From Plantactinospora endophytica (GTDB lineage: Bacteria > Actinomycetota > Actinomycetes > Mycobacteriales > Micromonosporaceae): 44,578 nucleotides of DNA. The stretch is taken from positions 1 to 44,578 of the forward strand of contig NZ_BONW01000040.1 of NCBI RefSeq assembly GCF_016862915.1, in the 5' to 3' direction. Numbering within the stretch: position 1 is the first letter of the stretch; every line of letters starts with the position of its first letter. Both the position numbers and the translations under genes were made by a program. Below, piece by piece: positions 1 to 44,578 of this stretch. Below the pieces are notes generated by a model. It did not search any database and had not been told where the DNA came from. It saw only the letters and a list, made by a program, of their open reading frames with translations.

Positions 1-355
1 CCCGACTGTGATTGCCGGACCGGCGGACTGAGCCCGGACCGGGTCGGGGCCGAATCGGGGGCGGGCGGCGCGGCGGCCTGGGGTGGCCGGGCGACGAGCA
101 GGGCCGGCAGATGTCTCCGCCGCAGACTGTCGAGCTGGGTGCACAGCCGGGGCACGCCCTTGCTGCGGTATCGGGCGGCCGGGCCGGCGTGGCGGGTGCA
201 CAGGCGGGGCAGCTCGACAGTCTCCGTCGGACAGGTATGCCGGCAGGCCGGCGGCAGGCCGGCGGCAGGTGGTGGCGGCCCGACCGCCGCCCGCGTCTGC
301 TGGTATGTACAGGCGACGCCGCGCCGCACCCAGCACCGGACGACAGGGGCACCAG
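1..355. other. Gene-free spacer upstream of the DUF4865 gene
   Basis: I see no convincing gene in this stretch: the open frames that cross it are GC-driven and lack a ribosome-binding site or family resemblance. It holds copy 1 of the inverted-repeat element (124-227). Downstream of that is a short GC-rich run in which GCCGGCGGCAGG is repeated back to back near 242-268. A possible ribosome-binding site (AGGGGC) lies just before the gene start at 356. The promoter of the DUF4865 gene presumably lies here, but I could not place its elements. Confidence 0.5.
124..227. repeat. Inverted-repeat element, copy 1 of 2
   Basis: The element is bounded by perfect 14-bp inverted repeats, AGACTGTCGAGCTG at 124-137 and its complement at 210-223. 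Inside each arm is a directly repeated GGGTGCACA-N-N-CGGGGC block (138-153 and 194-209). The left 29 bases (127-155) and right 34 bases (194-227) each match the copy at 30252-30367 with two differences, while the centres differ in sequence and by 15 bp in length. It lies between genes. It could be a REP/MITE-like element or a structured RNA; no function is assigned. Confidence 0.7.
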
Positions 356-970
356 ATGTACGCCAAGCAGTACGAGATCACCCTGCCCGCCGACTACGAC
401 ATGCGGATCATCCGCAAGCGGGTCGCCGACTTCGGGCACCTGCTCGACGACCGGGCCGGCCTGGCCCTGAAGGCGTACCTGATCCGGGAACGTGGCGTGG
501 ACGGCTCGCCGGTCAACGAGTACGCCCCGTTCTACCTCTGGCACGACATCGGGGCGATGGCCCAGTTCCTGGTCGGCGGCGGCGGTTTCCAGGGCATCGT
601 CCGCGACTTCGGGCGGCCCGTCGTCGGCCACTGGACCGGCCTGGCCACGTTCGCCGGCCCGGCCCGGGAGACAGTGCCGAGCGCCGCCTCGCGCCGCCTC
701 ACCGCGATCCCGGCCGACGCCGACCCGGAGGGTACCGGCCTGGGGCTGGCCGACCGGGTCGAGCGGGAGATCGCCGAGCTGGCGACCCTGGCCGGACGCG
801 CAAACGTGCACACCGCAGTCCTCGCCGTCGACCCGCGACACTGGCAACTGCTGCGGCTGGTGCTCTGGAACGGGAGCGTGCCGGAGCAGGAGGAGGCCAC
901 CGAGCGGTACCAGGTCGCGCACCTCTCCGCGCCGGGCCTGGCCGACCTGCCCGACGGCCGGCACTGGTAG
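356..970 (+). CDS. DUF4865 family protein
   Basis: A 204-residue cytoplasmic protein whose start (MYAKQYEITLPADYDMRIIRKRV) and the GLALKAYLIRERG and NEYAPFYLWHD stretches are recognisable as the DUF4865 family (recalled, not searched). No catalytic residues are known for this family, and no signal peptide or membrane helix is visible. The ATG at 356 was chosen over an upstream in-frame start because similarity begins there and AGGGGC precedes it. The gene stands alone: upstream is a repeat-bearing spacer, and downstream the flippase gene converges on it with only 30 bp between. In other genomes relatives often sit beside LysR regulators, but none is adjacent here. Function unknown. Confidence 0.85.
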   Translation: MYAKQYEITLPADYDMRIIRKRVADFGHLLDDRAGLALKAYLIRERGVDGSPVNEYAPFYLWHDIGAMAQFLVGGGGFQGIVRDFGRPVVGHWTGLATFAGPARETVPSAASRRLTAIPADADPEGTGLGLADRVEREIAELATLAGRANVHTAVLAVDPRHWQLLRLVLWNGSVPEQEEATERYQVAHLSAPGLADLPDGRHW

Positions 971-1000
971 CGGTACCGGTGGACGGGTCGGTTCGGTTCG

Positions 1001-2533
1001 TCAGCGCCGGGGGAGCCGGGCGAGGACCAGCCGGCGCAGGCGGGCGTCGGTGGCCCAGAGCAGCACTCCGGCGACCAGCCCCGCCGTCCCGCCGAGCACC
1101 AGCAGTTCGACCACCGGGCCGGTGTCCAGGCCGGTCCGGGCCACCGCCAGCGGTACCAGCGCGGCGGCCACCGCGGCGAGTACCGCCGGCACCGTCGGGG
1201 TGAGGAAGGCCGCGATCGACGCCTGCGCGGCCCGGCGTACGGTGACCCAGACCGCTGCGGCGGTCACCACGAGCTGCATGCCCACCCCGGCCAGCGCCAC
1301 GGCGGTCGCCTCGGCCACGTCGCCGTACCCGGTGAACAGGGTGCCGACGGCGGCCAGCGTCGCCACCCCGAGCACCCCCCGGGTCCAGAGGATCGCGGCG
1401 AGCTTGCCCGGCTGGCCGATCGCCTGGAGCGCCGGACCGAGCAGCACCCCGTACACGTTGACGGCGCCGAACAGGCAGAGCAGCCGGAGCGGCACCTCGG
1501 TGCCGGCCCACTGCGGACCCAGCAGCGTGACCAGCGGATGCGCCGTCGCCGCGAGTACGCCGAGCACCGGCAGCCCGGCCAGCGCGCCGAGATGCTGGAG
1601 TTGGTTGAGGTGCGCGGCCAGCGCGGCCCGGTCCCGCTGCAACCGGGACAGCGACGGCAGCGCCACCTGCTGGAGCGACCGGACCGTCACGTCGACCAGC
1701 ATGTCCGGCAGCCGGGCCGCCAGCCGGTAGATCCCGGTCGCCACCGGCCCGAAGAACAGGCCGGTGAAGATGACGTCCGCCTTGGAGCTGAGCATCAGGC
1801 CCAGCCCGGCGTTGGCCGAGTGGGCGGAGAAGACCAGCAGGTCCTTGATCCCGGAGAGCCGGGGGCGGCGGCTCGGCCGCCATGGGCAGACCCACCAGAG
1901 CACCACCAGGCCGACCGCCGCGTTCACCAACTGCTGCGCCACCAGGGCCCAGATGCCGGCCCCGGCCAGCGCCAGGGCCACCCCGACGGCGCCGCTGAGC
2001 AGCGAGGCGAGCAGGGTACGGATGGCCACCGCCCGGAACCGCAACTCCCGCCGCAACACCGCCTCGGGCACGATCGACAGCCCCTGCAACAGCACCAGTG
2101 GAGACAGCGCCACGCAGATCGTCGTCAGTTCCGGAGCCCGGTTGGCCAGTGCCCACAGTGGACTGGCGGCGGCGGTGAGACCTCCGATCACCAGCCCGGC
2201 CAGCACCAGCACCACGAACGCGCCGTCCAGGTGCTCCGGGGTCAGCTTGTCCCGCTGCACGATCGCCGAGACCAGCCCCTGCTGGATCAGCGTCTGCGCC
2301 ACCGTGATGAAGACGGTGGCCATCGCCACCAGCCCGAACTCGCTCGGCCCGAGCAGTCGGGCGAGCAGGAAGGTGACCAGGATCGACGAGCCGATCCGGC
2401 CGGCGGTGAGCACGTACGACCAGCCGATCGCCGAGCGCAGCCGGCCGGTACCGCCCGACGGGGGCGACTCCGGGTCTGCCGGGATGCTGGCTGGCTGCTC
2501 CGGAGTCGTCCGGGCGGGTTGTACGGCAGCCAC
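1001..2533 (-). CDS. Wzx-like polysaccharide flippase (MOP superfamily)
   Basis: A 510-residue integral membrane protein with about 12-14 hydrophobic helices, resembling the PST/MviN-type flippases (WzxC, TuaB) that move lipid-linked sugar units across the membrane. The family segment RIGSSILVTFLLARLLGPSEFGLVAMATVF lies near residues 46-75, here cited by its key features: a helix followed by LLGPSEFG. The first 30 or so residues are a polar Pro/Ser/Glu-rich cytoplasmic leader. It is the last gene of the leftward glycan operon, 1 bp after the glycosyltransferase stop codon, so translation is probably coupled. The exported substrate would be the oligosaccharide assembled by neighbouring genes. 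No polymerase or ligase lies next to it. Family call is firm; substrate is inferred. Confidence 0.88.
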   Translation of the reverse strand: MAAVQPARTTPEQPASIPADPESPPSGGTGRLRSAIGWSYVLTAGRIGSSILVTFLLARLLGPSEFGLVAMATVFITVAQTLIQQGLVSAIVQRDKLTPEHLDGAFVVLVLAGLVIGGLTAAASPLWALANRAPELTTICVALSPLVLLQGLSIVPEAVLRRELRFRAVAIRTLLASLLSGAVGVALALAGAGIWALVAQQLVNAAVGLVVLWWVCPWRPSRRPRLSGIKDLLVFSAHSANAGLGLMLSSKADVIFTGLFFGPVATGIYRLAARLPDMLVDVTVRSLQQVALPSLSRLQRDRAALAAHLNQLQHLGALAGLPVLGVLAATAHPLVTLLGPQWAGTEVPLRLLCLFGAVNVYGVLLGPALQAIGQPGKLAAILWTRGVLGVATLAAVGTLFTGYGDVAEATAVALAGVGMQLVVTAAAVWVTVRRAAQASIAAFLTPTVPAVLAAVAAALVPLAVARTGLDTGPVVELLVLGGTAGLVAGVLLWATDARLRRLVLARLPRR

Positions 2534-2534
2534 C

Positions 2535-3467
2535 CTATGCGCTGCCCTTCGCCGTGCTGGTACGCCGACGGATCAGCCGGCCGAGCCAGGCGGGTACCCG
2601 CCTGCGCAGCCGGCCGAGCCGGACCCGGACCCGCCGGGCCCACCAGGTGGCCAGGAACGCCACCGCCGAACTGAGCCGGGTGCCGAGCGGCTCGGAGCCG
2701 GTGGAGAGGGTGCGCAGCGTCTCGGCGAGCATCCGCAGCCGGGGCGCCCGGACCCGCTTGCCCGTCTGGCCGAACCAGGCGAGGGCCGAGGCCGGGGTGG
2801 CGTCCTTGGCCTGCCGGGTGGAGGCGCCGTGCATCCGGCGCAGGAACAGCGGCTCGGCCACCTCGTGGATCTCGCCGAGCCGGGCCACCTCGGCGATCAG
2901 CGTGTAGTCGGAGGAGAGGAACGGGCGGATCATCCCGGTCCGGCGCAGCGCCGACATCCGGAACACCCCGAAGTGCGCGTGGCAGAGGTTGATGTTCCGG
3001 GCCACTCCGGCCACCCGCCGCCACGGTCGCCGGTCGCGCAGGTCCAGCCGGTCGGCGTACGGGCCGATCACCTCGCCGGCCTCGTCGATCAGCACCGTAC
3101 GCGGATAGGCGAGTACGGCGTGCGGCCCGGCCGCGTCCAGCGCCGCCACACAGGTGCCGAGGTACGCCGGCAGGCAGACGTCGTCGTACGCCACCCACTT
3201 GAACAGCTCGCCCCGGGCCAGTTCCACCACCCGGGCGTAGTTGACGTGCCCGCCGAAGTTGCGCGGGTTGCGGTACAGCCGGATGCGCGGGTCCCGCGCC
3301 GCGTACCGCTGGCAGATCTCCCAGGTCCGGTCGGTGGAGGCGTTGTCGCTGATGATGATCTCGAAGTCGGGGTAGTCCTGGGCGAGCAGGGCGTCGAGGC
3401 AGCCTTCGAGGTAGCGCTCGGCGTTGTAGAGGGGTACGCCCAGACTCACCCGTGGTGCTGGCTCCAT
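2535..3467 (-). CDS. Family 2 glycosyltransferase (GT-A fold)
   Basis: A 310-residue glycosyltransferase. The N-terminal GT2 signature is clear: RVSLGVPLYNAERYL at about residues 6-20, then DFEIIISDNASTDRTWEI for nucleotide binding. A YDD acidic motif (KWVAYDDVCLP, about residues 90-100) is the likely DxD-type metal and sugar-nucleotide site. The C-terminal 60 residues are very Arg-rich and may hold an amphipathic or membrane-associating helix. It should transfer one sugar from an NDP donor to the growing lipid-linked unit on the cytoplasmic face. It sits between the methyltransferase (13 bp upstream) and the flippase (1 bp downstream). Donor and acceptor cannot be read from sequence. It is the only glycosyltransferase in this locus. 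Confidence 0.9.
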   Translation of the reverse strand: MEPAPRVSLGVPLYNAERYLEGCLDALLAQDYPDFEIIISDNASTDRTWEICQRYAARDPRIRLYRNPRNFGGHVNYARVVELARGELFKWVAYDDVCLPAYLGTCVAALDAAGPHAVLAYPRTVLIDEAGEVIGPYADRLDLRDRRPWRRVAGVARNINLCHAHFGVFRMSALRRTGMIRPFLSSDYTLIAEVARLGEIHEVAEPLFLRRMHGASTRQAKDATPASALAWFGQTGKRVRAPRLRMLAETLRTLSTGSEPLGTRLSSAVAFLATWWARRVRVRLGRLRRRVPAWLGRLIRRRTSTAKGSA

Positions 3468-3480
3468 CGTCTCCTCCGCT

Positions 3481-4698
3481 TCAGGCGACCAGCAGCTCGG
3501 CCCGTACGCCGAGCTGGCGCAGCGCGGCGTCGATCTCGTCCCGGTAGGCCGGGTTGGTAATGATCACCGACCGGGTACCCGAGCCGGCGAGGGTGGCCGG
3601 ATCGCTGACCTCGTGCCCGGTCACCGGGAGGTAGCGGCCCCACTTGCGCGGGTTGACGTCCACCACCGCGGCGAGCCGGCGGTCCGGGTCGGCCAGGTGC
3701 AGGAACTGCACCCCGCGCGAACCCGCTCCCCAGAGCACCGGCCGGTCCCCGGCGGCGACCAGCCGGTCGATGGTGCTCCGCCAGCGCTCCCGTTCGGCGG
3801 CGTGCCGTTCGGCGAAGCCGGCGATCGAGGCGAGCTGGCGGTCCCGGTCGACCGGTCCCGGCGACTCGCCCCCGGGCAGTTCGGTGCCGTTCACCGGCGG
3901 TGGCGCGTTCACCGAGATCTCCACGTAGCGGAACATCCCGGCGAAGAGCCGGCCGGTGGCGAGCATCCGCCAACCGGCCCGCTCGACGATCCGGCGCAGC
4001 GAGTACCCGTCGAAGTAGGAGACGTGCGGGTAGATCACCTCCCAGCCGGCGGTGGCCAGGTCGTAGCCGGCGTCCGGCACCTCCAGGTAGCCGTAGGCGG
4101 GCCGGTCGCCGGCCAGTTCGCGCAGCCGGACGAGGAAGGAGTACGGGTCGTCCAGGTGCTCGAACCAGTGCCGGGAGGTGACCAGGTCGAACGGCGGGGT
4201 GTCGGCGTCCAGCCGCGCGTGGCCCCGGACGAAGGTCGCGCCGGACGGGTCCGGGCCGGTCGGGCCGGCGTACATCGCGTCGTAGCCGACGCCCCGGCAG
4301 GCGGCCACGTGGCACAGCTCGCGGAGGAACTCGCCCTGCCCGCAGCCGACGTCCAGCACCGTGCCGCCGCGCAGCGGGAACCGCCCGGCGAGGTGCTTGA
4401 CCAGCTCCGCGGAGAAGACGCCGAACGCGGGCGAGTGGTGCAGGTTGGTGTCCATGGTGGTGTCGTAGACCAGAACGGCGGGATCGAAGGCGAGGTTGCG
4501 CACGTACCCGCACTCCGGGCAGTACGCCAGCCACATCCGGCCGAGCGGGCTGGCCAGCGCCTCCTCCCGGCTGGCCCAGTGCACGCCGCAGTAGACCGGG
4601 ATCTCGCCCAGGTCGGCGAAGGGCACCAGGTCGTGCCGCCCGCAGGCCGTGCACCGGTGCACCGGTTGCCGACCGCCGGAGCTGCCGGCAGGGGTCAC
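3481..4698 (-). CDS. SAM-dependent methyltransferase with N-terminal zinc-ribbon, sugar-modifying type
   Basis: A 405-residue protein built like the sugar C-methyltransferases. It has an N-terminal Cys4 zinc site (C16xxC19 and C60xxC63), a central Rossmann SAM domain with motif I VLDVGCGQG at 114-122, and a C-terminal domain with LWGAGSRGVQFL and VDVNPRKWGRYLP typical of the Methyltransf_14 region. Such enzymes add a methyl group to an NDP-keto-sugar, forming branched-chain deoxysugars. Its ATG overlaps the upstream epimerase stop by 4 bp (ATGA), so the two are translationally coupled and probably act in sequence on the same sugar. Together with the rightward C-methyltransferase at 5906 the locus has two related enzymes, suggesting two methylated sugars or consecutive steps. 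Confidence 0.85.
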   Translation of the reverse strand: MTPAGSSGGRQPVHRCTACGRHDLVPFADLGEIPVYCGVHWASREEALASPLGRMWLAYCPECGYVRNLAFDPAVLVYDTTMDTNLHHSPAFGVFSAELVKHLAGRFPLRGGTVLDVGCGQGEFLRELCHVAACRGVGYDAMYAGPTGPDPSGATFVRGHARLDADTPPFDLVTSRHWFEHLDDPYSFLVRLRELAGDRPAYGYLEVPDAGYDLATAGWEVIYPHVSYFDGYSLRRIVERAGWRMLATGRLFAGMFRYVEISVNAPPPVNGTELPGGESPGPVDRDRQLASIAGFAERHAAERERWRSTIDRLVAAGDRPVLWGAGSRGVQFLHLADPDRRLAAVVDVNPRKWGRYLPVTGHEVSDPATLAGSGTRSVIITNPAYRDEIDAALRQLGVRAELLVA

Positions 4699-5726
4699 TG
4701 CCCCCTCCAGCGCAGTTCGGTGTCGAGGTGACCGGCCTCGGTGAGCGCCCGGATCCGGCGCAGCCGCTGGTGCCGCTCGCCCCGGAACGCCTCGATGGTC
4801 AACCCGTACCGCTGGTACGCCTCGACCAGCTCCTCGATGCCCTTGCGCACCGTCCAGCGCGGCCGGTAGCCGGGCACCTCGGCGGCGACCAGGTCGCAGC
4901 TCACCCGGTAGTTCCGGGTGTCCGCCGAGGCGCCACCGGCAAAGGTGACCCGGGAGTCGGGCACCACCTCGGCGACGAGTTCGGCCACGTCCCGGATCAG
5001 GTAGTTCTCACTGCTGACCCCGATGTTGTACGCCCGGCCGTGCACCGTCTCCCGAGGTGCGTCGAGCAGGGCGAGGAAGGCCGCGCAGATGTCCTCGGCG
5101 TGCACCAGCGGGCGCCAGGCCGAGCCGTCGGAGAGCAGTCGTACCTCGCCGGTGAGCAGGGCGTGCGCGGTGAGGTCGTTGACCACCAGGTCGCCACGGA
5201 GCCGGGGCGAGAAGCCGTACGCGGTGGCGTTGCGCAGGAACACCGGGGAGAAGTCGTCGTCGGCGAGCGCGGCGAGGTCCTGCTCGGCCTTGATCTTCGA
5301 CTCGCCGTACGGGGTGACCGGCGCGAAGCCGGCCGTCTCGTCCAGCGGCCGGTCGTCGGTGCCCGCCCCGTAGAGGCTGCACGAGGAGGAGAAGAGGAAC
5401 CGGGTCACGCCGGCGGCCTTGGCGGCCTCGGCCAGCCGTACCGTCGCCCGGTGGTTGATCTCGTAGGTCAGCTCGGGGTTGAGGTTGCCGATCGGGTCGT
5501 TGCAGAGCGCGGCGAGGTGGCAGACCGCGTCGAACCCGGCGAGGTCCTCCGGCCGGACGTCCCGCAGGTCCATCCTGATCGTGGGTACGGCGGCCGGTGC
5601 CGGACCGAGCAGGCAGTCGGAGTAGTAATCGGTGTCCAGCCCGGTCACCTCGTGCCCGGCGCCCCCCAGCATCGGGGTGAGTACGCTGCCGAGGTAACCA
5701 TGGTGGCCGGTCACGAGAACACGCAC
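4695..5726 (-). CDS. NAD-dependent nucleotide-sugar epimerase/dehydratase (extended SDR)
   Basis: A 343-residue extended short-chain dehydrogenase. The NAD-binding glycine motif is at residues 6-13 (TGHHGYLG). The catalytic region shows FLFSSSCSLYGAG (Ser) and then TPYGESKIKAEQD, the YxxxK pair. NATAYGFSPRLR in the substrate half is typical of NDP-sugar enzymes. It would epimerise, dehydrate or reduce an NDP-hexose in the cytoplasm. The start is a GTG with GGGAG nine bases upstream. It is the first gene of the leftward operon and overlaps the following methyltransferase by 4 bp. The promoter must lie in the 179-bp divergent spacer. The exact reaction (4,6-dehydratase, 4-epimerase or other) cannot be fixed from motifs alone. 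Confidence 0.85.
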   Translation of the reverse strand: MRVLVTGHHGYLGSVLTPMLGGAGHEVTGLDTDYYSDCLLGPAPAAVPTIRMDLRDVRPEDLAGFDAVCHLAALCNDPIGNLNPELTYEINHRATVRLAEAAKAAGVTRFLFSSSCSLYGAGTDDRPLDETAGFAPVTPYGESKIKAEQDLAALADDDFSPVFLRNATAYGFSPRLRGDLVVNDLTAHALLTGEVRLLSDGSAWRPLVHAEDICAAFLALLDAPRETVHGRAYNIGVSSENYLIRDVAELVAEVVPDSRVTFAGGASADTRNYRVSCDLVAAEVPGYRPRWTVRKGIEELVEAYQRYGLTIEAFRGERHQRLRRIRALTEAGHLDTELRWRGQ

Positions 5727-5905
5727 GGCAAAGCTCCCGTCGTCGCCCGGGTGAGAAGGCGAGTTTATGGGTGGCCCCCTGACCGGGCGGGCTATTGTCG
5801 GACTTTTTACTCAACCACTCCGGTCGCGCCGGAGCGCTGGTTAGCGTGGCGCGCAGGCGGGCGGGCGCCGCGCCGGTATTCCGATCATATCGGGGTGGGT
5901 GGGGC
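5727..5905. promoter_or_regulatory. Divergent promoter region of the glycan locus
   Basis: This 179-bp spacer separates the two operons and contains the most AT-rich stretch nearby (about 5790-5815). Visible structures are a CTCCGG-N5-CCGGAG hairpin at 5818-5834 and a small dyad, CCGAT-CAT-ATCGG, at 5881-5893 directly before the rightward ribosome-binding site. No confident -35/-10 pair could be assigned on either strand. Shared control of both operons is inferred from the arrangement. Confidence 0.55.
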
Positions 5906-7135
5906 ATGACCGATGCCAAATGCCGGCTGTGTGCGGCGGTATTGACCGAAACCTTCGTCGACCTGGGCATGTCCCCGCTCTGCGAGAGTTATCTGTCGGC
6001 GGACCGGCTCGATTCGGCGGAGACCTTCTATCCGCTGCACGTACGAATCTGTTCGAACTGTCTGCTCGTGCAACTTCCGGCGTACGTGTCCGGAGAGGAA
6101 ATCTTCTCCGACTATGCCTATTTCTCGTCGTATTCCGACTCGTGGGTGGCACATGCCCGGCGATATGCGGACACGATGGCAGAGGCGCTCCGTCTCGGGC
6201 CGGACTCGCTGGTGACCGAGGTGGCGAGCAACGACGGCTACCTGCTCCAGCACTTCGTCGCCAAGGGGGTGCCGGTGCTCGGGGTGGAGCCGGCCGGCAA
6301 CGTCGCCGAGGTGGCCCGGCGCCGGGGCATCCGGACCGAGACCCGGTTCCTGGGCGCCGAGACCGGCGCCGAGCTGGCCGAGCGCTACGGCCGGGCCGAC
6401 CTGGTGGCGGCGAACAACGTCTACGCGCACGTACCCGACCTGATCGGGTTCACCGCCGGACTGGCCGCGCTGGTCAAGCCGACCGGGCTGGTCACCTGCG
6501 AGGTGCCGCACCTGCTTCGGCTGATCGAGCGCCGGCAGTACGACACCATCTACCACGAGCACTACCAATACCTGACGCTGCGGACGGCGATGCGGGCGCT
6601 GGCCACCGCCGGCCTGATCGTGATCGACGTGGACGAGTTGTCGTCGCACGGCGGCTCGCTGCGGCTGCACGCCCGGCCGGCAGCGGCGGCGGGGGAGCCG
6701 TCCGGCAACGTCAAGTCGGTGCTGGACGCCGAGAGCGAGGCCGGGCTGCACACCGTCGCCGGCCACCTCGGCTTCGCCGACGCCGTCTTCGACATCAAGC
6801 GGGAACTGCTCGACTTCCTGCTCACCGCCAGGGCCCAGGGCCTGCGGGTGGTCGGCTACGGCGCCCCGGGCAAGGGCAACACGCTGCTCAACCACTGCGG
6901 CATCCGCGCCGACCTGGTGGAGTACACGGTGGACCGCAGCCCGCACAAGCAGGGGAAGTTCCTGCCCGGGACGCACATCCCGATCCATCCACCGGAACGG
7001 ATCGCCGAGGACCGCCCCGACTACGTACTCGTGCTGCCGTGGAACCTGCGTACCGAGATCTCCGCGCAACTCGCCTACGTCCGGCACTGGGGCGGGCGAC
7101 TGGTCTTCCCGATCCCCGCCCTGGAGGTGGTCTGA
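5906..7135 (+). CDS. Sugar C-methyltransferase, class I SAM-dependent
   Basis: A 409-residue enzyme of the NDP-deoxysugar C-methyltransferase type (TylC3/NovU-like architecture). The N-terminal zinc-binding domain uses C6xxC9 and C49xxC52. The SAM region follows (VTEVASNDGYLLQHF, then VLGVEPAGNVAE), with YDTIYHEHYQYLT carrying the His/Tyr residues characteristic of this family. The C-terminal Methyltransf_14 part shows VVGYGAPGKGNTLL. The ATG at 5906 was preferred over an earlier in-frame start because GGGTGGGG lies just upstream and the conserved Cys motif begins five codons later. It leads the rightward operon and abuts the nucleotidylyltransferase with no gap (TGA then GTG). It probably methylates C3 or C5 of a keto-sugar nucleotide; the position is not known. 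Confidence 0.9.
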   Translation: MTDAKCRLCAAVLTETFVDLGMSPLCESYLSADRLDSAETFYPLHVRICSNCLLVQLPAYVSGEEIFSDYAYFSSYSDSWVAHARRYADTMAEALRLGPDSLVTEVASNDGYLLQHFVAKGVPVLGVEPAGNVAEVARRRGIRTETRFLGAETGAELAERYGRADLVAANNVYAHVPDLIGFTAGLAALVKPTGLVTCEVPHLLRLIERRQYDTIYHEHYQYLTLRTAMRALATAGLIVIDVDELSSHGGSLRLHARPAAAAGEPSGNVKSVLDAESEAGLHTVAGHLGFADAVFDIKRELLDFLLTARAQGLRVVGYGAPGKGNTLLNHCGIRADLVEYTVDRSPHKQGKFLPGTHIPIHPPERIAEDRPDYVLVLPWNLRTEISAQLAYVRHWGGRLVFPIPALEVV

Positions 7136-8005
7136 GTGAAGGTCGTCCTCTTCTGCGGCGGCCTGGGGATGCGGATGCGCGAGGACGCCGCCTCCGCACC
7201 GAAGCCGATGGCGATGATCGGGGACCGTCCGCTGCTCTGGCACGTGATGCGGTACTACGCCCACTTCGGGCACACCGACTTCATCCTCTGCCTCGGCTAC
7301 GGCGCCGTCGCGGTCAAGGACTACTTCCTCCGGTACGACGAGACGCTCTCCAACGACTTCAGCCTCGCCATGCACGGCCGGGACGTACGCCTGCACTCCG
7401 CCGACATCACCGACTGGAACATCACCTTCATCGACACCGGCCTCGGTGCCAGCATCGGCGAGCGGCTGATGCGGGTCCGCAAGTACGTCGAGGACGAGCC
7501 GATGTTCCTGGCCAACTACGCGGACACGCTGACCGACGCGCCGCTGCCGGAGATGATCGACCGGTTCCGCTACACCGACGCGGTGGCCAGCCTGCTCGCC
7601 GTACCCGTGCAGTCCACCCACCACGTCATCGACATCGCCCCCGGCGACCAGGTCACCCGGGTACGCCCGATCCGCGAGCTGATGCAGTGGGAGAACGGCG
7701 GCTACTTCATCCTGCGTCCGGAGATCTTCGACGTGCTCCGCGAGGGCGAGGACATGGTGCCGCAGGCGTTCGACCGGCTGCTGCCGGCGCAGCGGCTGAT
7801 CGCCCAGCGGTACACCGGGTTCTGGCGGGCCGCCGACACCTTCAAGGACCGGGCCGAGCTGGAGCAGCTCTACCACTCGGCCCGCTGCCCGTGGATGCTC
7901 TGGGACCCGAACCGGAACCGGGGCCGTCGACCGGCGACCCTGGAGCCGGTACTCGCCGCCGCCGGCAGCGCCGCCGCACCCCGTGACCTGGGACTGACCG
8001 GCTGA
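7136..8005 (+). CDS. Sugar-1-phosphate nucleotidylyltransferase, RfbF-like
   Basis: A 289-residue nucleotidyltransferase. The signature VVLFCGGLGMRMRE at the N-terminus, followed by PKPMAMIGDRPLLWHVMRYY, matches the glucose-1-phosphate cytidylyltransferase branch (RfbF). So do the FILCLGYGAVAVKDYF and DWNITFIDTGL segments, which are typical of that branch. The reaction would be sugar-1-phosphate plus CTP (or another NTP) giving NDP-sugar plus pyrophosphate, the activating step for CDP-linked deoxysugars. It starts with GTG directly after the preceding stop, and its TGA shares a base with the next ATG, so the five rightward genes form a tightly coupled operon. The C-terminal 25 residues are low-complexity Ala/Pro. 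CTP preference is inferred from family resemblance only. Confidence 0.85.
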   Translation: MKVVLFCGGLGMRMREDAASAPKPMAMIGDRPLLWHVMRYYAHFGHTDFILCLGYGAVAVKDYFLRYDETLSNDFSLAMHGRDVRLHSADITDWNITFIDTGLGASIGERLMRVRKYVEDEPMFLANYADTLTDAPLPEMIDRFRYTDAVASLLAVPVQSTHHVIDIAPGDQVTRVRPIRELMQWENGGYFILRPEIFDVLREGEDMVPQAFDRLLPAQRLIAQRYTGFWRAADTFKDRAELEQLYHSARCPWMLWDPNRNRGRRPATLEPVLAAAGSAAAPRDLGLTG

Positions 8006-8640
8006 TGATGCCGCTGCGCCTCTCCGCCGCCCGTTCGGTGGTGCTGCTCGGGGCACATCCGGACGACATCGAGATCGGGGCCGGCGGCCTGCTGCTCGCC
8101 CTCGGCGACGTACCCGGGCTCCGGGTGCACTACGTGCTGCTCACCGGCGTTCCCGCCCGGCAGGCCGAGGCCCGCGCGGCGGCTGCGGCCTTCCTGCCCG
8201 ACGCTCGGCTCAGCTTCGCCCTGCACGACCTGCCGGACGGGCGGGTGCCGGCCCGGTGGGGGGAGGCGAAGGAGATCGTGAACGCCGCCGCCGCCACCCT
8301 CGCCGCCGACCTGGTGCTGGCGCCCAGCCCGGACGACGCGCACCAGGACCACCACACACTCGCCGCCCTGGTGCCCACGTCGTTTCGGGACGCCACGGTG
8401 TTGTACTACGAGATCCCCAAGTGGGACGGCGACCTGGGCCGGCGCAACGTCTACCTGCCCCTGACCGAGCAGCGGATACGCCGCAAGGTGGAGCTGCTGC
8501 ACGCGAGCTATCCGTCCCAGAAGGCCCGGGACTGGTGGGACGACGAGGTGTTCCTCGGGCTGGCCCGGCTGCGGGGGATGGAGTGCCGGTCCCGGTACGC
8601 CGAGGCGTTCCGGTGCGAGAAAGCGGTGATCGAGCAGTGA
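8005..8640 (+). CDS. PIG-L/LmbE family N-deacetylase
   Basis: A 211-residue zinc hydrolase of the GlcNAc-PI de-N-acetylase family. The metal and catalytic motif AHPDD is at residues 17-21 and continues EIGAGG. The second zinc-ligand region is SPDDAHQDHHT, with the HxDH arrangement that supplies a further His. In this context it probably removes an acetyl group from an amino-sugar, either on a nucleotide sugar or on the lipid-linked intermediate. Other family members act in mycothiol or antibiotic biosynthesis, but the surrounding glycan genes favour a polysaccharide role. The ATG overlaps the previous TGA by one base, and the stop overlaps the following GTG by four bases (GTGA). Confidence 0.88.
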   Translation: MMPLRLSAARSVVLLGAHPDDIEIGAGGLLLALGDVPGLRVHYVLLTGVPARQAEARAAAAAFLPDARLSFALHDLPDGRVPARWGEAKEIVNAAAATLAADLVLAPSPDDAHQDHHTLAALVPTSFRDATVLYYEIPKWDGDLGRRNVYLPLTEQRIRRKVELLHASYPSQKARDWWDDEVFLGLARLRGMECRSRYAEAFRCEKAVIEQ

Positions 8641-9971
8641 CCGAAGCGAGCGAGAAGACCGAGCCCGGTGTCCGCACCAGACCGGTGTCGGCCTGCCTGT
8701 TCGGGGTGCCCGGCGCGCACCTGAACCTGGGCGTCGGGGCGTTGCGGGCAGCGACCCTGGGCGGGCTGCTGGCCCGCGAACCGGGCGCCGAGGTCACCGT
8801 CTTCGACGACGGCTGGGGGCAGCGCGCCGGGCACACCTTCGTGGCCGGTCGGCCGGTGCCGATCGCGCTGGCCGGTGCCCGGCACTCGCGCCGCTACCAC
8901 CGCCCGGAGTCCTATCTGAACATGCGGATCAGTGCGGCGCTGGGCGGGCTCGGCAACGCCGGACTGGCCCGGATCGACGCCGCCGACGTGGTGCTGGACG
9001 TCAGCGGCGGAGACAGCTTCAGCGACATCTACGGCGAGCACCGGTTCCGTACCGTGGCCTGGCCGAAGCGGCTGGCGCTGCTCCGGCGCCGTCCGCTGGT
9101 GCTGCTGCCGCAGACGTACGGGCCGTTCCGGTCGGCCCGGCTACGGGCCGAGGCGGCGGTCCTGGTCCGGGGCGCCCGTACGGCGTGGGCACGTGATCCG
9201 GAGAGTTTCGCCGCGCTGGCCGACCTGCTCGGCCCCGACCTCGACCCGAGGCGGCACCGGGAGGGCGTCGACGTCGCGTTCGCGCTGGAGCCGAGGGTGC
9301 CGGACGAGCCGGCGTACCAGCGGTTGACCGGGTGGTTCGAGGCCGAGCCGGGTCCGGTGGCCGGGATCAACGTCAGCGGGCTGATGTCCCGACCGGAGGG
9401 CCGGGTCCAGTTCGGACTCGCCGGGGACACCTCGGAGGTGGCCAACCGGCTCTGCGAACGCCTGCTGGAACAGTCGGACACCCGGGTGATCATCGTGCCG
9501 CACGTGCTCACCCCGAACGGCGCCGACGACGACCGGGTGGCCAGCGAACGGCTCTACGCCGCACTCGCCCCCCGGTACGGCGACCGGATCGCGCTGGCCC
9601 CGTCCGGCCTGGACCCGCACCAGAGCAAGTGGGTGATCGCGCACACGAGTTGGTTCTGCGGGATGCGGATGCACGCGACGATCGCGGCGCTCTCCTCGGC
9701 GGTACCGGCGGCGGTGGTGGCGTACAGCGACAAGGCGCGCGGCGTCTTCGCCAGCGTGGGACAGCGGCGGCACGTCGCCGACGCCCGGCGACTGCCCGAC
9801 GACGCACTGCTCGACGTGCTCTGGACCTCCTGGACCGGTCGGGCGGAGACCGCCGCCGAGCTGGCGATCCGGACTCCGGCGGCGGTCGGCCGGGCGTCCG
9901 CGCAGATGGACGAGTTCGTGACGCTGGCCCGGGCCGAGCGGGACCGTCGCGCGCCGACCGAGGTGCGCTGA
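8637..9971 (+). CDS. Polysaccharide pyruvyl transferase family protein
   Basis: A 444-residue member of the CsaB/WcaK family, which transfers pyruvate from phosphoenolpyruvate to a sugar, usually as a ketal. Recognisable parts are NLGVGALRAATLG near the N-terminus, VVLDVSGGDSFSDIYG, LVLLPQTYGPFRS, and the C-terminal FCGMRMHATIAALSSAVPAAVVAYSDKARGVF. The last holds the conserved H in a MRxHxxI context, typical of the family. The GTG start at 8637 overlaps the deacetylase stop and leaves no room for another start with better coupling. A negatively charged pyruvate cap on the glycan is the predicted outcome. It is followed, with a 1-bp overlap, by an FrhB-like gene, a pairing seen in other polysaccharide loci. 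Confidence 0.87.
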   Translation: MTEASEKTEPGVRTRPVSACLFGVPGAHLNLGVGALRAATLGGLLAREPGAEVTVFDDGWGQRAGHTFVAGRPVPIALAGARHSRRYHRPESYLNMRISAALGGLGNAGLARIDAADVVLDVSGGDSFSDIYGEHRFRTVAWPKRLALLRRRPLVLLPQTYGPFRSARLRAEAAVLVRGARTAWARDPESFAALADLLGPDLDPRRHREGVDVAFALEPRVPDEPAYQRLTGWFEAEPGPVAGINVSGLMSRPEGRVQFGLAGDTSEVANRLCERLLEQSDTRVIIVPHVLTPNGADDDRVASERLYAALAPRYGDRIALAPSGLDPHQSKWVIAHTSWFCGMRMHATIAALSSAVPAAVVAYSDKARGVFASVGQRRHVADARRLPDDALLDVLWTSWTGRAETAAELAIRTPAAVGRASAQMDEFVTLARAERDRRAPTEVR

Positions 9972-11347
9972 TGGTCCGGCCCCGGACCGTGCACGACGTC
10001 GCCGCCGGCAAGCTCTGCACCGGCTGCGGGGTCTGCGCGTACCTGGCCCCGGACGAGGTGCGGATGGTCGACGTGCTCGACCACGGCCGCCGGCCGTTGC
10101 CGATCACCCCGGTCGGGGCGAACGGCAGGGGCGCGACGGCGGCACTCGACTGCTGCCCGGGGGTGCGGCTGGGGCACGAGGGCAGCCGGCCGGCGCCGGG
10201 CGAGATCGCCGCGCTGCGCCCGGCCTGGGGACCGGTCCGGGCGATCTGGGAGGGGTACGCGGCCGACCCGTCGATCAGGTACGCCGGCTCCAGCGGCGGG
10301 GTGGCGACCGCACTGGCCGGACACTGCCTGACCGGCGAGGGGATGGCCGGGGTGCTGCACATCGGCGCCCGGGCCGACGTGCCGTACCTGAACGAGACCC
10401 GGCTGTCCCGCACCCCGGCCGAACTGCTGGCCAACGCCGGCTCCCGGTACGCCCCGGCGAGCCCCTGCGACCGGCTCGACCTGGTCGAGTCGGCCGACGG
10501 GCCGTGCGTCTTCGTCGGCAAGCCGTGCGACGTGGCGGCGGTCCGGATGGCCCGGCAGGTCCGGCCGGAGCTGGACCGGAAGCTCGGGCTGACCATCGCG
10601 ATCTTCTGCGCCGGCACTCCGACCACCCGGGGCACCCTGGAGATGCTGGATCGGCTCGGTGTCGCCGACCCGGCCCGGCTGGAGTCGGTGCACTACCGGG
10701 GGGCCGGCTGGCCCGGCTCGGCCCGGGCCCGGCTCACCGACGACCCGCCGGAGCGGCGGCGCGAGCTGAGCTACGCCGAGTCGTGGGGCGACATTCTGCA
10801 GAAGCACCGGCAGTGGCGCTGCTACCTCTGCGCCGACCACACCGGCGAGTTCGCCGACGTGGCGGTCGGCGACCCGTGGTACAGGCCGACCGGCGACGAT
10901 CCGGGACAGTCCCTGGTGCTGGCCCGCACCGAGCGCGGCGTACGGCTGGTCGAGGCCGCCATCGCCGCCGGCACGCTGGTGCTGACTCCGGTGGCCGCCG
11001 ACATCCTGCCCGCCTCGCAGCCGAACCTGCTCCGGGCCCGGGGCGCGGTCTGGGGGCGGCTCACCACGCTGCGGGCGGCCGGCCTGATGACGCCCCGGCT
11101 GCGTAACCTGCCGATGGCCGGCATCTGGTGGCGGCACCTGTCGACGGTCGAGAAACTTCGTTCCACCCTCGGCACGCTGCGCCGGATCGGTCGCAAGCGG
11201 CTGCGCGAGCCGGCCGCGCTGGACCCGTACCGGCCGCCGGCCCAGGCCGGTCCGACTCAGCTCGGTTCGACTCAGGCTGGCCCGGCTCAGGCCGGTTCGA
11301 GCGCCGCTGACCCGGCTCAGACCACCGGTAGGCCGTTGTCGAAGTAG
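9971..11347 (+). CDS. FrhB/FdhB-like iron-sulfur flavoprotein of polysaccharide loci
   Basis: A 458-residue protein related to the beta subunit of coenzyme F420 hydrogenase/dehydrogenase. An N-terminal ferredoxin-like cluster motif, C16TGCGVC22, and a later DCC (about residue 58) could hold a 4Fe-4S centre. The middle shows YAGSSGGVATALAGHCL and CVFVGKPCDVAAVR, and a second Cys cluster CYLCADHTGEFADVAVGDPW follows, all typical of the family. In glycan operons such proteins are presumed redox enzymes acting on sugars, but no reaction is established. The last 40 residues are a repetitive Gln/Ala/Gly/Pro/Ser tail and probably disordered. Its 3' end overlaps the converging beta-helix gene by 31 bp. 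It closes the rightward operon. Confidence 0.83.
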   Translation: MVRPRTVHDVAAGKLCTGCGVCAYLAPDEVRMVDVLDHGRRPLPITPVGANGRGATAALDCCPGVRLGHEGSRPAPGEIAALRPAWGPVRAIWEGYAADPSIRYAGSSGGVATALAGHCLTGEGMAGVLHIGARADVPYLNETRLSRTPAELLANAGSRYAPASPCDRLDLVESADGPCVFVGKPCDVAAVRMARQVRPELDRKLGLTIAIFCAGTPTTRGTLEMLDRLGVADPARLESVHYRGAGWPGSARARLTDDPPERRRELSYAESWGDILQKHRQWRCYLCADHTGEFADVAVGDPWYRPTGDDPGQSLVLARTERGVRLVEAAIAAGTLVLTPVAADILPASQPNLLRARGAVWGRLTTLRAAGLMTPRLRNLPMAGIWWRHLSTVEKLRSTLGTLRRIGRKRLREPAALDPYRPPAQAGPTQLGSTQAGPAQAGSSAADPAQTTGRPLSK

Positions 11348-12660
11348 ACGTTGGTGGCCCGTTCCCAGATGACTCCGGCCCGGTTCCAGCCGGAGACCAC
11401 CCCGAAACGGTAGTCGCGGCCGTACTTGTTGTTCCGGAACAGGATGTTGGAGCCGACCAGCCGGGGACTGATCCCGATCGAGTAGTTGCCGCCGTTGCAG
11501 TAGTTGTCCTCGAAGGTCAGGTTGGTCAGCGACGGGCTGGTCTCCGAGCCGATGGTGAGGCAGGAGTTGAACGGGTCCCGGGTCACCGGGTTGTACGACA
11601 GCAGCGTGTTGTGCCGGACGATGATGTTGTTGCCGCCGGTGCTCTGCAACACGTCGTTGTGCGAGCCGGCGATCCGGGCCAGGCTGTGGATGTACGAGTC
11701 GAAGATCCGGGTGTTGTTGGCCAGGCGGGGCCCGTCGATCATGTTGTAGACGTTGCCCCGGCGCAACGTGTAGTCGCCGCAGCAGATCGAGGCCGAGTTC
11801 TTCGCCATGCCGTTGATCTCGACGTCCTGGACCAGCAGGTTGGTCGCCCCGGCCAGGGTCCGGATCGAGTACGTGGTGCTGTTGCAGGTGATCCGGGAGC
11901 GCAGGATCTGCACGTTGGCGGCGGAGACGGTGACGCAGCCGACGATGTTCAGCCCGGTCACCACCTGCCCCGCCGTACGCAGGCTGAGCGATCCGGAGTT
12001 GCGTAGCGCCGTACCGACCGGCACTCCCGTGGTGGTCGGACCGGGCCAGTACGTGATCGGGGTCGGCGGCGCCGCCGCGGGCGCGTACGGCGGGCGTTGC
12101 GCCATCGCCCGGGAGTCGGGGTCGGGCGGCGGGATCGGCACGGTCGGGCTGGTCGGCGTCGCCTCGCCGTACGGCCGTCCGTCGACAAAGGACTCGACGA
12201 TGGTGGCGGTGCTCCCCTCGCGCTGCGCGAACGCCTGGCGGCAGCCGTTGACCCGGACCCGCAACGCCGAGTACCCGCCGGGCACGATCCCGTCGGTCCC
12301 GGCCGAGGTGCACTGGACCTGGGTGTCCTCGATCAGCGTGCCGACCACGCCGGACCGGATCACGACGGCGGCGGTACCGCCGGTGCGAATCTTGACCCGC
12401 CGGATGGTGACGTTGTTGGCCGCGACCTCGACCGGGCGGTCGATCGTCCGTCCCCAGAGGACGGAGGCGGGCTGGTCGAGCACCATCGGCGCGGCCCGGA
12501 CCGGTTGACCCGCGACGGTGAGTACGAGATAGCCGCTGGCGGCGAGGAGGAGGGCGGTGAGGCTGAAGATCCCGACGATGGTCGCCCGGCGCCGGGTGCG
12601 GTCCGGGCGGCGGACGAGATCTGCTGGCTCGATCGGAGGAGCGGCGTTGGCGTCGGTCAC
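11317..12660 (-). CDS. Membrane-anchored right-handed parallel beta-helix protein
   Basis: A 447-residue protein. Residues 1-27 are cytoplasmic and Arg-rich, then one hydrophobic segment (about 28-48, IVGIFSLTALLLAASGYLVL) acts as a signal anchor. The outside part has two beta-helix blocks (about 65-150 and 230-440) separated by a Pro-rich linker. The repeats show the Asn/Val ladder typical of pectate-lyase-like folds (NVTIRRVKI, NVQILRSRITC, NIIVRHNTLLSYN, NLTFEDNYCNGGN). Cys residues in the outer part may form disulfides. Such folds bind or cleave polysaccharides, so it may process the adjacent glycan; catalytic residues cannot be assigned. The start is GTG with a GGGGGG run upstream. Its 3' end overlaps the FrhB-like gene. 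Confidence 0.8.
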   Translation of the reverse strand: MTDANAAPPIEPADLVRRPDRTRRRATIVGIFSLTALLLAASGYLVLTVAGQPVRAAPMVLDQPASVLWGRTIDRPVEVAANNVTIRRVKIRTGGTAAVVIRSGVVGTLIEDTQVQCTSAGTDGIVPGGYSALRVRVNGCRQAFAQREGSTATIVESFVDGRPYGEATPTSPTVPIPPPDPDSRAMAQRPPYAPAAAPPTPITYWPGPTTTGVPVGTALRNSGSLSLRTAGQVVTGLNIVGCVTVSAANVQILRSRITCNSTTYSIRTLAGATNLLVQDVEINGMAKNSASICCGDYTLRRGNVYNMIDGPRLANNTRIFDSYIHSLARIAGSHNDVLQSTGGNNIIVRHNTLLSYNPVTRDPFNSCLTIGSETSPSLTNLTFEDNYCNGGNYSIGISPRLVGSNILFRNNKYGRDYRFGVVSGWNRAGVIWERATNVYFDNGLPVV

Positions 12661-12915
12661 GGCTACCCCCCACGGGCGCGTCGCACACGGCCAGGGGCCA
12701 CAGTTCGTGCGCTACGAAGGCCGCCCGCCGCCGATCCGGCCCGCCCGCGCCAACTCCCCCCGGGTCGACGCGATCGCCGCGGTCGGAGCACCTTCCCAGG
12801 TCAGGAGGGGTGCGGTTCCGACCGTCTCGACCTGCTGGCCATGAATGAATACTACAAGCCGTGCCGAAGCGGTTACTATTCTCGATTCAGACGGATTGCG
12901 GACAGAAGTTGCTGG
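12661..12915. promoter_or_regulatory. Spacer with AT-rich imperfect dyad upstream of the beta-helix gene
   Basis: No gene is visible in this 255-bp spacer. At 12847-12881 there is an imperfect inverted repeat, GAATACTACAAGCCG against CGGTTACTATTC, within a conspicuously AT-rich patch (12840-12900). Local base composition makes this the likely promoter or operator of the leftward beta-helix gene. No clear -35/-10 pair was found. Confidence 0.4.
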
Positions 12916-14163
12916 TCAGCGGTGCTGCTGCCGGGGCAGCACCACCTCGCGGAGCACCAGTTGGATGGCCGCCACCGCCGGGATCGCGACCAGCGCGCCG
13001 ATCACCCCGAACAGGGCCACCCCGAGCAGCGCCGCGACGATCGCCGCGACGTCGTTGACCTGGACGGACCGCCGCATCACCCGGGGATAGACCAGGTAGT
13101 TCTCCACCTGCTGGTAGACCAGGAAGAAGACCGCGCTGGCGATTCCGGTCGGCACGTCGGTGGCGAACCCGACCAGGGTGATCACCACCGCTCCGATGGT
13201 CGCGCCGATCTGCGGGATGAGGTCGCAGATCGCCACCACCACCGCGAGCGCGAACGGGTACGCCAGGCCGACGACGACGGCGAAGACGAAGGTGCTCACC
13301 CCGGCCAGCAGGGCGATGGCGAGCGCACCCACCATGTACGCGCCGACCTTCGCCAGGATCTCGTCACCGATCAGGCGTACCCGGTCCCGCCTGGTCGACG
13401 GGACCAGGCCGTAGCCGAGGTCGCGGAGCCGGTCGAAGGTGGCCATGAAGTAGATCGTCAGCACGATCACGGTGACGATGTTGAAGACCGCGCCGAAGAT
13501 GAACCCGGCGGCCCCGAAGACCCCGCCCAGGGCCCGGGTGATGTTCTCCGTGGTGGCCGCCGACTCGATCTTGCCGGTCAGGTCGTACTGCACGATCAGG
13601 TCGTTGACGGTGTCGTTGCGGCGCAGCTCGGTGACGTAGTCGGGCACCTGCCCGATCAGCTCGCCGGTCTGGCTGACGATCGGCGGCACCAGCGCGTACA
13701 CCGCGCCGGTGATAACGGCGAGCAGGGTCAACGTCACAGTCGCCACGGCCAGCCCCCGGGGCAGCCCCCACGAGCGCAGCCGGACCACCGCCGGATGCAG
13801 CCCGATCGCCAGGAAGAGCGCGATGAAGACCAGCACCAGCACCGAGCCCGCGTTGCGGACGGCGAGGAATATCGCGTACGCCAGCAGCACGCCCAGCCCG
13901 CCGGTCAGCCCGACCAGGAACGGGCTCAGCCGCAGCGGCTGACCGGGCCGACCGAACCGACCGGGTGCCTCGCCGACGAGGTGTTCCCCGTCTGGTGCGG
14001 CGTCGCCGGCGGGCGGTTCCGTTCGCGGACGCGGTGCTGCGGCCGGTGCCGGATCAGCCGGCTCGGGCGTACCGGCGGTCGTCGGCGCCGCGCCGGCCGT
14101 GATCTCCGGACCGGCCGGGTCGTCCTGCCGTTCGCCGTGCGCCGCTGGATGCTCGCTGCCCAT
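12916..14163 (-). CDS. AI-2E family transporter (PerM-like permease)
   Basis: A 415-residue membrane protein. The first 80 residues are polar and rich in Ala/Pro/Glu. Several hydrophobic helices follow, with family landmarks near the C-terminus: AICDLIPQIGATIGAVVITLVGF, then FFLVYQQVENYLVYPRVMRRSVQVN, then VAALLGVALFGVIGALVAIPAVAAIQ. Family members export varied small molecules or ions (autoinducer-2 in the founding case, Na+/H+ exchange in others), so no substrate is claimed. ATG at 14163 was chosen because GGGGAGG lies just upstream, although an in-frame start exists 17 codons earlier. It appears monocistronic. Confidence 0.87.
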   Translation of the reverse strand: MGSEHPAAHGERQDDPAGPEITAGAAPTTAGTPEPADPAPAAAPRPRTEPPAGDAAPDGEHLVGEAPGRFGRPGQPLRLSPFLVGLTGGLGVLLAYAIFLAVRNAGSVLVLVFIALFLAIGLHPAVVRLRSWGLPRGLAVATVTLTLLAVITGAVYALVPPIVSQTGELIGQVPDYVTELRRNDTVNDLIVQYDLTGKIESAATTENITRALGGVFGAAGFIFGAVFNIVTVIVLTIYFMATFDRLRDLGYGLVPSTRRDRVRLIGDEILAKVGAYMVGALAIALLAGVSTFVFAVVVGLAYPFALAVVVAICDLIPQIGATIGAVVITLVGFATDVPTGIASAVFFLVYQQVENYLVYPRVMRRSVQVNDVAAIVAALLGVALFGVIGALVAIPAVAAIQLVLREVVLPRQQHR

Positions 14164-14336
14164 TCCGACCTCCCCGCCGATGGTCCCGGCCGAGGTTATC
14201 CCGGAAGTCCACAACTATCTCCGTCCCCGGCACGTGTTACGTCGTCGCGGTCCGCCCCGGGACGCTGGCGGGCAGGATCCGTGGACGTGATGGGGAAGCT
14301 CGGTGGGCCGACTCCGGCCGTTGGCCACGCCGACCG

Positions 14337-14432
14337 CTGACGGTACGGGTCGACGCCGCCGCCGACCGCGACGGAACGGTGCTGCCGAACACCGGCAACC
14401 AGACGACCCTCCAGGTGTCGATCGGCTCCTGA
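14337..14432 (+). pseudogene. Decayed C-terminal fragment of a paralogue of the secreted protein at 14564
   Basis: In the frame of 14337 the DNA reads LTVRVDAAADRDGTVLPNTG followed by eleven residues and a stop at 14430-14432. This matches the end of the neighbouring secreted protein (TATVRVDAGADVEGTVLPKTG and its tail) at most positions. Upstream of 14337 the similarity stops and no start codon or signal peptide is present. The simplest reading is an old tandem duplication whose 5' part was lost. It could also be the scar of recombination between gene copies. Confidence 0.75.
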
Positions 14433-14469
14433 CCGGCGACCCTCCAGGTGTCGATCGGGTCCTGACCGG
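14404..14469. repeat. 33-bp perfect-period tandem duplication
   Basis: Bases 14404-14436 and 14437-14469 are two 33-bp copies that differ at one position (GGCTCC against GGGTCC). The duplicated unit spans the last codons and stop of the pseudogene fragment, so the stop codon occurs twice. It is probably a replication-slippage product. Confidence 0.85.
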
Positions 14470-14563
14470 GTGACGTCTTCCTGACAACAATCGCCGCAAC
14501 GATCCGTCCACCCGGGATGTGTTACCGGCGTGGCTCCGACAGGGGGCCGGCAGAGGAGGACGA

Positions 14564-15079
14564 ATGAACAGCACGATCGCAGGACGGCGCCGGGCCGGGG
14601 CAATCGCGGTGACGGTCGGAATGGCGCTCGGCGCGTTGGCTCCGGCGGCGGCATCGGCGGCTCCGGCGGACCGGCCGGCGAACACCCGGCTCGGGATCAG
14701 CGCGACCGACCTGGCGTACGGGCCGCTGGAAGCGGACGGGTGGCGCCGGGGCACCACCACGGTGACGATCATCAACCCGACCAGGAAGACGATCCAGTAC
14801 CCGATGATCACCTTCCTGAACAACGGGGCCGACCACGCCGAGCACGCGATCTGGTCGTGGGACTGCCCGATCGGCCACGGGCGCCCGGACCGGGAGGTCT
14901 GCATCACCAACCCGCTAGCCCCGGGCGAGGGCCGCCGCATCGTCTTCCCGTTCATCACCGAGACCGGCGGTGACACCAGGACGGCGACGGTACGCGTCGA
15001 CGCGGGCGCCGACGTCGAGGGCACGGTGCTGCCGAAGACCGGCCAGAGCACGTGGTTCAAGGTGACGCCCGGCTTCTGA
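14564..15079 (+). CDS. Small secreted protein of unknown function
   Basis: A 171-residue exported protein. Residues 1-33 are a classic signal peptide: Arg-rich start, hydrophobic core VTVGMALGALAPAAA, and a likely cleavage near ASA-AP. The mature part looks like a single beta-rich domain (TTTVTIINPTRKTIQYPMITF, then TATVRVDAGADVEG), reminiscent of Ig-like or DUF11-type modules. It has two Cys residues (DCPIGH and EVCITN) that could pair. I do not recognise the family with confidence. ATG at 14564 is well supported by AGGAGG five bases upstream. A degraded paralogue tail lies upstream, implying a tandem duplication. A strong hairpin follows the stop. No partner gene is obvious. Confidence 0.75.
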   Translation: MNSTIAGRRRAGAIAVTVGMALGALAPAAASAAPADRPANTRLGISATDLAYGPLEADGWRRGTTTVTIINPTRKTIQYPMITFLNNGADHAEHAIWSWDCPIGHGRPDREVCITNPLAPGEGRRIVFPFITETGGDTRTATVRVDAGADVEGTVLPKTGQSTWFKVTPGF

Positions 15080-15090
15080 GTCGAGCCCGG

Positions 15091-15124
15091 GGTACGGGCC
15101 GGTGCCTGCGCGCCGGCCCGTACC
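15091..15124. terminator. Bidirectional hairpin terminator between convergent genes
   Basis: A perfect 12-bp stem, GGTACGGGCCGG at 15091-15102 and its complement at 15113-15124, with a 10-nt loop. It lies 11 bp after the secreted-protein stop and 11 bp before the 3' end of the leftward Scy-like gene. No T-tract follows, as is usual for actinomycete terminators. Confidence 0.75.
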
Positions 15125-15135
15125 GGCGGCGGAAG

Positions 15136-17358
15136 CTACTCGGAGTCGACCGTCACCTTGTTCGACTTGGTGCCCTGGTCCTCGACGGTCGGCTTGCCGC
15201 TGCGCTTGCCGGAGTCGCCGGTGCTGGTGATCCGGGTCGGCATCGGCTCCCGGCCGCCGGTGCCGGGCACCGCCGCCACGGTCGGCTCGCCCTCGATGCC
15301 GCCGCCGTCGGCGCCGGCGGTCACCGGCTCGGTCACCCGGGACGTCCCGGACGTCTCGCCGGACGCCCCGGTCTGCTCGGCGGCGACCTGCTCGGCGGCG
15401 GCCTCGACGATCTGCTGCATGTCGGCCTCGGCCTGTGCCAACTGCTGCTCCGCCTGCTGGGCCGACTGTTCCGTGCCGGTCAACCGGTCCTGCTCGCCGG
15501 CGAGCTGCGTCTGCGCGGCGGCGAGCTGCCGCTGGATCCGGTCGGACTCCTGCCGGGAGGCCACCGTCTCCTGCCGGATGTCGGCGAGCGACTGCTGCGC
15601 CTCGGCGATCTCCTGCATCACCTCGGCCAACTGCTGCCGGCCGGCCGCCGCCTCCTGCTGCGTACTGGCCAGGTGCTGCTGGGTGGTGGCCAGGTGCTGC
15701 TGCGCCGTCGCCATGTACTCCTCGAACTGGCGGCGGGACGTGCTGGCCTGCTCCTCCGCCTGCCGGTGCAGCTCGGCGAGCCGCTCCTCGGCCTCCCGCC
15801 GGATCTCGGCGGCCTTCTCCTCGGCCTCGCCGCGCACCCGGGCGGCGTACTCGTCGGCCTCCTGGCGGACCCGGTCGGCGCCGCCCTCGATCTCCGCCCG
15901 ACGGGTCTCGTACGACTCCTCCAGCTCGGTCCGCCGCGCGTCGAGCTGCTGCTCCAGCTCGGTCTGCCGAGCCTCGAACTGCTGCTCCAGCTCGGCCTTG
16001 CGCTGGTTGAACTCGCGGTCGGCACCGGCCCGGTAGGCGGCCAGCTCCTCCTCCAGGGCGGACCGGCCGGCGCTCAGCTCCTCCTCGGCGGCGGTCCGCT
16101 GGGCGGCGATCTCCTGCTCGGCGGCGGTGGTACGCCGGTTGATCTCCTGCTCGACACCGGCCCGCCAGGCGCCCAGCTCCTGCTGCGTCTCCGCCCGCAC
16201 CTTCTGGGCGTACTCCTCGACGTCGGCACGGGACTTCCGGACGTACTCGGCGGTCTCCTCGTTGATCCGGGCCGCCTCCTGCTGCGCCTTGGCGTGCGCC
16301 GCCTGCCCGGCCTCGCGGAGCTGGGTGGCCTCGTGCTTCGCCTTCGCGTGCAGCCCCTGGCCGGCCTCGCGCAGCCGGGTCGCCTCCTGCTTGGCAATCT
16401 CGATCATGCGGTCGGCTTCCTGGGCCGCCGCGTCGGTGAGCCGCTGCGCCTCCTGCTGGGCCTTGACGTGTGCCGCCTGCCCCGCTTCGCGCAGCCGGGT
16501 CGCTTCCTGCTGGGCGGCGTCCCGGAGCCGGTTGGCCTCGTGCTGGGCCGCGTGCCGCAACCGCGCGGACTCCTGGCGGGCGCGCTCGACGACCTGCTGG
16601 CTCTCCCGTTCGGTCCGCTCGGTCAGCTCCTGGGCCTGGGCGGCGGTCAGCTCGGTGAGCCGGTTCGCCTCCTGCTCCGCGGTGTCCCGGAGCTGCTTGG
16701 CCTCCTGCACCGCCTTGGCGTGCGCCGCCTGGCTGGCCTCGCGCAGCCGGTTCGCCTCCTCGGCGGCCCGGTTGCGCAGCTCGGAACCCTCCTGCTTGGC
16801 CTTCTCGAACGCGGCCTGGGCGGCTTCGCGGAGTCGGGTGGCCTCCTCGGCGGCGGCGGTGACGGCGGCGTCCGCCTCGGCTCGGCGGGCCGTGTTGAGC
16901 TTCTCCTCCTCCGCCCGGCGGGCGGCGAGGGCGAGTTCGAAGTCGCGCAGCGCGTCGGCGGCCTGCTGGCGGGCATCCTCCAGCACCTGCTCCGCCTCGG
17001 CCCGCCGAGCCTCGATCTCCTGGAGGGTGTCCCGGTGGATGATCTCGGCCTGTTCCTCGGCGAGCGTCAGGATCTGTTCGACCACCGGACCGAGGTGCCG
17101 GAACGACGCCCGGTCCACCACGCCGATCTGCCGTCGTACCGCCGTCAGGTCGCGTTGCAGCACCTCGACCTGGCCGGCCAGATTGTGGATCTGGCTGTAC
17201 GCGTGCTCACGCTGGGCCGCCAGGGTGGCGATATCGTTCTCGGCGCGAGCGACGTACCGATCCACCTGCCCCTTGTCGTAGCCCCGAAAGGCCGGCTCGA
17301 AGCTCGGCTCCGTAGCCACATCCCCGTTCAGGGCAAACAGTTCCTCGCCGTGCGACAT
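15136..17358 (-). CDS. Scy-like polar coiled-coil cytoskeletal protein
   Basis: A 740-residue, almost wholly helical coiled-coil protein. Near the N-terminus is a DivIVA-like segment (FEPAFRGYDKGQVDRYV), then a short hinge and LGPVVEQILTLAEEQAEII, both shared with the adjacent FilP-like protein. The long rod is built of repeats such as EANRLREA, QAAHAKAQQEA and EATRLREAGQ. Tyr/Glu-rich stretches follow and the C-terminus is low-complexity acidic/Lys. In Streptomyces, Scy organises the tip-growth polarisome with DivIVA and FilP. Scy there is much longer (about 1300 residues), so this is a shorter version or a relative. ATG at 17358 fits the conserved start better than one 39 codons upstream. 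It follows filP after a hairpin. Confidence 0.78.
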   Translation of the reverse strand: MSHGEELFALNGDVATEPSFEPAFRGYDKGQVDRYVARAENDIATLAAQREHAYSQIHNLAGQVEVLQRDLTAVRRQIGVVDRASFRHLGPVVEQILTLAEEQAEIIHRDTLQEIEARRAEAEQVLEDARQQAADALRDFELALAARRAEEEKLNTARRAEADAAVTAAAEEATRLREAAQAAFEKAKQEGSELRNRAAEEANRLREASQAAHAKAVQEAKQLRDTAEQEANRLTELTAAQAQELTERTERESQQVVERARQESARLRHAAQHEANRLRDAAQQEATRLREAGQAAHVKAQQEAQRLTDAAAQEADRMIEIAKQEATRLREAGQGLHAKAKHEATQLREAGQAAHAKAQQEAARINEETAEYVRKSRADVEEYAQKVRAETQQELGAWRAGVEQEINRRTTAAEQEIAAQRTAAEEELSAGRSALEEELAAYRAGADREFNQRKAELEQQFEARQTELEQQLDARRTELEESYETRRAEIEGGADRVRQEADEYAARVRGEAEEKAAEIRREAEERLAELHRQAEEQASTSRRQFEEYMATAQQHLATTQQHLASTQQEAAAGRQQLAEVMQEIAEAQQSLADIRQETVASRQESDRIQRQLAAAQTQLAGEQDRLTGTEQSAQQAEQQLAQAEADMQQIVEAAAEQVAAEQTGASGETSGTSRVTEPVTAGADGGGIEGEPTVAAVPGTGGREPMPTRITSTGDSGKRSGKPTVEDQGTKSNKVTVDSE

Positions 17359-17476
17359 ACTCCCATCCTCACACGGGTCGCCCAGTTCTGCGGCGATACC
17401 CGGCGGGGCTGATGGGACGAAGCTCACCGGTCGGGACATTATCCGACCTGTCGGGCCGTACGCCGGGCAGCACACA

Positions 17477-17505
17477 GGGCCGTACCGGAAACTCCGGTAC
17501 GGCCC
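17477..17505 (-). terminator. Hairpin between the FilP-like and Scy-like genes
   Basis: A perfect 13-bp stem, GGGCCGTACCGGA at 17477-17489 and its complement at 17493-17505, with a 3-nt loop. The stem is extended further out by GCAGCAC (17467-17473) against GTGCTGC (17511-17517). Being downstream of the FilP-like stop, it probably ends or attenuates that transcript, so the Scy-like gene would need read-through or its own promoter. Confidence 0.7.
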
Positions 17506-17553
17506 CTGCCGTGCTGCTGCCCCGCAGCCCGACCCGCGACCGTCGTCGTCGGA

Positions 17554-18828
17554 TCAGCTCGCCGTGTCGGCGGGAACCCGCTCCTCCGCCTCGTCCTTGT
17601 CGGCGGCGGCGGCCGGCTTGGCCGGCTCGGCCTTGGCGGCCGGCGCCCCACCCACACCCGGCACGATGCCGGCCAGGCCGGAGAGCATCTGGCCGAGCTG
17701 CGAGGTGACGGCGTCCTTCTGCCGGGTGAGGTCCTCGACCTCGCGGCGGGCCGCCTGCGTGGTCAGGTCGGCCTCGGTGCGCGCCTCGGTGAGCAGGCGG
17801 TGCGCCTCGGCACGAGCCTCGTTGAGGGTCTTGTCGGCCAGTGCCTTCGCCTTGTCGATGGTCTCGGCGGCGTTCCGCTCCGACTCCACCCGGCGGGCCT
17901 CGGCGCGCTGCTCGATCTCCTTGGCGCGGTCCTGCGCCGCCCGGGCCCGCTGCTCGGCCTCGGCGACCAGCTTCTGGGTCTGCGCCACCTGCGCGGCGTG
18001 CCGCTCCGACTCCTCGCGCTCGGCCTTCTCCCGGCGCTCGGCGAGCTGGAGCTCCAGCGCCTGGAGGTCCTTGTCCCGCTTGTCCCGGGCGTCGGTGAGC
18101 AGCTTGGTCGCCTCGGCGCGCTTCTCCTCGGCCTCCCGGGCCGCCTTGGCCCGCTGCTGGGTGATCTCCCGCTCGGCGGTGGCCCGGAGGGTGGCGACCT
18201 CCCGCTCGACCGTGGACTTCAGCTCGGCGACCTCGTGCGCGGTGACCGTACGGAGCTGCTTGGTCTCCCGCTCGGCGTCGGCGCGCAGGGTGTCCGCCTC
18301 CCGGCGGGCCTGCACCCGGACCTCGGCGGCCTCCCGCTCGGCGGCGGTGCGTACGCTGCCCGCCTCCCGCTCGGCGGAGGCCTTCATCGCGGCGGCCTCG
18401 GCACGCGCCTTGTCGGTGATCTCCCGCGCCTCCAGCCGGGCGGCCGAGAGGATGCCCTCCGACTCGCGCTTGGCCTCGCCACGGTGGTCGTTCGCCTGCT
18501 CCTCGGCGAGGCGCAGGATCTGCTCGACCCGGGTGCCCAGACCGGAGAGGGTGGGGCGGTTGTTCTCTTCGAGTTGCTTGTTGGTGTCGGTGAGCTTCTG
18601 CTCCACCGACGCGAGCCGCTGCTCGGCCTGGCGGAGCCGACGCTGGGCGTCGTTCATCCGCTGCTCGGCCTCGGCGCGGGCCTGCTCGGACTGGTTCAGA
18701 GCGGCGTTCAACCGGCCCAGATGACCGTTGACCTGCTCACGGTCGTAGCCGCGCAGGGCGACCGTGAAGTCTGGCTGTGAGTTCGCGTTGTCGAAGAACG
18801 CGAGAGGGGAGGACTGCTGCTGGGGCAT
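17554..18828 (-). CDS. filP: FilP-like intermediate-filament-type coiled-coil protein
   Basis: A 424-residue coiled-coil protein. Landmarks shared with Streptomyces FilP (recalled) are an N-terminal DivIVA-like RGYDREQVNGHLGRL (about residues 26-40), then LSGLGTRVEQILRLAEEQA (about 95-113). A long Ala/Glu/Arg rod follows, and near the end REVEDLTRQKDAVTSQLGQMLSGL. A disordered Ala/Lys/Glu tail closes it. Streptomyces FilP is about 310 residues, so this form has a longer rod. It should form cytoskeletal filaments that stiffen the cell and interact with DivIVA and Scy at the growing pole. It precedes the Scy-like gene on the same strand. A TTGACC-N17-TAGTAC promoter lies about 50 bp upstream. 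Confidence 0.8.
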   Translation of the reverse strand: MPQQQSSPLAFFDNANSQPDFTVALRGYDREQVNGHLGRLNAALNQSEQARAEAEQRMNDAQRRLRQAEQRLASVEQKLTDTNKQLEENNRPTLSGLGTRVEQILRLAEEQANDHRGEAKRESEGILSAARLEAREITDKARAEAAAMKASAEREAGSVRTAAEREAAEVRVQARREADTLRADAERETKQLRTVTAHEVAELKSTVEREVATLRATAEREITQQRAKAAREAEEKRAEATKLLTDARDKRDKDLQALELQLAERREKAEREESERHAAQVAQTQKLVAEAEQRARAAQDRAKEIEQRAEARRVESERNAAETIDKAKALADKTLNEARAEAHRLLTEARTEADLTTQAARREVEDLTRQKDAVTSQLGQMLSGLAGIVPGVGGAPAAKAEPAKPAAAADKDEAEERVPADTAS

Positions 18829-18875
18829 TGGGACATACTTGCAGACTTACCGGGGTGCTTCGCAAGGGCCGAGCC

Positions 18876-18904
18876 GTACTATCGCGCCCAGTTCACAAGG
18901 TCAA
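18876..18904 (-). promoter_or_regulatory. Candidate housekeeping promoter of the FilP-like gene
   Basis: On the minus strand TTGACC (18904-18899) is followed after exactly 17 bp by TAGTAC (18881-18876). The -35 is one base off consensus. The -10 keeps TA but ends in C. It sits about 50 bp upstream of the FilP-like start with a short leader, in the only reasonable place for that promoter. Confidence 0.55.
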
Positions 18905-19064
18905 CTCAACCCGCCGGACGGCGGTTCTCTTTGCCAGATCTACTGTGCTCGGAACCCCTCCGGACAGTGCCCACGCGGGACCTTCGGACGGCGTCGGCGC
19001 GGGACTCCGGGACGGTGCCGGCACCGCCGGTTCGGATCGATTCCGCCGCCGGAATTCGACGGGT

Positions 19065-20114
19065 TCACCGTCCCGCCAGCCGGGCCACGATCGGGGCGGC
19101 GGCGTCCAGGTTGCCGCCGAGGTGCCAGTAGCTGACGCCGTACCGCTCGCGGAGTGCGAGCAGCCGCTCGGCGCACTCGTCGACACCGCCGTGCAACACC
19201 GACGGCGAGGCGGCCAGCGCGGCCGGGTCGACGAGCCGGGCGTGACTGGACGACGCCCGGTGCTCCACGCCACGGTGCAGCACCCGTACGTCGAACATCC
19301 GCGACTGGAACTCCAGGTCGGCCGGATCCCGACCGGCGGTCGCCGCCGCCTCCCTGGCCCAGGCCACCTTCTGGGCGAAGCGTTCCGGTCTCATCTCCGC
19401 CAGCGCGGCCAGCGGGTCGACGTCCGGGGCGAGCCGGGGGTTGATCCCGACGATGTCGGCGTGCCGGCCGGCCAGTTCGAGGATCCGCCGGCTGCCGCCA
19501 CCGACCAGCAGCGGGGGATGCGGGCGCTGCACCGGCTCCGGCAGCCCGGCCAGCCCGCTGACCTGGTAGTGCCGCCCGGTGAAGTCGACCGGCTTGTCAC
19601 CGAAGAGCCGGAGCAGGATCTCGATCGACTCGGCCAGCCGCGCGACGCGTACCGCCGGAGGGTCGAAGGGCAGGCCCGCCGCGTCGTGGTCGTCCCGGAG
19701 CCAGCCGGCGCCGAGTCCGAACTCCACCCGGCCCCCGGAGAAGACGTCGAGATTGGCCAGCGCCTTGTGCAGGAGTACCGGATGCCGGAAGTCGTTGCAG
19801 AAGACCATGCCCAGTACCCGGAGCCGGGTCGTCGCCTCGGCGGCGACGGTCATCGCCACCAGCGGGTCCATCGCCCAGCCGCCGGTGAAGTGGTCGGAGA
19901 CCGCGACCGAGTCGAAGCCGAGCCCCTCGATCCGGCGGATCTCGTCGCGCCACCGGGCCACCGGCCGGTCCAGCCCCGGCATCGCGGCGGTGAACCGGAA
20001 CGGCCGCGGCCGGGGACCGGCTCCGGCCGGTGCGCCGGACGATCCGGTACGCGCCGACGGCGGCGCCGAGGAGGCGTACGCCCCGGCGGGCGCGGCGGGC
20101 TGCGCGGGTGGCAT
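19065..20114 (-). CDS. LLM-class F420-dependent oxidoreductase
   Basis: A 349-residue luciferase-like monooxygenase-fold enzyme of the F420-dependent group (TIGR03621-like, recalled). After a 40-residue low-complexity leader, the barrel begins RFTAAMPGLDRPVARWRDEI. Landmarks are LGFDSVAVSDHF, LRVLGMVFCNDFRHPVLLHKALANLDVFSGGRVEFGLGAGW (cofactor region, about residues 95-135), then PPLLVGGGSRRILELAGRHADIVGIN. Such enzymes use reduced F420 to reduce or oxidise small molecules in the cytoplasm; the substrate is unknown. The leader is unusual and the true start may be further in. It is divergent from the oxygenase-like gene at 20315, with a 200-bp spacer containing a direct repeat, so the two may be co-regulated. 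Confidence 0.87.
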   Translation of the reverse strand: MPPAQPAAPAGAYASSAPPSARTGSSGAPAGAGPRPRPFRFTAAMPGLDRPVARWRDEIRRIEGLGFDSVAVSDHFTGGWAMDPLVAMTVAAEATTRLRVLGMVFCNDFRHPVLLHKALANLDVFSGGRVEFGLGAGWLRDDHDAAGLPFDPPAVRVARLAESIEILLRLFGDKPVDFTGRHYQVSGLAGLPEPVQRPHPPLLVGGGSRRILELAGRHADIVGINPRLAPDVDPLAALAEMRPERFAQKVAWAREAAATAGRDPADLEFQSRMFDVRVLHRGVEHRASSSHARLVDPAALAASPSVLHGGVDECAERLLALRERYGVSYWHLGGNLDAAAPIVARLAGR

Positions 20115-20242
20115 CGCCCGACTCTATGTGCCGGCGGCGGTGCACAGGGTGTTCCCGGCCGGGCGCCGAACGTGAAGTCGGATTGTCGACACGGGTACCG
20201 GCCCGACCGGACGGCTCCTTCCCGGTCGCCGGCCGGCCGCCT

Positions 20243-20277
20243 AGCGTGACCGCTGCGCACCCCAGCGTGACCCGCTG
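20243..20277. promoter_or_regulatory. 21-bp-spaced direct repeat upstream of the oxygenase-like gene
   Basis: AGCGTGACCGCTG (20243-20255) and AGCGTGACCCGCTG (20264-20277) are near-identical and start 21 bp apart, two turns of the helix. They lie 40-70 bp upstream of the GTG at 20315, in the spacer shared with the LLM gene. This is the geometry of a paired regulator site; no regulator is identified. Confidence 0.4.
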
Positions 20278-20314
20278 GGCAAAGACCTACCGGGAGCTAC
20301 CGCAGGAGGCCGCA

Positions 20315-21196
20315 GTGACGGTGCTGCACTTCGACTCGCCGATGTCCGACGACGAGCGTCGGGAACGGCTCTTCGCCGGGGACCTGTTCGTCTACTCGCC
20401 GACGCCGCACTCGATGGCGCTGATCGCCTTCGCCCGGCAGATGACCGAGACCGCCTTCGCACCGCACTTCCCGCCCGAGGCGCAGCACCACCTGGCCGGC
20501 CCGGACTACGTACGGGTGCTGGCCGACCTCAAGCCCAGCTTCATCAACCACCCGCGCAGTGCGGAACTCGTCCGGGGACTCCTCTCCGACCTCGGGGCCG
20601 ACCCGGCGCAGACCTACTTCGACGTACCCCGGCTGCGCTCGATGACAAGCGAATACCTGAACGCGGGGCTGACGCTCCAGTTCGAGTCGCACCGGGACAC
20701 CTGGTTCTCCGCCCCGATGTCCCAGCTCAACTTCTGGCTGCCGGTGTACGACGTGGTGGAGTCGAACGTGATGGCCTTCCACCCGGGGTACTTCCACACC
20801 GGGGTGCGGAACAGTTCCCGGGACTACAACTACGCCGAGTGGGTGGCGCACGGCCGGACCGCCGCCGCCGCGCAGGTGCATGCCGAGACCCGCCGGCAAC
20901 CCGGCCTGGAGCAGGAGTTGGAGGGGGAGCCCGACCTGCGGGTGGTCACCCCGCCCGGCGGGGTACTGGTCTTCTCCGGCGCGCAACTGCACACCACCGT
21001 GCCGAACACCTCCGGCCGGACCCGGTTCTCCATCGACTTCCGGGCGGTCAACCTGGCCGACGTGCGGGCCCGGGCCGGCGCCCGGAACGTCGACTCCGAG
21101 TGCACCGGTACCACGCTCGGCGACTTCCGTCGGGCCACCGACCTGACCCCGCTGCCAGCCGAGCTGGTCGAGTCGTACGACACCGTGCCGGCCTGA
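20315..21196 (+). CDS. Possible Fe(II)/2-oxoglutarate-dependent oxygenase
   Basis: A 293-residue protein of uncertain family. A jelly-roll oxygenase is suggested by an HxD pair (H126, D128 in FESHRDTW) and a distal His H226 in GAQLHTTVPNTSGRTRFSIDF, where an Arg follows about ten residues on, the usual facial triad plus co-substrate Arg. The spacing of 100 residues is within the family range. NFWLPVYDVVESNVMAFHPGYF between the two fits the core strands. It is likely a cytoplasmic hydroxylase-type enzyme; the substrate is unknown. The GTG at 20315 is supported by AGGAGG at 20304-20309. It is followed by the convergent epimerase gene. Confidence 0.68.
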   Translation: MTVLHFDSPMSDDERRERLFAGDLFVYSPTPHSMALIAFARQMTETAFAPHFPPEAQHHLAGPDYVRVLADLKPSFINHPRSAELVRGLLSDLGADPAQTYFDVPRLRSMTSEYLNAGLTLQFESHRDTWFSAPMSQLNFWLPVYDVVESNVMAFHPGYFHTGVRNSSRDYNYAEWVAHGRTAAAAQVHAETRRQPGLEQELEGEPDLRVVTPPGGVLVFSGAQLHTTVPNTSGRTRFSIDFRAVNLADVRARAGARNVDSECTGTTLGDFRRATDLTPLPAELVESYDTVPA

Positions 21197-21255
21197 CGGC
21201 AGCGACGAAGTCCCAGCGGGACCGGACCGGCCTGACGGCCGGGGACACGGCCGGT

Positions 21256-21723
21256 TCAGCTCGACGCGGCGGGTTCGACCAGTTCGACGAGTACGCCGCC
21301 GGCGTCCCGGGGATGCACGAAGTTGACCCGGGAGCCGGCGGTGCCGCGTTTCGGTGTCTCGTAGAGCACCCGTACGCCCCGGTCGCGCAGCGCCGCGCAG
21401 GCGGCGTCGACGTCCGCCACCCGGTAGGCGACCTGCTGCACCCCGGGCCCGCTGCGGTCCAGGAACTTCGCGATCGTGGACTCCGGTGTCAGCGGCGCCA
21501 GCAGTTGTACGCAGCCGCCGGCCGGCGTCGGGCCGACCCGGAGCATCGCCTCCCGGACCCCCTGCTCGGAGTTGGTCTCGGTGTGCACGCACCGCATCCC
21601 GAAGACCCGCTGGTAGAACTCGATCGCCACGTCGAGGTCGGAGACGGCCACCCCGACGTGGTCGATGCCGAGCAGGCCGATGCCTGTGAGATAGTCGGCA
21701 GCGGGGCCGTCCGGGTTGTCCAT
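21256..21723 (-). CDS. mce: Methylmalonyl-CoA epimerase
   Basis: A 155-residue single-domain glyoxalase-fold protein that interconverts (2R)- and (2S)-methylmalonyl-CoA. Typical landmarks are GIDHVGVAVSDLDVAIEFYQRVFG (first metal His), the QLLAPLTPESTIAKFLDRSGPGVQQVAYRV segment with its second His position replaced by Gln as in other members, and VELVE near the end. Two starts are possible, GTG at 21729 and ATG at 21723. I prefer the ATG because a TAGCCT box lies exactly 7 nt upstream of it, the spacing of a leaderless actinomycete transcript, and no ribosome-binding site is seen. It is divergent from the thiolase, as part of the acyl-CoA block. Confidence 0.9.
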   Translation of the reverse strand: MDNPDGPAADYLTGIGLLGIDHVGVAVSDLDVAIEFYQRVFGMRCVHTETNSEQGVREAMLRVGPTPAGGCVQLLAPLTPESTIAKFLDRSGPGVQQVAYRVADVDAACAALRDRGVRVLYETPKRGTAGSRVNFVHPRDAGGVLVELVEPAASS

Positions 21724-21730
21724 GTCCACC

Positions 21731-21736
21731 AGGCTA
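21731..21736 (-). promoter_or_regulatory. -10 box suggesting a leaderless epimerase transcript
   Basis: TAGCCT on the minus strand fits the TAnnnT -10 consensus and ends 7 nt before the ATG at 21723, so transcription would begin at or next to the start codon. The 70-bp divergent spacer also contains an AT-rich CCTAACCAACGTTAAGG stretch that could serve both directions. No good -35 was seen. Confidence 0.45.
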
Positions 21737-21793
21737 GTCTGACCTAACCAACGTTAAGGCGCTCCGCCAGGCCCCCCGGAGGCGACAGTTCCC

Positions 21794-23032
21794 ATGGCAT
21801 CTGTGATCGTCAACGGCGCCCGTACCCCGATGGGTCGGCTGCTCGGCAATCTCAAGGACTTCTCGGCGACGAAGCTCGGCGGGATCGCCATCCGGGCCGC
21901 CCTGGAGCGCTCGGGTGTCCCCGCCGACCAGGTGCAGTACGTGATCATGGGTCAGGTGCTCCAGGCCGGTGCCGGTCAGATCCCCGCCCGCCAGGCGGCC
22001 GTCGAGGCGGGCATCCCGATGTCCGTACCGGCGCTGACGATCAACAAGGTCTGCCTCTCCGGCCTGGACGCGATCGCCCTGGCCGACCAGCTCATCCGGG
22101 CCGGCGAGTTCGACATCGTGGTGGCCGGCGGGATGGAGTCGATGACCAACGCGCCGCACCTGCTGCTCGGTCAGCGGGCCGGCTACAAGTACGGCGACGT
22201 CGTGGTGAAGGACCACACGGCGCTGGACGGCCTCACCGATCCGTGGGACTGCTGCGCGATGGGCGAGTCCACCGAGCGGCACAACGCCCGGCACGGGATC
22301 ACCCGGGCCGAACAGGACGCCTTCGCCGCCGCCAGCCACCAGCGGGCCGCCGCCGCGCAGAAGAACGGCGCCTTCGCCGAGGAGATCGTCCCGGTGACGG
22401 TGCCGCAGCGGAAGGGCGACCCGCTGGTGATCAGCGAGGACGAGGGCGTACGCCCGGACACCACCGCCGATTCGCTGGCCCGGCTGCGCCCGGCGTTCAC
22501 CCCGGACGGGACGATCACCGCCGGCAGCTCCTCGCCGATCTCCGACGGCGCCTGCGCGGTGGTGGTGATGAGCAAGGCCAAGGCGAAGGAACTGGGGCTG
22601 ACCTGGCTGGCCGAGGTCGGCGCGCACGGCAACGTGGCCGGTCCGGACAACTCGCTGCACTCGCAGCCGGCGAACGCCATCGAGCACGCGCTGCGCAAGG
22701 CCGGGCTCGGTGTCGGCGACCTGGACCTGATCGAGATCAACGAGGCGTTCGCGCAGGTCGGCGTCAAGTCGACCCGGGACCTCGGCGTCTCCCCGGAAAT
22801 CGTGAACGTCAACGGTGGCGCGATCGCGCTGGGCCACCCGATCGGGATGTCCGGCGCCCGGCTGGTGCTCAGCCTGGCGATGGAGCTGCGCCGCCGGGGC
22901 GGCGGTACGGGCGCGGCGGCGCTCTGCGGCGGCGGTGGACAGGGCGACGCGCTGATCGTGCACGTGCCGGGACCGGCGGGCGCGCCGGGGCAGGCTGCCG
23001 GCGTACCGGGACAGGCCGGCGGGCGGGAGTGA
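21794..23032 (+). CDS. Acetyl-CoA C-acetyltransferase (thiolase)
   Basis: A 412-residue thiolase that condenses two acetyl-CoA to acetoacetyl-CoA or cleaves the reverse. The nucleophile C87 sits in [15 protein letters not shown]. The C-terminal active-site motifs are [17 protein letters not shown] (His) and [14 protein letters not shown] (second Cys). The catalytic NEAF motif is in [17 protein letters not shown] lies at 21778-21782, twelve bases before the ATG. Residues after about 390 form a repetitive Gly/Pro/Ala/Gln tail. The stop overlaps the GTG of meaB by four bases. The neighbourhood (epimerase, MeaB, mutase) places it in short-chain acyl-CoA metabolism, supplying or degrading C4 units. 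Confidence 0.93.
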
Positions 23033-24228
23033 CGGCAGCGTCGGCCCCGCAGCCGGCCGTGCCGGAACCGTCCGTCCCCGAGCGGACGGCTGCACAGCCT
23101 GCCGGCCCGGAGCAGGTTGGCGACCCGAAGCAGACTGCCGGCCCGGGGCAGGTTGGCGGCCCGGAGCAGGCTGCCGGCCGGAAGCAGGTTGGCGGCTCGG
23201 CGGAGTCGTCAGCCGGGTCGGCATCGCCGGGGTCGGCGGGGGCCGACCGGGGCGGTCCGGTGCGGCGCAGCCGGGACGTGCCGATGCTTGTCGACCGGGC
23301 CCGGGCGGGTGATCCCCGGGCGGTGGCCCGGCTGATCACGCTGGTCGAGTCCGGTGACGAACTGTTGCCGCAGGTGGCGGCGGCGCTGGCGCCGTACACC
23401 GGGCGGGCCCAGGTGATCGGGTTGACCGGTTCGCCCGGGGTGGGGAAGTCGACCACCACCAACGAACTGGTCCGGGCACTGCGGGCCCGGGACCACCGGG
23501 TCGGGGTGCTCGCGGTGGACCCGTCCAGCCCGTTCACCGGCGGGGCGATCCTCGGCGACCGGGTCCGGATGCAGGACCACGCCACCGACCCCGGGGTCTA
23601 CATCCGGTCCATGTCCAGCCGGGGACACCTCGGCGGGTTGGCGGCGGCCACCCCGCAGGCGGTCCGGGTGCTGGAGGGGGCCGGCTGCGACGTCGTACTC
23701 GTGGAGACCGTCGGGGTCGGCCAGGCCGAGGTGGAGGTGGCCTCGCTGGCCGACACCACGCTGGTGCTGCTGGCGCCGGGGATGGGCGACGCGATCCAGG
23801 CGGTCAAGGCCGGCATCCTGGAGATCGCCGACGTCTTCGTGGTCAACAAGGCCGACCGGGACGGCGCCGACGCCACCGTGCGGGACATCAACGGGATGAT
23901 CGCGCTGGGCGAGCGCGGCCCGGGGCAGTGGCGCCCTCGGGTGGTGCGTGCGGTGGCCGCCCGGGGCGAGGGGATCGACGAACTGGTCACCGCCGTCGAG
24001 AAGCACCACGGCTGGCTGGTCGAGCACGGCGAACTGCGTCGCCGCCGGGAGGCCCGGGCCGCCGCCGAGGTCGAGGCGATCGCGCTCGGCACCCTCCGGG
24101 ACCGGATGGGCTCGCTCCGCGCGGGTACGCCGCTCGCGGCGCTCGCCGCCCGGGTGGCCGACGGCTCCCTCGACCCGTACGCGGCGGCCCGGGAACTGCT
24201 CGACCAGCTCGACCTCTCCGACGGCTGA
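23029..24228 (+). CDS. meaB: MeaB-type GTPase chaperone of a B12-dependent acyl-CoA mutase
   Basis: A G3E-family GTPase that guards adenosylcobalamin loading and protects acyl-CoA mutases. Motifs are Walker A GSPGVGKS (residues 134-141 from this start), [34 protein letters not shown] (Mg-binding/G3), and VVNKAD (G4, NKxD). The start is uncertain. GTG at 23029 overlaps the thiolase stop (GTGA) and gives 399 residues with a roughly 75-residue repetitive leader. GTG at 23260 or ATG at 23284 would give 322 or 314 residues, nearer the family norm of about 330. Its client is presumably the isobutyryl-CoA mutase encoded 1.4 kb downstream. Its 3' end faces the DUF2000 gene with a 12-bp gap. Confidence 0.92.
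23101..23190 (+). repeat. Five 18-bp minisatellite units in the meaB leader
   Basis: Bases 23101-23190 are five degenerate 18-bp units of the form GCCGGCCCGGAGCAGGTT. In frame they encode six-residue units such as [12 protein letters not shown] and GGPEQA. The preceding thiolase tail holds related [12 protein letters not shown] units. The array lies in the region whose translation is uncertain. Confidence 0.75.
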
Positions 24229-24240
24229 CCGCCACTGCGG

Positions 24241-24693
24241 TCACGGGTGCAGCACGGCGCCCTTGCACACCTTGTCGACGGCGTTCCTCGGCCCGTGCAC
24301 GGCCAGCCCCACCAGGTCGAGCCGGTCCCGCCCGACCGCCCGTACGGCGGCCCGGTTGTCCCGGTCGTTGCCGGTCGAGAAGAGCTGTTCGGTGAAGATC
24401 GCCACCCGCATGCCCCGCTCGACGGCTCGCCGGTGCGCCCCGACCAGGACGTCTCGGCTGCCGGCGAAGACCAGCACCGGCTGCCTGAACATCGGCAGGT
24501 ACCGGGTGTCGTCGGCGTCCAGGTAGTCGGCGCCGAGCAACTCCGGTTCCGCCCCGGCGACGCCGCTGGTCAGGAACGCCGTCACGTTCAGCCGTTGCCA
24601 GGTGGCGAGGTCGTCCCGGAGCAGAATGGCGATCTTGGTGTCGAAGCGGACCCGGGCCGGCTCCGGCCCGGCCGTCGGGACGGCAGCGGTCAT
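24241..24693 (-). CDS. DUF2000 family protein
   Basis: A 150-residue cytoplasmic protein recognised as DUF2000: KIAILLRDDLATWQRLNVTAFLTSGVAG near the N-terminus, then YLPMFRQPVLVFAGSRDVL and MRVAIFTEQLFSTGNDRDNRAAV. The fold resembles peptidyl-tRNA hydrolase-like proteins, but no activity is established for the family (recalled). The ATG at 24693 has AGGAGG seven bases upstream, clearly better than a longer in-frame option. It converges with meaB across 12 bp and diverges from the Asp23 gene across a 265-bp spacer. A role in the acyl-CoA pathway is not supported; it appears to be an inserted unrelated gene. Confidence 0.85.
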   Translation of the reverse strand: MTAAVPTAGPEPARVRFDTKIAILLRDDLATWQRLNVTAFLTSGVAGAEPELLGADYLDADDTRYLPMFRQPVLVFAGSRDVLVGAHRRAVERGMRVAIFTEQLFSTGNDRDNRAAVRAVGRDRLDLVGLAVHGPRNAVDKVCKGAVLHP

Positions 24694-24958
24694 GGGGCAA
24701 CCTCCTCTGTTCGGTCGTCGCACCGAGCCTGTCCCGTCGACGGCCGACGGTCTTGTACGTTCCTTGCCTCCCGCCGCAGAACCACGACCGGAGAACCATG
24801 ACTCGACCACCGCCCGACCATTGCCGTGTGGGATCGCGGGGCCGACCCGACAGAGCCGAGAATGTGTCAGGTCCGCCGCTGGTTCGCCCGGGGCGGATAG
24901 GCTCCGACAACGCCGACGGCGCCGTGCAGGCCGTCGAGACCAGGGGAGAGAGACGAGA

Positions 24959-25393
24959 ATGACCGAGGTTCAGAACGATTCCGGCCAGGCCGCCGAGAGT
25001 GCCGCACCGGCGGCACCCGCCGCGGCCCCGAGGGGCGGCACCGAAGTGTCCGAAGAGGTCATCGAGAAGATCGCCGGTACGGCGGCCCGCTCGGTGCCCG
25101 GTGTCGCCGATCTCGGTGGCGACGTCGCCCGGTTCTTCAACAGTGTGCTGGACAGGGTCGGCCTGGACGAGGTGGGCGACGCCGGACGGGGTGTCTCGGC
25201 CGAGGTGAAGGGGACCAGCGCGACGATCAGGATCGTGCTGGTGATCGAGGCCGGGCACGTCGTACAGGAGGTGACCGAGGCGGTCCGGGCGAAGGTCATC
25301 GAGGCGGTGGAGAAGTACGGCCTCACGGTCGCCGAGGTGAACGTCAAGGTGGACGACATCGAGCTGAACACCCCGCCGGCCGCCGGGGCCTGA
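24959..25393 (+). CDS. Asp23/Gls24 family envelope-stress protein
   Basis: A 144-residue protein. After a 25-residue Ala/Pro-rich leader comes the Asp23 domain: VSEEVIEKIAGTAARSVPGVADLGG, then GVSAEVKGTSATIRIVLVIEAGHVVQEVTEAVRAKVIEAVEKYGLTVAEVNVKVDDI. Family members are membrane-linked proteins connected with cell-envelope stress, usually anchored by a partner such as AmaP. No such partner is adjacent. The ATG has AGGGGAGAGAG upstream. A TAGGCT box at 24898-24903 could be the -10, without a convincing -35. It is followed by a 200-bp spacer with a hairpin. Confidence 0.88.
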   Translation: MTEVQNDSGQAAESAAPAAPAAAPRGGTEVSEEVIEKIAGTAARSVPGVADLGGDVARFFNSVLDRVGLDEVGDAGRGVSAEVKGTSATIRIVLVIEAGHVVQEVTEAVRAKVIEAVEKYGLTVAEVNVKVDDIELNTPPAAGA

Positions 25394-25444
25394 CCGCGCG
25401 GTGGGCGGGCGCCCGTCCGCCGGCCGACCCGGCCGCAATCGCCG

Positions 25445-25502
25445 TGATCAGGGATCTTCCGCCCGGAACCGTACCGGCTCGACGTCGGAAGATCCCCTGA
25501 TC
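25445..25502. terminator. Long inverted repeat after the Asp23-family gene
   Basis: TGATCAGGGATCTTCCG (25445-25461) and CGGAAGATCCCCTGATC (25486-25502) form a 16-bp stem with one bulged base and a 24-nt loop. It lies about 50 bp after the Asp23 stop and well before icmA, so a terminator role is reasonable. The AT-containing arms are unusual for a GC-rich terminator, so a dispersed intergenic repeat is an alternative. Downstream, CCTTGATCGCGGGG echoes CCTGATCGCGGG. Confidence 0.55.
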
Positions 25503-25558
25503 GCGGGCGCCGTACCTTGATCGCGGGGCTACCTTAGCGATCGTTCAGGGCTCCCCTC

Positions 25559-25564
25559 TACACT
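25559..25564 (+). promoter_or_regulatory. Candidate -10 box for the mutase gene
   Basis: TACACT fits the TAnnnT consensus and lies 35 bp before the icmA ATG. No good -35 is present; the nearest candidate, TTAGCG at 25534-25539, has a 19-bp gap. GAGGAGG just upstream of the ATG is the ribosome-binding site. Confidence 0.4.
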
Positions 25565-25598
25565 CGGGCTCAGTCGAGAGCGCGAGGAGGCCCCTGCG

Positions 25599-27287
25599 AT
25601 GAACGCCGACGACATCGCCGCCGGGAGAGCCCGCTGGCAGGCCCGGTACGACGCGGCACGCAAGCGGGAGGCGGACTTCACCACCCTCTCCGGGCTACCC
25701 GTCGAACCGGTCTACGGACCACCCGAGGGCACCGCCGACCCCCGGTTCGACCGGATCGGCTGGCCGGGCGAATATCCGTACACCCGGGGGTTGTATCCGA
25801 CCGGCTACCGGGGACGGACCTGGACGATCCGGCAGTTCGCCGGCTTCGGCAACGCCCGGCAGACCAACGAGCGCTACCGGATGATCCTCGGCGCGGGCGG
25901 CGGCGGCCTCTCGGTCGCCTTCGACATGCCGACCCTGATGGGCCGGGACTCCGACGATCCGCAGGCGCTCGGCGAGGTCGGGCACTGCGGCGTCGCCGTC
26001 GACTCGGCCGCCGACATGGAGGTGCTCTTCGACGGCATCGACCTGGCCGCCGTCACCACCTCGATGACCATCTCCGGGCCGGCGGTGCCGGTCTTCTGCA
26101 TGTACCTCGTCGCCGCCGAGCGGCAGGGCGCCGACATCTCCACACTGGACGGCACCCTCCAGACGGACATCTTCAAGGAGTACATCGCGCAGAAGGAGTG
26201 GCTCTTCGACCCCGAGCCGCACCTGCGGCTGATCGGCGACCTGATGGAGTACTGCGCCCGGGAGATCCCGCGTTACAAGCCGCTGTCGGTCTCCGGCTAC
26301 CACATCCGGGAGGCCGGGTCGACGGCCGCGCAGGAGCTGGCGTACACCCTGGCGGACGGGTTCGGCTACGTCGAGCTGGGGCTGAGCCGGGGACTGGACG
26401 TCAACGTCTTCGCACCCGGGCTGAGCTTCTTCTTCGACTCGCACGTCGACTTCTTCGAGGAGATCGCCAAGTTCCGGGCCGCCCGGCGGATCTGGGCCCG
26501 CTGGCTCCGCGAGGTGTACGGCGCCACCGACGAGCGGGCGCTCTGGCTGCGCTTCCACACCCAGACCGCCGGAGTCTCGCTGACCGCCCAGCAGCCGGTC
26601 AACAACGTGGTGCGTACCGCCGTCGAGGCGCTGGCGGCGGTGCTCGGCGGCACCAACTCGCTGCACACAAACGCACTGGACGAGACCCTCGCGCTGCCCA
26701 CCGACTCGTCGGCGGAGATCGCCCTGCGTACCCAGCAGGTGCTGATGGAGGAGACCGGGGTGACGAACGTCGCCGACCCGCTCGGCGGCTCCTGGTACGT
26801 CGAGGCGCTGACCGACCGGCTGGAGGCGGAGGCGGAGGAGATCTTCGCCCGGATCCGGCAACTCGGCGGCGAGGGCCCGCACCAGATCGGCCCGATGACC
26901 TCCGGCATCCTGCGCGGCATCGAGGACGGCTGGTTCACCGGCCAGATCGCCGAGTCGGCCTTCACCTACCAGCAGGCGCTGGAGAAGGGCGACAAGAAGA
27001 TCGTCGGCGTGAACTGCCACACCGGTACGGTCGCCAAGGAGCTGGAGATCCTGCGCGTCTCGCACGAGGTGGAGCTGGAGCAGCAGCGGGTGCTCGCCGC
27101 CCGCAAGGCCGGCCGGGACGACGCGGCGGTGACGGCGGCACTGGCCCGGATGGTCGAGGTCGCCCGGACCGGCGAGAACCTGATCCCGCCGATGCTGGCC
27201 GCCGTACGGGCCGAGGCCACCCTCGGGGAGATCTGCGACGCGCTGCGCGCCGAGTGGGGCGTCTACCGTGAGCCGGCCCGGTTCTGA
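25599..27287 (+). CDS. icmA: Isobutyryl-CoA mutase large subunit
   Basis: A 562-residue B12-dependent mutase catalytic subunit without the cobalamin-binding domain. It interconverts isobutyryl-CoA and n-butyryl-CoA. Specificity residues decide the call: F80 (TIRQFAGFG) and Q198 ([10 protein letters not shown]) match isobutyryl-CoA mutase, where methylmalonyl-CoA mutase has Tyr and Arg. Length (about 566 in Streptomyces IcmA) agrees. [14 protein letters not shown] and [19 protein letters not shown] are TIM-barrel landmarks. The small subunit (IcmB, about 136 residues, with DxHxxG) is not in this window. MeaB upstream is the likely chaperone. Preceded by a strong ribosome-binding site (GAGGAGG) and followed by a hairpin. 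Confidence 0.93.
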
Positions 27288-27295
27288 GCCTCGCA

Positions 27296-27318
27296 CACCC
27301 GGCCGGCCCGGCCGGGTG
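27296..27318 (+). terminator. Hairpin after icmA
   Basis: CACCCGGCC and its complement form a perfect near-palindrome of 23 bases whose arms pair over about nine base pairs around a five-base loop. It starts 8 bp after the mutase stop codon, with no T-run. Probable intrinsic terminator. Confidence 0.65.
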
Positions 27319-27404
27319 GTCCGGCGGTCGCGCTGCCGGTTGGCATCTGTCGGGCAGCGGCGGTTGGGCGGGGTTCGCGCACCCGCGTGCGAGACTAGGG
27401 AACC

Positions 27405-28343
27405 ATGAGCGACCCACGGATCACCTCGTCGATCTTCACGCGCGGCGCGGTCGACCTCGGCGCGCTGCGCGCCGCCCAGACGCCCGCGAAGCCAGCGGCA
27501 GCAGCTACCCCGTCGGCCGGCCCCGGCATCCCCGGCGGGACGCCGCCGAACACACCCGGGGCGGGCGCGGGCGGCGTCACGGTGATCGACGTCACCGAGG
27601 CCACGTTCCAGTCCGAGGTGCTGGAACGCTCCCTGACCACCCCGGTCGTGATCGACTTCTGGGCCGAGTGGTGCGAGCCCTGCAAGCAACTGTCCCCGGT
27701 GCTGGAGCGGCTCGCGGCCGAGGGCGCGGGTGCGTGGGTACTCGCCAAGGTCGACGTGGACGCCAACCCACGGCTCGCGCAGATGTTCCGGATCCAGAGC
27801 ATCCCGATGGTCTACGCGGTGGTGGGCGGCCAGCCGGTCGACGCCTTCGCCGGGGTGGTGCCCGAGGCGCAGTTGCGGCAGTGGATCGGCGCCGTGCTCA
27901 AGGCCGGCGGGGTGTCGGTGGAGACCCCGGAGGACCCCCGGCTCACCGAGGCCGACGAGGCACTGATCAGCGGTGACCTGGACGCGGCCGAGCGGGCGTA
28001 CAAGAAGATCCTTTCGGACGCGCCGTCGGACGCGGCGGCCGAGGCCGGGCTGGCGCACGTGTCGCTGGCCCGCCGGGTGAGCGGTGCGGACCCGGCGGCG
28101 GCGCTGGCCGCGGCCGAGAAGGCACCCGACGACGTACCGGCACAGTTGCTCGCCGCCGACATCGAGGTGCTCAGCGGTCTGGCGGAGCAGGCGTACGCCC
28201 GGCTCGTCGAACTGGTCCGTCGGACGGCCGGCGATGACCGGGAGGCTGCCCGGCAGCACCTGGTGTCCCTGTTCACCATCGCCGGTCCGGACGATCCTGC
28301 GGTGGCCAGCGCCCGGAGGGCGCTCTCGCGTGCGCTCTTCTAG
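27405..28343 (+). CDS. Thioredoxin-domain co-chaperone, YbbN-like
   Basis: A 312-residue protein. A Pro/Ala/Gly-rich leader (to about residue 58) is followed by a thioredoxin domain with the redox motif W-C90-E-P-C93-K in [16 protein letters not shown] and the cis-Pro region [12 protein letters not shown] helical C-terminal half of TPR-like repeats follows ([27 protein letters not shown]). This matches the YbbN/CnoX layout, linked with chaperones and protein quality control. The intact CxxC suggests redox activity, unlike E. coli YbbN. It probably has its own promoter after the icmA hairpin. A thioredoxin near an acyl-CoA mutase block is, from memory, a conserved actinomycete arrangement. Confidence 0.9.
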
Positions 28344-28408
28344 ACAATAGGCAGTACGAGCAGCGCGCGTGCCGGCCTGGCAGCCGCGATACCGGACGGG
28401 AGCACACT

Positions 28409-30049
28409 ATGCGCCGGATCGCCGTCCTGGACGCCCCGTCCAACCTGGGCCTGCGCCCGCCGACCCCCACGTCGGTGCCGGGCTGCGGCAAGGCGCCCGG
28501 CGCGCTGCGTGACCACGACCTGATCGCCCGGCTCGCCGCCCGGGACGCCGGCTGCCTCACCCCGCCCCGGTACGACCCGGGTGACTGGCGTCCCGGGGAC
28601 GGGGTGTGCCACGCCGGTTCCATCGCGCACTACTCGATGGAGTTGGCCGACCGGATCGGCGGCATCATCGACCAGGGTGAGTTCCCGCTGGTGCTCGGCG
28701 GGGACTGCTCGATCCTGCTCGGTTCGGCACTCGCCATGCACCGGCTGGGCGAGGCGGTCGGCGGCCGGATCGGCCTGGTGTTCGTGGACGGCCACTCGGA
28801 CTTCCGGCACCCCGGCAACGCGTCGTACGTCGGCGCGGCGGCCGGCGAGGACCTGGCCCTGGTCACCGGGCGGGGGCAGGCCGACCTGGCCGCGATCGAG
28901 GGTCGCCGGCCGTACTTCCGGGACATCGACGTGGTGGTGCTCGGCATCCGCGCCCACGACGAGTACCGGCTCGACCTCCAGGCGGCCGGGATCATCACCC
29001 GGCCGGTGCCGGCGCTCCGGGTGGAGGGGGCGGCCCGGACCGCACAGTGGGCGCACGACCAGTTGACCGACTGCGCCGGTTACTGGGTACACGTCGACGT
29101 CGACGTGCTCGACCCGGCGGTGATGCCGGCGGTGGACGCACCGGACCCGGGCGGGATCGCCTTCACCGAGCTGGAGTTGCTGCTGGCCGGGCTGGTCGAC
29201 ACCCCGCACTGCCTCGGCGTCGAGATCACCGTCTTTGACCCCGACTACGACCCGGAGGGCGCCTACGCCGCCGAGATCGTCGACACGCTGGTCGCCGGCC
29301 TGGCCCCGGTCGCCGCGCCGGAGGCGGTGCCGCCCCGGCTCGCCCCGAGCCGGCCCGCCGCTCCCGGGCGGGGTCCGGCGCTTCCGGGACCCCGGACGGT
29401 TCCGCCCGCAGCGCCCGCCGTGCCCGCAGCGCTGGCTGCGCCGGTCATGCGACCGGCGATGCCGCCGACCGGGGAGGCTCCGCCGGTCGCAGCGTTGCCG
29501 GTCGTGGCCCCGCCGGTCGCAGCGTTGCCGGTCGTGGCCCCGCCGGACGTAGCGTTGCCGGTCGTGGCCCCGCCGGTCGCGGCGTTGCCGGTCGTGGTTC
29601 CGCCGGTCGCAGCGTTGCCGGACGTAGCGTTGCCGGTCGTGGCCCCGCCGGACGTAGCGTTGCCGGACGACCCGGGTGGACCGGAGACGGCTGTCGAGCC
29701 GGCGGTGCCGGAACCGCCGGCCGAACCGGATCACACGGTGGACCGGGCGGGCGTGGATCCGATCGTCGGCAGCAGCGGGGCGAACGGCGCCAAGCGGTCC
29801 CGGATGGAGCTGCCCGAGCTGTCGGCACGCTGGTCGGAGGCGGTCGGTCCGCCCGCCTCGGCCGGTCCGGGACGGCTCCGCCGCCGGCCGCCGCAGGCTG
29901 CCGAGGAGCCGGTCGTCGATCCATCCCCGAGTGGTGGTCCAGCAGCCGCTGCCCGTTCCGCGGACGACACCGCCGAGCGGGAGCCCGGCCGGTCGACCGA
30001 GCAGCCGGCGCACGACACCGAGTCCGGTACGACGGCCGAGATCGCCTGA
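28409..30049 (+). CDS. Arginase-fold protein with a long repetitive C-terminal tail
   Basis: A 546-residue protein. Residues 1-300 form a ureohydrolase (arginase/agmatinase-like) domain. Metal-ligand motifs are D127xH129xD131 (VDGHSDF), HVDVDVLDP and GVEITVFDP. The first ligand motif, usually GGDHS, reads GGDCS with C100 replacing His. After about residue 300 the family domain ends and some 240 residues follow that are Pro/Ala/Val-rich. These include a tandem array (PPVAALPVVA-type units, DNA 29481-29670) and a polar, probably disordered end. The substrate of this subgroup is unknown, and the Cys may change metal content. Whether the tail reaches the protein product should be verified, since nothing downstream of the domain is conserved. 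Confidence 0.8.
   Translation: MRRIAVLDAPSNLGLRPPTPTSVPGCGKAPGALRDHDLIARLAARDAGCLTPPRYDPGDWRPGDGVCHAGSIAHYSMELADRIGGIIDQGEFPLVLGGDCSILLGSALAMHRLGEAVGGRIGLVFVDGHSDFRHPGNASYVGAAAGEDLALVTGRGQADLAAIEGRRPYFRDIDVVVLGIRAHDEYRLDLQAAGIITRPVPALRVEGAARTAQWAHDQLTDCAGYWVHVDVDVLDPAVMPAVDAPDPGGIAFTELELLLAGLVDTPHCLGVEITVFDPDYDPEGAYAAEIVDTLVAGLAPVAAPEAVPPRLAPSRPAAPGRGPALPGPRTVPPAAPAVPAALAAPVMRPAMPPTGEAPPVAALPVVAPPVAALPVVAPPDVALPVVAPPVAALPVVVPPVAALPDVALPVVAPPDVALPDDPGGPETAVEPAVPEPPAEPDHTVDRAGVDPIVGSSGANGAKRSRMELPELSARWSEAVGPPASAGPGRLRRRPPQAAEEPVVDPSPSGGPAAAARSADDTAEREPGRSTEQPAHDTESGTTAEIA
29481..29670 (+). repeat. 30-bp tandem array in the arginase-like tail
   Basis: Four full 30-bp units (CGCCGGTCGCAGCGTTGCCG start) run from 29481 to 29600, then a 45-bp compound unit and a partial one to 29670. 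Each encodes ten residues of the form PPVAALPVVA, with variants PPDVALPVVA. The DNA units are nearly identical at silent positions, so expansion is recent relative to the rest of the gene. Confidence 0.9.
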
Positions 30050-30418
30050 TCCCACCTGGCACGGTTGGTGGCCGGTCCGGCGCACGGTTGGTGGCCGGTC
30101 CGGCAGGTGGGGCCGCCGGACCGCAGGTCGTGGGCGGTGCCTGGTCCGCCAGGTGGCCCCGCCTGGTCGCCGGCCGGTGCGTGGCACTGCCTGGTCGACC
30201 GGAAACCGTCGAGTGCTGGCCCGCGCTCGACCGGGGTACCCGGACTGCTGCCTGTCGAGCTGGGTGCACAAGCGGGGCACCGTTCACCGTACGGCCGGGA
30301 GCCGTCGGGCTGGCTCCACCCTCCGCTCGGCGTGGGCGCACAGGCGGGGCAGCTCGACAGTCTGCGTGCGACGCGTTCCTCCACCGGCCGGCGGTGGGGG
30401 CAGCGAAGCGAGCCCGGA
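30050..30418. other. Gene-free spacer between the arginase-like and LysR genes
   Basis: About 370 bp without a supported gene. It begins with a tandem 23-bp duplication of a GCACGGTTGGTGGCCGGTCC unit (30057-30103) and contains copy 2 of the inverted-repeat element (30252-30367). The two flanking genes are convergent, so no promoter is expected and the repeats may serve as the transcription end. Confidence 0.5.
30252..30367. repeat. Inverted-repeat element, copy 2 of 2
   Basis: This copy is bounded by CTGTCGAGCTG (30252-30262) and its complement (30350-30360). The left 29 bases and right 34 bases match copy 1 with two changes each, and the directly repeated GGG(T/C)GCACA-N-N-CGGGGC blocks are kept. 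The variable centre is 53 nt, 15 longer than in copy 1. On the minus strand the arms of both copies read as CPxCAP in the same frame. It lies between convergent genes, which fits a terminator or RNA hairpin. Confidence 0.7.
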
Positions 30419-31321
30419 CTAACCGGCGCGCGTCAGGTCGACCGCAGCGGCCAGTTCGGTGACCACGTCGAGCAGGTTCCGCAGTACCGGCTTCGCCACC
30501 GACGGGTTCCACACCACGACCGTCTCCGCCCGCTCGCCGACCAGGGGTACGAACACCACGCCGGTACGCCGCAGGCTCCGTGCCGAACTGGCGAGCCGGG
30601 ACACTCCCACGCCGGCGGCGACCAGACCGAGCAGGTTGGGTACGCCGGTGGCCCGGGCGACGACGTCCGGCGCGTACCCGGCCCGTGCGAAGTCCCGGTC
30701 GTACTTCTGGTGCCAGGGTGGCCAGGAGGCGGGCGAGGTGAGTACCCACGGCTCGGCCGCGAGGTCGCGCAGGTGCAGTTCGGCCCGGTCGGCCAACGGG
30801 TGCCCGGTGGGCAGCACGGCGCAGACGGGCTCGGTGACCAGGGTGCGGGTGGTCAGGTCGTCCACCAGCGGCGGCCGGGTGAACGCGGCGTCGTATCGCC
30901 CCTCGCGCAGCCCGGTCACCAGGTCGCCGATGGTGACGTCCTCGGTGGTCAGCTCGACCTCGGGGAAGCGTTCCCGGAAGGCCCGGACGACCGGCGGCAG
31001 CATGTAGTTGGCGGTGGAGACCAGGAAGGCGAGGCTGAGTCGGCCGATCTCGCCGCGTGCCGCGCGCCCGACGGTGGCGACGGCCTCGTCGGCCCGGGCG
31101 AGGACGGCGCGCGCCTCCGGCAGGAACAGCCGGCCGAGTTCGGTCAGCCGGGTGCCCCGGGTGTCCCGGTCGAGCAACCGCACCCCGAGGGACCGCTCCA
31201 GGACGGCGACCTGCTGCGACAGCGACTGCTGGGCGACCCGCAGCGCGACCGCCGCACGGGTGAAGCTCAGGTGCTCGGCGACCGCGACGAAGTACCGCAG
31301 GTGGCGCAGCTCAGGGGTCAC
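30419..31321 (-). CDS. LysR family transcriptional regulator
   Basis: A 300-residue regulator with an N-terminal winged helix (LRHLRYFVAVAEHLSFTRAAVALRVAQQSLSQQVAVLERSLGVRLLDR, about residues 5-52) and a C-terminal substrate-binding domain of two lobes. ARGEIGRLSLAFL begins the effector domain. The GTG at 31321 is chosen because the family start VTPELRHLRYF follows it directly. It is transcribed divergently from the SDR oxidoreductase at 31478, the usual arrangement for LysR control of a neighbour. A TGTC-N7-GACA site in the spacer is a candidate operator. The effector molecule is unknown. Confidence 0.92.
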   Translation of the reverse strand: MTPELRHLRYFVAVAEHLSFTRAAVALRVAQQSLSQQVAVLERSLGVRLLDRDTRGTRLTELGRLFLPEARAVLARADEAVATVGRAARGEIGRLSLAFLVSTANYMLPPVVRAFRERFPEVELTTEDVTIGDLVTGLREGRYDAAFTRPPLVDDLTTRTLVTEPVCAVLPTGHPLADRAELHLRDLAAEPWVLTSPASWPPWHQKYDRDFARAGYAPDVVARATGVPNLLGLVAAGVGVSRLASSARSLRRTGVVFVPLVGERAETVVVWNPSVAKPVLRNLLDVVTELAAAVDLTRAG

Positions 31322-31348
31322 AGTCTCCGACTGTAATGGCCGCCGGGA

Positions 31349-31365
31349 ATGTCTGTTGGCGACAT
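31349..31365. promoter_or_regulatory. Candidate LysR-type operator (ATGTC-N7-GACAT)
   Basis: A perfect five-base dyad, ATGTC at 31349-31353 and GACAT at 31361-31365, contains T-N11-A as expected for LysR boxes. It lies 28 bp upstream of the regulator start and about 110 bp before the SDR gene. Position and symmetry fit autoregulation plus control of the SDR. It is a prediction only. Confidence 0.5.
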
Positions 31366-31477
31366 CGTCGCCCCGCTGGCCAGAGTGGGATCCGGACGGC
31401 GCCCGGCACCGCCCGCCGGACGGTACCGAGCCGGTCGGACGAGACGGAACCGGTGGGACGAGACGGAGGAGTCGGCG

Positions 31478-32368
31478 GTGGCAGGACAGGAACGGGTGTG
31501 GTTGATCACCGGGTGCTCGGCGGGGTTCGGTCGCCATCTCGCGCTGGCGGCGCTGGCCGCCGGAGACCGGGTGATGGCGACGGCCCGGGACGTCGGGCGG
31601 CTGGCCGACCTCGCCGCGACCGGGGCGGACCGGGTCCGGACGGCCCGGCTCGACGTCACCGACGAGGCGTCGGTGGACCGGGCGGTGGCGGAGACCCTCG
31701 CCGCGTACGGCCGGATCGACGTGGTGGTGAACAACGCCGGGTACGGGTCCGTCGGCGCCGTCGAGGAGTTGACCATGGCGGATCTGCGCGCCCTGCTGGA
31801 CGTGATGTTCTTCGGCGCGGTGGCGGTGACCAAGGCGGTGCTGCCACACCTGCGCCGGCAGGGCGGTGGCGCGATCGTGCAGATGAGTTCGATGGGTGGC
31901 CAGGTCACCATGCCCGGGTTCGGCGCCTACTGCGCGGCGAAGTTCGCCCTGGAGGGGCTGTCGGAGGCGCTCGCCGCCGAGGTCGCGCCGTTCGGCGTCC
32001 GGGTGTTGATCGTCGAGCCGGGCGCGTTCCGTACCGAGTTCGGCGGGAGTCGGATGCACCGGTCCGGGGTGATCGAGGCGTACCGGGTGTCGACCGGGTT
32101 GACCAGGGCGGCCGTGGACGGGATGGACGGTACCCAGCCGGGTGACCCGGCGAAGGCCGCCCGCGCCGTCCTGGAGGTGCTCGACGCGCCCGAGCCGCCG
32201 CTGCGGTTGGCCCTCGGGCACGACGCGGTGGACAGCATCCGGGCCCAGCACGACCGGCTCCGGGCCGACCTGGACGGGTGGGAGAAGCTGAGCCGCGCGA
32301 CGGACTTCGACCGCCAAGCTCCGGTTGACGGTTCTGCTCCGGTTGACAGTGCTGGCTATGCTCACTAG
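31478..32368 (+). CDS. Classical SDR family oxidoreductase
   Basis: A 296-residue short-chain dehydrogenase using NAD(P). Rossmann motif TGCSAGFGR is near the N-terminus (LITGCSAGFGRHLA), NNAGYGSVG is intact, Ser in IVQMSSMGGQ, and catalytic YxxxK is GAYCAAKFAL. These match the classical group with substrate-binding loop RTEFGGSR. The GTG at 31478 is preferred to an upstream ATG because GGAGGAG lies seven bases before it and the fold starts at VWLITG. Substrate unknown. It is divergent from the LysR gene and followed closely by a TetR regulator whose promoter overlaps its 3' end. Confidence 0.9.
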   Translation: MAGQERVWLITGCSAGFGRHLALAALAAGDRVMATARDVGRLADLAATGADRVRTARLDVTDEASVDRAVAETLAAYGRIDVVVNNAGYGSVGAVEELTMADLRALLDVMFFGAVAVTKAVLPHLRRQGGGAIVQMSSMGGQVTMPGFGAYCAAKFALEGLSEALAAEVAPFGVRVLIVEPGAFRTEFGGSRMHRSGVIEAYRVSTGLTRAAVDGMDGTQPGDPAKAARAVLEVLDAPEPPLRLALGHDAVDSIRAQHDRLRADLDGWEKLSRATDFDRQAPVDGSAPVDSAGYAH

Positions 32369-32371
32369 CTT
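32343..32371 (+). promoter_or_regulatory. Consensus promoter of the TetR gene
   Basis: TTGACA (32343-32348) is followed by exactly 17 bp and then TAGCTT (32366-32371), which fits the TAnnnT -10. It overlaps the last codons of the SDR gene and lies 60 bp before the TetR start. It is the best -35/-10 pair in the window. Confidence 0.7.
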
Positions 32372-32375
32372 CTAG

Positions 32376-32390
32376 GCTATGGGAGATAGC
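32376..32390. promoter_or_regulatory. Candidate TetR operator at the transcription start
   Basis: GCTAT-GGGAG-ATAGC is a perfect 15-bp dyad starting 5 bp after the -10, so it would cover the transcription start. That is where a TetR repressor would block its own promoter. The gene begins at 32431 downstream. Prediction from geometry only. Confidence 0.5.
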
Positions 32391-32430
32391 ACGCCGTGCC
32401 GCTCAGGGAAAGCTTGGCACAGGTCGCCCG

Positions 32431-33003
32431 GTGCCTAGAGTCGGACTCTCCACCACGGCCGTGGTCAACGCGGCGATCGAGGTGATCGACGAGCAGGGTG
32501 TCGAGGCGTTGACCCTGGCGGCCGTCGCCGCACGCACCGGCGTCGCTCCGCCCTCGCTCTACAAGCACGTCGCCGGGCTCGCCGAGCTGCGGACACTGGT
32601 CGGCATCCGGGTGATCACCGAGATGACCGACCGGTTCGTGGCGGCGGTGCTCGGTCGCAGCGGCGACGACGCGGTGGCGGTGCTGCTGCGCACCTACCGC
32701 GACTACGTCCGCGAGCACCCCGCCCGGTACGCCTCGGTGCCGCCCGATCCGCTGCACGACCCGGCGATGGTCGACGCCGGCACCCGGATGTTGCAGGTCT
32801 TCCTCGCCGCGCTGCGGGAATACGGTCTCACCGACTCGGCGGCGATCCATGCCACCCGGTGCGGCCGGAGCATCGCGCACGGGTTCGCCTCGCTGGAGGC
32901 CACTGGCGGCTTCGGGCTGCCGGAGGACCTGGACGAGACGTACGAGCGGCTGATCGACATGTTCGTCGCCAGTCTGCCGCGCGGTACCCGTACCGGCCGG
33001 TGA
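32431..33003 (+). CDS. TetR family transcriptional regulator
   Basis: A 190-residue repressor. Residues about 5-52 form the HTH: STTAVVNAAIEVIDEQGVEALTLAAVAARTGVAPPSLYKHVAGLAEL, with the SLYKHV recognition helix. The C-terminal ligand-binding half has TGGFGLPEDLDETYERLIDMFVASL near the end, as in WHG-type members (recalled). GTG at 32431 was taken because a promoter and dyad are placed upstream and no ATG fits. It follows the SDR gene on the same strand with its own promoter overlapping the SDR end, so it may control itself and perhaps the SDR. Ligand unknown. Confidence 0.88.
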   Translation: MPRVGLSTTAVVNAAIEVIDEQGVEALTLAAVAARTGVAPPSLYKHVAGLAELRTLVGIRVITEMTDRFVAAVLGRSGDDAVAVLLRTYRDYVREHPARYASVPPDPLHDPAMVDAGTRMLQVFLAALREYGLTDSAAIHATRCGRSIAHGFASLEATGGFGLPEDLDETYERLIDMFVASLPRGTRTGR

Positions 33004-33121
33004 CCCAGAGTTCTTTCGCCTGATCATGGTCGCTGACCGGGACAGCGGACCAGACCGGGTTGCGGTAATGTGCGCCAGCGCGTGCACGTCGGACGTACCA
33101 CCTCGACGTGGACGATTCGGG

Positions 33122-33139
33122 CCGATCCTCACGGATCGG
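33122..33139 (+). promoter_or_regulatory. Hairpin in the leader of the TM2 gene
   Basis: CCGATCC-TCAC-GGATCGG is a perfect 7-bp stem with a tetraloop, ending 42 bp before the TM2 ATG and about 30 bp before its GAGAGG ribosome-binding site. It could be the terminator of the TetR gene or a leader structure. A TAATGT -10-like box lies upstream at 33066-33071. Confidence 0.4.
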
Positions 33140-33181
33140 TGCTACCACAACCCTTCCTGTATGTCCTGAGAGGAATAGACC

Positions 33182-33412
33182 ATGTCCACATCCGCCGCCC
33201 CGGCCGTCGGGGAGAAGTCCTGGCTCGCCGCGTTGCTGCTCTGCCTCTTCCTCGGCACCATCGGGGTGCACCGGTTCTACGTCGGCAAGGTCGGCACCGG
33301 CATCCTGATGATCATCACCTTCGGCGGGTTCGGCATCTGGACGCTGATCGACCTGATCGTGATCGCGGTCGGCAAGTTCACCGACAAGCAGGGTCTGGCG
33401 CTCGCCCGCTGA
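33182..33412 (+). CDS. TM2 domain membrane protein
   Basis: A 76-residue protein with two transmembrane helices (about residues 14-33 and 42-62) joined by a tight turn. The TM2 signature is clear: WLAALLLCLFLGTIGVHRFYVGKVGTGILMIITFGGFGIWTLIDLI. The GxHRFYxGK turn and the Trp/Asp in the second helix identify the family. Function in bacteria is not established. A GAGAGG ribosome-binding site lies seven bases upstream of the ATG. It is followed by an unusually strong hairpin and converges on the penicillin-binding protein gene. Confidence 0.93.
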   Translation: MSTSAAPAVGEKSWLAALLLCLFLGTIGVHRFYVGKVGTGILMIITFGGFGIWTLIDLIVIAVGKFTDKQGLALAR

Positions 33413-33429
33413 GGCGACGCACCGCACGA

Positions 33430-33473
33430 CGGCCGGGGCGGTCCGGGGAATTCCCCGTCGACCGCCCCGGCCG
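33430..33473. terminator. Strong bidirectional terminator hairpin
   Basis: CGGCCGGGGCGGTC (33430-33443) pairs perfectly with its complement at 33460-33473, and the loop holds a second palindrome CGGGGAATTCCCCG (33444-33457). It lies 17 bp after the TM2 stop and 28 bp before the converging 3' end of the penicillin-binding protein gene. No T-tract. Confidence 0.85.
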
Positions 33474-33500
33474 ACGCATGTCCGGGCAGCCCCGGCCCGC

Positions 33501-35465
33501 TCAGGCGAGGGCGCGGAGGAACTTCTCGGCGATCGGCACGGCGGTGGCCGTACTCGATCCGCCCTTCTCGACGAAGACGGCGAACGCGACGTCCCCCTGC
33601 CAGCCCACGAACCAGGCGTGGGTGTTCGCCGGGTTGTCGTCGTACTCGGCGGTGCCGGTCTTGCCGTACACCGGGTCGCCCGGCACGTCCGCCAGCGCGC
33701 TGCCGGTCCCCTTGGTGACCACCTCGCGCATCATGGTGCGGAGCGGCTCGACCGAGCCGGCCTTCAACTGCGGTCCGGCCGGCGCCGCCGCACCCGGTGC
33801 CGGCTCCAGCACCAGCTTCGGCTGCTGCCACTGGCCACGGGCGACCCCGGCGGTCGCCGCCGCCATCGCCAGCGGACTGACCACGGTGGTGCCCTGGCCG
33901 AAGGCGGCGGCGGCCCGCTCGGCGGCCGAGCCGCCCGCCGACACCTTGCCGGTGAACGCATCGACACCGAGCTTCCACTCCGCCTCCAGGCCGAGGCTCC
34001 GGCCGGCGTTGGCCAGCCCGTCCGGCCCCAGCCTCGGCGCCAGCGCGGCGAACGCCGTGTTGCAGGACTTCGCGAAGTCGGTCCGGAACGGCACGTTGCC
34101 GAGGACGAAGTTGTCGGAGTTCTTGAACGACCGCCCGTCGACCGTGAACGTTCCCGGGCAGGCGACCGGCCCGTCCAGGCTGACCGCCCCGAGGTCGAGC
34201 AGGCCGAGCGTGCTGACCATCTTGAAGGTCGAGCCTGGCGGCACCTGGGCGGTGAAGGCGAGGTTCTCGGCGCTGGCACCGTTTGCCGCAGCCAGCACCG
34301 CGCCGTCGCCGACGCGTACCGCGACCAGGGCGGCGCGCTGCTTGGAGCCGCGTACCGCGTCGTCGGCCGCGTTCTGCGTCGTTACGTCGATAGTGGTCTT
34401 CAGGGTGCTGCCGGGCTGCGGCTCGCGCCGGAACACCTCGGTACCGGTCGGCGTGACCGTGCCGTCCGGGCGCTTGCTGGCGACGATCACCGCGATCCCG
34501 GCGCCGCCCCGGAGTTGCTTGTCGTAGCGGCCCTGTATCCCGCCGTGGCCGACCAGGTCGCCCTCCTCGAACAGCCCCGGGTTGGCCGCCATGTCGTCGG
34601 CCTGCACCGGGTCGACCGAACCGAGCAGAGCCCGGGCGAAGTCGCGGGTCGGCGCAAGGTCCCGCTGCTCGTCGCGGAACTTCGTCCCCGGCAGGTCATA
34701 GATGCGCGGTTTGATCTGGAGGTACGCCTCGCGGCGCAGGCTCACCACGTCGACGAAGGCGTCCGGTTTGGCCTCCCGCATCCGGGTCGGCAGGTCGGTC
34801 AGGTCCACCGGCGGGGTGATCGGCGGCCGGATCGCCTTGAACGCCGTGTCCAGTTGCTTCACCAGCCCGGGTACGTCGGTCACCTCGCTCGGCTGCACGC
34901 CGACGAGTACCACCGGTCGGGGGGCCACGATCGGCTTGCCGGCTCCGTCGGTCACCGCCGCCCGCTTGGCGGTGAGCCGGCGCAGTGCCAGCTCGTCACC
35001 GCTGGTCAGACGCGGCTCGACGACCTTCGGCTCCCAGATGACCTGCCACTCGTCGTCCTCGGCACGCTTGAGGTGGATCTCCGACGGGTACGTCCAGTGC
35101 GTGTCGCCGGGCAACGTCCAGTCCACCCGTACCGTGGCGGTCGCGGTGTCTTCTGTGATCTTCGCCTCGCCCTCCTGGCGGAGTGCCGGCGGCGTCTTGG
35201 CCAGCTCGCCGGAGAGCTGCTTGAGTTCCTCCGCCACCTCCTCGGCCGGGACCCGCTCGCCGGCCGGGTTGCGGAAGCCGACCTTGTTGAGATCGCCGCC
35301 GCGCCATCCCGTGAGGAACGCGTCGACCGCACGGTCCGGACCGTCGGATTCCGAACAGCCGGCCAGGGCTCCGGCGGCCAGCACCACGCCGGTCAGCGCG
35401 ACGGCTGTCCCGCGTCGGGCGGTTTGCCGGGTACGGGAGCGGTGGGAGGATTTCGGAAAGCGCAT
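33501..35465 (-). CDS. Lipoprotein penicillin-binding protein with MecA-like N-terminal domain
   Basis: A 654-residue class B penicillin-binding protein. Residues 1-37 are a lipoprotein signal ending L-A-G-C37. An NTF2-like MecA N-terminal domain follows (about 45-150). A dimerisation region comes next, then a transpeptidase domain with S412xxK415 (PPGSTFK), S467CN and K602TG (YGKTGTAEY). It cross-links peptidoglycan outside the membrane and is anchored by lipid rather than a transmembrane helix. PBP2a of Staphylococcus has the same layout, but similar proteins are common in actinomycetes, so no resistance role is claimed. The start faces a large divergent spacer. Confidence 0.92.
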   Translation of the reverse strand: MRFPKSSHRSRTRQTARRGTAVALTGVVLAAGALAGCSESDGPDRAVDAFLTGWRGGDLNKVGFRNPAGERVPAEEVAEELKQLSGELAKTPPALRQEGEAKITEDTATATVRVDWTLPGDTHWTYPSEIHLKRAEDDEWQVIWEPKVVEPRLTSGDELALRRLTAKRAAVTDGAGKPIVAPRPVVLVGVQPSEVTDVPGLVKQLDTAFKAIRPPITPPVDLTDLPTRMREAKPDAFVDVVSLRREAYLQIKPRIYDLPGTKFRDEQRDLAPTRDFARALLGSVDPVQADDMAANPGLFEEGDLVGHGGIQGRYDKQLRGGAGIAVIVASKRPDGTVTPTGTEVFRREPQPGSTLKTTIDVTTQNAADDAVRGSKQRAALVAVRVGDGAVLAAANGASAENLAFTAQVPPGSTFKMVSTLGLLDLGAVSLDGPVACPGTFTVDGRSFKNSDNFVLGNVPFRTDFAKSCNTAFAALAPRLGPDGLANAGRSLGLEAEWKLGVDAFTGKVSAGGSAAERAAAAFGQGTTVVSPLAMAAATAGVARGQWQQPKLVLEPAPGAAAPAGPQLKAGSVEPLRTMMREVVTKGTGSALADVPGDPVYGKTGTAEYDDNPANTHAWFVGWQGDVAFAVFVEKGGSSTATAVPIAEKFLRALA

Positions 35466-35858
35466 GCCGCGGTTACCTTCCAGGTCGGCGCACCACCGGC
35501 GGTTGCTCCGGCGGCAGCCTGACGGTAGTACGCGGGTCCGAATCGCCGTTGCCCCGGTGCTGCCCGACCCCGCCGGACAGCACCCGCTGCCGTCCCGTTT
35601 CGACGCGCTCCGGTGCTGGTCAGAGCAGGTTTGCCCAGCTCGTCGGCAGTCGGTGCGGGTGTCCGGCGGCGCGGATCGGGTGATGGCCGTGCGTGCGTGG
35701 GTACTCCGGGGCGGGCGTGTCGGGTGCCCGCAACGGACGAAAGGACAGACTCAAGATCCGATATGCGGCCGCCGGTCCACCGACAGAGGGGCGTATCGGT
35801 AGGGCCTAGTCTGGGCGGAGAGTGACCCACGGCGTGGTGGGTCGAGGGGAGTGGCACG
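35466..35858. promoter_or_regulatory. Divergent promoter spacer between the penicillin-binding protein and glutamate dehydrogenase genes
   Basis: No supported gene lies in these 393 bp; open frames crossing it lack ribosome-binding sites and family likeness. On the plus strand a TAGTCT -10-like box at 35807-35812 and a GAGGGGAG ribosome-binding site (about 35844-35851) precede the dehydrogenase. No convincing -35 was found. The leftward promoter must also lie here. Confidence 0.5.
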
Positions 35859-38800
35859 ATGGACCGGCGTCCGGCGATCACACCGGAACCCGTTCTCCAG
35901 CCGGCGGATGCCGGCCGAGACGACAGCTACGACGCGGCGATCGACGACGACGGGGCGGGCTCTCGACTCGCCTCCGGCGTGACCGGCGTGCCGGGAGCCA
36001 GCATCGACACCCTCTACGACCTCGGACTGCCTCCGGAGGCCCTCGCCGACGACGTCGAGGACGCCGACCTGGACGAACCGGTGCCGAACGCCGAGCGGCT
36101 GGTGGCCCAGGCGGTCGCGCTGGCCGGCGACGACCACGACGCGGCGACCCTGGTCGACCGGTTCTGGCGGTTCGCCCCGGACGAGGAGCTGATCGGGTTC
36201 ACCCCGACGGAGATGCTCGCCGCCGCCCAGGCCCACCGGGATCTGGCCCAGCAGCGCGTACCGGGCGAGCTGAAGCTGCGGATCCACGAGCCGGCCGCGG
36301 ACCAGCAGCACACCGTGATCGAGATCGTCACGGACGATATGCCCTTTTTGGTGGATTCCATCACGGCGCTGCTGACCGGCCACCACCTCGACGTACACAT
36401 GCTGGTGCATCCACTGGTGGTGGTGCGTCGGGAGCCGCTCGGCAGGCTGACCGAGGTCGCCGCCGACGTCGAACCAGACGACGCGATCGACGGTGACCTC
36501 GTCGAGAGTTGGATGCGGATAGAGATCGATCCGGTACGCGGCGCCGCCGACCGGGACCGATTGCGCGCCGAGTTGCAGCGGGTGCTCACCGACGTACGCG
36601 AGGCGGTGGAGGACTGGCCGAAGATGCGGCAGCGGGCGCTGTCCCTCGCCGACGAACTGGCCGCCGCGCGGACCTCGGACAACCGCCCGCCAGTGCCCGA
36701 AAAGGACATCACCGACTCGGTGGAGCTGCTCCGCTGGCTGGCGCACGAGCACTTCACCTTCCTCGGCTACCGCGAATACCGGCTGACCCAGACCGCGCAG
36801 GGGTCGGCGCTGGAGGCGGTGCTCGGCACCGGGCTGGGCATCCTGCGGCAGGACTCCACCACGCCCCGGGCACTCTCCTCGATGACGCCCGAGGCGCACC
36901 AGAAGGTGACCGAGAAGCGGCTGCTCATCATCACCAAGGCCAACTCCCGGGCCACCGTGCACCGGTCGGCCTACCTGGACTACATCGGCTTCAAAATCTT
37001 CGACGAGCGCGGCGAGGTGGTCGGCGAGCGGCGCTTCCTGGGCCTGCTCGCCACGGCGGCGTACCGGACCAGCGTCCGGGAGCTGCCGGTGGTCCGGCGG
37101 AAGGTCGCCGAGGTGTTGGACCGGTCCGGGCTCAGCCCGCGCAGCCACTCCGGCAAGGACCTGTTGCAGATCCTGGAGACCTATCCCCGGGACGAACTGT
37201 TCCAGATCAAGACCGACGACCTGTACCACGCCGTCGTCGGGGTACTCCGGATGGCGGGTCGCCGCCAGCTCCGGGTCTTCCTGCGCCGCGACGGGTACGG
37301 CCGGTTCATCTCCTGCCTGATCTACCTGCCCCGGGACCGGTTCACCACGCAGAACCGGCTGCGGATGCAGGAGATCCTGCTCCGCGAGCTGAACGGGATC
37401 GGCGTCGACTACACCACCCGGGTCACCGAGTCGATGCTGGCCCGGGTGCACTTCATCGTCCGGACCGACCCGGCCAGCCCGCCCGGCGAGGTGGACGCGG
37501 ACCTGCTCGCCGAGGAACTCGCCGACGCGACCCGGCTCTGGGACGACGACTACCGGCTGGTGCTGGAGCGCAAGCTCGGCGACGAGCAGGCCAAACACCT
37601 CTTCACCCGGTACGCCGACGCGTTTCCGGAGGGCTACAAGGACGGGCACACCCCGTACGAGGCGATGAAGGACCTGGCCAAGCTCGAACTGCTGGAGGAG
37701 CCCGGCCAGCTAGAGATGCACATGTTCCGCAAGCAGCAGGCCGCCCGCCCCGGTGGCCCCGCCCCGGCCACCGCCGTCGAGGACGTCCGGTTCAAGGTCT
37801 ACCGGTACGGCGAGCCGATGGTGCTCTCCGCCGTCCTGCCGGTGCTGCACTCGCTCGGCGTACGGGTGGTCGACGAGCACCCGTACGAGGTGGAGCGGAT
37901 CGACGGCCGGATCTACCTCTACGACTTCGGTCTCGAACTGCCCGACGGCGCCCGGGACCTGGCCGAGGTACGCCCGCACGTGGAGAACGCCTTCTCCGCC
38001 ACCTGGCGCGGCGAGGCCGAGGTCGACGGCTTCAACGAACTCGTGCTGCGCGGCGGCCTCACCTGGCGGCAGGTGGTGGTGTTGCGGGCGTACGCGAAGT
38101 ACCTGCGGCAGGCCGGCACGGTCTTCTCGCAGGACTACATGGAGTCCACCTTCATCGCGTACCCGCAGCTCGCCGCCTCGCTGGTGGAACTCTTCGAGAC
38201 CCGGTTCTCCCCGACGCTGGGCTACTCCGCCGAGGAACGCAACCTGCGGAGCAAGGAACTCGTCACCTCGATCAACCAGCAGCTCGACGACGTGAGCAGC
38301 CTGGACCAGGACCGGATCCTGCGCTCCTACCTGACGCTGATCCAGGCGACCCTGCGGACCAGCTTCTACCAGCGGCGCACCGACGGGCGGCCGAAGCCGT
38401 ACGTGGCGTTCAAGCTCGACCCGCAGGCGGTGCCGGACCTGCCGGCGCCCCGGCCGAAGTACGAGATCTTCGTCTACTCGCCGCGCTTCGAGGGCGTACA
38501 CCTGCGGTTCGGGCCGGTGGCCCGAGGCGGTATCCGCTGGTCGGACCGGCGGGAGGACTTCCGCACCGAGGTGCTCGGCCTGGTCAAGGCGCAGATGGTG
38601 AAGAACGCCGTGATCGTGCCGGTGGGTGCCAAGGGCGGCTTCGTGCTCAAGCAGAAGCCGGGCGACCGGGACGAGGCGGTCGCCTGCTACCAGGGCTTCA
38701 TCTCGGCCCTACTGGACGTGACCGACAACCTGGTCGGCGGGCAGATCGTGCCGCCGGAGGACGTGGTTCGGCACGACGCCGACGACCCCTATCTGGTGGT

Positions 38801-40910
38801 GGCGGCGGACAAGGGCACGGCCAGCTTCTCCGACATCGCCAACGAGATCTCGGTCCGGAACGGCTTCTGGCTGGCCGACGCGTTCGCCTCCGGCGGTTCG
38901 GCCGGCTACGACCACAAGAAGATGGGGATCACCGCCCGGGGCGCCTGGGAGTCGGTGAAGCGGCACTTCCGGGACATGGGGATCGACACCCAGAGCCAGG
39001 ACTTCACGGTGGCCGGGGTCGGCGACATGTCCGGCGACGTCTTCGGGAACGGGATGCTGCTCTCCGAGCACATCAGGCTGGTGGCCGCCTTCGACCATCG
39101 GCACATCGTGCTGGACCCGGACCCCGACCCGGCATCGTCCTACGCGGAGCGTCGGCGGCTCTTCGACCAGCCGCGCTCGTCGTGGGCCGACTACAACGCC
39201 GAGCTGCTCTCCGAAGGCGGCGGGATCTATCCGCGTACCGCGAAGTCGATCCCGATCAGCCCGCAGGTCCGCGCGGTGCTCGACCTCGGCGCCGACGTCG
39301 AGTCGATGTCGCCGCAGGAGCTGATGAAGGCGATCCTCTCCGCCCCGGTCGACCTGTTCTGGAACGGCGGCATCGGCACCTACGTCAAGGCGTCCTCGGA
39401 GTCGAACGCCGAGGTCGGCGACAAGTCCAACGACGCCATCCGGGTGGACGGCAAGGACCTGCGGGCCCGGGTGGTCGGCGAGGGCGGCAACCTGGGCTTC
39501 ACCCAGGTCGGCCGGATCGAGTACGCCCAGGCGGGCGGCCGGATCTTCACCGACTTCATCGACAACGCGGCCGGGGTGGACACCTCGGACCACGAGGTCA
39601 ACATCAAGATCCTGCTCGGTGCGGCGGTGGCCGACGGCGAGCTGAGCGTGCCGGACCGGGACGCGCTGCTGGCCGAGATGACCGACGAGGTCGCCCAGTT
39701 GGTGCTCCGGGACAACTACGACCAGGCCCGGGCGATCGGCAACGCACTGGCCCAGGCGGCGTCGCTGCTGCCGGTGCACCGGCGGATGATCTCCGACTTC
39801 GAGCGGGCCGGCCACCTCAACCGGGAGCTGGAGGCGCTGCCGCCGGACGAGGAGCTGGCCACCCGCACCGACACCGGGCTGACCGCGCCGGAGTTCGCGG
39901 TGCTGCTCGCGTACGTCAAGATCGTGCTGGAGCGGGAGATCCTGGCCGACGGGCTGCCCGACGAGGAGTGGACCTCGGAGGTGCTGACCGGCTACTTCCC
40001 GACCCCGCTGCGCGAGCGGTACGCCGACCGGATGCCGGAGCACCGGCTGCACCGGGACATCGTGACGACCGTACTGGTCAACGAGGCGGTGAACCGGGGC
40101 GGCATCTCGTTCATCTACCGGGTGGTGGAGGAGAGCGGCGCGACTCCGGCGGACGTGATCCGGGCGTACGTGGTGGTCCGCGAGGTCTTCGGGCTCCGGG
40201 AGATCTGGGACGACGTCGAGGCGCTGGACAACCGGGTACCGACCGAGGTGCAGACCGGGGTCTACCTGGACACCCGGCGGCTGCTCGACCGGGCCGTACG
40301 CTGGCTGGTGACGAACCGTCGTTCGCCGATCGACGTACCGGCCGAGATCGCCCGACTGCGCGACGGGATCTCCCGGCTCCTGCCCGAGCTGGGCAACCTG
40401 TTCTACGGTGGCGAACGCGAGGCGCTGGAGGCGCACGTCGACCTGTGCGAACGGCGCGGGCTGTCCCGGGAGTTGGCCGAGCGGTCCACCCGACTGATGT
40501 ACAGCTTCGGGCTGCTCGACGTGGTCGAGACGGCGACCGCGACCGGCCGGGACGTCGGCGAGGTGGCCTCGGTCTACTTCGTACTCTCCGACCGGTTCCG
40601 GGTCGACTCGCTGCTGTCGAAGATCTCGTTGCTGCCCCGGGAGGACCGCTGGCAGACGCTGGCCCGGATGGCGCTGCGCTACGACCTCTACGCCGCACTG
40701 GCCGCGCTCACCGCCGAGGTGCTCGGCGGTACCTCCGCCGACCTGCCAGCGGACGAGCGGGTGCAGGAGTGGGAGCGGTCCAACTCGATCTCGATCGGGC
40801 GTACCCGCAAGGCGATGGGGGAGTTCGACGAGTCCCGGGCCGACCTGGCCGCGCTCTCCGTACTGCTGCGGCAGATCCGTACCCTGGTGCGGACCTCGGC
40901 GGCCGGCTGA
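35859..40910 (+). CDS. gdh: Large NAD-specific glutamate dehydrogenase
   Basis: A 1683-residue member of the 180-kDa NAD-glutamate dehydrogenase family, about the usual length (1600-1650) plus a 70-residue Asp-rich leader. It oxidises glutamate to 2-oxoglutarate and ammonia. The first half holds the ACT-like regulatory region (VIEIVTDDMPFLVDSITALL near residue 165). The catalytic domain begins near residue 870 (RFGPVARGGIRWSDRREDFRTEVLGL), followed by VPVGAKGGFVLK with the glutamate-binding Lys 925. Dinucleotide-binding and helical domains continue to about residue 1600. GAGGGGAG lies upstream of the ATG at 35859. The gene stands alone and ends at a hairpin shared with the sortase cassette. 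Confidence 0.95.
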   Translation: MDRRPAITPEPVLQPADAGRDDSYDAAIDDDGAGSRLASGVTGVPGASIDTLYDLGLPPEALADDVEDADLDEPVPNAERLVAQAVALAGDDHDAATLVDRFWRFAPDEELIGFTPTEMLAAAQAHRDLAQQRVPGELKLRIHEPAADQQHTVIEIVTDDMPFLVDSITALLTGHHLDVHMLVHPLVVVRREPLGRLTEVAADVEPDDAIDGDLVESWMRIEIDPVRGAADRDRLRAELQRVLTDVREAVEDWPKMRQRALSLADELAAARTSDNRPPVPEKDITDSVELLRWLAHEHFTFLGYREYRLTQTAQGSALEAVLGTGLGILRQDSTTPRALSSMTPEAHQKVTEKRLLIITKANSRATVHRSAYLDYIGFKIFDERGEVVGERRFLGLLATAAYRTSVRELPVVRRKVAEVLDRSGLSPRSHSGKDLLQILETYPRDELFQIKTDDLYHAVVGVLRMAGRRQLRVFLRRDGYGRFISCLIYLPRDRFTTQNRLRMQEILLRELNGIGVDYTTRVTESMLARVHFIVRTDPASPPGEVDADLLAEELADATRLWDDDYRLVLERKLGDEQAKHLFTRYADAFPEGYKDGHTPYEAMKDLAKLELLEEPGQLEMHMFRKQQAARPGGPAPATAVEDVRFKVYRYGEPMVLSAVLPVLHSLGVRVVDEHPYEVERIDGRIYLYDFGLELPDGARDLAEVRPHVENAFSATWRGEAEVDGFNELVLRGGLTWRQVVVLRAYAKYLRQAGTVFSQDYMESTFIAYPQLAASLVELFETRFSPTLGYSAEERNLRSKELVTSINQQLDDVSSLDQDRILRSYLTLIQATLRTSFYQRRTDGRPKPYVAFKLDPQAVPDLPAPRPKYEIFVYSPRFEGVHLRFGPVARGGIRWSDRREDFRTEVLGLVKAQMVKNAVIVPVGAKGGFVLKQKPGDRDEAVACYQGFISALLDVTDNLVGGQIVPPEDVVRHDADDPYLVVAADKGTASFSDIANEISVRNGFWLADAFASGGSAGYDHKKMGITARGAWESVKRHFRDMGIDTQSQDFTVAGVGDMSGDVFGNGMLLSEHIRLVAAFDHRHIVLDPDPDPASSYAERRRLFDQPRSSWADYNAELLSEGGGIYPRTAKSIPISPQVRAVLDLGADVESMSPQELMKAILSAPVDLFWNGGIGTYVKASSESNAEVGDKSNDAIRVDGKDLRARVVGEGGNLGFTQVGRIEYAQAGGRIFTDFIDNAAGVDTSDHEVNIKILLGAAVADGELSVPDRDALLAEMTDEVAQLVLRDNYDQARAIGNALAQAASLLPVHRRMISDFERAGHLNRELEALPPDEELATRTDTGLTAPEFAVLLAYVKIVLEREILADGLPDEEWTSEVLTGYFPTPLRERYADRMPEHRLHRDIVTTVLVNEAVNRGGISFIYRVVEESGATPADVIRAYVVVREVFGLREIWDDVEALDNRVPTEVQTGVYLDTRRLLDRAVRWLVTNRRSPIDVPAEIARLRDGISRLLPELGNLFYGGEREALEAHVDLCERRGLSRELAERSTRLMYSFGLLDVVETATATGRDVGEVASVYFVLSDRFRVDSLLSKISLLPREDRWQTLARMALRYDLYAALAALTAEVLGGTSADLPADERVQEWERSNSISIGRTRKAMGEFDESRADLAALSVLLRQIRTLVRTSAAG

Positions 40911-40929
40911 CCGGGGACACCTCGGCGAC

Positions 40930-40959
40930 GTACCGGTCCGGCCTCGGTCGGTCCGGTAC
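40930..40959. terminator. Bidirectional hairpin after the glutamate dehydrogenase
   Basis: GTACCGGTCCG (40930-40940) pairs with CGGTCCGGTAC (40949-40959) over 11 positions with one mismatch and an 8-nt loop. It lies 20 bp after the dehydrogenase stop and 41 bp before the converging end of sortase 1. Confidence 0.65.
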
Positions 40960-41000
40960 GCTCCGCGCCGGCCGATCGTCGGTGGCCGTCGGGGTGCCGG

Positions 41001-41744
41001 TCAGGGGATCCGGGTGGCGGACACGATGACGTTGTCGCGGTAGCTGCGTTTCTTGCGGTCGAAGGTGCCGCCGCAGGTCACCACCTGGAGCCGGGCGGCG
41101 TCCGTGGCGCCGTAGACCAGCTCGGACGGGAACGCGGCCTTCGGGTACGACTTCACCGCGTCCACCGCGAACCGGACCACGCCGCCGTCCTTCCGGGTGA
41201 CCTCGATCCGCTCGCCGCGTTTCAGCGAACCGAGCCGGAAGAAGACCGCCGGGCCGGTCGCGGCCGAGTCGACGTGGCCGACCACCACCGCGTTGCCGAA
41301 CTCGCCGGGGCTGGCCCCCAGCTTGTACCAGCCGGCGAGCTGCGCCTGTTTCAACGGGGGCACCTGGACGGTGCCGTCGTCGTTCACCCCGAGCGAGATG
41401 ATCTTCGCGTTCACCCTGATCTTCGGAATGCTGATCCGGACCGGCTCGGACCGGGCCAGTTCCACCGGTCCGGACGGCTGGCCGGCCCCCGGTCCGCCGC
41501 TGCCCGCCGCACCGGGGCCGGGCGTCGGCTCCCGGGCCCACGCCGGCCGTGGCAGCGCCTCGGCGCTTCCGGCCTCGGTGTCGGCGGGCTGCGGCGGCTG
41601 CGTGGGTGCCGGGTTCAGACCGGCGGTGAGCAGCGCGGTTCCACCGATGGCGAGCACGGCGACCAGGGTCACGCCGGCGGCACGCCACGGTTGCCCGTGT
41701 CGGCCGCCGGCGCGCCTGGTCGGCACGTCAGGCGGGTGAGCCAT
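41001..41744 (-). CDS. Class F sortase 1
   Basis: A 247-residue membrane-anchored transpeptidase. Residues 20-44 are a signal anchor (AGVTLVAVLAIGGTALLTAGL), then a Pro/Gly-rich linker to about residue 95. The sortase barrel has catalytic His157 (VVVGHVDS), Cys224 (VVTCGGTFDR) and a likely Arg236 (SYRDN). It should cleave a sorting signal in a secreted substrate and join it to the cell surface. It begins 17 bp inside the end of its own surface-protein gene. Close paralogue of sortase 2. Class F is inferred from the overall layout and the TCGG motif. It is the last gene of cassette 1. Confidence 0.9.
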   Translation of the reverse strand: MAHPPDVPTRRAGGRHGQPWRAAGVTLVAVLAIGGTALLTAGLNPAPTQPPQPADTEAGSAEALPRPAWAREPTPGPGAAGSGGPGAGQPSGPVELARSEPVRISIPKIRVNAKIISLGVNDDGTVQVPPLKQAQLAGWYKLGASPGEFGNAVVVGHVDSAATGPAVFFRLGSLKRGERIEVTRKDGGVVRFAVDAVKSYPKAAFPSELVYGATDAARLQVVTCGGTFDRKKRSYRDNVIVSATRIP

Positions 41745-42513
41745 CGGTACGGCGCCGACGGATCAGCAGGAAGCCACCGATCGCGGCGGCTCCCAGCAGA
41801 CCCGCACCGGCGGCGGTCCGGGTGGAGTCGGTGCTGGCGGCGCCACCGTCACCACCGGGTACGGAGCCCAGGGGCAGCACCACGATCCGGCCGGTGCTGT
41901 TGCACTCGCCCGACGCCTTGTACTGCCCGGGCCGGGTCTCCTTCGGCGCCTTGGCCCAGGCCCAGTACACGACCTTGGCGCCGTACGCGGCCCGGGCACC
42001 CTGGCCGCCCTCGACCTGCTCGTCGGCACCTTCCTCGGTGGCGGCACCCTCCTCGGTGTCCGCACCTTCCCCGGTGTCGGCGCCATCCGGCTGCGTGTCC
42101 CCGGGTGCCGCCGACTGCTCGCCGCCCGCCGGTGGTGCCTGTCGCTCGCCGTTCGGGGGCACCGGTTGTCCGCTGGCCGGCGGAGGCGACGGCTGCGTGC
42201 CGCCGTCGGTCCGGTCGTCGTTTCCGGGTGGTGCCTCGGGAACCCGGACGTTGTCCTCGGCCACACGCTTGAGCGAGAGCTTGCCGATGATTTTCGACGA
42301 AACCCAGGGCCGCTCCACCGGGCGATCGCACTCAAGAATGATCTTAAACTTGTGGCCCGGCTTCACCCCCTTCGGCACGGTGTAGATGCGGCCCTTGTTC
42401 TCCTGCTTCGGTGGGGCGTCGTCCGCAAGCGCGGTTCCGGGCGCACAGATCAGCAGGGACACGGCACCCAGACCGGCGGCGGCCATCACCTTCCCCAACA
42501 ACTTCCTACCCAT
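41728..42513 (-). CDS. Sortase-associated surface protein 1
   Basis: A 261-residue exported protein. Signal peptide 1-31 (LGAVSLLICAPGTALA). An N-terminal domain (about 38-92) is followed by a Pro-rich and acidic linker with GADTEEGA-like repeats (about 93-168), and a beta-domain (about 173-215) with YWAWAKAPKETRPGQY and GEC. The end carries LPLGSVPGGDGGAAS, a hydrophobic segment (about 231-252) and RRRRTD, a sorting-type signal. The canonical LPXTG is absent. The surface protein at 43497 shares the beta-domain and the whole tail. Overlap with sortase 1 by 17 bp implies coupled expression. Likely the substrate of that sortase. Confidence 0.8.
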   Translation of the reverse strand: MGRKLLGKVMAAAGLGAVSLLICAPGTALADDAPPKQENKGRIYTVPKGVKPGHKFKIILECDRPVERPWVSSKIIGKLSLKRVAEDNVRVPEAPPGNDDRTDGGTQPSPPPASGQPVPPNGERQAPPAGGEQSAAPGDTQPDGADTGEGADTEEGAATEEGADEQVEGGQGARAAYGAKVVYWAWAKAPKETRPGQYKASGECNSTGRIVVLPLGSVPGGDGGAASTDSTRTAAGAGLLGAAAIGGFLLIRRRRTDGSPA

Positions 42514-42700
42514 GAGATGTCGTCACTTCCTTCCCCGTTCGGTTGCTCGACGGCCCGCCGAGCCAGAGCCGACGCTAGCTAGTTTGTGAACTGATGTCGT
42601 GATTATGAGTATTTCTTCTGAAAGCTCGTCTTCGAGTGGTAGAGAGCCATTCACGTCAGGGATGTCCGGATCGGCAATGCCGTCGGCGCGCGGAACGACC
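42514..42700 (-). promoter_or_regulatory. Promoter region of sortase cassette 1
   Basis: About 190 bp, markedly AT-rich between 42580 and 42650, upstream of the leftward surface-protein 1 gene. On the minus strand a GGGGAAGGAAG run near 42520-42535 is the likely ribosome-binding site region. A CTAGCTAG palindrome and TTCACA lie in the centre. No single -35/-10 pair stood out. No gene is visible. Confidence 0.5.
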
Positions 42701-42728
42701 GGGGGACAGCGGCACGCCGCTGTCCCCC
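42701..42728 (-). terminator. Terminator between the two sortase cassettes
   Basis: A perfect 13-bp stem, GGGGGACAGCGGC at 42701-42713 and its complement at 42716-42728, with only two bases between the arms (effective loop four or more). It lies 35 bp after the sortase 2 stop, so each cassette is probably a separate transcription unit. No T-run, as typical here. Confidence 0.85.
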
Positions 42729-42763
42729 GAGGCCCGGACCTGCCGGGATGGTCGCCGTCGCGG

Positions 42764-43513
42764 TTACCCGACGAGTTTGGCGAAGGCGATGATGTTGTCC
42801 GGATAGGAGCCGGTCCGCTCGTCGAAGTCGCCCCCGCAGGTCACCAGGCGCAGCCCGGGAGCCTCCGACGGGCCGTAGACGAGTTCGGTGGGAAAGGCGC
42901 GCTTCGGGTACGACTTCACGCCGTCCACCGCGAAGGTGGCGAGGCTGCCGTCCCGCCGGATCACCTCGATGGTGTCCCCGGGCAGCAGGGCGCCGAGCCG
43001 GAAGAACACCGCCGGCCCGATCTCCTTCGAGTCGACGTGGCCGACGATCACCGAGTTGCCGGGCTCGCCCGGAGTCGGACCCAGTTGGTACCAGCCGGCC
43101 AGTTCCGCCTTGGCCAGCGGCGGTACCTGCACCATGCCGTCCGAGTTGAGTCCGAGCGGCATGATCGTCGCGTCCACGCCGATCCTGGAGATCATGATCT
43201 TGATCGGCTCCGACCTGGTCAGCACCCTCCCGGCCGGTACGGGCGTCGCGCTGGCGCCACCACTGGCGTCCGGCGTGGGCGACGGGGCGTCGAGGTCGGG
43301 GCGGGTCGCCGGATTGACCGCCGCCGGGCGGTCCGGCGCCGCACCGGCGCTCGGCTGCGGCGGTCGGAGCGGATCAGGGGAGTTGAGTGCGGCACCGATC
43401 AGACCGGCACCGACCAGGGCGAGCAGCGCGACGAGGCCGGCGCCGGCGACGCGCCACGGTCTCCCGTGACGGCCGCCGACACCGCTCGCCGTCGCGTCAG
43501 GCTGCTGACTCAT
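42764..43513 (-). CDS. Class F sortase 2
   Basis: A 249-residue paralogue of sortase 1 with the same order: signal anchor (about 22-42, AGAGLVALLALVGAGLIGAAL), Pro-rich linker, barrel. Catalytic His159 (VIVGHVDS) and Cys226 (LVTCGGDFDE) are kept. The position of sortase 1 Arg236 is Pro238 (SYPDN), from a CCG codon. If that Arg is the catalytic one, this enzyme may be impaired or use another Arg (R233 is close). ATG at 43513 is used; an in-frame start 37 codons upstream lies inside the surface-protein gene and would add residues of no recognisable kind. It overlaps surface protein 2 by 17 bp, exactly as in cassette 1. Confidence 0.88.
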   Translation of the reverse strand: MSQQPDATASGVGGRHGRPWRVAGAGLVALLALVGAGLIGAALNSPDPLRPPQPSAGAAPDRPAAVNPATRPDLDAPSPTPDASGGASATPVPAGRVLTRSEPIKIMISRIGVDATIMPLGLNSDGMVQVPPLAKAELAGWYQLGPTPGEPGNSVIVGHVDSKEIGPAVFFRLGALLPGDTIEVIRRDGSLATFAVDGVKSYPKRAFPTELVYGPSEAPGLRLVTCGGDFDERTGSYPDNIIAFAKLVG

Positions 43514-44578
43514 CGGTACGGCGCCGACGTAGCAGCACCAGTCCGCCGAGCCCGGCCAACCCGAGCATGCCCGTACCCGCCGCCGCCAGGCGGCCGCTGT
43601 CGTCGGAGGTCGCCCCGCCGTCACCGCCGTCGACCCAGCCCGTCGGCACGACGATCAGTTCACCCTCGCCGCAGGAGCCCTTGAGCTCGTACGTGCCCGG
43701 CTTGGCGTCCCACGGGATGGTGACGCTGGCCCAGTACTCGAAGCCGGCCTTCTTGCCGTCCCAGCCGTGTTGGCCTTCGTCGGCTTTCTTGTCGCCGTTC
43801 TCCCAGCCGCCCTTGCTCTCCTCGGCCTTCTCCCAGCCGCCCTTGGAGTCTTCGGCCTTCTTGCCGTCCCAGCCGTGCTTGGGGTCCTCGGCCTTCTTGC
43901 CGTCCCAGCCGCCCTTGGAGTCTTCGGCCTTCTTATCTTCCGTCCAGCCGGGCTTGCTCTCCTCGGCCTTCTTGTCGTCGGCCTTCTTCTCCTCGGGCTT
44001 CCCGCTGTCGTCCCAGCCGCCCTTGCTCTCCTCGGCCTTCTCCCAGCCGTGCTTGGAGTCTTCGGCCTTCTTGTCGTCCCAGCCGCCCTTGCTCTCCTCG
44101 GCCTTCTCCCAGCCGTGCTTGGGGTCCTCGGCCTTCTTGCCTTCCTCCCAGCCGTGCCCGCCGTCGGCCCGGGTCATCCCGCCGGTGCCGTTCGGCGCTG
44201 CCGGTGCCTGCTGCCCGGCCGGCGGCTGGTAGCCCTGCGGCTGGCCGCTGGCGGACGGCGCCGGCGACGGCGCCGGTACCGCGTCGGCCGACGGGCCGGG
44301 TGCCGCTGGGGCGCCCTCGGCGGCCGACGGTGCGGACCCGGTGCCGGACGCCCCGTTCTCCGCCGGGGCCGGCTCGTACTTCTTCTCCTTGTAGCGGCGG
44401 TACTCGAGGTAGTCCTGGTACTCCTTGTACCGCAGGAAGTCCTGGTACTCGTTCTCCTTCTTGTAGTCCCCGCCGCCGTTGTACTCCCCGCTGGCGTTCT
44501 CGTGGCCGCCGGAGTACTCGGGCTTCTCGGCGCGCTCGGCGCTCTCCTCGGCCTTCTTCCCCTCTTCGGCCTTCTTCC
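43497..44578 (-). CDS. Sortase-associated surface protein 2, 5' end outside the window
   Basis: The frame is open from the stop at 43497 to the window edge, at least 360 codons, so the start and signal peptide are missing. Visible in order: a Lys/Glu-rich start (KKAEEGKKAEESAERAEK), a Tyr-rich stretch with YKEYQDYLEYRRYKEKKY, a Pro/Ala/Gly linker, the Gly-Trp repeat array (43750-44155), a beta-domain (YWASVTIPWDAKPGTYELKG), then VPTGWVDGGDGGATS, a hydrophobic helix and RRRRTD. An internal ATG at 44177 is not the start, since coding continues upstream. Its beta-domain and tail match surface protein 1. The substrate role for sortase 2 is inferred. Confidence 0.82.
   Translation of the reverse strand, partial: KKAEEGKKAEESAERAEKPEYSGGHENASGEYNGGGDYKKENEYQDFLRYKEYQDYLEYRRYKEKKYEPAPAENGASGTGSAPSAAEGAPAAPGPSADAVPAPSPAPSASGQPQGYQPPAGQQAPAAPNGTGGMTRADGGHGWEEGKKAEDPKHGWEKAEESKGGWDDKKAEDSKHGWEKAEESKGGWDDSGKPEEKKADDKKAEESKPGWTEDKKAEDSKGGWDGKKAEDPKHGWDGKKAEDSKGGWEKAEESKGGWENGDKKADEGQHGWDGKKAGFEYWASVTIPWDAKPGTYELKGSCGEGELIVVPTGWVDGGDGGATSDDSGRLAAAGTGMLGLAGLGGLVLLRRRRTDESAA
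43750..44155 (-). repeat. Lys/Glu-rich Gly-Trp repeat array
   Basis: Eleven Gly-Trp pairs occur at 10-23 residue spacing, each followed by a charged run such as DDKKAEDSKH, EKAEESKG or DGKKAEDPKH. At DNA level the blocks are near-identical (CTTGGAGTCTTCGGCCTTCTT on the plus strand recurs), so the array grew by tandem duplication. It lies outside the membrane, between the Pro-rich linker and the beta-domain. It does not resemble Listeria GW domains, which are about 80 residues long. Confidence 0.9.

Follow-up and report, generated by a model that had tools for sequence, protein, structure and literature searches.

Two tandem class F sortase cassettes of Plantactinospora endophytica and their predicted glycine-type sorting signal

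Two papers describe what class F sortases do as unknown (PMC13251363; PMC6998099). Among the closest known systems are SrtF of Corynebacterium diphtheriae (PDB 5uus) and two loci of Actinoplanes missouriensis, srtF1/AMIS_11010 and srtF4/AMIS_36440. In the latter, likened to the present locus by published description only, a class F sortase likewise lies beside a secreted protein that has a C-terminal transmembrane region and a basic stretch but no known pentapeptide (PMC13251363). In the available text of that 2026 mBio paper, two A. missouriensis neighbours are named as possible class F substrates, without analysis (PMC13251363). SrtF of Propionibacterium (Cutibacterium) acnes, also called class F, has been assayed and uses LPQTGE (PMC7451113), unlike the signal described below. 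The class E enzyme SrtE1 of Streptomyces coelicolor keeps its catalytic Arg (Arg329) and reads LAXTG (PMC5148588), unlike the sortases of this locus. Substrate screens, as described in the available portions of PMC13251363 and PMC6998099, used LPXTG-type pentapeptides or PF00746; both proteins described here would escape them. Our literature search found neither a substrate test for these sortases nor a test linking a signal of the NF058571 type to class F.

The window, that is, the whole 44,578-nucleotide stretch of DNA analysed, is an entire contig of P. endophytica (NZ_BONW01000040.1; contig C40 of genome G000). Two tandem cassettes occupy positions 41001-44578 on the minus strand, each consisting of a secreted protein encoded directly upstream of a class F sortase (Table 1). 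Because the window is the entire contig, substrate B is cut by the contig end, and its start forms the beginning of contig C41 (locus L057). We consider it probable that in each cassette one class F enzyme is dedicated to anchoring one substrate, with cleavage predicted at a Gly-Gly (or Ala-Gly) bond. The pairing of the genes, their order and overlap, the conserved signal and the apparent agreement of signal type with sortase lineage come from the sequence and its comparison.

Table 1. Features of the two cassettes in window coordinates.
Feature	Coordinates	Strand	Details
Class F sortase A	41001..41744	-	247 aa; His157, Cys224, Asn238 (catalytic Arg here in other sortases)
Overlap, substrate A stop and sortase A start	41728..41744	-	17 nt; GAT of Asp257 supplies ATG
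Substrate A	41728..42513	-	261 aa; signal peptide (by eye), Ig-like domain split by an insert, then sorting signal, helix and RRRR tail
C-terminal hydrophobic helix A	41761..41817	-	about residues 233-251, then RRRR; from sequence
Sorting signal A PLGSVPGGDGGAAS	41833..41874	-	residues 214-227; predicted scissile bond Gly220-Gly221
Ig-like domain of substrate A, second half	41872..41973	-	about residues 181-214, Cys204; AlphaFold block means 95-97, residues 181-210
Insert inside domain of substrate A, low confidence, length-variable	41980..42252	-	about residues 88-178; AlphaFold block means 36-53, residues 91-180; alignment gaps
Ig-like domain of substrate A, first half	42262..42396	-	about residues 40-84, Cys62; AlphaFold block means 94-97, residues 41-80
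Class F sortase B	42764..43513	-	about 250 aa counted from ATG at 43513
Overlap, substrate B stop and sortase B start	43497..43513	-	17 nt
Substrate B, C-terminal 359 aa	43497..44576	-	N-terminus at start of contig C41 (L057)
C-terminal hydrophobic helix B	43530..43589	-	then RRRR; from sequence
Sorting signal B PTGWVDGGDGGATS	43605..43646	-	
Ig-like domain of substrate B, second half	43644..43742	-	by homology; first half in L057
Tandem repeats of substrate B, charged, Trp-containing	43801..44139	-	period 66 bp, 5 copies; part of insert

An earlier note on this DNA had described two adjacent pairs of class F sortase and secreted protein. These are present, and NF033748, the NCBIfam class F model, places both enzymes above its curated cut-off of 166 (sortase A 202.3 bits, sortase B 198.1 bits). 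By profile comparison both are ordinary class F sortases, with predicted transpeptidase activity, and the model of sortase A has a sortase fold (best Foldseek E value to sortases, 3.3e-10). An alignment was made of 138 non-redundant class F sortases, taken as the best-scoring sites among the matches listed in a 101-genome search (30 loci and further regions), with sortase ORFs below 200 bits and duplicates left out before counting. In this sample every sequence (138/138) retains the catalytic His and Cys, and 137/138 have Asn in place of Arg. Asn238 of sortase A, which begins the last strand of the model, faces the Arg of the genome's own class E enzyme (sequence register, by eye). The change from Arg to Asn in actinobacterial class F sortases has already been reported (PMC6998099) and was dropped as a new finding for that reason. 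In a computed model of C. difficile SrtB, Arg217 is hydrogen-bonded to the hydroxyl of the P1 Thr (PMC5118464). Replacement by Asn of the Arg that makes this contact in the class B model may permit a P1 position without Thr.

Both secreted proteins carry the common tail noticed earlier, a signal followed by a hydrophobic helix and RRRRTD. The reported absence of LPXTG and LAXTG likewise stands, as L[PA]xTG was found neither in substrate A nor in the within-window part of substrate B. The LPXTG-anchor test (PF00746) gave no Pfam match at E<=1; TIGR01167 scored substrate B at 12.4 bits, below its cut-off of 15.9, and did not list substrate A. Across 22 aligned tails, P at P7, G at P5, V at P3 and G at P1' and P4' are invariant, and P1 is G in at least 90%. 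The window proteins match nearly the whole of the 44-position model NF058571 (GVDTG_CTERM, the GVDTG sorting domain), with which they share a Gly-rich signal, helix and basic tail. The model name has Thr before the conserved Gly, whereas both window proteins have Gly there. In hmmscan, substrate A (27.2 bits) and substrate B (23.1 bits) fall under the cut-off of 29, whereas the six-frame search gives 31.5 bits for substrate A, over the cut-off, and 28 for substrate B, under it. NF058571 matches 36 of 44 partner tails at E<=0.01, and PF00746 matches 1/44 representative tails. The GlyGly-CTERM profile is not listed for the window proteins and matches one of the 44 partner tails (E 0.0015). As judged from these profiles, the window signal appears to be a divergent form of NF058571 with Gly where Thr is usual, and the signal type is already named in NCBIfam.

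In the AlphaFold model, substrate A is predicted to hold one confident Ig-like domain, which a low-complexity insert divides into two parts (about residues 40-84 and 181-214); the same model has no confident helix at the place of helix A. VIA-align rows run across the insert (model residues 36-219), and Cys62 and Cys204 are invariant in an alignment of 20 rows. A matching beta-domain preceding the tails, with a different middle, had been proposed for the two proteins. The match holds, since YWA...PGxY...GxC precedes both tails, but the middle of substrate A lies, in the model, inside a single Ig-like domain that it splits. Used as the only query, substrate A finds the C-terminal end of substrate B (E 1.4e-17), and both cassettes, each with its substrate, occur in 7/7 genomes of the genus examined, own genome included. 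The likeness of the tails is therefore homology, and this homology, together with the synteny in the seven genomes, rules out chance or artefact as its source.

The pairing extends beyond the window. Within the family, a partner that combines signal, helix and basic tail lies upstream at 130 of the 138 class F loci, sampled among the matches listed. Of the other eight sortases, L109 and L128 lie at contig ends, and L150 and L164 have a tail below the score. Class F loci of other families have a scored partner in 18/28. Nine named sortases lack a scored partner, four at locus ends and five with a tail or ORF below the score. A stricter score is passed by 123/132 partners, against 1/95 other ORFs with TM tails at the same loci and 92/2640 shuffles. 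The motif scorer was written after the tails had been seen, so that the logo is partly circular, and 3.5% of shuffles still pass. The survey thereby supplies most of the sampled class F sortases of the family with a specific candidate substrate, and yields a consensus open to assay.

These counts bear on the suggestion in the earlier note that the system has a recognition motif of its own and is a candidate for an undescribed anchoring route. An undescribed route is not supported, because NF058571 names the signal type, partners stand beside class F sortases at most of the loci just listed, and the A. missouriensis neighbours were named before (PMC13251363). GGDGG together with sortase was not found in the literature searched, and the GVDTG papers found concern, by their titles and the start of their abstracts, subjects other than sortases. 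Nevertheless, with a signal type already described, ordinary class F enzymes and an Arg to Asn change in print (PMC6998099), a wholly undescribed route is very improbable.

The check suggested in the same note was run as a tail-only search of 150 genomes with the 22 tails. A class F sortase lies immediately downstream in 15/15 strong-hit loci, 11 of which contributed no tail to the search model; the tail is not widespread without a sortase, and the idea of a sortase dedicated to one substrate, whose signal is not of the LPXTG type, is borne out to the extent that the motif tracks class F sortases. In the own genome, the two cassettes are the only matches to the tail model at E<=0.01 (46 of 228 first-look candidates scored). 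In A. missouriensis, deletion of the complete set of four class F sortases brought no phenotypic change (PMC13251363), which counts against the anchoring proposal. It is also what might be expected, along with the loss of the P1 Thr, if the tail were a mere membrane anchor, with the proteins staying in the membrane and the adjacent sortases acting on other proteins or being degenerate. However, conservation across genera of P-x-G-x-V-x-[G/A]-G-x-G-G, which lies outside the helix, is not what one expects of a plain anchor, a class F sortase adjoins the tail at every strong-hit locus, and the catalytic His and Cys are kept throughout the 138 sortases sampled among the matches listed. We regard a mere membrane anchor as unlikely.

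In the window's sortase group, whose support is weak, P1 is G in 29, A in 8 and T in none (n=37). The five loci of genus g17 (PTGAPAGGGGS) can be read with A or G at P1, and the counts take G. The P1 Gly/Ala group is present in named Plantactinospora, Micromonospora, Salinispora and Asanoa, and three other cassettes of the same genome retain Thr at P1. FastTree places the 37 sortases in one fork (support 82), whereas IQ-TREE does not recover the group, its nearest split holding 33 of them (support 47) with four Ala rows outside; a single clade for the Gly/Ala type is therefore not secured. P1 labels change 9 times on the sortase tree versus about 45 times in shuffles, a test inflated by near-copies. 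On this comparison, signal type goes with sortase lineage; the less expected feature is that the window's group has apparently lost the scissile Thr. Since substrate and sortase genes are linked and co-inherited, agreement of signal and lineage alone is no proof of recognition. Gly172, Ser199, Asn151 and Phe169 mark the window's sortase group; because lineage and P1 are confounded, none is claimed as a specificity residue setting P1.

Alternatively, sorting of the proteins could fall to the class E sortase that the genome also encodes, with the class F enzymes as accessories. One sortase of this genome exceeds the class E cut-off of 160 (L008, 239.8 bits), and the phenotype reported in A. missouriensis was for the class E enzyme only (PMC13251363). 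Yet class E recognises LAXTG (PMC5148588), which is absent from the window tails, and signal type follows the class F lineages, leaving class E sorting decidedly improbable.

For dedicated class F anchoring, it is proposed that the substrate would be exported and then retained in the membrane by the C-terminal helix together with the RRRR tail. The product of the sortase gene immediately downstream would cut the predicted Gly-Gly bond of P-x-G-x-V-x-G↓G-D-G-G, and the Ig-like domain with its long insert would then be joined to the cell wall. Recognition by the enzyme would rest on P7-P3 and on the Gly-rich P1'-P4' side instead of a P1 Thr. Export of the substrate, its cleavage at precisely this bond and its covalent attachment to the wall are predicted here by analogy with the sortase family. 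That the class F sortase would polymerise its substrate into a pilus-like fibre, rather than attach single molecules to the wall, is scarcely probable; structures of classes A, D, E and F score about equally, and each cassette encodes a single substrate, which carries a low-complexity insert, and lacks a second or basal subunit alongside. If Gly at P1 is truly cut, sortase specificity would extend beyond the Thr rule, and Gly-Gly bonds would be sites at which the enzyme could join proteins. We tentatively suggest a joint reading, in which one class F group gave up the scissile Thr, its acyl-enzyme being formed on Gly or Ala and its substrate read mainly via P7-P3 and the downstream Gly-rich residues. 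This may have been enabled by the class-wide loss of the catalytic Arg (the P1 Thr contact in the class B model), so that P1 across class F would be degenerate (T, A, G, S), with each paralogue serving one neighbouring protein.

The neighbouring gene encodes an NAD-glutamate dehydrogenase (35859-40910; Bac_GDH_CD, 876.8 bits). It adjoins the cassette at 19 of the 28 loci compared, two pairs of which come from the same contigs (L096/L258, L107/L292), and is absent beside it in nine (three 3.4-kb loci of g11, five of Asanoa and one of g24).

A start of sortase B at 43624 was replaced by the most likely one, at 43513, 17 nt inside substrate B. Among loci sampled from the matches listed, an ATG at -17 occurs in 25/34 with P1=Gly, 2/17 with P1=Ala and 0/79 with P1=Thr. 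RRRRTD had been taken as the anchor tail; RRRR does follow the helix in both proteins, but the codon of the D supplies the sortase ATG, so that D is ruled out as an anchor element and gives no evidence about anchoring. At L179 and L158 the Asp position is H or N, and the codon there still ends in AT before G.

Two tandem cassettes, each a secreted substrate gene followed by a class F sortase gene, occupy the end of the window, which spans all of contig C40 of the source genome (9.68 Mb, 90 contigs). Both sortases exceeded the cut-off of 166 bits in an NCBIfam profile search with the class F model NF033748 (202.3 bits for sortase A and 198.1 bits for sortase B). The substrate C-termini read PLGSVPGGDGGAAS and PTGWVDGGDGGATS, in each case followed by a hydrophobic helix and RRRRTD, and LPXTG and LAXTG are absent from both substrates as far as they lie within the window. 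In a homology search, substrate A as query matched the C-terminus of substrate B (E 1.4e-17). The assembly break at window position 44578 falls within the repeats of substrate B, splitting the ends of this gene over C40 and C41; the signal peptide and first half-domain sit at the beginning of C41. With both scores above the cut-off and the A-B homology, the earlier description of class F sortase/secreted-protein cassettes with a common non-LPXTG tail is borne out, and the observation is real, conserved and specific.

PMC13251363 and PMC6998099 give the physiological role of class F sortases as not known. In Actinoplanes missouriensis, the former reports an unchanged phenotype upon quadruple class F deletion and proposes two class F gene neighbours as possible substrates, which were not taken further as they lack a pentapeptide; LPQTGE is used by P. 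acnes SrtF according to PMC7451113. Co-mention of GGDGG and sortases was not found in the open-access literature, which is weak evidence of absence, and open-access papers on GVDTG, by title and start of abstract, have subjects other than sortases. The cassettes are of value as a source of candidate class F sortase substrates that are open to testing.

NF033748 matches were found in 99 of 101 sampled Micromonosporaceae genomes, 87 of them above the cut-off. Our survey set comprised 138 non-redundant class F sortases (70 genomes, 29 genera), the best-scoring among the matches listed. A same-strand upstream partner carrying a sorting signal, helix and basic tail accompanied 130 of the 138, and eight had no scoring partner. 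Among the 130 partners, P7 was P in 124, P3 was P in 87, V in 39 and A in 4, and P3' was G in 127, the remaining 3 having A; P1' was G in all, as the scorer demands. P1, the predicted scissile position, was T in 79, G in 34 (five of these ambiguous with A) and A in 17. Since the motif scorer was devised after the tails had been seen, controls were run: 123/132 partners reached a score of at least 5.8, as did 1/95 of the remaining TM-tail ORFs at these loci and 92/2640 shuffles. Of 44 representative tails, 36 matched the GVDTG sorting domain model NF058571 (E<=0.01) and one matched PF00746.

A model built from 22 tails was then used to screen 150 genomes from the order. The sortase neighbour that the earlier note proposed looking for was present immediately downstream, as a class F sortase, at all 15 strong-hit loci, 11 of which lacked any tail used in the model; among weaker matches, three of 15 loci examined contained a sortase match, one of these being weak. 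A tail match at E<=1e-6 occurred in 24 of 296 genomes from the class (three in the family, 20 in one Streptomyces-like genus, one other). Of seven outside-family loci examined, six paired a class F sortase with a partner whose P1 was always Thr (PSGHVKTGVGG type); the seventh had no class F match. More broadly, a scored partner was present at 18 of the 28 outside-family class F loci (P1 T in 16, A in 2, G in 0) and absent from 10.

P1 is clearly tied to sortase lineage: by two tree methods, P1 labels required 9 changes on the sortase trees versus ~45 in shuffles, with no shuffle that low. The FastTree fork holding the window sortases contains 37 rows (P1 G 29, A 8, T 0; support 82), whereas the nearest IQ-TREE split is made up entirely of 33 of them (support 47), leaving four Ala rows outside; thus the lineage link is clear and a single origin of the Gly/Ala group is not. 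This comparison weakens the single-clade claim; confidence in the main explanation, which does not depend on one origin, is unchanged. A search with the group's sortases, covering the best 80 loci with organism names, returned 81 sortases (three from metagenome-assembled genomes without a genus). The partner's P1 residue was G for 51 of them, A for 12, T for 8 and S for 1; the other 9 lacked a scored partner. The 51 Gly cases fell in Micromonospora (41), Salinispora (5), Asanoa (3) and Plantactinospora (2). One class F group seems to have dropped Thr at P1. The P1-lineage agreement fits recognition and falls short of proof, because linked genes are co-inherited. At a Catelliglobosispora locus (L332), the partner signal PGGGPPSGDGG carries Ser at P1.

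All 138 aligned class F sortases retain the catalytic His and Cys, and Asn replaces the expected catalytic Arg in 137 of the 138, a change reported for actinobacterial class F enzymes in PMC6998099, citing Malik and Kim 2019. In C. difficile SrtB, a computed model has Arg217 forming a hydrogen bond with the hydroxyl of the P1 Thr (PMC5118464). The window's group is marked by Asn151, Phe169, Gly172 and Ser199. The shared RRRRTD tail is present in both substrates, but its D does not stand as an anchor feature, since in both cassettes its GAT codon supplies the sortase ATG within a 17-nt overlap of substrate stop and sortase start. Such an ATG occurs at 25/34 Gly, 2/17 Ala and 0/79 Thr loci.

The source genome serves as an internal control: it has seven sortase-domain matches, five above the class F cut-off (two on C40, one each on C41, C47 and C24) and one above the class E cut-off. 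The other three class F sortases are likewise preceded by a secreted partner, with the signals GPATGGGG, GPATGFGG and, in a DUF4397 protein, GVDTGAGG, giving three Thr-type and two Gly-type cassettes in total.

Features of the window and of related loci
Feature	Location	Remarks
Cassettes A and B	window 41001-44578, minus strand	in order: substrate B (truncated by contig end), sortase B, substrate A, sortase A
DUF4397 partner	L009:2578-4155 (G000:C24)	two GVDTGAGG copies before helix; directly upstream of class F sortase
Sortase-domain protein	L012:5314-6351 (G000:C28)	PF04203 49.9 bits; class E model 79.9 bits, below cut-off 160; keeps a His; TADG in place of expected TC; catalytic Cys seems absent; directly upstream, a pair of secreted TM-tail proteins, one carrying LALTG ahead of its helix
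Substrate with repeat insert	L113:1289-2236 (g24)	long His/Lys/Asp repeat, FHHHDKKWDDKKHFEHHDKK units
779-aa protein	window 15136-17475	weak DivIVA and apolipoprotein matches; within strongest AT skew of window (-0.346 at 16001-18000)
Penicillin-binding protein	window 33501-35465	transpeptidase, PBP_dimer and MecA_N-type domains

An AlphaFold model of substrate A (20 homologues) contains one confident domain built from residues ~40-84 and ~181-214, the two halves being separated by a low-confidence stretch. The beta-domain and different middle of the earlier note are therefore to be read as one domain with a length-variable insert. Two Cys, one per half-domain, are invariant across the 20 aligned rows. 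The modelled domain looks Ig-like; structure comparison of the model found no close solved relative. The substrate B insert includes charged repeats containing Trp, and alignment of B-type homologues suggests that the substrate B domain is also split. Substrates of five loci of genus g19, taken as Asanoa (L107, L125, L131, L160 and L185), seem to have lost the Ig-like domain and comprise little besides a signal peptide, two Cys, a VDGG signal and the tail. The His/Lys/Asp repeat of the L113 substrate is, at a guess, suggestive of metal binding.
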